A stretch of 61,285 nucleotides of DNA from Mycobacterium sp. UM_CSW (GTDB lineage: Bacteria; Actinomycetota; Actinomycetes; Mycobacteriales; Mycobacteriaceae). The stretch's first letter is position 1; every line of letters begins with the position of its first letter. This document shows, in pieces, positions 1 through 61,285 of this stretch. Made by a program: the position numbers and the translations under genes. The DNA lies in contig NZ_AUWQ01000015.1 in assembly GCF_000455205.1 (NCBI RefSeq), positions 1-61,285 of the forward strand, read 5' to 3'. The notes beneath the pieces were generated by a model that had not been told where the DNA came from, ran no database searches, and saw only the letters and a list, made by a program, of their open reading frames with translations.

Positions 1-1
1 G

Positions 2-271
2 GCCATCCTGATCGCGGTGATCATCGTCATCAACTCCCGCGCGGAGAACGGGCAACCAGCGCCCCCGACGGTCACCGACACCGGGACACCGCCGGCCACG
101 GCGCCGCCGGCGAGCAAGACGCCCAGCGGCTCCGCGCCGCGTCTGCGCCTGGATTGGACGGATCCGGAGAGCTCAGGTAATTCTGGACTTCAGAGCAGGC
201 CGCATGGACCTGACTGGGTCACCCCCTCTCGACCCAGCACATCGCCGGCCCGTTATGAGACACCGCGATGA
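2..271 (+). CDS. pknA: C-terminal end of serine/threonine kinase PknA (5' truncated by window)
   Basis: Only the last ~89 codons are inside the window. The reading frame opens with a hydrophobic run ending in a membrane segment (AILIAVIIVIN), followed by a Pro/Thr/Ala-rich tail that runs to the stop at 269-271. No catalytic domain is visible, so the name rests on position: its stop overlaps the pknB start as ATGA, the arrangement of the mycobacterial pknA-pknB operon. PknA phosphorylates division and wall-synthesis proteins. The overlap implies translational coupling to pknB. The tail sequence alone would not identify the gene. Confidence 0.8.
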   Translation, partial: AILIAVIIVINSRAENGQPAPPTVTDTGTPPATAPPASKTPSGSAPRLRLDWTDPESSGNSGLQSRPHGPDWVTPSRPSTSPARYETPR

Positions 272-2142
272 CCACCCCGCAGCACCTGTCCGACCGCTAT
301 GAGCTCGGCGAGATCCTCGGTTTCGGGGGCATGTCCGAAGTTCATCTGGCCCGCGACGTCCGTTTGCACCGCGACGTCGCGGTGAAGGTGCTGCGCGCCG
401 ACCTGGCCCGCGATCCGAGTTTTTATCTGCGCTTCCGGCGCGAGGCGCAAAACGCCGCGGCGCTGAACCACCCGTCCATCGTGGCGGTGTACGACACCGG
501 TGAGGCGGAAACCCCCACCGGCCCGCTGCCCTACATCGTCATGGAGTACGTCGACGGCGTCACCCTGCGCGACATCGTGCACACCGACGGGCCGTTGCCG
601 CCCCGGCGGGCCATCGAGATCATCGCCGACGCCTGCCAGGCGCTGAACTTCAGCCATCAGAACGGCATCATCCACCGCGACGTCAAGCCGGCGAACATCA
701 TGATCAGCAGCACCAACGCGGTCAAGGTGATGGACTTCGGCATCGCGCGCGCCATCGCCGACAGCGGCAACAGCGTCACCCAGACCGCGGCCGTGATCGG
801 GACGGCCCAGTACCTGTCACCCGAACAGGCCCGCGGTGACTCCGTCGACGCCCGATCTGACGTCTATTCGCTGGGCTGCGTCCTCTACGAAATCCTCACC
901 GGCGAACCGCCTTTCACGGGTGATTCACCCGTCGCGGTCGCCTACCAGCATGTCCGCGAGGATCCGGTGCCGCCGTCGAAGCGGCACGAGGGCATCTCCG
1001 CCGACCTGGACGCCGTGGTGCTCAAGGCGCTGGCCAAGAACCCGGAGAACCGTTACCAGACGGCGGCGGAGATGCGCGCCGACCTGGTGCGGGTGCACAA
1101 CGGTGAGCCGCCGGAGGCGCCCAAGGTGCTCACCGACGCCGAGCGCAGTTCGTTCCTTTCGTCGACCGGCCCCGGTCACGGACCGCGCACCGACCCGCTG
1201 CCGCGCCAGGCGCTGGACGACACGGACCGCGACCGCGGCGGTTCCATCGGCCGCTGGGTGGTCGCGGTCGCCGTGCTGGCGGTGCTGACGATCGTCGTGG
1301 TCATTGCCTTCAACACGTTCGGCGGCAGCACCCGCGATGTCCAGGTGCCCGACATGCGCGGGCAGGTGTCCGCCGACGCCATTGCCGCGCTGCAAAACCG
1401 GGGCTTCAAGACGCGCACACTGCAGAAGCCCGACTCGACGGTTCCGCCCGACCACGTCATCAGCACCGACCCCGCCGCCAACGCGTCGGTGAGCGCCGGG
1501 GACGAGATCACCATCAACGTCTCGACCGGCCCCGAGCAGCGCGAGGTGCCCGACGTCTCGTCGCTGAGTTACAGCGACGCGGTCACCAAGCTGAAGACCG
1601 CCGGATTCAGCAAGTTCAAGCAGGCGAACTCCCCGTCGACCCCGGAACTGCTCGGCAAGGTGATCGGGACCAACCCGCCGGCCAACCAGACGTCGGCGAT
1701 CACGAACGTGATCACCGTCATCGTCGGCTCCGGACCGGAGACCAAGCAGGTCCCCGACGTCGCCGGTCAGACCGTCGACGTCGCGCAGAAGAACCTGACG
1801 GTCTACGGCTTCACAAAGGTCACCCAGACGCAGGTGGACAGCACCCGGCCCGCCGGTGAGGTGATCGGCACGAATCCGCCCAAGGGCCAGATGGTTCCGG
1901 TGGACTCGATCATCGAACTGCAGGTGTCCAAGGGCAACCAATTCACGATGCCCGACCTCACCGGCATGTTCTGGACGGACGCCGAACCCCGGCTGCGTGC
2001 CCTCGGCTGGACCGGGGGGCTGGACAAGGGGCCCGATGTCGACGCCGGCGGCGCCCAATCCCACCGGGTCGTCTATCAGAACCCGCCGGCCGGCACCGGT
2101 TGCAACCGGGACGGGATCATCACGCTGAAGTTCGGCCAGTAG
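268..2142 (+). CDS. pknB: Transmembrane serine/threonine protein kinase PknB with four PASTA domains
   Basis: This 624-residue essential receptor kinase controls peptidoglycan synthesis and division. The kinase domain (about 10-275) has the glycine loop, Lys40 in VAVK, the catalytic loop HRDVKPAN (Asp138), the DFG motif (Asp156) and activation-loop Thr171 and Thr173, the residues autophosphorylated in M. tuberculosis PknB. A juxtamembrane linker leads to one membrane segment near 330-350. Four extracellular PASTA repeats, which bind muropeptides, fill the rest. Length and sequence agree closely with the M. tuberculosis protein (626 aa). The ATG overlaps the pknA stop by 4 bases. Known substrates CwlM and MurJ are encoded at 30.4-31.7 and 34.7-38.3 kb of this window. 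Confidence 0.98.
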   Translation: MTTPQHLSDRYELGEILGFGGMSEVHLARDVRLHRDVAVKVLRADLARDPSFYLRFRREAQNAAALNHPSIVAVYDTGEAETPTGPLPYIVMEYVDGVTLRDIVHTDGPLPPRRAIEIIADACQALNFSHQNGIIHRDVKPANIMISSTNAVKVMDFGIARAIADSGNSVTQTAAVIGTAQYLSPEQARGDSVDARSDVYSLGCVLYEILTGEPPFTGDSPVAVAYQHVREDPVPPSKRHEGISADLDAVVLKALAKNPENRYQTAAEMRADLVRVHNGEPPEAPKVLTDAERSSFLSSTGPGHGPRTDPLPRQALDDTDRDRGGSIGRWVVAVAVLAVLTIVVVIAFNTFGGSTRDVQVPDMRGQVSADAIAALQNRGFKTRTLQKPDSTVPPDHVISTDPAANASVSAGDEITINVSTGPEQREVPDVSSLSYSDAVTKLKTAGFSKFKQANSPSTPELLGKVIGTNPPANQTSAITNVITVIVGSGPETKQVPDVAGQTVDVAQKNLTVYGFTKVTQTQVDSTRPAGEVIGTNPPKGQMVPVDSIIELQVSKGNQFTMPDLTGMFWTDAEPRLRALGWTGGLDKGPDVDAGGAQSHRVVYQNPPAGTGCNRDGIITLKFGQ

Positions 2143-2818
2143 CTCCCGCGCCGCTGGTTTCGGCGTCCGGGAAATAAGGCCGGACCGCGGCGCGCACCTC
2201 GTTCTCCAGGCGGCGCACCAACATGTCGTCGTGCGTCCAGCCGCAGTACCCGAGCCAGTTCGCCAGCATCCGGTGCCCGCCCTCGGTGAGGATCGATTCC
2301 GGATGGAACTGGACACCGTGGATCGGCAACCCGGTGTGGCGCACGCCCATGATCACACCGCTGCGGGTGCGGGCCGTCACCTCCAGGACCTCGGGCAGCG
2401 ACTCGGGCAGGATCGTCAGCGAGTGGTACCGGGTCGCCGTGAACGGATCCGGAAGCCCTTGCAGGACACCGACATTGGTGTGAAATACGCTGCTCGTCTT
2501 GCCGTGCAACAACTCCGGCGCGCGGTCCACCGTGGCGCCGAACGCCACGCCGATCGCCTGATGTCCGAGGCAGACCCCCAGCAGCGGGGTGCGCTGCGCG
2601 GCGCACGCGCCAACCAGGCTGATCGACGCGCCCGCGCGTTCCGGGGTGCCCGGTCCGGGGCTGAGCAGGACGCCGTCGAACTGCGCCGCGACGGTGGTCG
2701 GGTGCGAGAGGCGGGCGTCGTCGTTGCGCCAGACGTCGGCCTCGACGCCGAGCTGGCCCAGGTACTGCACCAGGTTGAACACGAAGCTGTCGTAGTTGTC
2801 GACAACCAGGATCCGCAT
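2120..2818 (-). CDS. trpG: Glutamine amidotransferase subunit of anthranilate/4-amino-4-deoxychorismate synthase (TrpG/PabA)
   Basis: A class I glutamine amidotransferase of 232 residues, the same length as the M. tuberculosis protein. It hydrolyses glutamine and passes ammonia to a TrpE or PabB partner for tryptophan or folate synthesis. The N-terminal ILVVDNYDSFVFNLVQY motif, the nucleophile-elbow region GVCLGHQAIG with its catalytic Cys, and the late FHPESILT His/Glu pair complete the catalytic triad. The gene converges on pknB and overlaps its 3' end by 23 bp. It may serve both pathways, since no second small subunit is in the window. Confidence 0.95.
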   Translation of the reverse strand: MRILVVDNYDSFVFNLVQYLGQLGVEADVWRNDDARLSHPTTVAAQFDGVLLSPGPGTPERAGASISLVGACAAQRTPLLGVCLGHQAIGVAFGATVDRAPELLHGKTSSVFHTNVGVLQGLPDPFTATRYHSLTILPESLPEVLEVTARTRSGVIMGVRHTGLPIHGVQFHPESILTEGGHRMLANWLGYCGWTHDDMLVRRLENEVRAAVRPYFPDAETSGAGATGRTSA

Positions 2819-2857
2819 CGTGTCAGGTTACCGTCCGGCCCGGCGGGGGGCCGCCGC

Positions 2858-3601
2858 TCAGTACCCCACCGGGCCCGCCGGCTGCGCGACGTGCATCCGG
2901 ACCGGTTCGGAATGGCCGGCGATCTGCACGTCGGGCTTGACCTCTTCGCGGTAGCCGAGGCCGAACCGGACCACGTACTGCTTGTAGAGGATGACCAGGG
3001 GAGCGGCGGCCAGGGCGGCTTGCATGGCCGCCGCGTTGCCGATCGCGGTGATCGTGTAGGGCGGGCTGTAGGTACGCCCGTTGAGCAGCAGCGTGTTGCC
3101 GACGCAGCGGGGCACCGAGGTCGCGATGATGCGCTGGTCTTGCATCTGGATCGCCTCGGCGCCGGCGCTCCACAACGCGTTCAGGACGGCCTGGATGTCC
3201 TGCTGGTGCACGACCAGATCGTCGGGCGATGCGTCGCGGGGGAAGCGGCCGTTGGCGTCGCGCTGTGCGTCCTGCAGCGTCACCACCAGACCCGGGCCGT
3301 GCACCGGGTCCAGGCCCGCTTCGCCGGCCAGCTCGGCGGAGCGCCGCAGCATCGCCTTGAGCGCGGTGTCCGTCGACCGGCCGTGCGCGGAGTCGATCTT
3401 GTGGGCCAGCTCGTCGCGTTGGGCCCGGAGGCGATCGACCGACGACTGGGCCTCCCGGACCAGATCGACCAGGCGGGGCGCATCGCTGCGGCGGATCTCG
3501 GCGCCGCCGGAGACCCCGTGCGTGGCGGCAAGCAGCAACCCGGCCAGGAGGCACACCAGCGGGACCCCGAAGCGCCATGGTGAGCGGCGCGTGTCAGTCA
3601 T
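2858..3601 (-). CDS. DUF881 family membrane-anchored protein (Rv0012-like)
   Basis: A 247-residue protein with one N-terminal membrane anchor (about residues 11-30), a coiled-coil-like segment (about 45-75) and a DUF881 domain to the end. The family is found in Gram-positive bacteria, often next to division genes, and its biochemical role is not established. I chose the ATG at 3601 because GGAG lies about 7 bases upstream and the anchor then starts properly; the frame stays open further upstream but without family-like sequence. It is divergent from crgA across a 120-bp gap and 39 bp upstream of trpG on the same strand. Confidence 0.88.
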   Translation of the reverse strand: MTDTRRSPWRFGVPLVCLLAGLLLAATHGVSGGAEIRRSDAPRLVDLVREAQSSVDRLRAQRDELAHKIDSAHGRSTDTALKAMLRRSAELAGEAGLDPVHGPGLVVTLQDAQRDANGRFPRDASPDDLVVHQQDIQAVLNALWSAGAEAIQMQDQRIIATSVPRCVGNTLLLNGRTYSPPYTITAIGNAAAMQAALAAAPLVILYKQYVVRFGLGYREEVKPDVQIAGHSEPVRMHVAQPAGPVGY

Positions 3602-3721
3602 CGAGTCTCCATTTCCTGGTCCCCGTGCCAGGTGAGTTAGTCTCGTATCCGAGCTATGCGTGCAGCTGCCACCGTTATCGTCGCACCCCGTCCCGTTGTT
3701 CAGGTATGCCGAGGTATTCAA

Positions 3722-4003
3722 ATGCCCAAATCGAAGGTCCGTAAGAAAAACGACTTCACCGTCAGCGCGGTCAGCCGCACCCCGGTGAAAGTGAAGGTCG
3801 GACCGTCCAGCGTGTGGTTCGTTTGCCTGTTCGTCGGACTCATGCTGATCGGGCTCGTCTGGCTGATGGTGTTCCAATTGGCCGCCGTCGGAAGCCAAGC
3901 GCCGGCCGCCCTCAACTGGATGGCGCAACTCGGCCCGTGGAACTACGCGATCGCGTTCGCTTTCATGATCACCGGGTTGTTGCTCACAATGCGCTGGCAC
4001 TGA
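3722..4003 (+). CDS. crgA: Cell division protein CrgA
   Basis: A 93-residue protein with a basic N-terminus ([12 protein letters not shown]) and two membrane helices (about 30-52 and 66-90). It is almost identical to M. tuberculosis CrgA as I recall it. CrgA is a septal membrane protein that recruits and stabilises FtsQ, FtsI and CwsA, linking the Z-ring to septal wall synthesis. An in-frame upstream extension to 3656 is possible but lacks family similarity, so the ATG at 3722 is preferred. CwsA, a known partner, is encoded 1.3 kb downstream on the same strand. Confidence 0.96.
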
Positions 4004-4091
4004 CCAACCCCGCAGAGGTAATGAATTCATCTTGGGGTGTCCCTGTAACTGGCTCAGCAACGTCGCGACCAACCAATCACACGCGTGTGAT

Positions 4092-4123
4092 TTATCCCCA
4101 CTGTTGATAGCGCTTGTGGATAA
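4092..4123. promoter_or_regulatory. Two DnaA-box-like sequences upstream of the PH-domain gene
   Basis: TTATCCCCA lies at 4092-4100 on the plus strand. TGTGGATAA lies at 4115-4123, which is TTATCCACA, the classical high-affinity DnaA box, on the minus strand. They sit in the 155-bp gap between crgA and the PH-domain gene, about 17 kb from the dnaN-side origin region. The match is seen directly; a role in transcription or DnaA titration is inference. Confidence 0.45.
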
Positions 4124-4158
4124 GCGCGTTGGCAGTGGTGGGAGGGGTTAGGTAGCCC

Positions 4159-4584
4159 ATGCAGCAAACAGAATGGGCGCCGCCCGCGACTGGAATCGCA
4201 GGTTGCGGGGTTGCCGGGGTCTTGATGGCTATCGCCAGTGTGACCGTAGTCACAGACGCGCCCGGCCGCATCCTGACCGGGATTGCCGCGGCGGGGTTGA
4301 TCTTGTTTGCGGGCATGACGTGGCGCGCGCGTCCGAAACTGGCAATTACCCCGGCCGGCCTCGCGTTGCGGGGGTGGTTCCGGACGCAGTTATTGCGGCA
4401 CTCCGACATCAAGATCATCCGGATCACCGAATTCCGCCGTCACGCGCGCACCGTGCGGTTGCTCGAGGTCGAAACGGTCAACGGTGGGCTGCTGATCTTG
4501 AACCGCTGGGACCTCGGGACGGACCCGTTGAAGGTGCTCGACGCCCTCACGGACGCCGGCTACGCGGGCGGCAATCGGCGCTGA
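4159..4584 (+). CDS. PH-domain membrane protein (Rv0010c-like)
   Basis: A 141-residue protein with two N-terminal hydrophobic segments (about 13-31 and 36-52), followed by a compact bacterial PH-like domain (about 58-135). It matches the protein encoded between crgA and ppiA in M. tuberculosis. Proteins of this type are membrane-embedded with a cytoplasmic PH fold and have no assigned reaction. The ATG at 4159 follows a purine-rich GGGAGGGG stretch at about 4140. It converges on ppiA with 12 bp between stop codons. Confidence 0.88.
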   Translation: MQQTEWAPPATGIAGCGVAGVLMAIASVTVVTDAPGRILTGIAAAGLILFAGMTWRARPKLAITPAGLALRGWFRTQLLRHSDIKIIRITEFRRHARTVRLLEVETVNGGLLILNRWDLGTDPLKVLDALTDAGYAGGNRR

Positions 4585-4596
4585 GCGACCGCCGCC

Positions 4597-5145
4597 TCAG
4601 GAGATCGTGATCGACTCGATGACAACCGGCTCGGTGGGACGGTCGTTGCCGTCGGTGGAAGTCGTCGCGATCGCGTCGACCACCTTTTGCGAATCGGGGT
4701 CGGTCACTTCGCCGAAGATCGTGTGGCGCCGGTTCAGGTGGGGCGTCTGGGCGACGGTGATGAAGAACTGCGAACCGTTGGTGCCCGGGCCCGCGTTCGC
4801 CATCGCCAGCAGGTAGGGCTTGTCGAACTGCAGCTCAGGGTGGAACTCGTCGGCGAACTTGTAGCCCGGACCGCCGCGGCCGGTACCGGTCGGGTCACCG
4901 CCCTGGATCATGAAGCCCCTAATCACCCGGTGAAAGACCGCGCCGTCGTAAAACGGGCCCGACGGGCCACCCGATGCGTTCTGGGTGGAGTACTCCTTGG
5001 TGCCCTGCGCCAGGCCGACGAAGTTGGCGACGGTCTTGGGCGCGTGGTTTCCGAACAGGGCGACCTTGATGTCTCCGCGGTTGGTGTGCAGCGTTGCGGT
5101 GGCGGTCTGAATGGGGCTGTTAGTCACGGGGCTAGAGTCTGCCAT
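4597..5145 (-). CDS. ppiA: Cyclophilin-type peptidyl-prolyl cis-trans isomerase PpiA
   Basis: A 182-residue cyclophilin, the same length as M. tuberculosis PpiA, which catalyses cis-trans isomerisation of X-Pro bonds. Active-site motifs are visible: [15 protein letters not shown] with the catalytic Arg, the [10 protein letters not shown] segment, and the HTIFGEV segment. No signal peptide or membrane segment is present, so it is probably cytosolic, although mycobacterial cyclophilins have been found outside cells. The ATG at 5145 (MADSS) is preferred to a GTG 21 bases further upstream because it matches the family start. Confidence 0.95.
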
Positions 5146-5260
5146 TACGCGCGACCTTGCCCGCACCCGGTACCGAACCCGGATGCGCGCAACAGGGCCG
5201 GGCGTGGCCCATCAACGGCACGCTGATGAGGCATCGCACGAGCGGACAGAAGGGCGGCAG

Positions 5261-5692
5261 ATGAGCGCGAAGACGGAAACTCGGCTGACCCCACGGGAGC
5301 GACTGGCCCGCGGGCTCACTTACTCGGCGGTGGGTCCGGTCGATGTCACCCGGGGCGTCGTCGGGCTGAGCGTGCACGGCGCGCAGTCGACCGCTTCGGG
5401 ACTTCGTCGCCGGTATCGCGAGGGCCGGCTCGCCCGCGAAATCGCCGCTGCCCAAGAGACACTCACGCAGGAGCTGGCCGCCGCGCAGGAGGTGGTCGCC
5501 GGGCTGCCCCAGGCGCTGCAGGAGGCGCGCCGGGCCCAGCGCCGCCGGCCCCGCCCCTGGGTGATCGCAGGGGCGGCGGTCCTGGTCGTGGCCGGCGGCG
5601 CCGTCGCGTTCAGCGTCGTCCGGCGTTCGATGCGCGGCGGGGAGGAGCCGTCGCCCCGGCCGCCGAGTGTCGACGTGCAGCCCCGACCGTAA
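5261..5692 (+). CDS. cwsA: Cell wall synthesis protein CwsA
   Basis: A 143-residue mycobacterial protein that, with CrgA and Wag31, supports polar and septal wall synthesis. It starts with the conserved TRLTPRERLARGL segment, carries a predicted coiled coil (about 50-85) and has one membrane segment near residues 103-120 before a Pro-rich tail (EPSPRPPSV). The ATG at 5261 follows GGGCGGCAG. Upstream in-frame sequence is open but unrelated to the family. The stop is 3 bp from the stop of the convergent P450 gene, marking the exact edge of the accessory block. Confidence 0.93.
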   Translation: MSAKTETRLTPRERLARGLTYSAVGPVDVTRGVVGLSVHGAQSTASGLRRRYREGRLAREIAAAQETLTQELAAAQEVVAGLPQALQEARRAQRRRPRPWVIAGAAVLVVAGGAVAFSVVRRSMRGGEEPSPRPPSVDVQPRP

Positions 5693-5695
5693 TCG

Positions 5696-6910
5696 TCAGC
5701 TGACGGCCAATTGCAGACTTTTGCGGCGCCGGACCAGGATGCTGGGCAGCCAGTCGCCGACGTCAACCGCGTCGATCCAGGCGGTGCGCTCCAGTAATTT
5801 GCGCAATACGATTTGGGCCTCGAGGCGGGCCAGCGCGGCGCCCACGCAAAAGTGCACGCCCTTGCCGAACGCCAGGTGGCCCTTGGCGGCAGTGCGATCG
5901 AGGCGGAATTCGTTCGGAGCGTCGAAGTGCGCCGGGTCGCGGTTGGCCGCTCCCCACATCAGCAGCAGATGGGAATCGGCCGGCACCTCGACACCGGCCA
6001 GCGTGGTGTCGCGCCACACGTGTCGGTAATGGCCACGGAACGGAGATTCGAGGCGCAGCGTCTCCTCGATGAAAGCGGTTAGTAATTCGGGGTTTTCACG
6101 GAGCTGCCGTTGGATCGCGGGGCGATCGGCGAGAATCCACGCCGCGCTGCCCAGGAGCGACGCCGTCGATTCTCCGGCGGCGCTGAAAAGTGTCATCATG
6201 ATGCCCATTGCGGGGAGTTGGTCCAGTTCACCCGAAGCGCAGCGCGCCGCCAGGTCGGCGATCAGGCCGAATTCGGCATTCTCGCTTGCCTTTTCGAAAT
6301 GCTCTGTGACGTACCCCGATAGCTCCAGTGCCGCCGCGAACGCCTGTTGAAGTTGGTCGGGGGTGACGATCCCGTCGAGCAGCGTGGTGGTGGCGTACCC
6401 GAGCCGGATGAGTTTGTCGACGTCGTCATCGGGCAGGCCGAGAAGCTGGGCGACCACCATCATCGGCAACCGGTTGGCGATGGCGCTCATCCATTCGATC
6501 TGACTGTTGTCCAGATTCTGCTCCCACAACCGGTCGGCGGTGGCGGCGGCGAACTCCTCGATGATCCGCACCCGCTTGGCCGATAGGTGTGGCAGCAAAA
6601 TTTTGCGGTGCACCGCGTGCACTGGGTCGTCGGCGGTGGCCAGCGCGTGAGCGGCGCCTCCCGCCGGCCCCATGTCGAACGGGGTGACGGTGCCGTCCTC
6701 ATGAAAAACCATGGTGGCGGTCAGGTTTGACGAAAAGTCGTCGACGCGCTCGACGGCCTCGTGGACCGCGTCCCAACCACATACGGCGTAAAAGACGGAC
6801 TCGCCGATGCGCTGTACCGGCGCTTCGGAGCGCATCCGGTCATACAGCGAGTACGGATCTTGCAGCGCCTCCGGGCCGAGGAGCTCACTCGGTTTGTCCA
6901 GGACGGGCAT
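5696..6910 (-). CDS. cyp144: Cytochrome P450, CYP144-like
   Basis: A 404-residue P450 mono-oxygenase. It shows the I-helix oxygen-activation motif AAGEST, the ExxR motif in EETLR near residue 283, and the haem-ligand loop FGKGVHFCVG with the proximal Cys355. Across its length it resembles M. tuberculosis CYP144 as I remember it, including SSNLTATM, ADSHLLL and WLPSILVRR. The physiological substrate of CYP144 is unknown. I chose the ATG at 6910; an in-frame start at 6946 would add 12 residues. It is divergent from a TetR gene, the likely regulator. No ferredoxin or reductase gene is adjacent. Confidence 0.93.
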   Translation of the reverse strand: MPVLDKPSELLGPEALQDPYSLYDRMRSEAPVQRIGESVFYAVCGWDAVHEAVERVDDFSSNLTATMVFHEDGTVTPFDMGPAGGAAHALATADDPVHAVHRKILLPHLSAKRVRIIEEFAAATADRLWEQNLDNSQIEWMSAIANRLPMMVVAQLLGLPDDDVDKLIRLGYATTTLLDGIVTPDQLQQAFAAALELSGYVTEHFEKASENAEFGLIADLAARCASGELDQLPAMGIMMTLFSAAGESTASLLGSAAWILADRPAIQRQLRENPELLTAFIEETLRLESPFRGHYRHVWRDTTLAGVEVPADSHLLLMWGAANRDPAHFDAPNEFRLDRTAAKGHLAFGKGVHFCVGAALARLEAQIVLRKLLERTAWIDAVDVGDWLPSILVRRRKSLQLAVS

Positions 6911-7046
6911 GCTTTTAGCCTCGGTGCGCCGACCTGCCCACGTCAACGGGACTAGACAATGTTGAGGAGCGATCGCGCCGGGCGCCGGTCGAGGCCGGCG
7001 GCGGTTAGCTACCGCCAGCAGCGCATTGGCCTGAGAGATATTGCTG

Positions 7047-7056
7047 GAGAATTCTC
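7047..7056. promoter_or_regulatory. Palindrome GAGAATTCTC in the P450-tetR divergent promoter region
   Basis: A perfect 10-bp palindrome near the middle of the 196-bp gap between the divergent P450 and TetR genes, flanked by further GAGAGA-type sequence. TetR repressors usually bind palindromes in such gaps, so this is a candidate operator. It contains an EcoRI-type core that can occur by chance. Confidence 0.35.
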
Positions 7057-7106
7057 ATCGTGAGAGAAGTATTTCTGTCAGCCGCGATCTGTTAGAGCAT
7101 GGGTGG

Positions 7107-7673
7107 ATGGCGCGGGACGACTGGCTGGTGGGGCGCGATCGCCGCAGCGAAGCCACCGAACGGATTTTCGCCGCCGCCGCCGATCTCATCTCTCGCGAGG
7201 GATACGAGGGTTTCACGATCGAAGCCTTAGCGGCCCGGGTGCACTGCTCGCCCGCGACGATCTACCGCCATGCCGGCGGTAAGGCGGCCATCCGCGACGC
7301 CGTCGTCACCATCCAAGCGGCTCGCATCGTCGACGCCACGCGCGAAGCCATCAAGGACCTCAGGGGGTCCGACCGTGTTGTGGCCGCCACGATCATCGCG
7401 CTACAACGACTGCGGGCCGATCCCTTGGCTCAGCTCATGCAGTCCATGCATGTGAATCCTGTCAGTGAATGGGTCATCAGCTCACCCATCGTCACGGGGT
7501 TGGCCGCCGAAATGGTCGGCCCCGACAACGACGACCCCCTGGCCGCGCAGTGGCTGATCCGCGTTTTCCTGGCGCTGTGGTGCTGGCCGCTCAAAGACCC
7601 GGATGCCGAACGCGCCCTGATTCAACGCTTCCTGGGTTCGCCGCCGGCGACGCAGCAAGGATGTAAGCCGTGA
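7107..7673 (+). CDS. TetR family transcriptional regulator
   Basis: A 188-residue regulator (start at 7107). The N-terminal helix-turn-helix domain spans about 12-60: ATERIFAAAADLISREGYEGFTIEALAARVHCSPATIYRH is the typical TetR layout, given here as a pattern of the three helices ending in the TIYRH recognition helix. The C-terminal ligand domain is divergent. The ATG at 7107 has weak upstream GGTGG; a TTG at 7041 would add 22 residues. It is divergent from the P450 gene and is probably its repressor. M. tuberculosis also has a regulator gene beside cyp144. The stop overlaps the next gene as GTGA. Confidence 0.85.
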   Translation: MARDDWLVGRDRRSEATERIFAAAADLISREGYEGFTIEALAARVHCSPATIYRHAGGKAAIRDAVVTIQAARIVDATREAIKDLRGSDRVVAATIIALQRLRADPLAQLMQSMHVNPVSEWVISSPIVTGLAAEMVGPDNDDPLAAQWLIRVFLALWCWPLKDPDAERALIQRFLGSPPATQQGCKP

Positions 7674-7888
7674 GTTGGACGAGGTACGAGGGCAGGGTGC
7701 TCGCGGACACCGCTCTCACCGGCGACGCGCTCGAGGCGGCGCTCGAAGACCATGTGCGCGTACAGAATCCGCATCTGACCGACGTCCGCTTGGAGTCGGC
7801 GGTTGCCGCCGAGGACTACGACACGCAGGCAACCGGGCCGGGGCGTTGGTACCGCGTCACCTACTTGGCCGAAGGTGCGGACCTCTAG
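7670..7888 (+). CDS. Small conserved hypothetical protein coupled to the TetR gene
   Basis: A 72-residue acidic protein without membrane segments or cysteines. The GTG start overlaps the tetR stop (GTGA), so translational coupling is likely. The central segment (VQNPHLTDVRLESAVAAEDY) alternates polar and hydrophobic residues as in a small alpha/beta fold. I do not recognise the family. It converges on the PE_PGRS gene with 10 bp between them. Confidence 0.6.
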   Translation: MSWTRYEGRVLADTALTGDALEAALEDHVRVQNPHLTDVRLESAVAAEDYDTQATGPGRWYRVTYLAEGADL

Positions 7889-7898
7889 GCGAACCGCC

Positions 7899-9164
7899 CT
7901 ATAGGTGCGCCCCGGTCGATCCGTTGGTCCCCGCCGCTCCCAACAGAATTCCGCCGTTTCCGCCGGCACCCCCGAGACCGCCCGAGCCGGTGCCGGCCGC
8001 GCCGCCTTCGCCGCCGTCGCCGCCGTTGCCGAACAGCCCCACCGCGTTGCCCCCCGCACCCCCTGTCCCCGGGGTACCGAACACCGCCTGCCCGCCGGTG
8101 CCGCCGTGACCGCCGTTGCCCGCCAGGAGCCCGCCGCTGCCCCCTGCGCCGCCAGGACCTCCGGGGTTCACGGAGCTGAAAATGCCGCCCCCGGTCCCTC
8201 CGGCGCCGCCGTTTCCAATCAGCCCTGCGCTGCCGCCGGTGCCGCCGCCCTGTCCCAGGGATCCATCCCCGCCGTCGCCGCCATCGCCGAACAGCAATCC
8301 GCCTTTGCCGCCGGAACCGCCAACGTTGCCGCCGTTGCCAAATCCGGCGTCGCCGCCGGCACCCCCTGTCCCGAAGAGCAGGCCACCGCTGCCGCCACTG
8401 CCGCCGGCCCCTCCGGGACCCGTCCCGTCGTTTGCAAAGCCGCCGGCTCCGCCGGCGCCACCGGCTCCGCCGAACAACCCGATGGCGTTACCGCCGACCC
8501 CGCCGTTGCCGGCCCGGCCGGCCACGAAATTGTTTGCGCCACCGGTCCCACCCGCGCCGCCATTGCCGTAAAGCAGGCCACCGGTGCCGCCGGTGCCGCC
8601 GGTGCCGCCGGTGCCGCTCGCGACGTTGACGCTCCCGCCGGTGCCGCCATTGCCGCCGTGGCCGAAGAGGCCCGCGGCGCCACCGTTGCCACCGTTTTTG
8701 CCCCCCGCGCCGGACCCGCCGTCGCCGCCATTGCCCCAGAGGATGCCGCCCGCGCCGCCGTTTTGCCCTGTGCCTGGTGCTCCGTTGGTGCCATCGCCGA
8801 TCAGCGGGCGCTGCAGCAGCAGTTCGGTGGGCGTGTTGATCACGTTCAGCAGGTCCTGCACGGCCGTCTGTAGTGGCGACACGTTGGCCGCCTCGGTGCC
8901 GGCGTAAGCGGCCGCACCCCCGCTCAAGGCCTGCACGAACTGCTGATGGAGCGCCGCCGCTCGGGCGCTGAGGGCCTGATACGCCTGCCCGTACTCGCCG
9001 AACACCGACGCGATCGCCGCCGACACCTCGTCGGCACCGGCCGAGAGCACGTTCGCGGTGGGGGCCCACGCGGCCGCATTGGCCTCGCTGATCTGCGAGC
9101 CGATACTCGCCACGTCGGTCGCGGCCGCGGCGATCAGGTCTGGAATTGCGACAGCAAACGACAT
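7899..9164 (-). CDS. PE_PGRS family protein
   Basis: A 421-residue protein with an N-terminal PE domain (about 1-95, starting [11 protein letters not shown]) that carries a YxxxE type VII export signal (YAGTE) near its end. A short linker contains the conserved PLIGDGTNG sequence, followed by a Gly-rich PGRS region of GGxGGx repeats with NGG and AGG variants. The C-terminus lacks a distinct extra domain. PE_PGRS proteins are exported mainly through ESX-5 to the cell surface. The repetitive gene region is very GC-rich and prone to assembly error. The start is the ATG at 9164. Confidence 0.95.
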
Positions 9165-9777
9165 TCCGCACCTCCGATCGACGCTACGACCCGGCGGTCG
9201 GCCACTCAGCTAGATCGTCGAGCCTCGCGGAATACCCAAAAGCGTATACATGCGCCACGCGCTTTATAGACGATTCGGAACAAAAAAATAGCGCGGGGTG
9301 GGGCACCCGCCGGTTGTGGCCGCCGGGCGGAAGGCCGCCGGAGAAAGTCCGCGGCTCCGTCAATTGAAACTCACACGCAATGCACACGCGCCCCCGAAAT
9401 GTCGTTCCCAGGCGGCGCAGCGTGCCCCATTTAGGGCGGTTGACACCGCGCAATGCCCCAATGCTGATGTCCAATCCGGTTGTCAGGCCGACGAGCCGCG
9501 GAGCCGAGCGAATTCATATATTCATGACGATGAAAAGGCTTCTTCTGATGGCAGCTCACGTCGGATTCATATGCTTCCGTCGAATACGCTGCGCTTCAAT
9601 GCTAATTCAGAGAAATCGCGCCGGAATTCATATTTTTCGAGTGCCGGAATTTGAATCAGCGTGAGCTTTGCCAGAATTCCGAGGTCAGGCGCGATTGGTT
9701 GTCATTCGGGTGGGATCGATACCCGGCCGGCTTTGAATAGCGTCCCGTAGCAACGACACAACACGGGAGGAAACCGC
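9165..9777. other. Intergenic region between PE_PGRS and PE genes; unusually AT-rich, no gene seen
   Basis: 613 bp between divergent genes. Short open frames exist but none has coding character or a good ribosome site. The part from about 9500 to 9660 is markedly richer in A and T than the surroundings. It repeats GAATTCATAT at 9510-9519 and 9624-9633, with a close variant GATTCATAT at 9564-9572. It should hold promoters for both genes, probably with regulator sites, but I cannot assign a specific one. Confidence 0.5.
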
Positions 9778-10077
9778 ATGTCCTTCGTAACTGCTTATCC
9801 GGAGAAGCTGGCGTCGGCCGCCGCGAATCTTCAGTCGATCAGCGCCGCACTGAACGCCGGCAACGCGGCCGCGGCCGCCCAGACCGTCGGTGTCGTTCCC
9901 GCGGCCGCCGACGAGGTATCCGCGCTCACCGCGGCCTACTTCGCCTCGCACGCGCGGCGTTTTCAAGCATTGAGTGCTCAGGCGGCGGCGATTCAGCAGA
10001 TGCTGGTCGCGACGCTGGCCGCAGGCGCGGCTTCCTATGCTGCAACAGAAGCCGCGAACGCGGCGGCTGCGGGCTGA
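9778..10077 (+). CDS. PE family protein
   Basis: A 99-residue protein consisting of a PE domain alone. It begins MSFVTAYPEKL, forms two predicted antiparallel helices, and ends with the YxxxE secretion signal YAATE. The ATG follows GGGAGG at about 9764-9769. It lies 6 bp upstream of a PPE gene, so the two products should form a PE/PPE heterodimer with an EspG chaperone and leave through a type VII secretion system, most likely ESX-5. Confidence 0.95.
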   Translation: MSFVTAYPEKLASAAANLQSISAALNAGNAAAAAQTVGVVPAAADEVSALTAAYFASHARRFQALSAQAAAIQQMLVATLAAGAASYAATEAANAAAAG

Positions 10078-10083
10078 GCGGCC

Positions 10084-11247
10084 ATGGACTATGGGTTGTT
10101 GCCGCCCGAGGTCAACTCCGCACGCATGTACACCGGTCCGGGGGCGGGTTCGTTGGTCGCCGCCTCGGCCGGCTGGGGTGATCTCGCCGTCGAATTGCAT
10201 TCGGCCGCAGCCGGATTCCAGTCGGTGATTTCGGCGCTGACCAGCGGTCCGTGGCTGGGTCCCGCGTCGGCGTCGTTGGTTGCGGCCGCGACGCCGTTCG
10301 TGGCGTGGTTACAAAGCAGCGCCACGAGTTCGGAGCTGGCGTCCAGCCAGGCGGCGGCCGCCGCCTCCGCCCACGAGACCGCGTTCGCCCTGACGGTGCC
10401 GCCCCCGGTGATCGCGGCCAACCGTGCAGAGTTGGCGGCCTTGCTCGCGACAAATTTCTTAGGGCAAAATGCCCCGGCGATCGCCGCTAACGAGGCCGAG
10501 TATTTCGAAATGTGGGCTCAGGACGCAACGGCAATGTATGCCTACGCCAGCTCGTCGGCGGCGGCGGCGGCACAGTTGACCGATTTTGCGGAGCCACCGG
10601 AGGTGGCCGATTCCTCCGGCCTGGCACGCCAATCTGCGGCGGTGTCCGCGGCCGCCGCCGACAATCCCGTCCAGACCGTCGTGCAGGATGTGCTGACGCG
10701 TTTAGATTCCATTCCGAACCCGTGGGCGGAACTGGTTTCGTCGTTCAACGGCACGCAGCTCGACAAATACATTTCGGCGAACACCATCTTGGACGACGTC
10801 GTCATGCTGTACGGCAAGTACTTGGTGCCTTATGTGTCAACCGCGCAGTCGATGATTCAATCGACGCAGTCCTTCGGGCAGGTGAGCAACGGGATTACGG
10901 CCATGACCACCTTCGCCAAGGGCCTTGGCCCCGCGGTCAAGGCGGCCGAAGGCGCGGCGCAGTCGGCGGCCAACGCCGGCACGAACGCCGGGGGCGTCGC
11001 GGCGGGTCTGGGCAGGGCGCTCCCGATGGGCGCGTTGTCGGTACCGCCGAGCTGGGCCCCGGTCAGCGCGGTGACCAACCCGGGGGTGGCCGCCCTCAAC
11101 TCCGCGGTCGTCCCGGTCGGGGCCGACGGAATGAATGCCCTGCCCATGGCCCCGTTGGGGCAACTCGGCGGAAACCGTTACGGGAGAATACTTCCGACCT
11201 ACGGTTTCAAGCCGTCAGTGATGGCAAAGCCGCCGGCGGCCGGGTGA
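10084..11247 (+). CDS. PPE family protein, PPE-SVP subfamily
   Basis: A 387-residue protein. The PPE domain (about 1-175) starts MDYGLLPPEVNSARM and contains the helical segments that pair with PE. The C-terminal part carries the subfamily mark GALSVPPSWAP, with SVP at residues 319-321 and Trp324. PPE-SVP proteins are typical ESX-5 substrates located at the cell surface. The gene is probably co-transcribed with the PE gene just upstream. The M. tuberculosis relatives that come to mind lie in the ESX-5 region. Confidence 0.95.
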   Translation: MDYGLLPPEVNSARMYTGPGAGSLVAASAGWGDLAVELHSAAAGFQSVISALTSGPWLGPASASLVAAATPFVAWLQSSATSSELASSQAAAAASAHETAFALTVPPPVIAANRAELAALLATNFLGQNAPAIAANEAEYFEMWAQDATAMYAYASSSAAAAAQLTDFAEPPEVADSSGLARQSAAVSAAAADNPVQTVVQDVLTRLDSIPNPWAELVSSFNGTQLDKYISANTILDDVVMLYGKYLVPYVSTAQSMIQSTQSFGQVSNGITAMTTFAKGLGPAVKAAEGAAQSAANAGTNAGGVAAGLGRALPMGALSVPPSWAPVSAVTNPGVAALNSAVVPVGADGMNALPMAPLGQLGGNRYGRILPTYGFKPSVMAKPPAAG

Positions 11248-11278
11248 CCGACGCGCCTGGATCGAAAAGTGTTTGGGT

Positions 11279-11554
11279 CTAACCGATCTCGCGTGCAACG
11301 TAGATTGCGACATATCCGAGCGGGATACCGGTGCGGTTCGCGATCGATTGCCGCGCCGCCAACTCCACGGCGGCCCGGCTGCTGGCTCGGGTGGCACCGC
11401 CGATCTCGGGAATTCGAATGAGCCATCCATCGGCGTCGCGAGTGATCTCGATGTCGAAGCACTGGCCGACGGTGGGGCGCGTCACGCGGCGAGTGACGCG
11501 TTGCGTGCGGCTCCTGCGCAGCGTGCTTGGACGGTGCAGAGTCTGACCGGGCAT
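11279..11554 (-). CDS. HicB-like small protein
   Basis: A 91-residue protein whose second half (FDIEITRDADGWLIRIPEI, then a helix rich in Ala/Arg) has the strand-strand-helix pattern of the HicB/partial RNase H fold. The N-terminal 35 residues are basic. I chose the ATG at 11554 because AGGAAAG lies 6-12 bases upstream; the open frame extends further without support. No HicA-type toxin is adjacent, so a toxin-antitoxin role is not supported. It converges on the PPE gene 31 bp away. HicB-like is a fold-level guess from pattern. Confidence 0.6.
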   Translation of the reverse strand: MPGQTLHRPSTLRRSRTQRVTRRVTRPTVGQCFDIEITRDADGWLIRIPEIGGATRASSRAAVELAARQSIANRTGIPLGYVAIYVAREIG

Positions 11555-11768
11555 GGCTACTTTCCTGAGTTGAAGATGGACCGCGCGCAAGAGTAAATCC
11601 GACCGAACCAAAACACCTAATCGCCTGATGCCGGGGCCGGTCAGGTCGGGCGTCCGACCGAGATTGGATCGCGGCGGCTTTATACCGGGAGTGGAGCGAA
11701 CCGGTGCTCTAGGGTCGTCTCCCGGGCCTACCAAGGGGTGACCGGACCAGGCGCAGGACGGAGGCGTC

Positions 11769-12092
11769 GTGACCAAGATGCGGTGTGCAACGCCCGTCCG
11801 AGCAGGTGCGGCGTTCGCGTTGATCGTCGCCTGTGTCGGCTACCCGCCAGCGCGCGCGGACGCGACTTACGGACCGGGCTCCTACGCAGTGCCGGGCGAA
11901 CTTCCCTACGGCGTATATGTCGCCCGCGCCGAATCCGGCGGCTATTCAGCAGCCTGCTCGTTCAGTACCTGGACCAGCGCCGGAAAATTCATCAGCTCCG
12001 ACGACGGGGCTTCGCTTACCGCGCAGATCGTGGCGCCCGCGATCGGAAGATTCATTACCCACGGCTGCACGCCGTGGATCAAGGTCGGATAA
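11769..12092 (+). CDS. Small exported protein with signal peptide
   Basis: A 107-residue protein with a signal peptide: a basic start (MTKMRCATPVRAG), a hydrophobic core and a probable AxA cleavage site near residue 30 (PARADA). The mature part has two Cys (about residues 63 and 100) that could form a disulphide, and aromatic Gly/Tyr-rich sequence. GGACGGAGG precedes the GTG at 11769; an ATG three codons later is an alternative. The family resembles small mycobacterial exported hypothetical proteins. Function unknown. It sits 44 bp from the 3' end of tRNA-Ala. Confidence 0.65.
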   Translation: MTKMRCATPVRAGAAFALIVACVGYPPARADATYGPGSYAVPGELPYGVYVARAESGGYSAACSFSTWTSAGKFISSDDGASLTAQIVAPAIGRFITHGCTPWIKVG

Positions 12093-12136
12093 GGCCGTCG
12101 CAATGGGATTGGGGAAGCGCCGACACATCACTGCGG

Positions 12137-12209
12137 TGGAGCCTAGGGGAATCGAACCCCTGACACCCGCCTTGCAAAGGCGGTGCTCTACCAACTGAGC
12201 TAAGGCCCC
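12137..12209 (-). tRNA. alaT: tRNA-Ala (anticodon TGC)
   Basis: A 73-nt cloverleaf on the minus strand. Acceptor GGGGCCT pairs with AGGCTCC, the D-arm carries AGCTCAGTTGGTAGAGC, the anticodon loop reads TTTGCAA with TGC, and the T-arm has GGTTCGATTCC. The CCA is not encoded. With tRNA-Ile it forms the pair that follows gyrA and the DUF3566 gene in M. tuberculosis. Confidence 0.97.
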
Positions 12210-12360
12210 TCGTCGTGGCTCGGTGGATGATCGGGTGGATCGGCCACCGCCACGTGCCAGACCTCGACTCCGCGTCGTGACCGCACCACCGCCGCCGCTA
12301 CCGCGGCAAGTGCCAGTGGCAATGCAAGCCTCACGCAACGTCTGGACGGGCACATGGTTG

Positions 12361-12434
12361 TGGGCCTGGGAGGACTCGAACCTCCGACCTCTTCGTTATC
12401 AGCGAAGCGCTCTAACCGCCTGAGCTACAGGCCC
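12361..12434 (-). tRNA. ileT: tRNA-Ile (anticodon GAT)
   Basis: A 74-nt cloverleaf on the minus strand. Acceptor GGGCCTG pairs with CAGGCCC, the anticodon loop reads CTGATAA with GAT, and the T-arm has GGTTCGAGTCC. It lies upstream of tRNA-Ala in transcription order and downstream of the DUF3566 gene. Confidence 0.97.
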
Positions 12435-12494
12435 GCACTCGCGTAGGGCCGAGCGACGAGATTACCGCAATCGTCGCCGGACCCCCAAAACCGC

Positions 12495-12586
12495 GTGATC
12501 GCCACCAGTCCGATGGGTGTCGACCCACTGCGCCCGGCTGCGCCGCGCTTGTGATCGCCACCAGTCCGATGGGTGTCGACCCACTA
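12495..12586 (-). repeat. 55-56 bp repeat family, locus 1 (1.6 tandem units)
   Basis: Two identical 35-bp copies (12495-12529 and 12551-12585) with a period of 56 bp are separated by the 21-bp core GCGCCCGGCTGCGCCGCGCTT. On the minus strand the core reads CAAGCGCGGCGCAGCCGGGC. The end of the array abuts the stop codon of the DUF3566 gene (12584-12586). The same core occurs at 33.2 kb and three times at 57.3 kb. Confidence 0.9.
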
Positions 12587-13474
12587 GTCGCGGTCCGCCA
12601 ATGTGACTTCGATGCCGCCGATCAGATCGGTGGCCAGGTTGTAGACGAACGCGGCGATGGTGGCCATCGCGGTCAGGAGGACGATGTTGACCAAGCCGAT
12701 GAGCACGGCTCCGCCGAAGATCGTGCCGCTGGATACCAATTCGCCGCTGCTGCCGCTGGTGTTGTTCAACAGGTCGCCGACGTTGCTGTTCAGCTTGGCC
12801 CACACGCCCATGCCGCCGAGCACGAGGTACAGGAAGGCCACCGCGATCATCCACACGAAGAACAGCGCCACCGACAGCAGCAGCGACACCTTCAGCGTGC
12901 TCCAGGGATCGATCCGCCGGATCTGCATGCTGGCCCGAACGGGACCGCGGGTCCGCCGCGACACCTGGACGCGGTTTTCGCGGCCTTCGTTGGTATCGGC
13001 GTTCGTGGATCTGGCCGAAACCGATGGGCTGGGCGCCTCCGCGCTGCGCTCCGGCGGAGGCTTGCGTTGCGGGGACCGGGGCAGCGGCCCGGACAGGTCG
13101 GGCAGCTCGCTGGCGTAGGCCTCCGCGGGCGGGCCGTCGCCGCGGGGCGGCGCGGGGTCGTACTCATACGGGTTCTTGGCGCGAGCGGACGCGCCGGTCC
13201 CGGGCGCGGCCGTGCCCGAGACGAAGCGGTTGAGCCGGGCATCGGCGCTGGTGGGAGCGGTGGCCGGTCGCGGCTCGCCGTGCGGTTCGGGCTCGCGATG
13301 CGTCGGGACGGCCGCCCGGGCGGCGCCGCGCTGCCGGGGCGGGGGATCGCCAGCTTCGGGAGCCCGGCCGGTCTGCGCAGGCGCCGCGCGGTGCGCGCCG
13401 GCGCGCTCGGCCGCGCCGTCCCCATTAAGGCCGTCGCCCTGTTTGGGGGCGCCCGGCTCGTTCGGTGAGGTCAC
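12584..13474 (-). CDS. DUF3566 membrane protein (Rv0007-like)
   Basis: A 296-residue protein. The first ~180 residues are Pro/Ala/Arg-rich and probably disordered. The DUF3566 domain follows, with the starting signature [16 protein letters not shown] and two membrane helices (about 195-220 and 255-280). It matches the gene immediately downstream of gyrA in mycobacteria. Function is not established; its conservation beside gyrA suggests a housekeeping role. The stop TAG coincides with the edge of the repeat array. The start is the ATG at 13474. Confidence 0.9.
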
Positions 13475-13590
13475 CCCGACTCCTTAGATCTTCTGCGCTG
13501 GCCGCCTGGCAGTCGCAATATGTCCGGTCGGGCCGAGTCTAGTTGCCTCGGCATTTGTGCGGACCCCCGCTTGCCCGCATCGTTACCTGC

Positions 13591-16107
<2,517 letters not shown>

Positions 16108-16146
16108 CTATTCCTCGTTTGCGTTGGGATACGCGTGCCTGATCGA

Positions 16147-18204
<2,058 letters not shown>

Positions 18205-18434
18205 TCATGCGGGCGGTCCGGTCACCGCAGCAGTCGCACTCCGCCAGTCTACCGTGACTGGGGCTTAGCACCGATTTTCTGGGCGCGTTTCTACCCAGCT
18301 AACTGCGCCGTGCACACGATTTCTTTATTCTCACCGCGTCCCGACGTGCCTGATAGGGGTCTCTTTCGTCCTAGCGGCTCTGAGGCGCCTGTTGATACCG
18401 GCTCAACTGGGGACCGATTGGGCCCCCGAACGCC

Positions 18435-18992
18435 TCAGCCGTACGTGTCCCGCGGCCCGCGACCGGCGATGTGGCGGGGCCCCTTGCGCCACGACGGCGC
18501 GGTGGGTCCGGTGATCTTGAGCGAGGTCACCACGCCGTTGCCAACCGCCGCCGCGATCTTGGCCAACAGTTGTGCCTGGATCATCCGCAGCTGGGTGGCC
18601 CACGCCGTCGATTCGGCGGTGACACTGAGAACGCCATCGTTGAGCGCGGTCGGGGTGGCGTGATCGGCGATCTGGTGTCCCACCACCGACGACCAGTGGC
18701 CCAGCACCGTGCCTTCGGCGACGTGCGCCGTCCAGCCGCGTTTCTTCGCGAGGTCGCGCGCCAACCGTCCCAGGGGTTGTGGGTCGCGAACGTCGGGCCC
18801 CGGCCCCGACCAGCTCCGGCGCTGACCCGCGACGCGGCGCGGAGCCGATGGGACCGCGCGCCCACGGCCGGCGTCCTTTCCCTGCGCGCGGGCCGCCGCC
18901 CGAGCCTCCTCGAGCGTCCGGCGCACCAGGTCGATCCCGGTCAAGCCGCCCAGTCGTTCGACGTCGTCCTTTGTGTCGTCGGCGTCGGTCAT
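18435..18992 (-). CDS. dciA: DciA-type DnaB helicase operator (DUF721; Rv0004-like)
   Basis: A 185-residue protein with a basic linker in the first half and the DUF721/DciA domain (about 95-165: [17 protein letters not shown], then [14 protein letters not shown]). DciA is the ancestral loader/operator of the replicative helicase in bacteria without DnaC, including mycobacteria. The ATG overlaps the recF stop by 4 bases, so it is translationally coupled in the dnaN-recF-dciA operon. Confidence 0.92.
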
Positions 18993-20131
18993 GACCGCAC
19001 CGCCGATACCCGGCCCGTGTCGTCGTCGCGCAGATCGATGTGCACCCGCCTAGCATCCCAGTCGGCCGGAATGTCTTCCAGCACCGCCGCGGTCACCAAA
19101 ACCTGCTCGGCTGACTCGGCCACCGTCGCCAACGCGCGGCGGCGGGTGGCGTCGAGTTCGGCGAACACGTCGTCGAGCAACAACACCGGTTCGCCGCCGT
19201 CCGCTCTCAGCAACTCATATGCCGCCAACCGCAGCGCGACCGCGAAGGACCACGATTCGCCATGGCTGGCAAAGCCTTTGGCGGGTTGGTCGCCGAGTCG
19301 CAGCTCCAGGTCGTCGCGGTGCGGGCCGACCAGACACATTCCCCGCTCCAGCTCCGCGTCGCGCCGGGCCGACAGGGCGGCCAACAAAGCGGCCTCCAGG
19401 AACTCGCGGTCGCTGATGTCGGAAGCCTCGAGGCTCGCGCGGTAGGCGATCGAGGCGGGACGTGATCCCGGCGCCAGCAGCTGGTAGGCCTTCTCCACCT
19501 CCGGCGCCAGTTCGTTGACCAAATCGATGCGGGCGGCCATCAATTGGGCGCCGTGCTCGGCCAGCCGGCTGTCCCACACATCTAGCGTGTCCAGGGCGCC
19601 GCGGTCGCCCCGAAACCGCGCGCCGGAAAGGGACTTCAACAGCGCGGTCCGTTGCCGCAAGACCTTGTCGTAATCGGCGCGCACACCGGCCACCCCTGGG
19701 CGGCGGACCGTGGCCAAATCATCTAGGTAGCGCCGCCGGTCCGACGGATCCCCGCGCACCAAGGCCAGGTCCTCGGGCGCGAAAAGCACCGCCCGCAATA
19801 CACCGACCACTTCACGCGTGCTGCGAACCGGCGAGCGATTCAGCCGCGCCTTGTTGGCGCGGCCCGCGGCGATCTCCAGATCGATCGCGCATTCCCGGCC
19901 GTCGTTGACGACGATCGTCGAAATTACCGCGCGGTCCGCGCCCGCCCGGATCAACGGCGCGTCGGTTCCGACCCGGTGCGATCCCAATGTGGTCGAATAC
20001 CACAGGGCCTCAACAAGATTCGTCTTTCCAAAGCCGTTGGGACCCACGAACACCGTGCGGCCCGGCTGCAATTCGAGGTCGGCGTGGGCCCAGGACCTGA
20101 AATCACGCAGACCTAAATGCCGGACGTACAC
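18989..20131 (-). CDS. recF: DNA replication and repair protein RecF
   Basis: A 380-residue SMC-like ATPase that loads RecA at gaps. It has the Walker [10 protein letters not shown], the ABC signature region near the C-terminal [28 protein letters not shown], with Walker [12 protein letters not shown] and the D-loop. The GTG at 20131 abuts the dnaN stop codon (20132-20134) directly, indicating tight coupling. Start residues [14 protein letters not shown] match the family. Confidence 0.97.
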
Positions 20132-21331
20132 CTAGCCAGGCAACCGGACTGGCATCAGCAGGTACACATAATCCGTCGGCAACGCGGGGAAGGGCCCGGA
20201 GCCGGTGGGGGAGGTGTCGCCGTCCGACGCGGGGCGCAGCAGCGCGGGCTTGCCCGGCGTCGTGAAGCCGAACGACACCCGTTCCGAATGCACCGATGCG
20301 AGGCCATCGGTCAAATACGTCGGGTTGAATGCGATCGTCAACGGTTCGCCGACGAAATCAACCTGGAGATCTTCTTCGGCCCGGCCCACGTCGTCGGCGC
20401 CGGCAGACAGCCGCAACGTCCCGTCGGAGAATTCCATCCGCACCTGCGCACCGCGGTCGGCCACCAAAGCGACCAGCTTGATGGCCTCGGTCAGCTCCGC
20501 CACGTCGATGGTGGCGACCGCGGTGTGCTCGGCGGGCAGCAGCTGACGAAACTTCGGGAACTCCGCATCCAGAAGCCGGGTGGTGCTTTGCTTGCCGTTG
20601 CCGCTGATGCCGAGCAACCCGTCCTTTCCGACTCCGGCGCCCGCGCCCAGCGACAGCTGAACCTCAGACCCGTCGGCGCCGGCCTTGGCCGCCTCCGACA
20701 ACGTCTTGGCCGGTACCAGCACCGCCGCCTCGATGTCAGGCGAAAGCGCCGTCCAGGTCAGCTCGCGAACCGCCAGACGGAACCTGTCGGTTGCGGCCAA
20801 AACCACCGTGTCGCCGGAAATCTCGACCCGAATCCCGGTCAGCATCGGCAAAGTGTCATCCCGACCGGCGGCGATGGCGACCTGGCCGATCGCCTCTGCG
20901 AACAAGTCCGCCGGCAAAGTGCCGGTGCCTTCGGGCAGTGCGGGCAGCGTCGGGTAATCCTCAACTGGCATCGTCGGCAGGGAGAATCGTGCGCTTCCGC
21001 AGGTCAACGCGACCCGATTGCCGTCCACATAGAAGTCGACCGGTTTGTTCGGCAACGCCCGGGTGATGTCTGACAACAGTCTTCCGGACACCAAAACGCT
21101 TCCCGGAGCAGCGATTTCGGCGGCAACTTGGGCTTCGGCGGACACCTCGTAGTCGAATCCGGAGATCGTCAGGCCGTCGTCCGAACCGGACAACAGGACC
21201 CCGGACAACACCGGCACCGCGGGCCGGGTCGGCAGGTTCTTCGCAACCCACGACACCGCATCGGCGAATGACTCTCGCACCAGACGGAACTTCAAGTCGG
21301 TGAGGCCAGCTGTTGTCGTCGCCGCGTCCAT
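20132..21331 (-). CDS. dnaN: DNA polymerase III beta sliding clamp
   Basis: A 399-residue clamp protein with three repeated clamp domains, close to the 402 residues of M. tuberculosis DnaN. The C-terminal [12 protein letters not shown] is the hydrophobic-pocket end that binds polymerase and repair proteins. The ATG at 21331 begins [20 protein letters not shown], matching the mycobacterial start. It lies downstream of oriC and starts the dnaN-recF-dciA operon. Confidence 0.98.
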
Positions 21332-21812
21332 AGCGTCCCTTTACCTGCCGAGTGTCCAAAAACCTTCAAAAACCACGGTGGCTAGCCGCCCGTCGCTAGC
21401 AGTCGAACCACAACCGTAGATCTTCTGCCGCCATCTTGAAAGCTAATGCCAGCGGCCGACAAGCGGGGTGAACGTGGGTCCCGGCGCGGCGCGGTCGACG
21501 GGTGTCCCCAACGCCGTTCTTCAAAGAAGAAATAACGGATAGATCTCAGTAACAGTATTAAGGCCTGTGCATGTTGGGGACAGCTTGGCTTTAGTGCAGC
21601 TAGGGGAGCGGCGGGGTTGTGGATGGTGCGGTTGAGAACGGGGCCGCGGTTGTTGGGCCGATGGGGATGGATGACGGATGTGCACGGAAACCCCAATCCC
21701 GCACCGATCTTTGACCGGCTTGTGCACAGGGCTGCGCACAACGCCCTGGAGTGACAGCTGTGACAGGGGAGTGAGAAGTTTTTTGAAAATAAGTTCGGCG
21801 GAAGCGCCTCGG
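21332..21812. other. oriC: Origin of replication region (oriC) between dnaA and dnaN
   Basis: The 481-bp dnaA-dnaN gap is the known mycobacterial origin. It contains DnaA-box-like sequences (TTGTGCACA at 21720-21728, TTGTGCGCA on the minus strand at 21733-21741, weaker CTGTCCCCA on the minus strand at 21576-21584, GTGTCCCCA at 21502-21510). An AT-rich stretch (about 21517-21562) holds an inverted repeat TTCTTC-AAA-GAAGAA at 21517-21531. The AT-rich part is a candidate unwinding element. No gene is seen here. Confidence 0.9.
21720..21741. promoter_or_regulatory. Closely spaced convergent DnaA boxes within oriC
   Basis: TTGTGCACA (21720-21728, plus strand) and TTGTGCGCA (21733-21741, minus strand) face each other with 4 bp between. 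They differ from the mycobacterial consensus TTGTCCACA at one and two positions. They lie on the dnaA side of the origin region. Confidence 0.7.
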
Positions 21813-23369
21813 TCAGCGCTTGGACCGCTGCCGGATGCGGGTGGTGAGCTCTTTGACGTGATCGAAGACCTCACGGCGCTCGGCCATCTCGGACAAGATC
21901 TTTCGCTGCGCGTACATGACCGTGGTGTGATCGCGGCCGAATGCCTGACCGATCTTGGGCAGGGACAGGTCGGTCAGCTCGCGGCACAGGTACATCGCGA
22001 TCTGTCGTGATTGCGCCAGCGCCCGCGTCTTGCCCGGGCCGCGCAGTTCCTCGACGGTGGTGTCGAAGTACTCGGCGGTGGCGGCCATGATGGTGGCCGC
22101 GCTGATCTGCATCGTGCTCGCGTCGGCGATGAGATCGCGAAGCACGATCTCGGCCAGCGCCTTGTCGATGGGAGTCTTGTTCAGCGAGGCGAACGCCGTC
22201 ACCCGGATGAGAGCCCCTTCGAGCTCGCGGATGTTGCGTTCGATGCTGCTGGCGATCAGCTCGAGCACGTCGTCGGGCACCGCGAGCCGTTCCATCTGTG
22301 CCTTCTTGCGCAGAATGGCGATCCGGGTTTCCAGCTCGGGCGGCTGAACGTCGGTGATCAGTCCCCACTCGAATCGGGTCCGGAGCCGGTCTTCCAGCGT
22401 GGCGAGTTGTTTTGGTGGCCGATCGGACGAGATGACGATCTGCTTGTTCGCGTTGTGCAGCGTGTTGAAGGTGTGGAAGAACTCTTCCTGGATACCTTCC
22501 TTGCCCTCGATGAATTGGATGTCATCGACCAGCAGGACGTCGACGTCGCGGTAGCTGCGCTTGAACGCGACCTTGCGGTCGTCGCGCAGCGAGTTGATGA
22601 AGTCGTTGGTGAATTCCTCGGTCGAGACGTACTTCACCCGCATGCCGGGAAACAGCCGTTGGGCGTAGTTGCCGGCGGCGTGCAACAGGTGCGTCTTGCC
22701 GAGGCCGGACTCGCCCCAAATGAAGAGGGGGTTGTAAGCGCGGGCCGGGGCTTCGGCGATGGCCAGGGCAGCAGCGTGAGCGAAGCGGTTGGACGCGCCG
22801 ATGACGAACGTGTCGAAGGTGTAGCGCCGGTTGAGGCTGGTTCCGCCGGCGACGGCCGGGTCGGCCGCGTGTGGGCGTTCGGTGAAGTAGTTCGGCCAGC
22901 TGTGCTCGGCGCCGCCCGGGACATCACCGTTCTCGTCGGTCTCGTCGGTGTCGATCGACGTGTCCAGGTCGGCGTCGTCTACCTGGTCGAGGGTTTGGGT
23001 GTCCGAGACTTGGCCGAACGTTTCGGCATTGCTGAACGCGCCAGCGTCGGAATCCTCGGGGGGTGGGGCGATGCGGACACCCAGTTGGATCTGCTGCCCG
23101 AGCCGTCGGCTGAGCGCGTCGGTGATCGGGGCGCGAAGGTGACGCTCGATCTCGTTTTGCACGAAACTGCTCGGCACCGACAACAGGGCAAAGCCCTCGA
23201 CGATCGTCAGCGGCCGGACGAGGTTCAGCCACGCCCTTTGCTGGGGGGTCAGGGGGGTGACAAGCGTCGTGCGGTTGGAGCCCATGGCGTCCGAGGCAGA
23301 CTCGCCGTTGAGCTCGGAGACGACCGCGTTCCAAACTGTTGTGAATCCTGAACCGGGGTCATCGGTCAA
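21813..23369 (-). CDS. dnaA: Chromosomal replication initiator protein DnaA
   Basis: A 518-residue AAA+ initiator. Domain I (1-90) is followed by a variable acidic linker (about 100-165). The AAA+ core has Walker [10 protein letters not shown] and Walker B LLVDDIQF. The C-terminal helix-turn-helix carries the signature [10 protein letters not shown]. From about residue 165 on it is nearly identical to M. tuberculosis DnaA. I chose the TTG at 23369 ([13 protein letters not shown]) because M. tuberculosis dnaA uses the same TTG and GGGAG lies about 10 bases upstream; the frame is open 16 codons further. DnaA boxes in its upstream region suggest autoregulation. Confidence 0.97.
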
Positions 23370-23959
23370 CGACGTAATCTCCCTGGCTCTCGCAGATCCC
23401 GGGTCGAGGGGCAACAACGCTTAACGACGAAACAACTGTCCACATGGTTATCCACAGGTGTGGACAGGATGATCGTAGACGAGCCGCAGCCTACCGGCGA
23501 CGGCCCGCGATCTCCGTGCTGATGGCAACCCCCGCCGGTCGCCTAGCCAGCTACTTGATCCGCCATCCTCGCTTCGTCGTCGAGCGCCGCTCCACTCTGA
23601 AACGGCATTGGGAGAAGTTAACAGTTTTCCGTTCGGCTGCCAACAGTTCTGCTGCATTCCAATCGGCTTCTCTAGGGTGTCTTGGGGCCTGCTTGTCGCT
23701 CGTTCTCCTATGGTGCCGCAGGGACGGCTTCGAGAACTTCGGTTTTCGCGGATGTGTGAGTTTGGTGCGTTGCGGCAGACCAAGTTTGACCCGGCGAAGA
23801 CACGTCAGTACCCTCGAACAGTCGCCCGAAAGTCGGCGATACGGCTGCGACCCAAATCAAGGCAGGGGACCGCGCCGGCCAGTAGCAAGACCCACCTCCG
23901 ATCGACCCGCGGACGAATGGCGCGAGCGGCCGGAAGGTTCGAATTACGAGGAGAACGCC
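23370..23959. promoter_or_regulatory. dnaA-rpmH divergent intergenic region
   Basis: 590 bp between divergent dnaA and rpmH. The dnaA-proximal part carries three DnaA boxes (23436-23469). The rest should hold the dnaA promoter and the rpmH-rnpA promoter. I see no open frame with coding character and no clear terminator. A 6-bp palindrome GTTAAC lies at about 23617. Confidence 0.7.
23436..23469. promoter_or_regulatory. Cluster of three DnaA boxes upstream of dnaA
   Basis: CTGTCCACA on the plus strand at about 23436-23444, the perfect box TTATCCACA at 23448-23456, and CTGTCCACA on the minus strand at 23461-23469. They lie 67-100 bp upstream of the dnaA TTG start. Such boxes at dnaA promoters mediate autoregulation and can be part of a bipartite origin. 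Confidence 0.85.
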
Positions 23960-24103
23960 GTGGCCAAGGGCAAGCGGACTTTCCAGCCGAATAACCGGCG
24001 CCGAGCCCGCGTGCACGGCTTCCGGTTGCGGATGCGCACCCGCGCCGGGCGGGCGATCGTCTCCGCGCGGCGGCGCAAGGGCCGCCGCGCGCTGACTGCC
24101 TGA
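23960..24103 (+). CDS. rpmH: 50S ribosomal protein L34
   Basis: A 47-residue, highly basic protein with the L34 signature [20 protein letters not shown] and a C-terminal SARRRKGRR. The GTG at 23960 is preceded by CGAGGAGAA. It begins the rpmH-rnpA-yidD-yidC-khpB-rsmG cluster that flanks bacterial origins. Confidence 0.98.
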
Positions 24104-24125
24104 TCGCAACGCCAGGTTTTTGGCG

Positions 24126-24482
24126 GTGCTTTCCGCACGCAACCGCATGAGGCGGTCAACGGAGTTTGACGCCGCGGTGAAGTACGGGATGCGCTCGGCG
24201 CAGCCCGACGTCGTCGTGCACGTGCGGCGTGCTCCCGAGGACGGCGCCGGTCCGCGTGTGGGGTTGATCGTCGGCAAACGGGTGGGCTCGGCCGTCGAGC
24301 GCCATCGCGTCGCGCGCCGGTTGCGGCACGTCGCCCGGACGATGTTGGGCGATCTCCACCAATCCGATCACGTGGTGATCCGCGCGCTGCCGAGCAGTCG
24401 GTTGGCGTCGTCGGCGCGCCTCGAGCAACAGCTGCGGCGCTGCCTGCGACGCGCGTTCGAGTCGGCGGGAACCGACCGGTGA
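24126..24482 (+). CDS. rnpA: Ribonuclease P protein component
   Basis: The 118-residue protein subunit of RNase P, which matures tRNA 5' ends together with the RNase P RNA. It contains the RNR-like motif [24 protein letters not shown] in shortened form ([17 protein letters not shown]) and the N-terminal [11 protein letters not shown] take the GTG at 24126, matching the mycobacterial start ([11 protein letters not shown]); a TTG 6 bases earlier is possible. The stop overlaps the yidD start as GTGA. Confidence 0.94.
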
Positions 24483-24835
24483 CGCGGGCGGCAGGGATGC
24501 GAGCCGTGATCGGCGGGGCCGGCCGGGCCACCGCGCGCGGGCTGATTTTTGCGATCCAGCTCTACCGGCACATGGTGTCACCGCTGCGTCCGGCGACGTG
24601 CCGCTTCGTACCGACCTGTAGCCAATACGCCGTCGACGCCCTCACCGAGTACGGCTTGATTCGGGGGAGTTGGTTGTCCGTGGCCAGGCTGGCCAGATGT
24701 GGACCGTGGCATCCGGGAGGATGGGATCCGATACCGGATCGACACGGATGCCGGGCGAGCTTCGAAGGCGCCGGCCCCAGACAAGCGGGGCGCCCCGCGC
24801 CGCAGCAACGGGAGAGTGAGTCTTTTGTCGTTTGA
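24479..24835 (+). CDS. yidD: Membrane protein insertion efficiency factor YidD
   Basis: A 118-residue protein with the YidD signature [20 protein letters not shown] followed by [10 protein letters not shown] and later [13 protein letters not shown]. It is a short amphipathic protein that helps YidC insert membrane proteins. Its 5' end overlaps rnpA by 4 bases and its 3' end overlaps yidC by 20 bases in another frame. The C-terminal 30 residues are Arg/Pro-rich and poorly conserved. Confidence 0.92.
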
Positions 24836-25949
24836 TTTTTTCAGCCTTGACATCTTCTACTACCCGGTGTCGTGGATCATGTGGGCCTGGTACAAGTTGT
24901 TCGCGGCCGCGCTTGGACCGTCGAACTTCTTCGCCTGGGCCCTGTCGGTGATGTTCCTGGTCTTCACCCTGCGCGCGATCCTGTACAAGCCCTTTGTGCG
25001 CCAGATCCGCACCACCCGGCAGATGCAGGAGCTGCAGCCGCAGATCAAGGCGCTGCAGAAGAAGTACGGCAAGGACCGCCAGCGCATGGCGCTCGAGATG
25101 CAGAAGCTGCAACGCGAGCACGGCTTCAATCCGATCCTGGGCTGTCTGCCGATGCTCGCCCAGATCCCGGTGTTCCTCGGGCTGTATCACGTGCTGCGGT
25201 CCTTCAACCGGACGACCGGCGGCTTCGGCCAGCCGCACATGTCGGTGGCCCAGAACCGGGCGACCGGCAACTACGTCTTCACACCGGCCGACGTCGGGCA
25301 CTTCCTGGACGCCAACCTGTTCGGCGCCCCGATCGGTGCGTTCATGACCCAGCACGCCGGGTTGGACGCCTTCACTCACTTCAGCCGGCCCGCGGTGATC
25401 GCCGTCGGTGCGCCGGTGATGATCCTGGCCGGCGTCGCGACCTACTTCAACAGCCGAGCGTCGGTGGCGCGCCAGAGCGCGGAGGCGGCGGCCAACCCGC
25501 AGACCGCGATGATGAACAAGCTTGCGCTGTACGTGTTCCCGCTCGGCGTCGTCGTCGGTGGACCGTTTCTTCCGCTGGCGATCATCCTGTACTGGTTCTC
25601 CAACAACATCTGGACGTTCGGACAGCAGCATTACGTGTTCGGGATGATCGAGAAAGAGGAAGAGGCCAAGCGGCAGGAGGCCGTTCAGCGGCGAGCCGCG
25701 AACGCGCCGGCGCCGGGGGCCAAGCCCAAGCGCAATCCGAAGGCGACGTCGCCGAGCGGCAACGGTTCGTCGACCGAGGCCGACGGGAGCGAGGGTTCGG
25801 ACTCGGATTCGGATCGATCGGATAACGGTCCCGCCGGGGCGAAAACGGCATTGGCACAACCGGACAAGCCGAACGCGGCGGGCCGGACCGACGGCCCGAC
25901 CAACCGCACCCCGCGACCCGGGGCGCGGCCGAAGAAACGGAAGCGCTGA
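24816..25949 (+). CDS. yidC: Membrane protein insertase YidC
   Basis: A 377-residue Gram-positive-type YidC/Oxa1 insertase. The N-terminal membrane helix (about 10-35), the hydrophilic-groove helix with its conserved Arg in [14 protein letters not shown], a basic coiled cytoplasmic hairpin ([14 protein letters not shown]), then four more membrane segments and a basic, Ser/Asp-rich tail ending RPKKRKR. I chose the GTG at 24816 because it gives [12 protein letters not shown], the mycobacterial start; the open frame extends to 24699 inside yidD. A GGGAG stretch overlaps the start closely. Confidence 0.95.
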
Positions 25950-26030
25950 CGAGGCGCCACGGCTTTTAGGGGGTCCCCCGGGCGAGCGACCCGACTGGAG
26001 AGGGACCCGTGATGAGGGAGAGGGAACAAC

Positions 26031-26618
26031 ATGACAGACGCCGACACCACCGAGCGCGACGTGGACACGGAACTCGAAGCGCAGGAGCCGTCCGACGATG
26101 AGACGGCGGCGCCCGAGCGTGGCGACGACGAAGGCGATGACCAAGTCGACGACCAGGAAGAGCGATTGGTCGCCGAGGGGGAGATCGCCGGCGACTATCT
26201 CGAAGAGCTGTTGGACCTGTTGGACTTCGACGGCGACATCGACCTGGACGTCGAGGGCGACCGCGCGGTTGTCAGCATCGACGGCAGTGACGACTTAAAC
26301 AAGTTGGTCGGCCGCGGCGGTGAAGTGCTGGACGCCCTCCAAGAACTCACCCGGCTGGCCGTGCACCAGAAGACGGGGGTGCGCAGCCGGCTGATGCTCG
26401 ACATCGCGAGCTGGCGGCGGCGGCGCCGCGAGGAGTTGGCCGCGCTGGGCGACAAGGTGGCGCGGCGCGTGCTGAACACGGGCGAACGCGAGGAGCTTTC
26501 CCCGATGACGCCGTTCGAGCGCAAGATCGTCCACGACGCCGTGGCGGCGGTGCCCGGGGTGCACAGCGAGAGCGAAGGCCAGGAGCCGTCGCGCCGCGTC
26601 GTCGTCCTGCTCGACTGA
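26031..26618 (+). CDS. khpB: KhpB/Jag/EloR-type RNA-binding protein (KH and R3H domains)
   Basis: A 195-residue protein with a strongly acidic N-terminus (1-50), a KH-like domain (about 55-120, with the GxxG loop as VGRGGEVLDALQ) and an R3H domain (about 130-195, with ERKIVHDAV). It binds RNA and in other Gram-positive bacteria works with KhpA in elongation and division control. It lies between yidC and rsmG, its usual position. The ATG follows GGGAGAGGGAAC. Confidence 0.93.
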   Translation: MTDADTTERDVDTELEAQEPSDDETAAPERGDDEGDDQVDDQEERLVAEGEIAGDYLEELLDLLDFDGDIDLDVEGDRAVVSIDGSDDLNKLVGRGGEVLDALQELTRLAVHQKTGVRSRLMLDIASWRRRRREELAALGDKVARRVLNTGEREELSPMTPFERKIVHDAVAAVPGVHSESEGQEPSRRVVVLLD

Positions 26619-28399
<1,781 letters not shown>

Positions 28400-28422
28400 C
28401 CACCATCCGTGAAGGGACGACC

Positions 28423-29406
28423 ATGACGCAGCCGTTACGCAAGAAGGGTGGCCTCGGCCGGGGCCTGGCTTCCCTGATTCCCACCGGCCCGGCGGAGGGC
28501 GACTCGGGTCCGGCGACGCTGGGTCCCCGGATGGGCGACGCGGCGGCCGATGTGTTGATCGGCGGGCCGGCGCAGGATGCCGCCTCGGTAGGTGCGGTCT
28601 ACCGCGAGATCGCGCCCGGCGACATCGAGCGCAACCCACGGCAGCCTCGGCAGGTGTTCGACGAAGAGGCGCTCTCGGAGCTGGTGCATTCCATTCGCGA
28701 GTTCGGGCTCCTGCAACCGATCGTGGTCCGCGCGGTGACCGGTTCGCCGAGCGGCGCGCGGTACCAGATCGTGATGGGGGAGCGGCGTTGGCGCGCCGCG
28801 CAGGAAGCAGGCCTGGCCACCATCCCGGCGATCGTGCGCGAGACCGGCGACGACAACCTGCTGCGCGACGCCCTGCTCGAGAACATCCACCGGGTGCAGC
28901 TGAACCCCTTGGAGGAGGCGGCGGCCTACCAGCAGTTGCTCGACGAGTTCGACGTCACGCACGACGAACTGGCATCGCGCATCGGCCGGTCGCGGCCGCT
29001 GATCACGAACATGATCCGGTTGCTGAAGCTGCCGATCGCGGTGCAGCGCCGGGTCGCCGCGGGGGTCCTGTCCGCCGGCCATGCCCGTGCGCTGCTGGCC
29101 CTGGAGGCCGGCCCGGAGGCGCAGGAGGAGCTCGCGAGCCGGATCGTCGCCGAGGGCCTGTCGGTGCGCGCCACCGAGGAAGCGGTCACCCTGGCCAACC
29201 GCGGCGATGCGGCCGCCCCGGCGGCGCCGCGCCGCAAGCCGATCCAGATGCCCGGCCTTCAAGACGTTGCTGACCGGCTGTCCAACACGTTCGACACCCG
29301 GGTCACGGTCAGCCTGGGCAAACGCAAAGGACGGATTGTCGTCGAGTTCGGCTCGGTGGAGGACCTCCAGCGGATCGTCGACGTGATGACCCCGCCCAAG
29401 GCCTGA
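28423..29406 (+). CDS. parB: Chromosome partitioning protein ParB
   Basis: A 327-residue CTP-dependent DNA clamp. It has the ParA-interacting N-terminus ([12 protein letters not shown]), the CTP-binding motif region with GERRWRAA and [14 protein letters not shown], the helix-turn-helix ([20 protein letters not shown]) and a C-terminal dimer domain. The ATG at 28423 follows GAAGGGA and starts 23 bp after parA, so the two are co-transcribed. parS sites lie within 1.8 kb upstream. Confidence 0.97.
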
Positions 29407-29441
29407 CCATCCATACGGTGTAATTACGTCACTGTGACACT

Positions 29442-29458
29442 GGGCCCGTCCCGGGCCC
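29442..29458 (+). terminator. GC-rich hairpin downstream of parB
   Basis: A perfect 7-bp stem GGGCCCG-TCC-CGGGCCC 36 bp after the parB stop. It has no U-run, as is common for mycobacterial terminators. It probably ends the rpmH-parB transcript; the call is from structure and position only. Confidence 0.5.
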
Positions 29459-29681
29459 GAAATCGCCGGCCTCGTGTGCCCTTGCTCAGCGGAGTTTCGA
29501 TGTGCCCCAAGCTGTTTCGCGGTTTGCCCGGCCGCCAGCCGGCTGTTCGGACCGTTCTGCGGGGCCGGCTGAAGTGGCAGGGCAAACACTGGTCCGATGA
29601 GGTCCAACTCTCCTATCCTGGAGGGGTTGCTGATGGCCGGGAATGGGTTGGCCGCAGTACCGCACAGAAGCCAGGAGGCTA

Positions 29682-30434
29682 GTGTCCGCTCGAATCACGC
29701 CGCTTCGGCTCGAGGCTTTCGAGCAGCTTCCCAAGCACGCGCGCCGCTGCGTGTTCTGGGAGGTCGACCCGGCGACCCTCGGTAACCAAGACCACCTCGC
29801 CGACCCCGAATTCGAAAAAGAGGCCTGGCTGTCGATGGTGATGTTGGAGTGGGGTTCGTGCGGGCTGGTCGCGACCGCGATTCCCGACGACGAACGCAGC
29901 CACGCCGAGCCGCCGTGCCTGGGGTATGTCCTCTACGCCCCGCCGCGCGCGGTGCCACGGGCGCAACGGTTTCCCACCGCTCCGGTGTCCGCCGATGCGG
30001 TGTTGCTGACGTCGATGAACATCGAGCCGGGGCAAGCCGCCGACGATCTGCCGCATGGGCTCATCGCCCGGGTCGTCGACGAGCTCGTCCGACGCGGCGT
30101 CCGGGCTCTGGAAGCTTTCGGTCGCACATCGGAGGCGTCCGAGCTACAGGATCCGCGGTTGGTGGATCCCGATGTCCGGCCGGTGCTGGAGGCGCTCGGC
30201 GACTGCTCGGTCGACCACTGCATGATCGACGCCGAATTCTTGAAGGACGTGGGATTCGTTGTGGTGGCGCCGCACAGGTACTTTCCGCGGCTGCGGCTGG
30301 AGTTGGACAAGGGACTCGGCTGGAAGGCCGAGGTCGAGGCGGCGCTGGAGCGCCTGCTGGCCCAACTGGAAGAACCGGTGGGTGCGGGTTCGTCCGCCGC
30401 CGGAAATACGCTGCGGGCCAACGAGAGCGGCTAG
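29682..30434 (+). CDS. Conserved acetyltransferase-like protein (Rv3916c-like)
   Basis: A 250-residue protein highly conserved in mycobacteria downstream of parB. The fold resembles a GCN5-related N-acetyltransferase: MLEWGSCGLVATA, a central VLLTSMNIEPG strand and DELVRRGVRALEAFGR helix. No acetyl-CoA loop is clear enough to be certain, and no substrate is known. The GTG at 29682 is set by a perfect AGGAGG at 29673-29678. It converges on cwlM, overlapping its stop by 4 bases. Confidence 0.85.
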   Translation: MSARITPLRLEAFEQLPKHARRCVFWEVDPATLGNQDHLADPEFEKEAWLSMVMLEWGSCGLVATAIPDDERSHAEPPCLGYVLYAPPRAVPRAQRFPTAPVSADAVLLTSMNIEPGQAADDLPHGLIARVVDELVRRGVRALEAFGRTSEASELQDPRLVDPDVRPVLEALGDCSVDHCMIDAEFLKDVGFVVVAPHRYFPRLRLELDKGLGWKAEVEAALERLLAQLEEPVGAGSSAAGNTLRANESG

Positions 30435-31651
30435 GAACCGCCCAGCCGGGAGGCCCGTTCCACCGACAGTTCGTGAGCCAGCAGCTCGGCGAAGGTGAAG
30501 GTGCCGGTGGGACGGTCGTTCTTGCCGAGCAGGTAGAGCCGCTTGACCGCGGCCAGGATGCCCTCGGCGATGGCGTCGCGGGTCTGCGTGGAGATCAGCA
30601 TCGCGCGGTCGCGCGGGTTGGTGATGTAGCCGACGTCGACCTGAACGGTGGGCATCCGGGTGAGCCGCAGCAGATCCCACGTCCGGCCATGCGTGCGGCA
30701 ATCCCGTAAACCGGTGCGCGCCACCACTTCTCGCTGAATAAAGTCGGCAAGGTTGCGTCCGATCGTGGAGACGGAACCATGTGAGTTGCCGAAGTGAAAG
30801 GAGGCCACGCCGTTGGCCGACGGGCTGGTCTGGGATTCGCAGCGCAGGCTGATCATGAGGTCGGCGCCGACGTTGTTCGCGGTAGCGGCGCGTTCGGCAT
30901 CCGACGGGCTGCGATTGGTCGGCCGCGACAGGAACGTCTCCATGCCGATGGCGGTCATCCGGCCCTCGAGCCGACTTGCCAAGTCCCACAGCACATCTGC
31001 TTCGCTGACCGGGCCGGCCGGGCCCTGCATGATGGCGCCGTGGTCCGTGCCGCCGCGGCCCGGATCGATGATGATGCGCTTGCCCGACAGTTTGGGCCCG
31101 GAGCGGCGGACCAGCTCTTCCTCGCGAATGGCATGCGGGGACCCGCCGCTGACGCGGGAACTGAGAAAGTACAACGAGCGCAAGGTTTCCGGGCCGCAGA
31201 TGCCGTCGGCGGCGAGCCCGTATTCGCGCTGGTACGACATCAAAGCGTTGTGGGTCTGCAGGCCGAAGTGCCCGTCGACCAGGCCGGTGTAGAAACCGAG
31301 GTCCTGTAGCCGCGCCTGCAGGGTCGCGACGTCGTCGCCGTAAAGCGGTGCGCCGAACTGGTGATACAGCGTGCGCGCGCCCAGCCGATACGAGGCCTCC
31401 TTCAGCGCACGGTAGGTCGCTTCGCCGACGATGCCGTCCACCAGCAATCCGCGGTTCTGCTGGAAGGCGCGTACCGCTTGATCAAGGTGGTCATCGAAGA
31501 CCTCGAGGGCCACGTGTCGCCCGGTGGCCATGTCTTCGTCGGGATTGTCCAGCAGCCCTAGCGCGGCCAGCGTCGCCCGGATTTCGGTCACGGCTGCGCT
31601 GCGGGCACCACAGCGCAGCGCGTCGCCGTATTCACGGCGCTGACTCGACAT
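30431..31651 (-). CDS. cwlM: Peptidoglycan synthesis regulator CwlM
   Basis: A 406-residue protein with two N-terminal peptidoglycan-binding-like domains (about 5-80 and 95-170) and an amidase_3-fold domain (about 190-370). In mycobacteria CwlM is not primarily an enzyme: phosphorylated by PknB it activates MurA in the cytoplasm and also interacts with MurJ and FhaA. The C-terminal TGTFTF places Thr382, Thr384 and Thr386 at the known phosphorylation stretch. No signal peptide is present. GGAGGG precedes the ATG at 31651. Confidence 0.95.
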   Translation of the reverse strand: MSSQRREYGDALRCGARSAAVTEIRATLAALGLLDNPDEDMATGRHVALEVFDDHLDQAVRAFQQNRGLLVDGIVGEATYRALKEASYRLGARTLYHQFGAPLYGDDVATLQARLQDLGFYTGLVDGHFGLQTHNALMSYQREYGLAADGICGPETLRSLYFLSSRVSGGSPHAIREEELVRRSGPKLSGKRIIIDPGRGGTDHGAIMQGPAGPVSEADVLWDLASRLEGRMTAIGMETFLSRPTNRSPSDAERAATANNVGADLMISLRCESQTSPSANGVASFHFGNSHGSVSTIGRNLADFIQREVVARTGLRDCRTHGRTWDLLRLTRMPTVQVDVGYITNPRDRAMLISTQTRDAIAEGILAAVKRLYLLGKNDRPTGTFTFAELLAHELSVERASRLGGS

Positions 31652-31783
31652 ACCAAAGGCCCTCCGGGACAAATTGACAGGCTGAATACGGGCAACGGCT
31701 AAGCGCTATTGTCGCAGATGCTTCTCAATTTTCGGAAAACCCCAGGCTAAGCGCCGGGGCGTGGTGCGACGAACTGGTTGGCG

Positions 31784-33150
<1,367 letters not shown>

Positions 33151-33224
33151 TCAGGTACGGAAGCTACGCATACGAACGCCAGCGTAGGCGTAGGTGTTCC
33201 CGGGTGTCGGCCACCACACTAGGT

Positions 33225-33322
33225 GTCATGGCGGCGACCCGCCGCGCCCGGCTGCGCCGCGCTTGCGATCGCCGCTAGGCGTCATGGCGGCGACCCGCCG
33301 CAAGGCGTGATGGCAGCGACTA
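33225..33322 (-). repeat. 55-56 bp repeat family, locus 2 (about 1.7 units)
   Basis: Two copies of GTCATGGCGGCGACCCGCCG start at 33225 and 33281 (period 56 bp) around the core CGCCCGGCTGCGCCGCGCTT. The minus-strand core reads CAAGCGCGGCGCAGCCGGGC, identical to locus 1. The array ends at the stop codon of rsmA (33320-33322) and fills most of the rsmA-trxB2 gap. Confidence 0.88.
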
Positions 33323-34051
33323 CGCTCGCGGGACCTGCGTGTTGGCCAGCAGCCCGGTATCGGCGGCGTTGCAATTCGGCGCCACCGCGAAGACCGCCAG
33401 ATTTTCGGGCGTGTCGCCGGGCAACACCAACAGCACGCCGGGACGGGCATTGATGTCGACCGGTCGCGCGCCCAGCACCTGCGTCGACGCCGAGTAGCCC
33501 AGGCCGCTGAGGCAGGACGCGCGCAGCGCGGGGTCGCCGAGCGGGCCGTAGTCCGGGCTGCGGTGGAGCAGTCCGAGGATCTCGGCCGGCGACAGCGGAA
33601 TCGTCGGCGGCGGCGTCGACACCGTGATGTGCTCGGCGGTGACCGGGGTGCTCGGGGCGGGCTCCGGCGCGCTGATCAGCGCCACCGTGCCCACGCCGAC
33701 CGCCGCCAGCACGGCGCCCACGCCGAGCAGGCCGGCGACCACCCTGGCGGGACCCAGATGCGGCCGGGCCGCGTGCGCGAGACCGGTGTGATCGGCCGAC
33801 CGCAACGCCTCCGAAATCCGCGCGACGACTTCGGGGGGCACCTCGGGCGCGGACGCCGGATCGGCCCCCAACGTCGCGACGTCGCAGCGCACCTGGTTCA
33901 ACGCGCGCAGCATGCCCTGCGCCTCGGGGTCTTCGCGGACGCGTTTACGCACGCGGGCCGCGGCATCGTCGTCGAGCAGACCGGCCTGAAGGTCGGCCAG
34001 CAGCTCGACGGTCAGGGGCGGCTCGGCGGCTTCGTCGTCGGGTTCACCCAT
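33320..34051 (-). CDS. rsmA: Anti-sigma-M factor RsmA (Rv3912-like)
   Basis: A 243-residue membrane protein. The N-terminal cytoplasmic part (1-130) should bind SigM; one membrane helix lies at about 133-155 (VVAGLLGVGAVLAAVGVGTV), and the rest is extracytoplasmic and Ala/Pro-rich. There is no clear zinc-binding HxxxCxxC motif, as expected for this family in mycobacteria. It overlaps the sigM 3' end by 8 bp. The stop lies at the edge of repeat locus 2. Confidence 0.88.
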   Translation of the reverse strand: MGEPDDEAAEPPLTVELLADLQAGLLDDDAAARVRKRVREDPEAQGMLRALNQVRCDVATLGADPASAPEVPPEVVARISEALRSADHTGLAHAARPHLGPARVVAGLLGVGAVLAAVGVGTVALISAPEPAPSTPVTAEHITVSTPPPTIPLSPAEILGLLHRSPDYGPLGDPALRASCLSGLGYSASTQVLGARPVDINARPGVLLVLPGDTPENLAVFAVAPNCNAADTGLLANTQVPRA

Positions 34052-34655
34052 CCGCCCCAGTGTCCGTCATGCGCTGCTTGACGGCCATCGGTGAGCCCGC
34101 GCCGGGACCAGTGTCGAGGTAACCGAGCAGCTGGGCGAGGCGGACCCGGCCGCGGGAACACCGGCTCTTGACGGTGCCCTCGGCGACGCCCAGCAGAGCG
34201 GCGGTGTCGGCGACGGAATAGCCCTGCATGTCGACGGCCACCACCGCCGCCCGCTGCTCGAGGGGAAGGCGCATCAGGGCCCGTTGCACCACGATCGCCG
34301 TCTCGACCTGCGCGGTGCGATCGGCGACCGGGTGCACGTCCTCGAGCGGGGCCGTCGGGTGGGCCTTGGCGCGGCGCAGCCGGTCCAGGCACGCGTTGAC
34401 CACGATGCGGTGCAGCCAGCTGCCGACGGCCGCGTCGTGCCGGAATGATCCCGCCCCGCGATGTGCCGAGAGCATCGCGTCCTGCAGCGCGTCCTCGGCG
34501 TCCTCGCGGGTGCGGGTGGTCAGCCGGGCCAGCCGGTGCAGCTGGCGTTGGTGACGGAGGAACAACTCAGCGAACGCGTAGCGATCGCCGGCGACGTGGG
34601 CCGCGAGCAGTTCGGCGTCGCTGCGTTCGCCCTCGCTGTTCCCCCCAAGACCCAC
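34044..34655 (-). CDS. sigM: ECF RNA polymerase sigma factor SigM
   Basis: A 203-residue ECF sigma factor with region 2 (about 14-80: DRYAFAELFLRHQRQLHRLA, then DAEDALQDAMLSAHRGAGSF) and region 4 (about 120-175, ending in a helix-turn-helix, VADTAALLGVAEGTVKSRC). It is held by RsmA, encoded in overlap downstream. In mycobacteria SigM directs type VII secretion-related and PPE genes. The GTG at 34655 is used; upstream sequence has AGG-poor leader. Confidence 0.93.
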   Translation of the reverse strand: MGLGGNSEGERSDAELLAAHVAGDRYAFAELFLRHQRQLHRLARLTTRTREDAEDALQDAMLSAHRGAGSFRHDAAVGSWLHRIVVNACLDRLRRAKAHPTAPLEDVHPVADRTAQVETAIVVQRALMRLPLEQRAAVVAVDMQGYSVADTAALLGVAEGTVKSRCSRGRVRLAQLLGYLDTGPGAGSPMAVKQRMTDTGADG

Positions 34656-34728
34656 GGCCGGACACTAACTAATCGGTGGTCGCGCGGCACTTCACCGACG
34701 CGGGGGCTGTGGGCGCCCGCGATCTCCG

Positions 34729-37700
34729 TCAGGAGGCTGCCTGGACCGTGACTTCCGAGAAGCTGGCCTGGCTCTTGCCGTTGGTGCTTCCTAGCGTGGA
34801 GATCCACACCAACACGTTCGATGTCGCCGAGCCGCCCCGGACGGGGATGACGTTGTGACCGGGCTTGAGCGCGAACGCCGGCGCCAGCACGGTGGTGTCT
34901 TCGAGCTTGGACGGCGCCGCGGTCGAGGCCGAGCGAATCTCAACCTTGGTGCCGCTGCTCGGCGTGTCGATGGTCACCTGACCAACCACGGTGGGGTTGG
35001 GCAGCTGCAACATCAGCCCTTCGCCCTGCTTGAAGGAGGGGAACGGGACGGCGTCCGTGTAGACCTCGGTGGACCAGGCGGTGGAGGGGTCGCCGTCGAT
35101 CGCCTGCCCGGCCTGGCCGGGGTTGTCGGCGTCTCCGTCGGGGGAGTAGACGGTCGCCTTGGTGGGTTTGACGACGCTGCCGGCGGCCGCGGAATTGGGA
35201 GCAGACGACGACGCCGACGACGACGGGCCGTTGAGCCCAAGCTCGTCCTTGTTCAGGCCGCCACCGACGTTGCCGAAGATCTTGCTCACCACCGAGGCCA
35301 GCACCAGCAAGGCCACCACGATGACGGCGACGGCGGCTCCGACTCCGATCAGCACGTTGCGGCGCCGGCGCGCGAATGTCGCGTACTCGCGGCCGGGGGA
35401 CAACCGGGTGGTGGGAGGCAGCGCGGGCGAATCGTCGATCGGGCCGAGCACCTCGGTGCGATCGGCCACCGCCGTCGCCTGCTGCAGCAAGTTCAAAAGG
35501 GTTGAGGCGCTGCGGATTCCGCCGTCTTCTTGAACCGCCCGCACCGCGACCGCGGATACCTGGAACGGGATCTCGCGGTCGATCACCATGGGTTCGACGG
35601 GGTTCCCCGATGAATCACGCTCTGCCGGCGCCAGCCCGCTGCGCACCCCGGATTCCGGCAGCGGCCACCGATTGACCAACAGCGCATACAGGGCGGCGCC
35701 GATTCCGCGGATGTCCTGTTGCGGGTTGCTGTCGGGCATGGTCGCGGGGTAGGCCAGCACCACGTCGCCCTCGATGCTGACGCGCACCCGGCTGGGGTGG
35801 TCGATCGACAGGGCGACCCCGGCGCGGTGGGCGGCGTCGGCGGCGGCGGCCAGCGATTGCATCGCGCGGACGGCGCCGATGGGCGACGGTGCGGTGTCGG
35901 CTACCTCCTGCAGCGAACCGCCGCGGATCCACTCCGAGACGACCAGCCCGCCGGAGCCGGTGTGGACCACGTCGAGCACGCGGGCGATACCGGGCTTGTC
36001 GATCCGGCTCAGCCGCAGGGTTCGGGACAAGATGTCCTGCAGCACCTCGCGGGGGAGGGCTCCGTCGGGATCGACGAAGGTCAGCGCCACCTGCCGGTCC
36101 AGCTTGGTGTCCAGCGCCTGCCAGAACTGCAGCGGGGGCGCGCCGCCGTGGAAGACCAGCAGCCGATACCGCCCGCCGGCGATGCGGGCGCCCGGGACGA
36201 GGTGCACGTCGTCCCCGGCCCCGACGGCGGTGTCGACCGACAGGTCGCCGTTCAAACGGTCGGTCGGGCGTGGCGCCGGCCGTTCATGGCCCGGCCCGGG
36301 CGGAATGTCGGGCTGGAAGTCGTCGGCAACGGGGCGCGGAGTCTCGGCGCCTGACCCCAGATCGGATCCAGCGCTGGATGCGCTCTCCAATGGGCGGTCG
36401 GTCACCTCCGGTCCTTTCGCTACTCGGGCGCTGGCTACCCGCTCCGGAGGCCTGCGCCGGATCGGCTCCTGGACCGCACTTCCCCCCGGCGGGGACGAAT
36501 TCCTCTGCTCAGGGTACGTGACGTGGCCCGGCCGAGACGATCCCTGTTGCCCGGCCGATTTGCGCGAAGCTACCGCGACGCGCGGGCCGCGGCGCGAAAA
36601 GCGGCGCCTGAGCGCGTCAATCGCCGCCTGCGCTTCGGGCACCCGCGCGCGGACCATGACCGCGGCCATGATCGGCAACATGATGATCGCCAGGACCAAC
36701 AGCCGCAGCAGCGAGCCCACGCCGCCGTGGGCCGTCAGCCGGGCGAGCCCGAGCAGCCGATCGGCCACATGCGCGACGAGGCCGGCCAGCATCGACGCGA
36801 CGATCGTCACCAGGATTGTTCGCACGGCCCCGACGTCGATTAGGTGGCCGCCCTTGGGCAGCAGCGCCCGTCGCAGCAGGTAGTAGCCGACGATCGCGCC
36901 GGCCAGGAAGCCGATGCCGTTGGCCAGGCCGAGGAAGCCGGCCACCAGCTTGGGGTCGTGAGTCAGGTGGGGGGCCAGCACCGAGCCGACGATCTTGACG
37001 GCGGTGATGACGAGGATGAGAACGATCGGCGTCCAGGGTTGCTCGCGCGCGTAGAAGACGCGCAGCTGCAGCAGGACCAGGCCGTAGGGGATCAACGTGA
37101 ACGCCGACAACGCGATCGCGGCGCCCAGGTAGCCGGCGTCGACCTCCCCGAAATGGCCGTAGGCGAACAGCGCGCTGCCGATCGCCGGGCCGCCGACGGT
37201 CATGAACGCCACGATCGGGATGAGAGTGACGAGCGTCAGCCGGGTCGCCAGCGACAGGTCGGCCAGCACCGCCTGGGTGTCATCGGCGGCGGCGTTGCGG
37301 CTCAACCGCGGCATCACCACGGTCAGCACGGTCACGCCGATCATCCCGTAGGGCAGCTGCAGCACCAGCCAGGTGTAGTTGTAGATCGCCGGACCCGACG
37401 CGGCCGCGGTGCTGGCGATCTGGTTGCCGACCACCAGGCCGAGTTGACTGATCACCACGTAGAGCACCATCGCCCCGGCCATCGCACCGAACCGCTTGAG
37501 GCGCTCGTCGATTCCCCACAGCGGGCGCAGGCTCACGCGCTGGCGTTTCAGCGCCACCAGCAGCACGCCGGTCTGCGCAAACACCCCGAGCGTGGTGCCG
37601 ATGCCGAGCACCAGCAGCTTGGCGTTGCCCATCCGGACGGGGTCGACGGACAGCTCGCCGGGCACCGCCAGGTACACCCCGAGGGTGGCCAGCGCGACCA

Positions 37701-38337
37701 CGTTGTTGACGACGGGGGCCCACGCCGTCGGCCCAAATACGTTGCGGGTGTTGAGAATTGCCATGAACACCGACGTCAGCCCGTAGGCGAGCACCTGCGG
37801 GAGCAGCAGGTAGGCGAAGGCGGTGGTCAGTGGCTCGTTGACCTGCGGGGCGCGGCCCAGCATCAGGCGCACCAACAGGGGAGCGGCCACCACCGACAGC
37901 GCGGTGGCGACCAGCAGCAGTGCCGTCGTCAACGTGACCAGGCGCCGCACGAACGCCGCGCCGCCGTCGGCATCGCCTTGCTCGGCGCGGGCCAGCACCG
38001 GCACGAAGATCGCGGTGAACGTCGCCTCCAGCACGAGCGCCGCGACCAGGTTCGGCAGCTGATTGGCCACCGAGAAGGCGCTCGACAGCGCCGCACCCAG
38101 GATGGCGGCCAGCACGACGATGCGCGCGAAGCCGGTGAGGCGGCTGATCAGCGTCGCGAACGCCATCGCCCACGACCGCGAGACCAGCGCGGCGTCGGAC
38201 AGCTCGGGTCGGCGCCGAGCGAGCTCGGGCACGGGCGGCAGGGGACCGGTCGGCGGGCCCGGGCGGGCGTGGCGCGGCCCCGCCGGCGGGCGTTGTGGTG
38301 GCGGCTGTGGGTGGGTCCGCCGATGGGCGTGATCCAT
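34729..38337 (-). CDS. murJ: Lipid II flippase MurJ fused to a cytoplasmic pseudokinase and extracellular domain
   Basis: A 1202-residue protein (M. tuberculosis Rv3910 is about 1184). The N-terminal 14-helix MurJ/MviN flippase region (about 50-560) carries lipid II across the membrane. A pseudokinase domain (about 690-950) lacks the catalytic HRD and DFG motifs and, when phosphorylated by PknB, binds FhaA to regulate flipping. One membrane helix follows (near 1000), then an extracytoplasmic carbohydrate-binding-like domain to the end. The ATG at 38337 is directly at the edge of the TnpB element; no good ribosome site precedes it. Confidence 0.93.
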   Translation of the reverse strand: MDHAHRRTHPQPPPQRPPAGPRHARPGPPTGPLPPVPELARRRPELSDAALVSRSWAMAFATLISRLTGFARIVVLAAILGAALSSAFSVANQLPNLVAALVLEATFTAIFVPVLARAEQGDADGGAAFVRRLVTLTTALLLVATALSVVAAPLLVRLMLGRAPQVNEPLTTAFAYLLLPQVLAYGLTSVFMAILNTRNVFGPTAWAPVVNNVVALATLGVYLAVPGELSVDPVRMGNAKLLVLGIGTTLGVFAQTGVLLVALKRQRVSLRPLWGIDERLKRFGAMAGAMVLYVVISQLGLVVGNQIASTAAASGPAIYNYTWLVLQLPYGMIGVTVLTVVMPRLSRNAAADDTQAVLADLSLATRLTLVTLIPIVAFMTVGGPAIGSALFAYGHFGEVDAGYLGAAIALSAFTLIPYGLVLLQLRVFYAREQPWTPIVLILVITAVKIVGSVLAPHLTHDPKLVAGFLGLANGIGFLAGAIVGYYLLRRALLPKGGHLIDVGAVRTILVTIVASMLAGLVAHVADRLLGLARLTAHGGVGSLLRLLVLAIIMLPIMAAVMVRARVPEAQAAIDALRRRFSRRGPRVAVASRKSAGQQGSSRPGHVTYPEQRNSSPPGGSAVQEPIRRRPPERVASARVAKGPEVTDRPLESASSAGSDLGSGAETPRPVADDFQPDIPPGPGHERPAPRPTDRLNGDLSVDTAVGAGDDVHLVPGARIAGGRYRLLVFHGGAPPLQFWQALDTKLDRQVALTFVDPDGALPREVLQDILSRTLRLSRIDKPGIARVLDVVHTGSGGLVVSEWIRGGSLQEVADTAPSPIGAVRAMQSLAAAADAAHRAGVALSIDHPSRVRVSIEGDVVLAYPATMPDSNPQQDIRGIGAALYALLVNRWPLPESGVRSGLAPAERDSSGNPVEPMVIDREIPFQVSAVAVRAVQEDGGIRSASTLLNLLQQATAVADRTEVLGPIDDSPALPPTTRLSPGREYATFARRRRNVLIGVGAAVAVIVVALLVLASVVSKIFGNVGGGLNKDELGLNGPSSSASSSAPNSAAAGSVVKPTKATVYSPDGDADNPGQAGQAIDGDPSTAWSTEVYTDAVPFPSFKQGEGLMLQLPNPTVVGQVTIDTPSSGTKVEIRSASTAAPSKLEDTTVLAPAFALKPGHNVIPVRGGSATSNVLVWISTLGSTNGKSQASFSEVTVQAAS

Positions 38338-38435
38338 CAGTTTTGCGGTGTGGAAACCCGCGGCTCTAGCCGGGGAAGAAGAGGCCGCATTCCTCCTTTC
38401 GGCAGGTTGTCGGTCGTCGTTCGTAGGTTGTTGGC

Positions 38436-39620
38436 GTGTCCAGATTTCGGTTGCTTCCCAGCCCTGAGCAGGCGACGGCCTTGGCTGAAAACTGTCGTCA
38501 CGCCCGGTTTGTCTGGAACATGGCCGTCGAGCAGCAGCAGCACTGGCAACCAGGCCGTCGGGCGCCGGGCTATAACGAGCAGTGTGCCCAGTTGACCGCA
38601 GCCCGCGCCGAATACAACTGGCTGGCAGCCGGATCGCAAACCGTGCAGCAGCAAGCGCTCCGCGACTTCGCCCAAGCAATGCGGAATTATTTCAATGGCA
38701 GCCACCGCCGCCCAACCTGGCGCAAGGCCGGCATTCACGAAGGATTTCGGCAGGTCGGAGTCAAACCGCGCCACCTCAAACGGCTCAACCGCCGCCACGG
38801 GCAGATATGGATACCGAAGATCGGTTGGGTGCGGTTCCGGTGGACCCGTGCCATTCCCGCCTCGGTGAAGTCGTACCGCGTCACCCTGGATCGATCGGGA
38901 CGCTGGCACATCGCTTTTGCTGTGATCCCCGAACCGATCTCGGGACCCAGCGATGGCACTGTTGTCGGTGTCGATCGCGGCGTGGCGGTCTCGGTTGCGC
39001 TGTCCAGCGGAGAGCTGCTGCGCGCTCCCGGCCTTGGCGTGGGCGAGGCCAAGCGGCTCCGCAGACTGCAGCGGCGGCTGTCCCGGGCGCAACGCGGATC
39101 GAATCGGAGGGCGCGAACGAAGCGGGCGATCGCGCGGTTGCGGGCCCGCGACGCCGATCGCCGTCGTGATTGGGTGGAAAAGACCACCACCGATCTGGCT
39201 AGCCGCTTCGACACCATCCGCGTCGAGGACTTGAATGTGCGGACGATGACCCGCTCCGCACGCGGGACCCGCGACCGCCCGGGCACCAACGTCGCGCAGA
39301 AACGGGGCCTTAACCGTGAGATCAGCCGGCAGGGGTGGGGGCTGCTGGTGGCCCGGCTCAAGCACAAGGCGTCGGGGCGGCTCGACTTCGTCCCGGCAGC
39401 GTATACGTCGCAACGATGCTCGCACTGCGGGCACGTCGCGCCGGAAAACCGCAAGAGCCAAGCGGTTTTTCAGTGCGTCGCCTGCGATGCGGGCCCGTGC
39501 AACGCCGACGTGAACGCCGCACGCAACATCGCCGCCGGACGGGCGGTGACAGCACGGGGAGACCTCGGCACTAGCCGGTCTGCGAACCGTGAACCTCAAC
39601 TCTGCTCTCCTGCTGCCTAA
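38436..39620 (+). CDS. tnpB: RNA-guided nuclease TnpB
   Basis: A 394-residue TnpB with an intact catalytic centre: RuvC Asp180 (GVDRGV), Glu264 (RVEDLNV) and Asp358 (CNADVNAARN). A four-Cys zinc ribbon is formed by Cys328, 331, 347 and 350. The N-terminal helix-turn-helix part (ARFVWNMAVEQQ) and the basic helical lid are present. TnpB cuts DNA matched by an omega RNA made from the element's 3' end and maintains the element after excision. The GTG at 38436 is used. All key residues are present, so it may be active. Confidence 0.9.
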   Translation: MSRFRLLPSPEQATALAENCRHARFVWNMAVEQQQHWQPGRRAPGYNEQCAQLTAARAEYNWLAAGSQTVQQQALRDFAQAMRNYFNGSHRRPTWRKAGIHEGFRQVGVKPRHLKRLNRRHGQIWIPKIGWVRFRWTRAIPASVKSYRVTLDRSGRWHIAFAVIPEPISGPSDGTVVGVDRGVAVSVALSSGELLRAPGLGVGEAKRLRRLQRRLSRAQRGSNRRARTKRAIARLRARDADRRRDWVEKTTTDLASRFDTIRVEDLNVRTMTRSARGTRDRPGTNVAQKRGLNREISRQGWGLLVARLKHKASGRLDFVPAAYTSQRCSHCGHVAPENRKSQAVFQCVACDAGPCNADVNAARNIAAGRAVTARGDLGTSRSANREPQLCSPAA

Positions 39621-39674
39621 GTGCGACGGGGAAGGGTTGGAATCCAACGGCCTGAAGCCGACGGAGGACGTCAA
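39540..39674 (+). ncRNA. Predicted omega RNA (reRNA) scaffold at the right end of the TnpB element
   Basis: TnpB guide RNAs overlap the 3' end of tnpB and end at the right end of the element. The hairpins at 39636-39660 and the terminal GGACGTCAA fit that layout. The guide would begin at about 39675 (ACGCGCGGTTTGTGCT), which lies in the DUF6049 gene. The 5' end is a guess. Confidence 0.5.
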
Positions 39675-42058
39675 ACGCGCGGTTTGTGCTCGACCCGATC
39701 GTCGATCTCGTCGTGCAGGTCGGCGGATCTGGGATGCGGCGGGTCGGGGCGGTCCAGGTCGGCGCGGTCGGGCTGGCCGCGGAACCGGTGCCACAGCCGG
39801 CGACCGGCCAGCAGCACCAGCACCGCCGCCGCGCTGAGCGTGATCGCGAACAGCACCTTGCCGTACGCGTTGGAATGCACCGACAACCGCACCGGCTCGC
39901 CGAGCCGCATGCCGTCGGGGGTCCGCAGCGTCACATCGACCGCGACGCGCTGGGTGAAGTTCACCTCGATCGGCACCCGGAGCGGCAGGTAGCCCGGCGG
40001 CAATTCGATCTGGCCGACGTCGGTGACCGTCATGCCCGGCGGGGCATCGACCTGCAGCCGCACCCGGATGGGGACCGCGAGGCCGTTGTGCAGCGCCAGC
40101 GGCAGCGGGCTGTGCTCGGTGGCCAGGGTGTAGGAGCCGCCCGGGTTGACGATCGTGACCGCACCGAACAAGTCACTGATCGTCTTGCCGACCACCACCA
40201 GGCGCTGTTGGGCGAGCCCGTTTCGGGTGTCGGGCGGTTCGGATTGGCTCAACGCGCGCAGCATGTCCTCGCGCAGCGGCGCGGTGTACTGGACGCCGGT
40301 CAGACCGGTGCGCTCGTCGGTGGTCAGCGCGGAGGTGAGGCCCCACAGCCGGCCGACCTGGGCGGCGATGTTGGCGGTGACGTCGTCGGTGAACCGGCCA
40401 CGCGCGGAGCCGTCGTTGGCTGCCTGCTCGGGCGGCTCGGTGCGGGCCGCGGCCTCGGCGACGACGGCGGGCAGCGGCCGGGGCACCGCCAGGCCGGACC
40501 GGATGCTGGTGGCCAGCGCCGTCAGGATTACCTGCGCGTCGTCGGCCTGGAGGTTCCACGTCGCCGGCGGCACCAGCAGCTGGGTGCGCGGCGCCGCATC
40601 GCGCTGCAGCGCGTGCCAGAAGATCGAGCCCAACGCGTCCTGGCGCCGGGCGGTGTTGGAGTCGTGCGAAAGGCGGACGGTCAGCGAGGAGTCCAGGTAG
40701 GTGGGGGCGATCGGGTTGTTGCCCGCGCCGGCGAGCGCGGCGCCGACGGCCGGGTCGAACGGCGCGACCACCACCTGCGGGGACAACCGCCGGGGCGCGG
40801 TGTCGACGCCGGCCGGGTTGTCGGTCGTCGAGTCCTGGGCGGACAACTCGCCGGCGGCGATCGCGACCGTGCTGTCATCGGCGCTGAGCAGGCTGACGGT
40901 TCGGCCGGTCAACGGGCCGTCGGGCAGCAGCGTGGCCCCGCGGGCGGACTGGACGTCCAGGATGCGGTCGACGATGCCGCCGACGCTGTTGGTGGCGGCG
41001 GCGCTCAGCCCGGGGTCGTTGACGCGTTGCAGGGCGTCGAGGTCGGCCTGGGCGTAGGGCAGCGGCGCCACGCAGGTGCGGTGGGACAGGGCGCGCAGCC
41101 GATTCAGCCACTCGGTCGCGGCGGCCTGGCCGGTTCCCGGGTGGGTCGGGGTGCCCGGGTGCTGGGCGGGCCCGTCGGGCGAATTGGAGACCACGTAGCC
41201 CGCCGTCATCGCGTTGACGGTGACCAGCAGGTCCGGGTCGACGGCCAGGCACAGCGCATGGCTGACGGCGCCGTCGGGGTCGACGTCATGGCTGGTGGCG
41301 ACCTCCGCGGCGGCGAGCAGGATGTCCAGCCGCCCGCCGGTGGCCAAAGAGGTGGCCAGGTCGTCGTCGACCAACCGGACCGGAATGGTGCCGCCGGGCA
41401 CGCCGGGGGACAGCCGCGGCCGATCGGCCAGCGGCCACAGCATCGTGATCCAGACGGGTTTGGTGGTGTCGGGCGCGACGGCGGAATTGGCGTCGTCGGC
41501 GTGATCGGGCGGCACGCCGACCACGGGCAGCAGGAATCGCGCGTTGTCCAGGCGGGCCGGGGCGCCGTAGTCGGGTGTCCCGTTGACGTTGACCAGGACG
41601 GGGTAGATCCCGGGCTTCTCCATCCCCAAAGACGGCTTGGTCGATGCGCGCAGTGGGGCCGACAGGGTGAAGCTCACTTCCTGGCCGCGCTGCAGCTCGG
41701 GGGCCACCGTGAGGAAGTCGGCGGCCGGCTGGTACTGGTCGGTGCTGCCGTCCAGCGAGGTGCGCAACGCCGCGGAGTCGTTGACCGCCGGCGCGTGCTC
41801 CAGCCGGACCATGACGTCGCGGACCGGGCGGTCACCGATGTTGGTCACCATTCCACTGACGGTGACGACGGGTGGGCTGGTCGTGGTGACCACGTCCGGG
41901 GTCACCTGGTCGATGCGGACCCGGACGAAGGGCGTCTCCCCGGGTTCGCCCGCGGCCGCGCGCGGGGTGGGCCCGGCGAGCACCGCAAAACCGGCCACGA
42001 TGCCAACCACTGCGGCGAGGCGAGCGACGCCGGCCCAGCAGAGTCGGGGAGCCGTCAC
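39671..42058 (-). CDS. DUF6049 secreted membrane-anchored protein (Rv3909-like)
   Basis: A 795-residue protein with a signal sequence (about 1-35, ending AAAGEP), a large extracytoplasmic region with Ig-like beta segments, and one C-terminal membrane helix (about 730-752: [18 protein letters not shown]) before a charged tail. It is conserved between mutT4 and murJ in mycobacteria; function is unknown but its context points to wall synthesis. Its stop codon (39671-39673) lies inside the end of the TnpB element. It overlaps mutT4 by 4 bases. Confidence 0.9.
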
Positions 42059-42810
42059 GGCCCTGGCCCGTGACCGTTCTTCCGGCCCGCCACGGGCTTG
42101 TCGGAATGCCGGGTCCGCGAATGCGTTTGCGGGCGTCGACGCGGCGAGCTCGGCGGCAGCGGCGGAAGCGCGGACGGGCCGTCGCTCTGCAGCTTGTCGA
42201 TCAGCTCGTCGGCGACCTGGGCCAGGCGGCGCTCGTCGGCATAGGCCAACCGGGACGGCAGCTCACCGATCGGCACCCACGCCACCTCGGCGACTTCAAG
42301 GTCCTCGTCGGAGAGCTCGCCGCCGGAGAAGCGCATCAAATAGTGGTGCACGGTCTTGTGCACCCGGCGGCCGTCGGTGACGAACCAGTAGTCGATGCGT
42401 CCCAGCGCGGCGAGCACGCTGCCGCGAATACCCGTTTCCTCGGCGACCTCGCGGATGGCGGTCTGTTCCGCGGTCTCGCCCATCTCTATATGTCCTTTGG
42501 GCAGCGACCACAGCATCCGTCCGCGCCGATCGACGCGGCCGATCAGCGCCGCGACCTGCTCGTCGCGCGGCCCGTCGATTCCGTCGATGACGAGACCGCC
42601 GGCGGAGGTTTCGTGGACGGTCTTGAGTCGATCGGGGACGCCGCGGGATGGCCTGGACCGCCGGGGTTTGGAAGGCGACGAGTCGCCGTTCGTCTGGGGA
42701 TCTTTGGGGGTTTCGGCCGCGGCAGCCGCGCCACGACGCCGACGCCGCCCCCGGCGTCGACGTGGTTTGGCTTGTTCGGCGTCCGACACCCAAGCGATAG
42801 TAGCTGGCAC
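42055..42810 (-). CDS. mutT4: Nudix hydrolase MutT4
   Basis: A 251-residue Nudix hydrolase with the box [20 protein letters not shown] followed by TG (GX5EX7REUXEEXGU). A basic Arg/Pro-rich N-terminal 60 residues precedes the catalytic domain. Substrates may be oxidised nucleotides or dinucleotides; not decided by sequence. I used the GTG at 42810 because GGGAAG precedes it; a GTG at 42789 is the alternative. It is divergent from pcnA and first in a cluster with the DUF6049 gene and murJ. Confidence 0.92.
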
Positions 42811-42900
42811 GGGCTGGTCTTCCCGAGATACTCGCCGCTACTCGCCGTCCGGCGGCGCGGGGTCGGTGTCGGCCGCGTCACCCGACTACGCTGATCGAAC

Positions 42901-44343
42901 GTGCCTGACGCCGCCCAGGATGCCAACCTGCTGACCGCTGCCGCGGTCGCCCTGAACAAGCACGCCTCCGTGCTGGGTGAGCTGGGCGCGCTCTTCGAAG
43001 CCGGCGGTCACGAGCTGTACCTCGTCGGCGGTTCGGTGCGAGACGCGTTGCTGGGCAGGCTCAGTCCCGACTTGGACTTCACCACCGACGCCCGCCCCGA
43101 GCAGGTCCAGGAATTGGTGCGGCGCTGGGCCGACGCGGTGTGGGAGACGGGGATCCAGTTCGGCACCGTCGGTGTCGGCAAGGGCGACTATCGCTTGGAG
43201 ATCACCACGTTCCGCGCCGACGCCTACGACCAGGTGTCGCGCAAACCCGAGGTGCGCTTCGGCGATCGCCTCGAGGACGATCTGGTGCGCCGCGATTTCA
43301 CGGTGAACGCGATGGCCGTGCGGGTGCTGCCGACCGGGCCGGGTGAATTCCTTGATCCCCTAGGCGGTTTGGCGGCGCTGCGCCAGCGCGTGCTGGACAC
43401 CCCGGCGGCGCCATCGGTGTCCTTCGGCGACGACCCGCTGCGGATGCTGCGCGCCGCGCGGTTCGTCTCGCAACTCGGTTTCACCGTCGCGCCGCGGGTG
43501 CGGGAGGCGATCGAAGAGATGGCGCCGCAGCTGGCGCGGATCAGCGCCGAGCGGGTGGCCGCCGAGCTGGACAAGATGCTGCTCGGTGACGACCCGGTGG
43601 CCGGCATCGACCTGCTGGTCGAGACCGGGATGGGTGAAGTGGTGCTGCCCGAGGTGGGCGGCATGCGGATGGCCATCGACGAACACCACCAGCACAAGGA
43701 CGTCTACCAGCATTCGCTGACGGTGCTGCGCCAGGCCATCGCGCTGGAGGACGAGGGACCGGATCTGGTGCTGCGCTGGGCCGCACTGCTGCATGACATC
43801 GGCAAGCCGGCGACGCGGCGGCACGAGCCCAACGGCGGGGTGAGTTTTCACCACCACGAGGTGGTGGGCGCCAAGATGGCCCGAAAGCGGTTGCGGGCGT
43901 TGAAGTATTCCAAGCAGATGGTCGACGACGTCTCGCAGCTGGTGTTTCTGCACCTGCGGTTCCACGGCTATGGCGAGGGCAAGTGGACCGACTCGGCGGT
44001 GCGCCGCTATGTCACCGACGCGGGGCCGCTGCTGCCGCGGCTGCACAAGCTGGTTCGCGCCGATTGCACGACCCGCAACAAGCGCCGGGCCGCCCGCCTG
44101 CAGGCCAGCTACGACCGGCTGGAGGAGCGGATCGCCGAGCTGGCGGCCCAGGAGGACCTGGCGCGGGTGCGCCCCGATCTGGACGGTAACGCGATCATGG
44201 AGCTGCTCGGCATCCCGGCGGGCCCGCAAGTCGGCGAGGCGTGGCGGTATCTCAAAGAGCTACGGCTGGAACGTGGGCCGCTGACGACCGAGGAGGCGAC
44301 CGCCGAGTTGCTGTCCTGGTGGCGGTCGCGCGGGAACGCCTGA
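42901..44343 (+). CDS. pcnA: CCA tRNA nucleotidyltransferase / poly(A) polymerase (PcnA)
   Basis: A 480-residue class II nucleotidyltransferase, as in M. tuberculosis. It has LVGGSVRDALLGR, the catalytic DLD (residues 57-59), the RRDFTVNA motif, and an HD phosphohydrolase domain (HDIGKPATRR, then HHHEVVGAKMARK). It adds or repairs the 3' CCA of tRNAs, needed here because the tRNA genes at 12 kb lack encoded CCA. The GTG at 42901 starts it. Confidence 0.95.
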   Translation: MPDAAQDANLLTAAAVALNKHASVLGELGALFEAGGHELYLVGGSVRDALLGRLSPDLDFTTDARPEQVQELVRRWADAVWETGIQFGTVGVGKGDYRLEITTFRADAYDQVSRKPEVRFGDRLEDDLVRRDFTVNAMAVRVLPTGPGEFLDPLGGLAALRQRVLDTPAAPSVSFGDDPLRMLRAARFVSQLGFTVAPRVREAIEEMAPQLARISAERVAAELDKMLLGDDPVAGIDLLVETGMGEVVLPEVGGMRMAIDEHHQHKDVYQHSLTVLRQAIALEDEGPDLVLRWAALLHDIGKPATRRHEPNGGVSFHHHEVVGAKMARKRLRALKYSKQMVDDVSQLVFLHLRFHGYGEGKWTDSAVRRYVTDAGPLLPRLHKLVRADCTTRNKRRAARLQASYDRLEERIAELAAQEDLARVRPDLDGNAIMELLGIPAGPQVGEAWRYLKELRLERGPLTTEEATAELLSWWRSRGNA

Positions 44344-44414
44344 AAGGACCGACTGCGGCCGCCGGGCATAAAATGCAACGCGGATGCCGGTCTTTGTCCT
44401 GATTAGGAGGCCAT

Positions 44415-45863
44415 ATGACCGAACGTACAGGCGCAGATTCCGACGACCATGCGAGTCCGCCTGCGGTTCCCGCCGGCCCGCCCGAGGCCGTAGCAAACGG
44501 GTCCGGGCCGGTGCCGTTGCGCCCACAGGACGACAAGCCTGACAACGGGGCTCCCGCGCCGGAGACGCCAAACGACGCCCCCTATCAGTGGCCGGACCAG
44601 CCCGCGTTCCGCCACGGCGGGCCACTCGACGAGACCGCCACGCTGTTCGACCGCTCCAGGGCGCCAGGCCCGACACGTGGACGGGGCCGCGAATCCGGGC
44701 CTGCCCCAAGCAGACCCGACGCCGGCCAGTACGGGGGCCCGCGCCCCGACGGATGGGCCTCGGCCCAGCAACCGCCGGCATCGGGCGCCGCCTCGCCGCC
44801 GCGGCCGGATGTCCCCACTGACCCGCCGGGCCCGGCGTGGCCGCAACCGCAGCAGCAGGCGGCGCCGCCGACGGGCGGCCCCGGCTGGGGTCAAGCCCAG
44901 CGTCCGCCGCCGCCGCCGTTGAATTATGTCGACAGCATCCGCCGCAGCGACCTCGTGCCGACCCGGCGCATCCCGCCCGGCCGCGGCTGGCGCAAAGCCG
45001 TTTACGTCGCCAGTTTCAAGCTGATCAATTTGGGCTGGTCCCCGGACGAGCGTTATCAGGCCGAACTGGAAGCCAAGATCCGGACCCTGTTGCGCGGCAC
45101 CTACAAGATCGGCGTGCTGGGCAAGGGCGGGGTCGGCAAAAGCACCATCGCCGCCAGCGTCGGGTCGGTGTTCGCCGAGTTGCGAAACGACGACCGCGTG
45201 GTGGCGATCGACGCGGACACCTCGTACGGCAAGCTGGCCAGCCGGATCGACCCGTCGACGGCGAGCTCGTACTGGGAGTTGGCCTCTGACCGGCACCTGT
45301 TCTCGTTCGCCGATATCCGCGCCCGGGTGGGCAGCAACAGGGCCGGCTTGTTCGTGCTGGCCGGGGATGCGGCCACTGCCAGTCGCCGGGTGTTGGACCC
45401 GGCGATCTACCGCGAGGCGACGACGCAGCTCGACAAGCATTTCACCTTGTCGATCGTCGACTGCGGATCCAGCCTGGATTCGCCGGTGACCCAGGAGGTG
45501 CTCGCCGGTGTTGATGCGCTGATCGTGGTGTCTTCGCCGTGGTATGACGGCGCCTCCGCGGCGGCGCAGGCCCTGGATTGGCTGGCGAATCATGGGTTCA
45601 ACGGTTTGCTGCAGCGCACGGTGGTGGTGGTCAACGATTCGGACGGGCACGCCGCCAAGCGCGACATCGCACTTTTGGTCCAGCGGTTCGGCGGGCGGGG
45701 CCAGAAAGTGATCGAGATGCCCTTCGACGGGCACCTGCGCCCCGGTGGGGTGATCGACGTCAAGGACGAGGTCAACCGGACCACCCGGCGGCGCCTGTTG
45801 GAACTGGCCGCGGCGTGCGCCGAGCATTTCAGCACGACCGCCGGCCGGCCGCGGGGACTGTGA
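44415..45863 (+). CDS. EspI-like MinD/ParA ATPase with Pro-rich N-terminus
   Basis: A 482-residue protein. The first ~165 residues are Pro/Gly/Ala-rich and probably disordered. A short conserved segment (RGWRKAVYVASFKLINLG) precedes the ATPase domain (from about 230) with deviant Walker A LGKGGVGKSTIA and Walker B-like SIVDCGSS. This layout is typical of EspI-type ATPases associated with type VII secretion loci. A perfect AGGAGG (44405-44410) sets the ATG. It lies upstream of a membrane protein and a coiled-coil gene, and 2.6 kb from an eccA relic. A paralogue with an FHA domain is at 53.3-54.7 kb. Confidence 0.85.
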   Translation: MTERTGADSDDHASPPAVPAGPPEAVANGSGPVPLRPQDDKPDNGAPAPETPNDAPYQWPDQPAFRHGGPLDETATLFDRSRAPGPTRGRGRESGPAPSRPDAGQYGGPRPDGWASAQQPPASGAASPPRPDVPTDPPGPAWPQPQQQAAPPTGGPGWGQAQRPPPPPLNYVDSIRRSDLVPTRRIPPGRGWRKAVYVASFKLINLGWSPDERYQAELEAKIRTLLRGTYKIGVLGKGGVGKSTIAASVGSVFAELRNDDRVVAIDADTSYGKLASRIDPSTASSYWELASDRHLFSFADIRARVGSNRAGLFVLAGDAATASRRVLDPAIYREATTQLDKHFTLSIVDCGSSLDSPVTQEVLAGVDALIVVSSPWYDGASAAAQALDWLANHGFNGLLQRTVVVVNDSDGHAAKRDIALLVQRFGGRGQKVIEMPFDGHLRPGGVIDVKDEVNRTTRRRLLELAAACAEHFSTTAGRPRGL

Positions 45864-46012
45864 TGGCGGACACCGCCGAAAGCGCCTGTCGGGCGTTGGC
45901 GTCGGCGCGGTGCGACGACCTATCATCGAAAGATTCCAATGGTCTGAAGTCCGCCCAGGAGGCATACTGCACGTATGTTGAATTCCGATGGGCGCCTTCA
46001 GATCGTGGCTGA
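45863..46012 (+). CDS. Possible small protein coupled to the ATPase stop codon
   Basis: A 49-codon open frame whose ATG overlaps the ATPase stop (TGATG). It has three Cys (CRALASARC and a later YC) and overlaps the first 38 bases of the next gene in another frame. The coupling is the only positive sign; I know no homologue. It may be a chance frame. Confidence 0.25.
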   Translation: MADTAESACRALASARCDDLSSKDSNGLKSAQEAYCTYVEFRWAPSDRG

Positions 46013-46622
46013 AGGATTTGCGCTGCCCGGGCGGATGATGGCGCTACCGCCGGAGAACGAGTTCTTGATGTCAGCGGGGTTCGGCGGCGTTGCAGCGCTT
46101 GGCGCATCCATCATCGTGGCCCTTCTTGTGCTGCTCGCAATGCAGCGGGCGTCGCGGCGACACCGGATGGAGCTCGAGCAGCAGGAACGCCAGAATCGGG
46201 AACGTCGCGACGACGAGCAGCACGCGGCCGCGGTGACGCGATGCTGGCAGCGGCTGGTGTGGGTGGTCGAGACCGCGGGCATCGAGCCGGCGGCTGGCAA
46301 TGGTGCCACCCTCGGCCTGGGGCTTGGGCCGGAGCTGGCTTTGGAAATCCTGCGGGGGCTGCTGCGCGACGCGGAGCACCTCGGAGACGACACGCTCGCC
46401 AGGGCCGTGTCGGTCTACCTCGGCCAGTTCACGCTGGTGTTGGCCCAGCAAGGCAGCCTGCTCGATGAACCTCCTGGCGATCTGCCTGCTACCGCTGCCG
46501 GCGCAAAGCCGGACCTGCTCGCGATGCCGGAGGCGCTCCGAGCGGCACCCCGACCGCTGGCCGACGAAATGCCCGAACCGGGCCGGCGGATCGCCGCGGG
46601 CGGGAGGCGTCGGCGCCAGTGA
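45975..46622 (+). CDS. Hypothetical single-pass membrane protein
   Basis: A 215-residue protein with one membrane helix (about 33-56, AGFGGVAALGASIIVALLVL), followed by a charged helix (MELEQQERQNRERRDDEQ) and a cytoplasmic helical domain (about 85-160). The tail is basic. AGGAGG lies 12-17 bases upstream of the ATG. It overlaps the coiled-coil gene by 4 bases, so the two are translationally coupled and may form one complex. I recognise no family. Confidence 0.7.
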   Translation: MLNSDGRLQIVAEGFALPGRMMALPPENEFLMSAGFGGVAALGASIIVALLVLLAMQRASRRHRMELEQQERQNRERRDDEQHAAAVTRCWQRLVWVVETAGIEPAAGNGATLGLGLGPELALEILRGLLRDAEHLGDDTLARAVSVYLGQFTLVLAQQGSLLDEPPGDLPATAAGAKPDLLAMPEALRAAPRPLADEMPEPGRRIAAGGRRRRQ

Positions 46623-48325
46623 CCACCACACGGCAACACATCGAAGACCTCGACCGCGACGAGTGGGCCGCGTTGACAAAGCGCGCCGCTGCAGAAGCGG
46701 TCGCCGCTGCGGCGCGGCTGGGCACAAAGCCCCCCGCGGTGTTGGCCGTGATGGCCGGGATGACCGAACAAGACCTTGTCGAACACCGCAACCGGTTCGG
46801 CCCCGCGCGAACGCGCCTCTCGCCGATGATGCAGGTCGTCGAGGCGGACCAGTTGCGGCTTGCGGCCGAGCGCCGGGCACGCGAGGCCCTGCAGGACAAG
46901 CAGGACGCCAACGCCGCCGCGTCGATGGCGCAGGCGGAGGCTGAACAGTCTGCGCGCGCCGCCGAAGAAGCGCGCGAGCGCGCCCGTGCTGTCGAGGCGC
47001 AGGCGGCCAGTAAAGACACCGAGTGGGCGGGCGAACGCGCGGCGGCACGCCAGGCCCTGGAAAGGGTGCGCGCCGAGCTCGGGCGGGCCCGTGCCGACGC
47101 AGCGGCCGACGCCGCCGTAGCCCGGGAACTGGTCAGCGCCGCCGAGGCCCGCGCCGAACAGGGGATCGCCGAGCTGGCCGCCCAACGCGTGGCGGCGGAA
47201 CAAACGTTGCACACGCTGCGCGCCGAGCTGGAACGGGTCCGCGCCGACGCGATAACCGCGGCCGCCGCGGCTCAGGAAAAGATCAGGGCGGCGGAGGCAC
47301 GCGCTGAGCAACGGGTGGCTGAGCGTTCGGCCGAACGAGCCGCCGCCGAACAAGCCCTGCAGGAGGTGCGGGCGGAGCTGGAGCGGGTCCGCGCGGATAC
47401 GGCGGCCGAGGTTGCCGCGGCTCACCAACAGGTCAGGGCCGCGGAAGCGCGCGCCGTGCAGAGGTTCGGTGAGCGGGCCGCCGATCGAGCGATAGCCCAG
47501 GAAGCCCTGCAGCAGGTGCGCGCCGAGCTGGAGCGGGTCCGCGCGGACGCTGCGGCCGAGGTCGCCGCCGCGCGCGGGCAGATCAGTGGTGATGTGGAGG
47601 CCGGACAGCGAGCCGCGAAAGCCGAGGTCGACCGGGCGCGAGCGGAAGCGAACAAGGCCATCGCACGCGCGCAGGCCGAGGCCGAACAGGTCCGCGCCGA
47701 TGCCGCCGCCAAGGTCGCGGCCGTGCGCGAGCGAGCCGACGGTGAGATGGCCGCGGCGCGCGAGCACGCCGAGCGTGAGATTGCGGCGGCGCGCGAGCAG
47801 GCCGAGGGTGAGATCGCCGCTGCCCGCGACGCCGCGCAAGCCGAGGTGGCACGTGTACGCGCGGAAGCCGACGCTCGCCTCGCCGCCGCGACGCCAGCCG
47901 CGTCGCCCGAGTTGTTGACGATCCCCATCCCGCCGCCGGGAGTGCGGGAACATACCGGCCGGATCGAAGATGCGCTTGCTGCGGTACATCAGATCGATTG
48001 CGTCCTCGAGGCCGGCGTGGCTGACGATGTCGAATCGGCGGGTTCGATTGACGTCGAAGAGGTGCGCCGCCTCGTGAAGACGGTGCAGGAGCAGGCCGCC
48101 GATCTGTCGCGGGAACTCCGCGACCTGCCCGCTCAGTACAGCGCCGAGTGGCAGGTGGACGCCGCGGCCGGATACGCCAGGGCCGCGGCCAATGCCTATG
48201 GTGCTCTGCTGCAACGGATTTCGGCCGTGACCGAACAGCTGGCGCGCCCCGACGAAGACACCGATGCCGAAGTCATCGAGTTGGTCACCACGATGTTGGC
48301 CGAGCACCCGTGGCGAAGGCGCTGA
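46619..48325 (+). CDS. Long alanine-rich coiled-coil protein with 50-residue repeats
   Basis: A 568-residue protein. The first ~75 residues form a small helical domain; residues ~75-425 are an almost unbroken Ala/Glu/Arg coiled coil; residues ~430-568 form a helical C-terminal domain. Within the coil, RAELERVRAD recurs at residues 151, 201, 251 and 301, an exact 50-residue period (150 bp in DNA). KfrA plasmid proteins and polar scaffold proteins look similar in composition, but I cannot place it in either. The GTG at 46619 overlaps the upstream membrane gene. Confidence 0.75.
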   Translation: MTTTRQHIEDLDRDEWAALTKRAAAEAVAAAARLGTKPPAVLAVMAGMTEQDLVEHRNRFGPARTRLSPMMQVVEADQLRLAAERRAREALQDKQDANAAASMAQAEAEQSARAAEEARERARAVEAQAASKDTEWAGERAAARQALERVRAELGRARADAAADAAVARELVSAAEARAEQGIAELAAQRVAAEQTLHTLRAELERVRADAITAAAAAQEKIRAAEARAEQRVAERSAERAAAEQALQEVRAELERVRADTAAEVAAAHQQVRAAEARAVQRFGERAADRAIAQEALQQVRAELERVRADAAAEVAAARGQISGDVEAGQRAAKAEVDRARAEANKAIARAQAEAEQVRADAAAKVAAVRERADGEMAAAREHAEREIAAAREQAEGEIAAARDAAQAEVARVRAEADARLAAATPAASPELLTIPIPPPGVREHTGRIEDALAAVHQIDCVLEAGVADDVESAGSIDVEEVRRLVKTVQEQAADLSRELRDLPAQYSAEWQVDAAAGYARAAANAYGALLQRISAVTEQLARPDEDTDAEVIELVTTMLAEHPWRRR

Positions 48326-48457
48326 CGCTCAGCGTCGGCTCATCTCGACTGCCCCTAGAAATAGAGCAACCCCGGCGCGCCGTAGCCATCAACCGGGGCC
48401 AGACAGGTCGTGGGGCCAAACCGCAGAACCCGTACCTTGCTCGTTATCGAGTATGCC

Positions 48458-49397
48458 ATGGCGATCAGGGACCGGCAGGGGCCCGCCGCGGCGCTGCCGG
48501 AGTTCGTCGCCAACACCGAAGCCGACCCGTCGATGGCGACGCCTGGCTCGGTCGGATTGCCTGCGGCGACAACGATCTGGCCTTGCTGAAGCGGCTCAAC
48601 CATCATCGCGAATGGCTGTACCGGGAGACCACTCAGATCGGCCGCACGCTCGCTGCCGAGATGCAGTTGGGCCCCTACATCGGCATCACGGGCACCGACG
48701 CGTCTACACCGGGATGGGCATCGTGCGCCACCCCGAGATCCGCGAGGTCCGCCGGTCCGACTTCTGCGGCCACTACATCGGGGAGTCCGGGCCCAAGACC
48801 AACGAGCTGATCGAAAAGTCGCTCGGCCGAATCATTTTCATGGACGAGTTCTACTCGCTGATCGAACGCCACCAGGACGGCACGCCCGACATGATCGGCA
48901 TGGAGGCCGTCAACCAACTGCTCGTCGCATTGGAAACCCATCGATTCGACTTCTGCTTCATCGGGGCCGGCTACGAGGACCAGGTGGACCAATTCCTCAC
49001 GGTCAACCCGGGTTTGGCCGGTCGGTTCAACCGCAAACTGCGGTTCGAGTCATACTCGCCGGCCGAGATCGTCGAGATCGGCCAACGCTACGCCACCCCG
49101 CGGGCCAGCCTGCTCGACGACGGCGCCCGGGAGGCGTTCTTGGCGGCGGCCACCACGATCCGCAACGACACCACCCCCGGCGGTCAGCACGGGATCGACG
49201 CCATGCAGAACGGCCGGTTCGCCCGCAACGTCATAGAGCGCGCCGAGGGTTTCCGCGATACCCGGGTCGTTGCCCAGAAGCGGTCAGGCCGGCCCGTGAC
49301 CGTCGAGGACCTGCAGATCATCACTGCCGCCGACATCGAGGCAGCCGTGCGCAGTGTGTGTTCGGACAACCGCGACATGACCGCCATCGTCTGGTAG
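48458..49397 (+). pseudogene. eccA-type (EccA2-like) type VII secretion AAA+ ATPase, decayed
   Basis: Three pieces in three frames align in order with EccA. (a) 48458-48537: start of the TPR region (ALPEFVANTEADPSMA). (b) about 48538-48700: continuation in another frame (DAWLGRIACGDNDLALL to GPYIGITGTDA). (c) about 48702-49397: the AAA+ domain from just after Walker A (TGMGIVRHPEIREV) through Walker B (IIFMDEFYSLI) to the natural end CSDNRDMTAIVW. Piece (b) runs straight into (c), so about 270 residues with the Walker A GPPGTGKT are deleted. The product cannot be a working ATPase. Confidence 0.88.
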
Positions 49398-49412
49398 CCG
49401 AGCCCGCGCAGG

Positions 49413-49763
49413 TCAGCTGGCGCCGCGCTTTCGCTGTTCCCGCAGGAACCTTGACCAGGACACCATCTCGGGGTGCCGCTGAAGGAGGGCCCGCCGCTGG
49501 CGCTCGGTCATGCCGCCCCAGACACCGAACTCCACTCGGTTGTCCAACGCTTCCGCCCCGCACTCCTGCATGACCGGGCAGTGCCGGCAGACCAGCGCGG
49601 CTTCGCGCTGGGCGGCACCCCGGACAAATAGTCTGTCGGGGTCGATCGTCCGGCAGACGGCCTTAGCCACCCAACCGGCCGGGTCCTCCCCATCGGCGGC
49701 ACGCACCACCGCCCGGACAAACGCACCGTGCCGTCTTTGACCGGCGTCCTGTGATCCTGACAT
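49413..49763 (-). CDS. WhiB-family iron-sulphur regulator, WhiB4-like
   Basis: A 116-residue WhiB protein. Four Cys (37, 59, 62 and 68) in C-x21-CxxCx5C arrangement bind a 4Fe-4S cluster. The G[VI]WGG turn (FGVWGGMTERQRRALL) and basic tail follow. Sequence around LFVRGAAQREAALVCRHCPV resembles WhiB4, a redox-responsive nucleoid-binding regulator. GGGGAG lies upstream of the ATG at 49763. It converges on the eccA pseudogene with 15 bp between stops. Whether it is the WhiB4 orthologue or a paralogue cannot be decided here. Confidence 0.9.
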   Translation of the reverse strand: MSGSQDAGQRRHGAFVRAVVRAADGEDPAGWVAKAVCRTIDPDRLFVRGAAQREAALVCRHCPVMQECGAEALDNRVEFGVWGGMTERQRRALLQRHPEMVSWSRFLREQRKRGAS

Positions 49764-50231
49764 CGGCTTTCTCCCCGGGTCTACATCCCCCGCCGCAGCA
49801 CCGCAGCAGAACACCCTGCCCTGATTCCCGGGAGGCTACCGCTGAAAACCCGGGAGTGCAGCGATTCGTCTGCTGGTAACGCAGCCGTTGCTTCCAATTG
49901 ATGTGCAGTTAGCGCGACAGGATTGGCGATCTGCTTGTCTAGGGCCCGATATGAATGAATCAAATTACCAGACAAGGGATCAGGCCGCGCGCCTTGTCGA
50001 TTGGGACACCCGCGGATCGGTGGCCTCGCGCTGAGACGCGCCGTTCGCGCGGCCCCGAAGGTTCAGGCTGCGGGCTGACCGGCTGACCCCCGCGCATCTG
50101 GGCGACGACCCGGGTATTGCGGAACCCCTCGGCGCGCTTGATGCGCGGGGGCCGTGCGCGGCGTGTGTTCGGACAGCCGAGACAAGGCTGCCATCTTCTG
50201 GTAGCCGGTTGCTGGCAGTGGGCGCCGGTCG
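49764..50231. other. Intergenic region between whiB-like and phoY-like genes, containing eccA debris
   Basis: 468 bp. The left ~290 bp should hold the whiB promoter; I see no gene. The right part carries two eccA fragments on opposite strands (listed separately). Nothing else is recognised. Confidence 0.6.
50061..50204. pseudogene. Scrambled eccA C-terminal fragments on opposite strands
   Basis: On the minus strand, 50139-50061 encodes KRAEGFRNTRVVAQMRGGQP followed by VSPQPE, matching the EccA segment ERAEGFRDTRVVAQKR in the 49.2-49.3 kb pseudogene. On the plus strand, 50151-50204 encodes AVRGVCSDSRDKAAIFW and a stop, matching the EccA C-terminus AVRSVCSDNRDMTAIVW. In an intact gene these lie on the same strand, about 30 residues apart. 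So a second copy of the eccA 3' end has been broken and partly inverted. Confidence 0.8.
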
Positions 50232-50894
50232 CTAGCCGAGGAGATCCGCGCTGCCCGGAAACCTGCCGGTGGCCTGGAAAATGACCCGCCTGGCGATTTC
50301 GACGGCATGGTCGGCGAAGCGTTCGTAGAACCTGCCCAGCAGGGTCGCGTCGACCGCGGCGGCCACGCCGTGTTCCCATTCGCGATCCATGAGCTCGGTG
50401 AACAGTTCGCGATGCAAGTCGTCCACCGCGTCGTCTTCGACGTTGATGAGGCGGGCCTTCTCGGGATCACCGGTGCGCAAGACCTCCTCGGCGGCCTTGC
50501 CCAATGCCACTGCCACGCGGCCCATCTCAGCGAAATGACCGTTAGCCTGTTCGGGCAGAACATGTTCGGGATGGCGGCGGCGAACGATTTTTGCGACGTG
50601 CGCGGCCAAGCCGCCCATGCGTTCTACGTCGGCGCAGACCCTGATCGCGGTAACCACGGCCCGAAGGTCGCCGGCAACCGGCGCCTGCAGGGCAAGCAGT
50701 ACGAACGCGGAGTCTTCAGCGGCGTCGCTCGTCTTCGCGAGTTGGCCCTGCTCAGCGATAACCTGCTCGGCCAGCGCAAGGTCGGCCTGCAGGAGGGAGT
50801 GGGTGGCGTCGTGAATCGCCGCGCTGGCCATTGCGCACATGTCAGCGAGCTGCTCATTGAGGGCGGCTAGCTGCTCGTGGTAGGCCGTGCGCAT
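50232..50894 (-). CDS. phoY: PhoU/PhoY family phosphate signalling protein
   Basis: A 220-residue protein with two PhoU repeats, each a three-helix bundle ([27 protein letters not shown] with the E/DxxxD metal-binding pattern in the first, [23 protein letters not shown] in the second). Length matches M. tuberculosis PhoY1 (221). PhoU proteins couple Pst phosphate transport to the SenX3-RegX3 two-component system and affect persistence. No pst genes are adjacent. The start is the GTG/ATG at 50894. Confidence 0.92.
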
Positions 50895-51045
50895 TGCTCT
50901 AGATTACGTCCGCCCAGGTTAGGCTGCTGTTTGCGTTAGCCTTCGCGCAAATCGGCTGGCGATTTCGACATGGGCGCGTCGATGGTCGCGGAGATGTGCG
51001 CGCGGGCCGCCGCCTCGACATCCGGCCGGTGCCAAGGCAATCCAC

Positions 51046-51510
51046 TCAGCGAGATTTCTCGCGCTGTTTGACGTTCGGCTCGAACCGGAATACGGCGACG
51101 CGGCCCGCCAGTGCCTCGAATTCGTCGGCGGTTCCGTCGCGCACCATCCCCGAGCGCTTCGCGAACGCCACCCCGACGGGCACCTCGGTGGCGAACGCCC
51201 GCAGCACCGGACGCGCCTCGTCGGCGTCGAGTTCGACAATCCTGACCTCGCGCGAGCGTCGGCCCCGGCTCAGTGTGCCGCTGCCCGCGGCGCGGGCGTT
51301 GGCTGCCCAGTCGGCGCCGGGATAGCCGGCCACCACGTAGAGGCCGCCGCGAAATTCGAAGGGCGTCATCGGCGTGCGGCGCGGCTGGCCCGACTTGCGG
51401 CCGGGCACCGTCAGCACCATGGCGGGCCCGGTGGGGATCCCCAGCCGCTGGACCGCCATCATCACCTTGTTCATGGGCTTGAGGTAGCGCGGCGGGCGTG
51501 GTTCGGACAC
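51046..51510 (-). CDS. F420H2-dependent (Ddn-type) reductase family protein
   Basis: A 154-residue protein of the deazaflavin-dependent nitroreductase (FDOR-A) family. The family signature GRKSGQPRRTPM binds F420 and a later GADWAANARAAG segment is conserved. Such enzymes reduce quinones or nitro-compounds with F420H2. It lies directly upstream-adjacent (1 bp) to the NmrA-like gene on the same strand, so the two are probably co-transcribed. Substrate unknown. Confidence 0.85.
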   Translation of the reverse strand: MSEPRPPRYLKPMNKVMMAVQRLGIPTGPAMVLTVPGRKSGQPRRTPMTPFEFRGGLYVVAGYPGADWAANARAAGSGTLSRGRRSREVRIVELDADEARPVLRAFATEVPVGVAFAKRSGMVRDGTADEFEALAGRVAVFRFEPNVKQREKSR

Positions 51511-51511
51511 G

Positions 51512-52360
51512 TCAGGCTCCTTTCTCTTGGGCGAACAGGTCGCGGTGCTGCGAAACCCAATGCGCGACCGGCGTCGCCGGCCGGCCGAGGATCTTCTCCA
51601 CGTCGTGGGTGACCAGCGCCGGCTTGTCGAGCGTCTCGGCGAGCATGGCGATGTAGGCGTCGGCGAAGTCGGCGCCGAACCCGATGGCGATGAACCGCTG
51701 CCGCACCACTTCCGTCGGCGCCTCCTGGTAGCGCAGCGGCCGACCGAGGACGTCGCCGATCGCCGCAGCCAGCTCGGAGTTGGTGAACGCCTGCGGACCG
51801 GTCAGCGGGATCCGCTGGCCGACAAGGTCATCGGTGAGCAACGCGCGCGCCGCCACCGCCGAGATGTCGCTCTCGACGATCGGTGCCGTCGACGCCGCCG
51901 CGTAAGGTCCGGCCACCACATCCCCGGCGCGGATCTGCGCCCCCCACATGCCGGCGAAATTGGTCACGAAGACCGACGGCCGCAGGCTCACCCAATCCAG
52001 ACCGGATTCGACGGCGAGCTGTTCGACCTCCTTGTTGCGGTCCCCGCGAAAGCGCGACGGCTGCCGCGAGAAGTCGTCGTCGGCGTTGATCGCCGACAGC
52101 GCAACCAGCTTGGTGACTCCTGCGCGCCCGCATTCCGCGACTACCCGGGACAGGTCGGTTCCCAGCGCGCGGGAATTGAGGAAGACGGCCGAGGCGCCCG
52201 GGAGCGCGTCGGAAGCCGAGCGGACCGCCTCGACGCCGGCCGGAAGCCCGGCGGCATCGGGTGTGCGGGTGACGGCGCGGACGTGGGCGCCCGCGGCGAG
52301 GAGTTCGGCAACGAGCGGGCGCCCGACGTTGCCCGTCGCTCCGGTTACGACGATCGTCAT
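51512..52360 (-). CDS. NmrA-like NAD(P)-binding reductase (atypical SDR)
   Basis: A 282-residue protein with an N-terminal Rossmann motif TGATGNVGRPLVAELLAAG, typical of NmrA-like/atypical SDR proteins that sense or use NAD(P)H. The C-terminal domain (LGRPLRYQEAPTEVVRQRF) is characteristic. The ATG at 52360 is preferred over an in-frame start at 52456 because a GGAAGGA ribosome site precedes it and the Rossmann motif is N-terminal. It is divergent from a SigI-like gene. Confidence 0.85.
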   Translation of the reverse strand: MTIVVTGATGNVGRPLVAELLAAGAHVRAVTRTPDAAGLPAGVEAVRSASDALPGASAVFLNSRALGTDLSRVVAECGRAGVTKLVALSAINADDDFSRQPSRFRGDRNKEVEQLAVESGLDWVSLRPSVFVTNFAGMWGAQIRAGDVVAGPYAAASTAPIVESDISAVAARALLTDDLVGQRIPLTGPQAFTNSELAAAIGDVLGRPLRYQEAPTEVVRQRFIAIGFGADFADAYIAMLAETLDKPALVTHDVEKILGRPATPVAHWVSQHRDLFAQEKGA

Positions 52361-52417
52361 GGGGAGGGTCCTTCCGTGAGTTTTCAGTGCTGCACCAAGG
52401 ACGGCCCCGGAGGTGGG

Positions 52418-52444
52418 AAAGTTACAGTCGAAACGCGTAACTTT
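52418..52444. promoter_or_regulatory. Perfect inverted repeat AAAGTTAC-N11-GTAACTTT between divergent genes
   Basis: Two 8-bp arms (52418-52425 and 52437-52444) separated by 11 bases in the 110-bp gap between the NmrA-like reductase and the SigI-like gene. The arm spacing (about two turns, 19 bp centre to centre) suits a dimeric regulator. It is AT-richer than its flanks. The binding protein is not known. Confidence 0.6.
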
Positions 52445-52470
52445 TTGCGGGACCAAATCGTCGAAGGTTC

Positions 52471-53346
52471 ATGAGCCAGTCGCAGTCGTCCAGCGACCAG
52501 GTCGCCGAGGCCTGGCGCAGTAATCGCCCGTATCTGGTGAATCTCGCGTATCAGATGCTCGGCGACGTCGGCGACGCGGAAGACGTTGCGCAGGAAGCCT
52601 TCTTGCGCCTCTCGCGTGCCGATTTGAACGAGATCGACGACGTCCGCGGCTGGCTGACCGTGGTGGCGAGCCGGATCTGCCTGGACCAGGTGCGTTCGGC
52701 GCGCGCCCGCTACGAGCGGCCGGGTGAGGTCGAGCTGCAGCCGGCGTCGCCGCGGCTGGACCCGGCCGACCGGGTCACCCTCGACGACGAGGTTCGTACC
52801 GCCTTGCTGGAGGTCTTACGCCGGCTCAGCCCCGGTGAGCGGGTCGCGTTCGTGCTGCACGACGTGTTCGGTGTCCCGTTCGACACCATCGCCGAGACGG
52901 TGGGCCGTCCCGTCGGCACCTGCCGTCAGCTGGCGCGGCGCGCACGCACCAAATTCACTGTGGCGCAACCGAAATTGAACGAGGTGGCCCCGGCCGAGCA
53001 CCAGCTCGTCACGGAGAAGTTCATCACCGCGTGCGCCAACGGCGACATCGCCGCGTTGACCGAGGTGCTGGATCCGACGGTCTGGGGGGTGGGCACGGTC
53101 CTGGCCGAGCCGGCGCCGCCGCCGCAGATCAACCACGGGCCCGACGCGGTGGCCACCAACCTGCTGCGCTATCTCGGCCCGGAAGTGACCCTGGTCGTCG
53201 GGCCCGCGGGAGGACCCGCGGTGTTGGCCTTCGTCGACCGCCGCCTCTTCGCGTCGATCGTGCTGACGATTCGCGGTCGCCTCGTGACGAAGATCGAGGC
53301 CATCGCCGATCCGTGGGCGCGCCTGGGTGCCGGTCAGCGGCCTTAG
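52471..53346 (+). CDS. sigI: SigI-like ECF sigma factor with SnoaL-type C-terminal domain (ECF41 type)
   Basis: A 291-residue sigma factor. Region 2 (about 15-80: YLVNLAYQMLGDVGDAEDVAQEAFLRL) and region 4 (about 120-170: LSPGERVAFVLHDVFGVPFDTIA) are followed by a ~120-residue SnoaL/NTF2-like domain typical of ECF41, which regulates the sigma factor in cis. It resembles M. tuberculosis SigI (290 aa) as I recall it. ECF41 genes often regulate a neighbouring oxidoreductase; here the divergent reductases are the candidates. It overlaps the next gene's stop by 4 bases, convergent. Confidence 0.85.
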   Translation: MSQSQSSSDQVAEAWRSNRPYLVNLAYQMLGDVGDAEDVAQEAFLRLSRADLNEIDDVRGWLTVVASRICLDQVRSARARYERPGEVELQPASPRLDPADRVTLDDEVRTALLEVLRRLSPGERVAFVLHDVFGVPFDTIAETVGRPVGTCRQLARRARTKFTVAQPKLNEVAPAEHQLVTEKFITACANGDIAALTEVLDPTVWGVGTVLAEPAPPPQINHGPDAVATNLLRYLGPEVTLVVGPAGGPAVLAFVDRRLFASIVLTIRGRLVTKIEAIADPWARLGAGQRP

Positions 53347-54702
53347 CGCGCCGCACCGGGTGGCCGGGCGGCGAAATACCCTGCGACCGTCGCCGTCACC
53401 TCGAGAAGCCTGCGCCGGGCCGCCGGGGACATCTCGCGGTCCACATCGATGACGCCGCCCGGCCGTAGGTGGGGATCGAAGGGCACCTCGACCACCGGCT
53501 GCCCGTGTTCGACGAATTCGCGCGCCAGCAGCTCCCGGGTGCGTTTGTCGGCGTGGCCGTCGGAGTCGTTGAGCACCACGATGGTGCGGCGCAGCAGCCC
53601 CGTCAGGCCCCTCTCCGAGAGCCATTCCATGGTTCTTGCGGCCGCGGAGGCCCCGTCCGCCCACGGCGAGGACACCACGATCAGCGCATCCAGGTCGCGC
53701 AGGACCTCCTGGGTCACCGGCGCGTCCATCGTCGAGCCGCAGTCGATGACCGAGATCGTGAAGTGGTGGTCCAACCGCAGCGCGGCCTCCCGGTAGATCG
53801 CGGGGTCGAGCACCCGGCGCGGCCCGGACGCCGGCTCGCCGCCGAGCACGTGCAGGCCGGTGGAGTTACGGCCAAGGCGCCCAACCACATCCGCGAACGA
53901 CCGCAGGTTCTTGTCGGCGGTCAGTTCCCAAAAGGAGCCGGCCGATCGCGGATCGATTCGGCTGCTCAACCGGCCGAACGCGGTGTCGGCGTCGATCGCC
54001 ACCACATGGTCCTGCCGGCGGAGCTCGGCGAAAAGCGATCCGACGCTGGCGGCCACCGATGTCTTGCCCACCCCGCCCTTGCCCAGCACGCCGACCTTGT
54101 AGTTGCCGTGCAGGGGGGTTCGGATGGCCGCCTCGTACTGAGCCTCCTGGCGCTGCGCGGGCGACGGCCCCAGCTTGACAAGGCCAAAGGTGGCCAGCCG
54201 CAGGACGCGTCGCCAACCACGCTCGGGCAGTTCCGCTGCGGCGGTCGGTGCGGGCTGCTGTGGCGGCGGGACCGGGGGAGGGGCCGGGCGGGGCGGCGAC
54301 GGGAGGGCCCGGTTGACCGGACCACGCCGCCCCCGGCTGGGCCACCGGGATGCCCATCGACTCGGTGCGAGGCGGGCGACCCGCCAGCCCTTGGTGGCGG
54401 CCCACCTCGAAGGTCAGCTGCGGCCCGTCGGGATTCCCGATGTTGATGCTCTGGCCGTCGTGGATGTCGACCACCGGCACCCGGCGGCCGTTGACGAAAG
54501 TGCCGTTGAGCGAACCGTTGTCGATCGCCAGCCACCTGCCCTGGTCGAATCGCAGCAACAGATGCGCGCGCGAGATCAGCGGGTGCGTGATGCGCATGTC
54601 GGCCCGGAGGTCCCGTCCGACGACGACGTCGTGACCGGCTGCGAAGGTGCGCTCCGACCCGTCATGACGAACCGTTAACGCAGGCGGGGCTGGTGCACTC
54701 AT
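53343..54702 (-). pseudogene. FHA domain plus EspI-like MinD ATPase, interrupted by a frameshift
   Basis: The 5' part (from the ATG at 54702) encodes an FHA domain (about residues 5-90: VVGRDLRADMRITHPLISRAH, then GSLNGTFVNG) and runs into a Pro-rich linker. The 3' part (to 53343) encodes the ATPase with LGKGGVGKTSVA and VIDCGST, preceded in its own frame by a Pro-rich linker and RGWRRVLRLATFGLVKLG. The two frames are both Pro-rich between about 54250 and 54330, where C-runs occur. A single-base indel there would join them into one ~450-residue protein. A true mutation and a sequencing error are equally possible. Confidence 0.8.
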
Positions 54703-54790
54703 TGCCACAACTGTAGCGGGTGCACCTGTTTTCACCCTGTGGGCTGAATTACCGCGTCCGGCGCGCCGGTGACCTTCAGCCCCGGCATTG

Positions 54791-54916
54791 ATTGTGAAGC
54801 CTGGCCCTCGGTTGTGAAGCCTGGGCTTTCATGGTGAAGCCTGGGTGGAAACCGCCGGAAATCCCCGCCCCATGAGCACACTCAAGGCCGTGAGCTCACA
54901 CTCAAGACCCTGAGCT
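54791..54916. repeat. Two short tandem repeats with ~20-bp period
   Basis: TTGTGAAGCCTGG recurs with a 20-bp period at about 54793, 54813 and (as TGGTGAAGCCTGG) 54833. A second motif, GAGC(T)CACACTCAAG, recurs about every 18-20 bp from 54874 to 54916, ending in the 3' end of the flavin oxidoreductase gene. The first array fills the gap between the FHA-MinD gene and the oxidoreductase. Confidence 0.75.
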
Positions 54917-56119
54917 CGCCAAAGCGTCCGGCGCGCCGGTGATCACGCATCGGGTGCGCGTGTAGATCGTCGGCATGCACCGATTGCAGTGCGTGCACGC
55001 CGAATGCACGCTGTGCGCGGCGCCGTCGGCGGCAATCCGGTTGATCAGGTCCGGCTCGGCCAGCAGGGCCCGGCCCATCGCGACGAAATCGAATCCCTCC
55101 GCCATCGCGAGGTCCATCGTTTCCCGGTTGGTGATGCCGCCGAGCAGGATCAGCGGCATCGTGAGCTCGGCGCGGAACAGCTTGGCGTCGCGCAGTAAAT
55201 AGGCCTCGTGGTAGGGGTACTCGCGCAGGAACTTCTTGCCCGTCATCCGCATGCCCCAGCGCAGCGGCGGCTTGAAGGCGCCGGCGAATTCCTTGACCGG
55301 CGCGTCGCCGTGGAACAGGTACATCGGGTTGACCAGCGAACTGCCCGCGGTGAGCTCGATCGCGTCCAGGCCGCCGTCGTCCTGCAGCCACTTGGCGGTG
55401 ATCAGCGATTCCTTCGTGCTGATGCCGCCGCGCACCCCGTCGGACATGTTGAGCTTGGCGGTGACCGCGATCGGCGTGCCCTCCTTCTCCACCGCGCGCC
55501 GCACGGCCATGACTATGCCGCGGGCGACCTTGGCCCGGTTCTCCAGCGAACCGCCGAATTCGTCGTTGCGCCGGTTGATCAGCGGGGACAGGAACGCGCT
55601 CGCCAGATAGTTGTGGCCCAAATGGATTTCGACCGCATCGAAGCCGGCTTCGATCGCGAGCCGGACCGCGTTGACGTGGCCTTGGATGACGTCCTCGATG
55701 TCGTCGCGGGTGGCCTTCTTGGCGAAGCGCATCCCGATCGGGTTGAAGAACCGCACCGGCGCCAGCGCGGTCGCCTTGTTGGACTTGGCGTTGGCGACCG
55801 GACCGGCGTGGCCGATCTGCGCGCTCACCGCGGCGCCCTCGGCGTGGATCGCGTCGGTCAGCCGCCGGAACCCGGGCACCGCCTCTGGGCGCATCCAGAT
55901 GCCGTTGCCCTCGGTGCGGCCGCCGGGGGACACCGCGCAGTAGGCGACGGTCGTCATCCCGACGCCGCCGGCCGCCGGCAACCGGTGGTATTCGATCAGG
56001 TCGTCGCTCACCAGGGCGTTGGGCGTGCGCGCCTCGAAGGTGGCGGATTTGATGGTGCGATTGCGCAGCGTGACGGGCCCCAGCTTGCCCGGGCTGAACA
56101 CGTCTGGAGGGGTAGACAT
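54902..56119 (-). CDS. NADH:flavin oxidoreductase, Old Yellow Enzyme family
   Basis: A 405-residue FMN protein with a TIM-barrel core: [19 protein letters not shown] at the start, the active-site [20 protein letters not shown] and [12 protein letters not shown]. The C-terminus has a Cys cluster (CTHCNRC, then a later Cys) like the FeS-type branch, though shortened. It resembles the oxidoreductase encoded near folD in M. tuberculosis (Rv3359, from memory). The start is the ATG at 56119; it is divergent from folD with 39 bp between starts. Confidence 0.9.
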
Positions 56120-56158
56120 GCGAGGAGGCTACCTCTGCGGCATGCCAGACTGTCAGGC

Positions 56159-57007
56159 GTGGGCGCAATCACGCTGGACGGCAAGGCCACCCGGGACGAA
56201 ATCTTCGTCGACCTCACCCAGCGGGTGGCCGCACTCACCGCAGCGGGGCGCACCCCCGGCCTGGGCACCATCCTGGTCGGCGACGACCCCGGGTCGCAGG
56301 CCTACGTGCGCGGCAAGCATGCGGACTGCGCCAAGGTCGGCATCACGTCGATCCGCCGCGACCTGCCCGCCGACATCACCACCGCCCAGCTCAACGAAAC
56401 CATCGACGAGCTGAACGCCAACCCCGAGTGCACCGGCTACATCGTGCAGCTGCCGCTGCCGAAGCAGTTGGACGAGAACGCGGCACTGCAGCGCGTCGAC
56501 CCGAGCAAGGACGCCGACGGACTGCACCCGACCAACCTGGGCCGGCTGGTGCTGATGGATCCGGCGCCGCTGCCGTGCACCCCGCGCGGCATCGTGCACC
56601 TGCTGCGGCGCTACGACGTCGAGATCGCCGGGGCGCACGTCGTCGTCATCGGCCGCGGCGTGACGGTCGGGCGCCCCCTGGGCCTGCTGCTGACGCGCCG
56701 CTCGGAGAACGCCACGGTGACGTTGTGCCACACCAAGACTCGCGACCTGCCGGCGCTGACCCGGCAGGCGGACATCATCGTGGCCGCCGTGGGCGTGCCG
56801 CACATGCTGACCGCCGACATGGTGCGACCCGGAGCCGCCGTCGTCGACGTGGGCGTCGGTCGGGTGGACGGCAAGCTCGCCGGCGACGTGCACCCCGACG
56901 TGTGGGAGGTGGCCGGTCACGTGTCGCCGAATCCCGGTGGCGTCGGGCCGCTTACCCGCGCATTCCTGCTGACCAACGTCGTCGAGTTGGCCGAGGGACG
57001 GCAGTAA
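56159..57007 (+). CDS. folD: Bifunctional methylenetetrahydrofolate dehydrogenase/cyclohydrolase FolD
   Basis: A 282-residue protein, as in M. tuberculosis (281). Family signatures: [18 protein letters not shown] with the catalytic Lys, [23 protein letters not shown], the NADP-binding [14 protein letters not shown], and [13 protein letters not shown] near the end. It interconverts methylene- and formyl-tetrahydrofolate. The GTG at 56159 gives [15 protein letters not shown], the family start; the frame is open far upstream. The DUF3017 gene follows 3 bp later. Confidence 0.97.
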
Positions 57008-57010
57008 CGC

Positions 57011-57286
57011 GTGCGCGCGATGCTACGGGCCCAGTGGCCGATCCTGTTGGTCGAGCTGATCTTCGCCGCGGCATTTGTCGTGGCGGCGGCCAACTTCTGG
57101 CGCCGCGGTGCCCTGCTGATCGGCATCGGGGTCGGCGTGGCGGCGGTGCTGCGGTTGGTGTTGTCCGACGAGCGGGCCGGCCTTCTGGTGGTGCGCAGCC
57201 GGGGGATCGACTTCTTGACCACCGCGACGGTGGCCGCGGCGATGGTCTATATCGCGTCGACGATCGACCCGCTGGGAACGCGGTAG
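57011..57286 (+). CDS. DUF3017 integral membrane protein (Rv3355c-like)
   Basis: A 91-residue protein with three predicted membrane helices (about 9-28, 33-52 and 64-85). DUF3017 genes are found downstream of folD in actinobacteria; the function is unknown. The GTG at 57011 is 3 bp after the folD stop, so it is co-translated. The TAG stop (57284-57286) shares its last base with the start of the 55-bp repeat array. Confidence 0.9.
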   Translation: MRAMLRAQWPILLVELIFAAAFVVAAANFWRRGALLIGIGVGVAAVLRLVLSDERAGLLVVRSRGIDFLTTATVAAAMVYIASTIDPLGTR

Positions 57287-57450
57287 TGGCGATCGCAAGC
57301 GCGGCGTAGCCGGGCGCAGCGGGTCGCCACCATAGGTCCAGTGGCGATCGCAAGCGCGGCGTAGCCGGGCGCTGCGGGTCGCCACCATCGGTTCAGTGGC
57401 GATCGCAAGCGCGGCGTAGCCGGGCGCGGCGGGTCGCCACCATCGGGCTA
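57286..57450 (+). repeat. 55-56 bp repeat family, locus 3 (three tandem units)
   Basis: Three 55-bp units start at 57286, 57341 and 57396. Each begins GTGGCGATCGCAAGCGCGG and contains the core CAAGCGCGGCGTAGCCGGGC. Units differ at only a few positions. Each unit can fold: GTGGCGA at its start pairs with TCGCCAC about 30 bases later. They fill the gap between the convergent DUF3017 and DUF732 genes. Confidence 0.95.
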
Positions 57451-57458
57451 GCCGGGGG

Positions 57459-57938
57459 CTAAGCGCCTGGCATCCCGGGGATCTGGTGGATGCCGGGGAT
57501 GCCACCGGGGATGCCGCCGGCCAGCCCGGGCAGGCCTCCGGGAATGCCGGCGGCCGGGTTGCCGCTGGCGATGTTGGCCATCTCCTGCGGGCAGTACGAC
57601 TGAATGGCGATGGTGGTGAACAGCTTTGCCATCTGAGGTGACAAGCCCCGGTGGCTGACGGTGGCCGCGACGGCGGCGAAGTTCCCGCCCGGCTGGGCGA
57701 GCATCGGGCAGATCGACTCGCCGACCGACATCGCGTTGCCGGGTTCGCCGAAGTCGATGCCGGCGTGGTTCAGCGCGTCGATGAAGGCGTCGTCGGCGGC
57801 GGGGTCCGCCTCGGCCGGCGCCGCGAAGGCGGCGGCCACGGTGAGCAGGGCCGCGGTGGCGGCCAGCAGGCGGATGGTCAGCGGCTGGTGACGAAACACC
57901 CAGATCCACCGCTGGGTCTCCGCTGTAAGTGCCTTCAT
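57459..57938 (-). CDS. DUF732 exported protein (Rv3354-like)
   Basis: A 159-residue protein with an N-terminal signal/anchor (about 20-45, ending AEADPAADDAF) and the DUF732 domain (two Cys, in SICPML and SYCPQEM, probably a disulphide). The C-terminus is a Gly/Pro/Ile-rich tail. DUF732 proteins are mycobacterial exported proteins of unknown role. GGGGAGG precedes the ATG at 57938; the open frame extends 16 codons further. Confidence 0.85.
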   Translation of the reverse strand: MKALTAETQRWIWVFRHQPLTIRLLAATAALLTVAAAFAAPAEADPAADDAFIDALNHAGIDFGEPGNAMSVGESICPMLAQPGGNFAAVAATVSHRGLSPQMAKLFTTIAIQSYCPQEMANIASGNPAAGIPGGLPGLAGGIPGGIPGIHQIPGMPGA

Positions 57939-58186
57939 GCCAACCTCCCCGTCTATTGCCGGGTGCTCTGAGGGCACTCCAGTCACTTGTGGAACTTTGG
58001 TCTATTTCTGTCACGTTTACAACACGGTGCGATAAAGGTTTGCACAATAAGCGTTTCGTGAGGGGATCGCGCGCGCGACGTCGCTTATTGGGCCGCGGGG
58101 TGCCCCGGCGGATCGAGGCCACACTGTGACCTGACACTCGGGCGGAGGCCGGATTTTCAGTGGCTGATTGGACCAGAATCCGGCCC

Positions 58187-59629
58187 ATGACGACGAATCA
58201 CCGGGGCATCTCGCGTCAGACATTCATTCGCGGCGCCGTCGGAATGTTGGCGACCGGAGCGGTTTTCGGCAGCGCGCGCGCCGCCGCCGACCCCGCCACC
58301 GGCTGGGGCGGCCTGGCGTCCTCCATCGGGGGCAACGTGTTACTGCCGGCCAGCGGCGCCCAATTCTCAACGGGTAAGCAGGTTTTCAACTCGCTTTACA
58401 ACAACTCCAATCCGGCGGCGGTGGTCAAGGTGTCGTCGCAGGCGGACGTGCAGAAGGCGGTTGCGTTCGCGACGGCCAACGGGCTCAAGATCGCCCCGCG
58501 CGGGGGCGGGCATTCGTACATCGGCGCGTCGAGTCCGAACGGCGCGATGGTCATCGACCTGCGCGGGCTGCCGGGCGCGGTGAACGTCGACGGCGCCGGC
58601 AATGCCACGGTCACGCCGGCGACGACGCTGTACGCGGTGCACCAAGGCTTGGCCGGCGCCGGGCGCGCGATCCCCACCGCCACCTACCCGAGCGTCGGCA
58701 TCGGAGGACTGGCGCTGGGCGGCGGGGTGGGCGCCGACTGCCGCCACGCGGGTTTGACCTGCGATGCCCTGCAGTCGGCCACGGTGGTGTTGCCCAGTGG
58801 CGACGTGGTCACCGCGTCCGCCAACGATCATCCGGATCTGTTCTGGGCGTTGCGCGGTGGCGGCGGCGGCAATTTCGGGGTCACGACGTCGATGACGTTC
58901 GCCACGTTCGCGACCGCCGACAGCGACGTCGTCCGGCTGGACTTCCCGCCGGCGTCGGCGGTGCAGGTGCTCGCCGGCTGGCAGTCGTGGCTGAGCGCCG
59001 CGGACCGAAACACCTGGGGGATAGTCGATCTCTCGGTCGGCAACCAGCCGAACTGCCACGTGCTGGCGACCTGCCCTGCGGGCGCCGGTTCCGGTGTGGT
59101 CGACGCCATCAAGTCCGCCGTCGGGGTGGCGCCGACCGCCGTCGTGAACAAGACGCTCGGCCACATGGACCTGGTCACGTATCTGGCCGGGGGCAGCTCG
59201 ACGGGGTCACCCGTCGGGTTCGTGGCCGGATCCGACGTGCTCGCGACGATGAATTCCGCTGCGGCGCATGCCGTTGCGACCGCGATCGGGCAGTGGCCCG
59301 CCTCCGGCGGCAAGGCGGCGGTGCTGATCGACCCGCTGGACGGCGCCGTCGGCGACGTGCCGGCGGCGAACACGGCCTTCCCGTGGCGCCAGCAGTCGGT
59401 GCTCTTGCAGTGGTACGTCGAGCCCGCCGCCAACCAGGTGGCCGCCGCGCAGCAGTGGCTGAGTTCCGCGCACCAAGCGGTGCAACAGTTTTCGGTCGGC
59501 GGCTACGTCAACTACCTGGAGGCCAACAGCTCGCCGTCGCGCTACTTCGGCCCGAACCTGTCGCAGCTGGCCACGGTGCGGCAGAAGTACGACCCCAACC
59601 GAGTGATGTACTCGGGGTTGAGCGTCTGA
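58187..59629 (+). CDS. FAD-linked oxidase, BBE type, with export signal (Rv0063-like)
   Basis: A 480-residue flavoprotein. The N-terminus (MTTNHRGISRQTFIRG, then a hydrophobic core to about 35) looks like a Tat signal but has one Arg instead of the pair, so the route is uncertain. The FAD-binding domain has APRGGGHSYIGAS with the His that attaches FAD, and GGLALGGGVGADCRHAGL. The berberine-bridge C-terminal motif YVNYLEANSSPSRYFGPN is clear. Substrate unknown. The ATG at 58187 is preferred to 58160. The stop overlaps the next gene (TGATG). Confidence 0.88.
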   Translation: MTTNHRGISRQTFIRGAVGMLATGAVFGSARAAADPATGWGGLASSIGGNVLLPASGAQFSTGKQVFNSLYNNSNPAAVVKVSSQADVQKAVAFATANGLKIAPRGGGHSYIGASSPNGAMVIDLRGLPGAVNVDGAGNATVTPATTLYAVHQGLAGAGRAIPTATYPSVGIGGLALGGGVGADCRHAGLTCDALQSATVVLPSGDVVTASANDHPDLFWALRGGGGGNFGVTTSMTFATFATADSDVVRLDFPPASAVQVLAGWQSWLSAADRNTWGIVDLSVGNQPNCHVLATCPAGAGSGVVDAIKSAVGVAPTAVVNKTLGHMDLVTYLAGGSSTGSPVGFVAGSDVLATMNSAAAHAVATAIGQWPASGGKAAVLIDPLDGAVGDVPAANTAFPWRQQSVLLQWYVEPAANQVAAAQQWLSSAHQAVQQFSVGGYVNYLEANSSPSRYFGPNLSQLATVRQKYDPNRVMYSGLSV

Positions 59630-60009
59630 TGGGCGAACTCGCGCGCGTCCGCTACCTCGTCGACGACGTTCGGGCCGCCGTCGACTTCTACACCACCCAC
59701 CTGGGTTTCAGCGTCGACCTGGACGCCGTGCCGGCGTTTGCCGCCGTGGTGCGCGGCCCGCTGCAACTCTTGCTGGCCGGGCCCAAGAGCTCCGCGGCGC
59801 GTCCGATGCCCGACGGTGCCACGCCGGAACCCGGCGGCTGGAACCGCATACAGCTTGTCGTCGAAGACATCTCGGCCGAGGCCGAGCGGCTGCGCACGGC
59901 CGGGGTGAGTTTCCGCAACGACATCCTCAGCGGTCCCGGCGGGCAACAGGTCCTGATTCAGGACCCTTCCGGCAACCTCGTGGAGCTGTTCCAGCCAGCG
60001 CCTCGCTGA
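59629..60009 (+). CDS. Glyoxalase/VOC-fold protein
   Basis: A 126-residue protein of the vicinal-oxygen-chelate fold: ARVRYLVDDVRAAVDFYTTHLGF, a central beta module and the C-terminal QDPSGNLVELFQP with a metal-ligand Glu. It could be a dioxygenase, a glyoxalase or a resistance protein; sequence does not decide. The ATG overlaps the FAD oxidase stop, so they are coupled. Confidence 0.85.
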   Translation: MGELARVRYLVDDVRAAVDFYTTHLGFSVDLDAVPAFAAVVRGPLQLLLAGPKSSAARPMPDGATPEPGGWNRIQLVVEDISAEAERLRTAGVSFRNDILSGPGGQQVLIQDPSGNLVELFQPAPR

Positions 60010-60156
60010 GGCAACAACTGCGGCCACTTTCGTTTCACTGGCCCCAATGTTCGCTGATTGTTGCACCACGCAGACTCTTTCAAAGAACTTGCGCCACTTT
60101 GGTTTCAGGCGTTTCAGGGCGGCGGTTTTTGTCGGTGGGGGTGGTTAGTTTGGCGG

Positions 60157-61285
60157 TATGAGTTCGGACGGTGTCGTTGACCGGGAGGCGTTGTCGGCCG
60201 CCCTGGATCGCTGGGACGCCGACTTCGACGCCTTGGCCGCGTTTGACTGCGAGGAGTTGACCACCCGCGAGCACCTCGCGTTGCTCGAGCGTTTCGAGAG
60301 GATGCGCCGGCGGATACCGGCCCTAGAACATCCGATCTTCAATGCCGTTGCCCGGCAGGCGACCGTGGAGGAGTTGGGCGGCAAGCTGTCGCATGCGATT
60401 GCCGAGGCGGTGTTGATCACCCGCGCCGAGGCGTCGCGACGGGTTAAGGAGGCCGCTGATTTGGGTCCGCGCCACGGGCTGACCGGTGAGCGGTTGGCGC
60501 CGGTGCTGCCCGCCACGGCGGCCGCGCAGCGCGCTGGTGAGCTGGGCACCGGGCAGGTGGCGGTGATCCGCAAGTTTTGGCATCAGCTGCCCGGCTGGAT
60601 CGATCAGGGCACCCGCGAACACGCCGAAGCCAAACTGGCCAGCGAGGGCACCCGGTTTCGTCCCGAACACCTGGGGGCGCTGGCCGACACGGTGGCCGAT
60701 TGCCTCAACCCCGACGGGAATTACAGCGATGACGACCGGGCTCGACGGCGCGGGCTCACTTTGGGCAACCAGCAATCCGACGGGATGTCGGAGCTGCGCG
60801 GGCTGATCACCCCAGAGCTGCGCGCCACGATCGAAGCCGTGTTGGCCAAGCTGGCCGCGCCCGGCATGTGCAACCCGCTGGATGACACCCCGACGGTGGA
60901 CGAGGCGCCCCGCCAAGACGCGATCGACACCGATGCCCGCTCGGCCGCCCAGCGCAATCACGACGCGCTGACCGCCGCGCTGCGCGCGCTGCTCTGCTCG
61001 GGCACGCTGGGCCAACACAACGGGCTGCCCGCCTCGATCATCGTCACCACCACCCTGGCCGAACTGGAAGCCGCCGCCGGCCGGGGGTTGACCGGTGGGG
61101 GCAGCATCTTGCCGATGAGCGACGTCATCCGCCTGGCCCGCCACGCGCGGCACTACCTGGCCATCTTCGACAACAACGGCAAAGCTCTGGCGCTGTATCA
61201 CACCAAACGCCTGGCCTCCCCGGCCCAGCGAATCGTGTTGTACGGCAAGGAACACGGCTGCAGCGCCCCGGGATGCACCGTGGCC
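60157..61285 (+). CDS. 13E12-family protein (DUF222 with HNH endonuclease), 3' truncated by window
   Basis: 376 codons are visible; the reading frame runs off the window end. The DUF222 region (residues about 60-300) has helices typical of the mycobacterial 13E12 repeat proteins, and the HNH part is just starting at the edge (HGCSAPGCT). The ATG at 60157 has a GGCGGT leader and is followed by [11 protein letters not shown]. These genes are multicopy in mycobacteria and serve as target for phage phiRv1 integration in M. tuberculosis. No other frame in the region has coding character on this strand. Confidence 0.85.

What the first reader, a model, noticed from the sequence alone, without database searches (positions are those of the whole stretch)
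44415..48325. Candidate undescribed module: EspI-like ATPase, membrane protein and repeat coiled-coil scaffold
An EspI-like MinD/ParA ATPase lies upstream of a single-pass membrane protein that is translationally coupled to a 568-residue coiled-coil protein. MinD/ParA ATPases commonly position membrane or polymer partners, so an ATPase with membrane anchor and scaffold suggests a positioning or secretion-site system. I recognise no described mycobacterial system with this set.
Basis: inference. Interest (0 to 1): 0.8.

Follow-up and report, generated by a model that had tools for sequence, protein, structure and literature searches.

The report
Two-gene membrane anchor and rod cassette
A membrane protein and a long rod-shaped protein are inherited together as a tightly linked gene pair found on plasmids and chromosomes of mycobacteria and their relatives, while the neighbouring ATPase gene looks like a leftover of a secretion system that is not generally part of the pair.

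Summary
The EspI-like ATPase (44415-45863) belongs to a family found in 55 of 60 genomes searched; elsewhere it is an ESX (type VII) locus gene. Here it sits in a decayed ESX neighbourhood and is directly beside the membrane gene only in this lineage (window and Mycobacterium sp. E796).

The membrane protein (MP, 45975-46622) and coiled-coil protein (CC, 46619-48325) are a real two-gene unit. Of 28 genomes (198 searched) with a strong MP, 27 have a strong CC; the 28th MP runs to its contig end. A 4-nt stop/start overlap is kept in 66 of 69 loci (redundant set), in about 18 genomic contexts, several on plasmids.

A profile of mycobacterial CC N-termini alone finds the same ~70-residue "head" directly downstream of divergent MPs in six further loci, two on Rhodococcus plasmids, with other tails.

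Best reading: an undescribed, mobile, two-part cassette: a membrane anchor that recruits a docking-head protein with interchangeable tails. Here the tail is a ~350-residue rod ending in a helical bundle. Docking and cellular role are inferred, not shown.

The parts
45975..46622 (+). MP: single-pass membrane anchor, 215 aa, AGGAGG 12 nt upstream of ATG
46077..46145 (+). transmembrane segment of MP (about residues 35-57); N-terminus probably outside, basic cytoplasmic side after it (inference from charges)
   Evidence: hydropathy; helix 34-101 in AlphaFold model
46329..46463 (+). predicted cytoplasmic helical hairpin of MP (residues 119-163)
   Evidence: nearly invariant residues
46619..46622 (+). 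4-nt GTGA overlap of MP stop and CC start, kept as RTGA in 66 of 69 loci
46619..48325 (+). CC: 568-aa protein with head, long rod and C-terminal bundle
46619..46828 (+). docking-head candidate (residues 1-70; helices 2-9, 13-33, 40-47, 50-60); same domain found beside divergent MPs
47021..47568 (+). 150-nt (50-residue) tandem repeat in the rod, 3.7 copies
47725..47829 (+). 33-nt (11-residue) tandem repeat in the rod, 3.2 copies
47915..48322 (+). conserved C-terminal helical bundle of CC (residues 433-568; helices 447-468, 479-502, 510-541, 547-561)
44415..45863 (+). EspI-like MinD/ParA-type ATPase: neighbour, not judged a part of the cassette
48541..49397 (+). remnant of eccA (ESX AAA-ATPase), approximate bounds, N-terminal and C-terminal pieces in different frames
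   Evidence: NCBIfam EccA 339 bits, below its cut-off; frames
53343..54413 (-). second EspI-like gene (stop-to-stop bounds), about 60% identical to the first over the ATPase domain; neighbour

Best explanation
MP and CC form a self-contained, horizontally mobile two-gene cassette. MP is a single-pass inner-membrane anchor whose cytoplasmic helical part receives the ~70-residue head of the downstream protein, made in coupled translation through the 4-nt overlap. In this family the head carries a long Ala/Glu/Arg-rich helical rod of variable length ending in a conserved four-helix bundle, so the complex would be a membrane-anchored tether reaching into the cytoplasm; in divergent relatives the same anchor and head carry other tails. 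The EspI-like ATPase is an ESX gene in a decayed ESX neighbourhood and is not a third component in general. Shown: pairing, overlap, conservation, spread over many contexts, head plus anchor beside each other with other tails. Inferred: topology, MP-head binding, tether function.
For: 27 of 28 genomes with a strong MP (E <= 1e-30) have a strong CC, the 28th MP runs to the end of a 4693-base contig; pair adjacent in 33 of 34 named loci, the 34th being that same contig. 4-nt overlap in 66 of 69 loci (redundant: some genomes fetched twice). MP and CC distances agree (Mantel r 0.89 head, 0.87 rod, 0.90 C-term; 0 of 999 permutations reach it). About 18 flanking contexts, 25 plasmid records with MP, two copies in one genome (G100: L042 and L045; M. 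arosiense: L098 and L104). Profile of 30 mycobacterial heads only: matches in L057, L059, L072, L073, L139, L140 (E 2.5e-7 to 9e-4 in 21,740 ORFs), each directly downstream of an MP match (E 1.8e-12 to 1.6e-6); two are Rhodococcus plasmids. Tails not alike by blastp at E 0.1 except L057/L059. Ends of CC modelled with pLDDT about 80-94 and rod length varying (395 to 632 aa in all) between conserved ends.
Against: No experiment and no complex model: MP-head binding is not shown. The distant loci were fetched through MP, so only the head match is independent there. 4 of 10 distant MP loci (L058, L074, L075, L076) had no recognised head; L075 and L076 MP matches are weak and L075 is short. In the distant pairs the 4-nt overlap is not kept (gaps 48-79 nt, or an overlap of 23 nt in L057). 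pTM of the models is low (0.47, 0.31). dN/dS of EspI equals that of CC, so EspI is also kept by selection in this lineage.
Confidence: 0.55

Rival explanations
1. One reading: EspI ATPase, MP and CC are one three-part positioning or secretion-site system, the ATPase positioning the membrane scaffold.
For: All three are same-strand neighbours, kept for the E796/window lineage with similar dN/dS; in SM1 and Actino1 espI and MP-CC are in one ESX cluster.
Against: EspI near MP in 4 genomes and 2 of 18 contexts, from two EspI subfamilies; EspI in 55 of 60 genomes without need of MP.
Confidence: 0.07
2. KfrA-like plasmid accessory: the head binds DNA (perhaps at its own promoter) and the coiled coil polymerises, holding or condensing plasmid DNA at the membrane through MP.
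For: Plasmid location; globular N-terminal head plus long helical rod, as described for KfrA-type proteins (PMC7821693, passages).
Against: No KfrA_N or other DNA-binding Pfam match among 14 heads or 30 full CC; no shared upstream motif clearly above shuffles and no common inverted repeat; on pMK12478 neither gene is among the one essential and two growth-defect genes (PMC10470612 section 11, with tags).
Confidence: 0.2
3. Conflict system (anti-phage or anti-plasmid): MP is a membrane sensor or effector platform, the head protein a swappable effector.
For: Conserved anchor and head with diversified tails; accessory-region placement; 5 of 10 hand-picked neighbours match PADLOC models (methyltransferase, HerA-like, DrmC-like, PDC-S28-like helicase, a weak MkoC).
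Against: MP and CC match no PADLOC model at E 0.1; the neighbours were picked by me without a control and most contexts show none; the CC tail has no recognised catalytic domain.
Confidence: 0.2
4. Accessory of ESX (type VII) secretion or of the type IV/VII conjugation machinery.
For: ESX core gene within 12 kb in 4 of 18 contexts; MP directly after eccE in SM1 and Actino1; type IV coupling protein gene near in the pRAW-like group; two DUF4226-like genes just upstream in L042, L043, L102, L103 (Pfam score below cut-off).
Against: 14 of 18 contexts have no ESX core gene within 12 kb (some loci are shorter than that); plasmids are rich in such genes anyway.
Confidence: 0.13
5. Toxin-antitoxin pair.
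For: Two overlapping genes on plasmids.
Against: CC is 395-632 aa in the loci counted, unlike usual antitoxins or toxins (general knowledge); neither gene is among the genes called essential or growth-defect on pMK12478, as an antitoxin would be; no family match.
Confidence: 0.03

Closest known systems
KfrA-type plasmid proteins (IncP-1, IncU)
   Same: Plasmid-encoded, globular N-terminal head, long helical coiled-coil tail, near-total helix.
   Different: KfrA binds DNA through an HTH and has no membrane partner in the passages seen; here no KfrA_N match and the constant partner is a membrane protein.
EspI of ESX/type VII loci
   Same: The neighbouring ATPase is of this family: KGGVGKS P-loop, 73% over the ATPase domain to EspI of M. 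avium plasmid pP4-4a.
   Different: EspI is normally inside an ESX cluster (between eccB and eccD in the three plasmids looked at); here it stands without one, and EspI is not generally linked to MP-CC.
ESX-2 locus of slow growers
   Same: E796 has pcnA-espI-MP-CC followed by an eccB/eccC/espG/espI cluster; the window keeps an eccA-like remnant at that side.
   Different: MP and CC are not ESX components; they are absent from the named ESX gene sets and from most ESX loci.
Pentapeptide-repeat protein of Rhodococcus erythropolis PR4 pREC1 (WP_011331158)
   Same: Its N-terminus matches the divergent MP of L073 (39% over 73 residues, E 2e-4).
   Different: Anchor is fused to pentapeptide repeats with no separate head gene; it was not matched by the mycobacterial-only profiles.

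Membership tests
KfrA-type plasmid coiled-coil proteins | N-terminal HTH/KfrA_N DNA-binding domain | tested here: not met
   No KfrA_N match in 14 heads at E 1 or 30 full CC at E 0.1; DNA binding itself not testable
KfrA-type plasmid coiled-coil proteins | long alpha-helical tail | tested here: met
   helix 69-424 in model; 50-aa and 11-aa repeats
KfrA-type plasmid coiled-coil proteins | operator repeats in its own promoter | tested here: inconclusive
   coarse k-mer and inverted-repeat scans upstream of MP: nothing clearly above shuffles
EspI (ATPase only) | MinD/ParA-type ATPase domain with deviant Walker A and Pro-rich N-terminus, homologous to EspI | tested here: met
EspI (ATPase only) | location inside an ESX cluster | tested here: not met
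   only an eccA-like remnant nearby; no close eccB2 in the genome: three eccB at 35-42% to that of E796
ESX core or accessory component (MP, CC) | constant linkage to ESX core genes | tested here: not met
   4 of 18 contexts
Known anti-phage defence system | match to a described defence protein family | tested here: not met
   MP and CC: no PADLOC match at E 0.1
Known anti-phage defence system | protection against phage | not testable with these tools
   needs an experiment
Anchor plus docking-head cassette (proposed here) | MP directly upstream of a head-bearing gene | tested here: met
   33 of 34 named loci; six divergent loci, while 4 of 10 distant MP loci had no recognised head

The most novel reading that the evidence does not exclude
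A previously undescribed modular membrane-recruitment system, plasmid-borne across Mycobacteriales: one conserved anchor and one conserved ~70-residue docking head, onto which evolution swaps unrelated cytoplasmic tails (rod plus helical bundle, pentapeptide repeats, other domains), so that each plasmid or chromosome island stations its own effector or tether at the inner membrane.
Probability: 0.35. Interest if true: 0.75.

Novelty: new variant of a known kind. Interest (0 to 1): 0.5.

Why it matters
Plasmid-borne genes of unknown role are common, but a strictly paired anchor and head with changing tails is a concrete handle on what many mycobacterial and rhodococcal plasmids share. If the anchor recruits the head, one binding test explains a whole series of 'hypothetical proteins', and the tail swaps would show what these plasmids station at the membrane. 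It also corrects a tempting but wrong link between a stray EspI ATPase and a scaffold, and documents loss of an ESX-2 cluster beside the pair.

Tried and rejected
Three-gene module: rejected as general. Phage origin: no match of MP or CC in the phage collection, and none confirmed for MP in viral contigs. Known families: Pfam, NCBIfam, PADLOC and PHROGs give nothing above cut-off for MP or CC; sub-threshold MP hits (DUF6082 in 7 of 32, DUF4328 in 6 of 32) were not taken as homology. PDB by sequence: best MP hit E 0.014, best head hit E 0.14. PDB by fold (Foldseek): best E 0.09 for CC, 1.0 for MP, none at 0.001. Shine-Dalgarno site before CC: SD-like 4-mer in 11 of 29, so not general. KfrA-like operators: not found. 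Papers: no hit for 12 locus tags or accessions of the pair and its relatives; these searches cover only the open library and those 12 terms.

The EspI tree is weak evidence: support 91/92 is below the tool's mark, it holds long branches and one fragment, and a same-genus non-plasmid-typed EspI (L126) is nearly as close (69.7% against 72.8%).

Genome lists are samples of the groups. Dropped before counting: three weak MP genomes (G013, G153, G182) and four weak CC genomes (G073, G147, G169, G181) were left out of the 27-of-28 count.
Full report
What is in the sequence. Downstream of pcnA (42901-44343) the plus strand carries an EspI-like ATPase (44415-45863), a single-pass membrane protein MP (45975-46622) and a 568-residue protein CC (46619-48325) whose GTG start overlaps the MP stop by 4 nt. 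CC has a 50-residue repeat (3.7 copies) and an 11-residue repeat (3.2 copies), 29% alanine, and hydrophobic residues spaced at about 3.6, i.e. a straight rather than a classical heptad stripe. AlphaFold on an alignment of 30 sequences gives CC a four-helix head (residues 2-60), one helix 69-424 and a C-terminal helical bundle (447-567), and MP one helix 34-101, which includes the membrane segment, and a hairpin 119-163. pTM is low (0.31 and 0.47), so only local structure should be trusted.

The ATPase. EspI homologues at E <= 1e-60 are in 55 of 60 sampled Mycobacterium genomes. In the three plasmids looked at, EspI sits between eccB and eccD of an ESX cluster. The window EspI is closest to EspI of M. 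avium plasmid pP4-4a (72.8% over the ATPase domain; support 91/92), but an EspI of another genome (L126) is nearly as close (69.7%), so a plasmid origin is only favoured. The window matches Mycobacterium sp. E796 at 94.7% from 39671 to 48341, ending 16 bp after the CC stop. E796 then runs, after about 8 kb, into an ESX cluster: eccB and an espI by profile search, eccC, PE, PPE, two small Esx-like proteins and espG by my reading of the translations. In the window an eccA-like remnant in broken frames follows instead, and the genome holds only three eccB genes, 35-42% identical to that of E796. The simplest reading is that an ESX-2 cluster was deleted here; that the remnant is eccA2 is inferred from its place and direction, since the E796 contig ends before its eccA2.

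Is the ATPase part of the system? In 34 named loci fetched with the MP profile, EspI is in the fetched stretch in 3: E796 (directly adjacent), SM1 and MAG Actino1. In the last two the order is espG-espI-eccD-mycP-eccE-MP-CC, and their EspI is only about 35% identical to that of the window. In the redundant set of 69 loci, EspI is within 12 kb in 7 rows, representing 4 genomes and 2 of 18 contexts; an ESX core gene of any kind in 4 of 18 contexts. Some fetched stretches are shorter than 12 kb on a side, so these are lower bounds. Against my reading: EspI is kept by selection in the window/E796 lineage as strongly as CC (dN/dS 0.146 and 0.145), so a lineage-specific use together with MP-CC is not excluded.

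The pair. Of 198 Mycobacterium genomes, 31 have an MP match and 31 a CC match at E <= 1e-3; 28 MP and 27 CC matches are strong (<= 1e-30), and 27 genomes have both. The exception is an MP that runs to the end of a 4693-base contig. Every strong pair fetched is adjacent. The overlap is 4 nt in 66 of 69 loci, 1 nt in two rows of one genome, and lost in pMA100, where an IS3 transposase gene separates two pieces of MP. MP and CC distances correlate (Mantel r 0.87-0.90). Flanking genes define about 18 contexts; this grouping joins loci by at least two shared flanking families, so its largest group is a chain. MP is on 25 plasmid records, all Mycobacterium, including pMK12478, pMUM002, pMAH135 and pMA100. 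Two copies occur in G100 (L042 and L045) and M. arosiense (L098 and L104). All this marks an autonomous, mobile pair.

The modular head. MP searches of wider groups gave divergent relatives (10 of 301 and 4 of 345 genomes including the window's own). Two MP hits on plasmids led to Rhodococcus pDK4 and pRoPD630_3. A profile made only from 30 mycobacterial CC heads, searched against 21,740 ORFs of 142 held sequences (the loci and the window), finds heads in L057, L059 (both in the window's genus), L072, L073 (other genera of the family), L139 and L140 (Rhodococcus), E 2.5e-7 to 9e-4, each directly downstream of an MP. Because those loci were chosen through MP, the head match is the independent result. 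Four further distant MP loci have no recognised head: L074 (partner with a ribosomal-S15-like domain), L058 (TetR-like and LysM domains), L075 and L076 (weak MP matches). The tails of L072, L073, L139 and L140 and the CC rod and bundle show no similarity to each other by blastp at E 0.1; L057 and L059 share a region, and L059 adds pentapeptide repeats. In R. erythropolis PR4 an MP-like N-terminus is fused to pentapeptide repeats.

Mechanism proposed. MP anchors in the inner membrane with its basic, helical part inside (inference from charges); coupled translation delivers the head protein beside it; the head docks on the MP hairpin; the tail does the specific work. In this family the tail is a rod of variable length between two conserved ends, which suits a tether joining the membrane to something held by the C-terminal bundle. 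What the bundle holds is unknown. TnSeq of M. kansasii plasmid pMK12478 names one essential and two growth-defect genes (PMC10470612, section 11 read), none of them MKAN_RS28000 or MKAN_RS27995 (MP and CC), so the pair is not needed for growth or plasmid upkeep in culture, which weighs against a toxin-antitoxin pair and a core partition system. The data set with each gene's call was not opened.

Comparison with the known. KfrA-type proteins are the nearest in build (PMC7821693, passages), but no KfrA_N domain, no operator and a membrane partner set the pair apart. No defence model matches MP or CC; 5 of 10 neighbours that I picked by hand match PADLOC models, which is a hint without a control. 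A review of plasmid-borne ESX clusters places ESX on pMAH135 and pMK12478 and notes loss of ESX-2 in several species (PMC4791881, passages). No paper in the open library holds the 12 locus tags or accessions searched.

Verdict. Observation confirmed; interpretation partly supported; an undescribed two-gene family of moderate interest, with a bolder modular reading that the evidence allows.

Noticed in passing
window 48541-49397: Broken eccA-like remnant right after CC; ESX-2 cluster present in E796 is missing here and the genome has only three eccB genes, 35-42% to that of E796.
   Followed up: yes
window 53343-54413 (-): Second EspI-like ATPase without an adjacent ESX cluster; its E796 counterpart lies on the contig that also holds an eccA and eccB.
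   Followed up: partly
L074 1969-2754: Gene next to an MP-like protein carries a ribosomal protein S15-like domain at its C-terminus (Pfam E 1.1e-28).
   Followed up: no
L058 1977-3182 (-): Partner of a divergent MP combines TetR-like and LysM domains.
   Followed up: no
L141 2941-4710: Rhodococcus erythropolis PR4 pREC1: MP-like N-terminus fused to a long pentapeptide-repeat region.
   Followed up: partly
L069 9866-11927: On M. avium pMA100 an IS3 transposase gene separates two pieces of MP while CC stays open.
   Followed up: no
L033 10318-12123: CC of G045 seems to leave its frame: its C-terminal part matches in a second frame.
   Followed up: no
L042, L043, L102, L103: Two DUF4226-like genes lie just upstream of MP (Pfam score below cut-off), a possible secreted-substrate context.
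   Followed up: no
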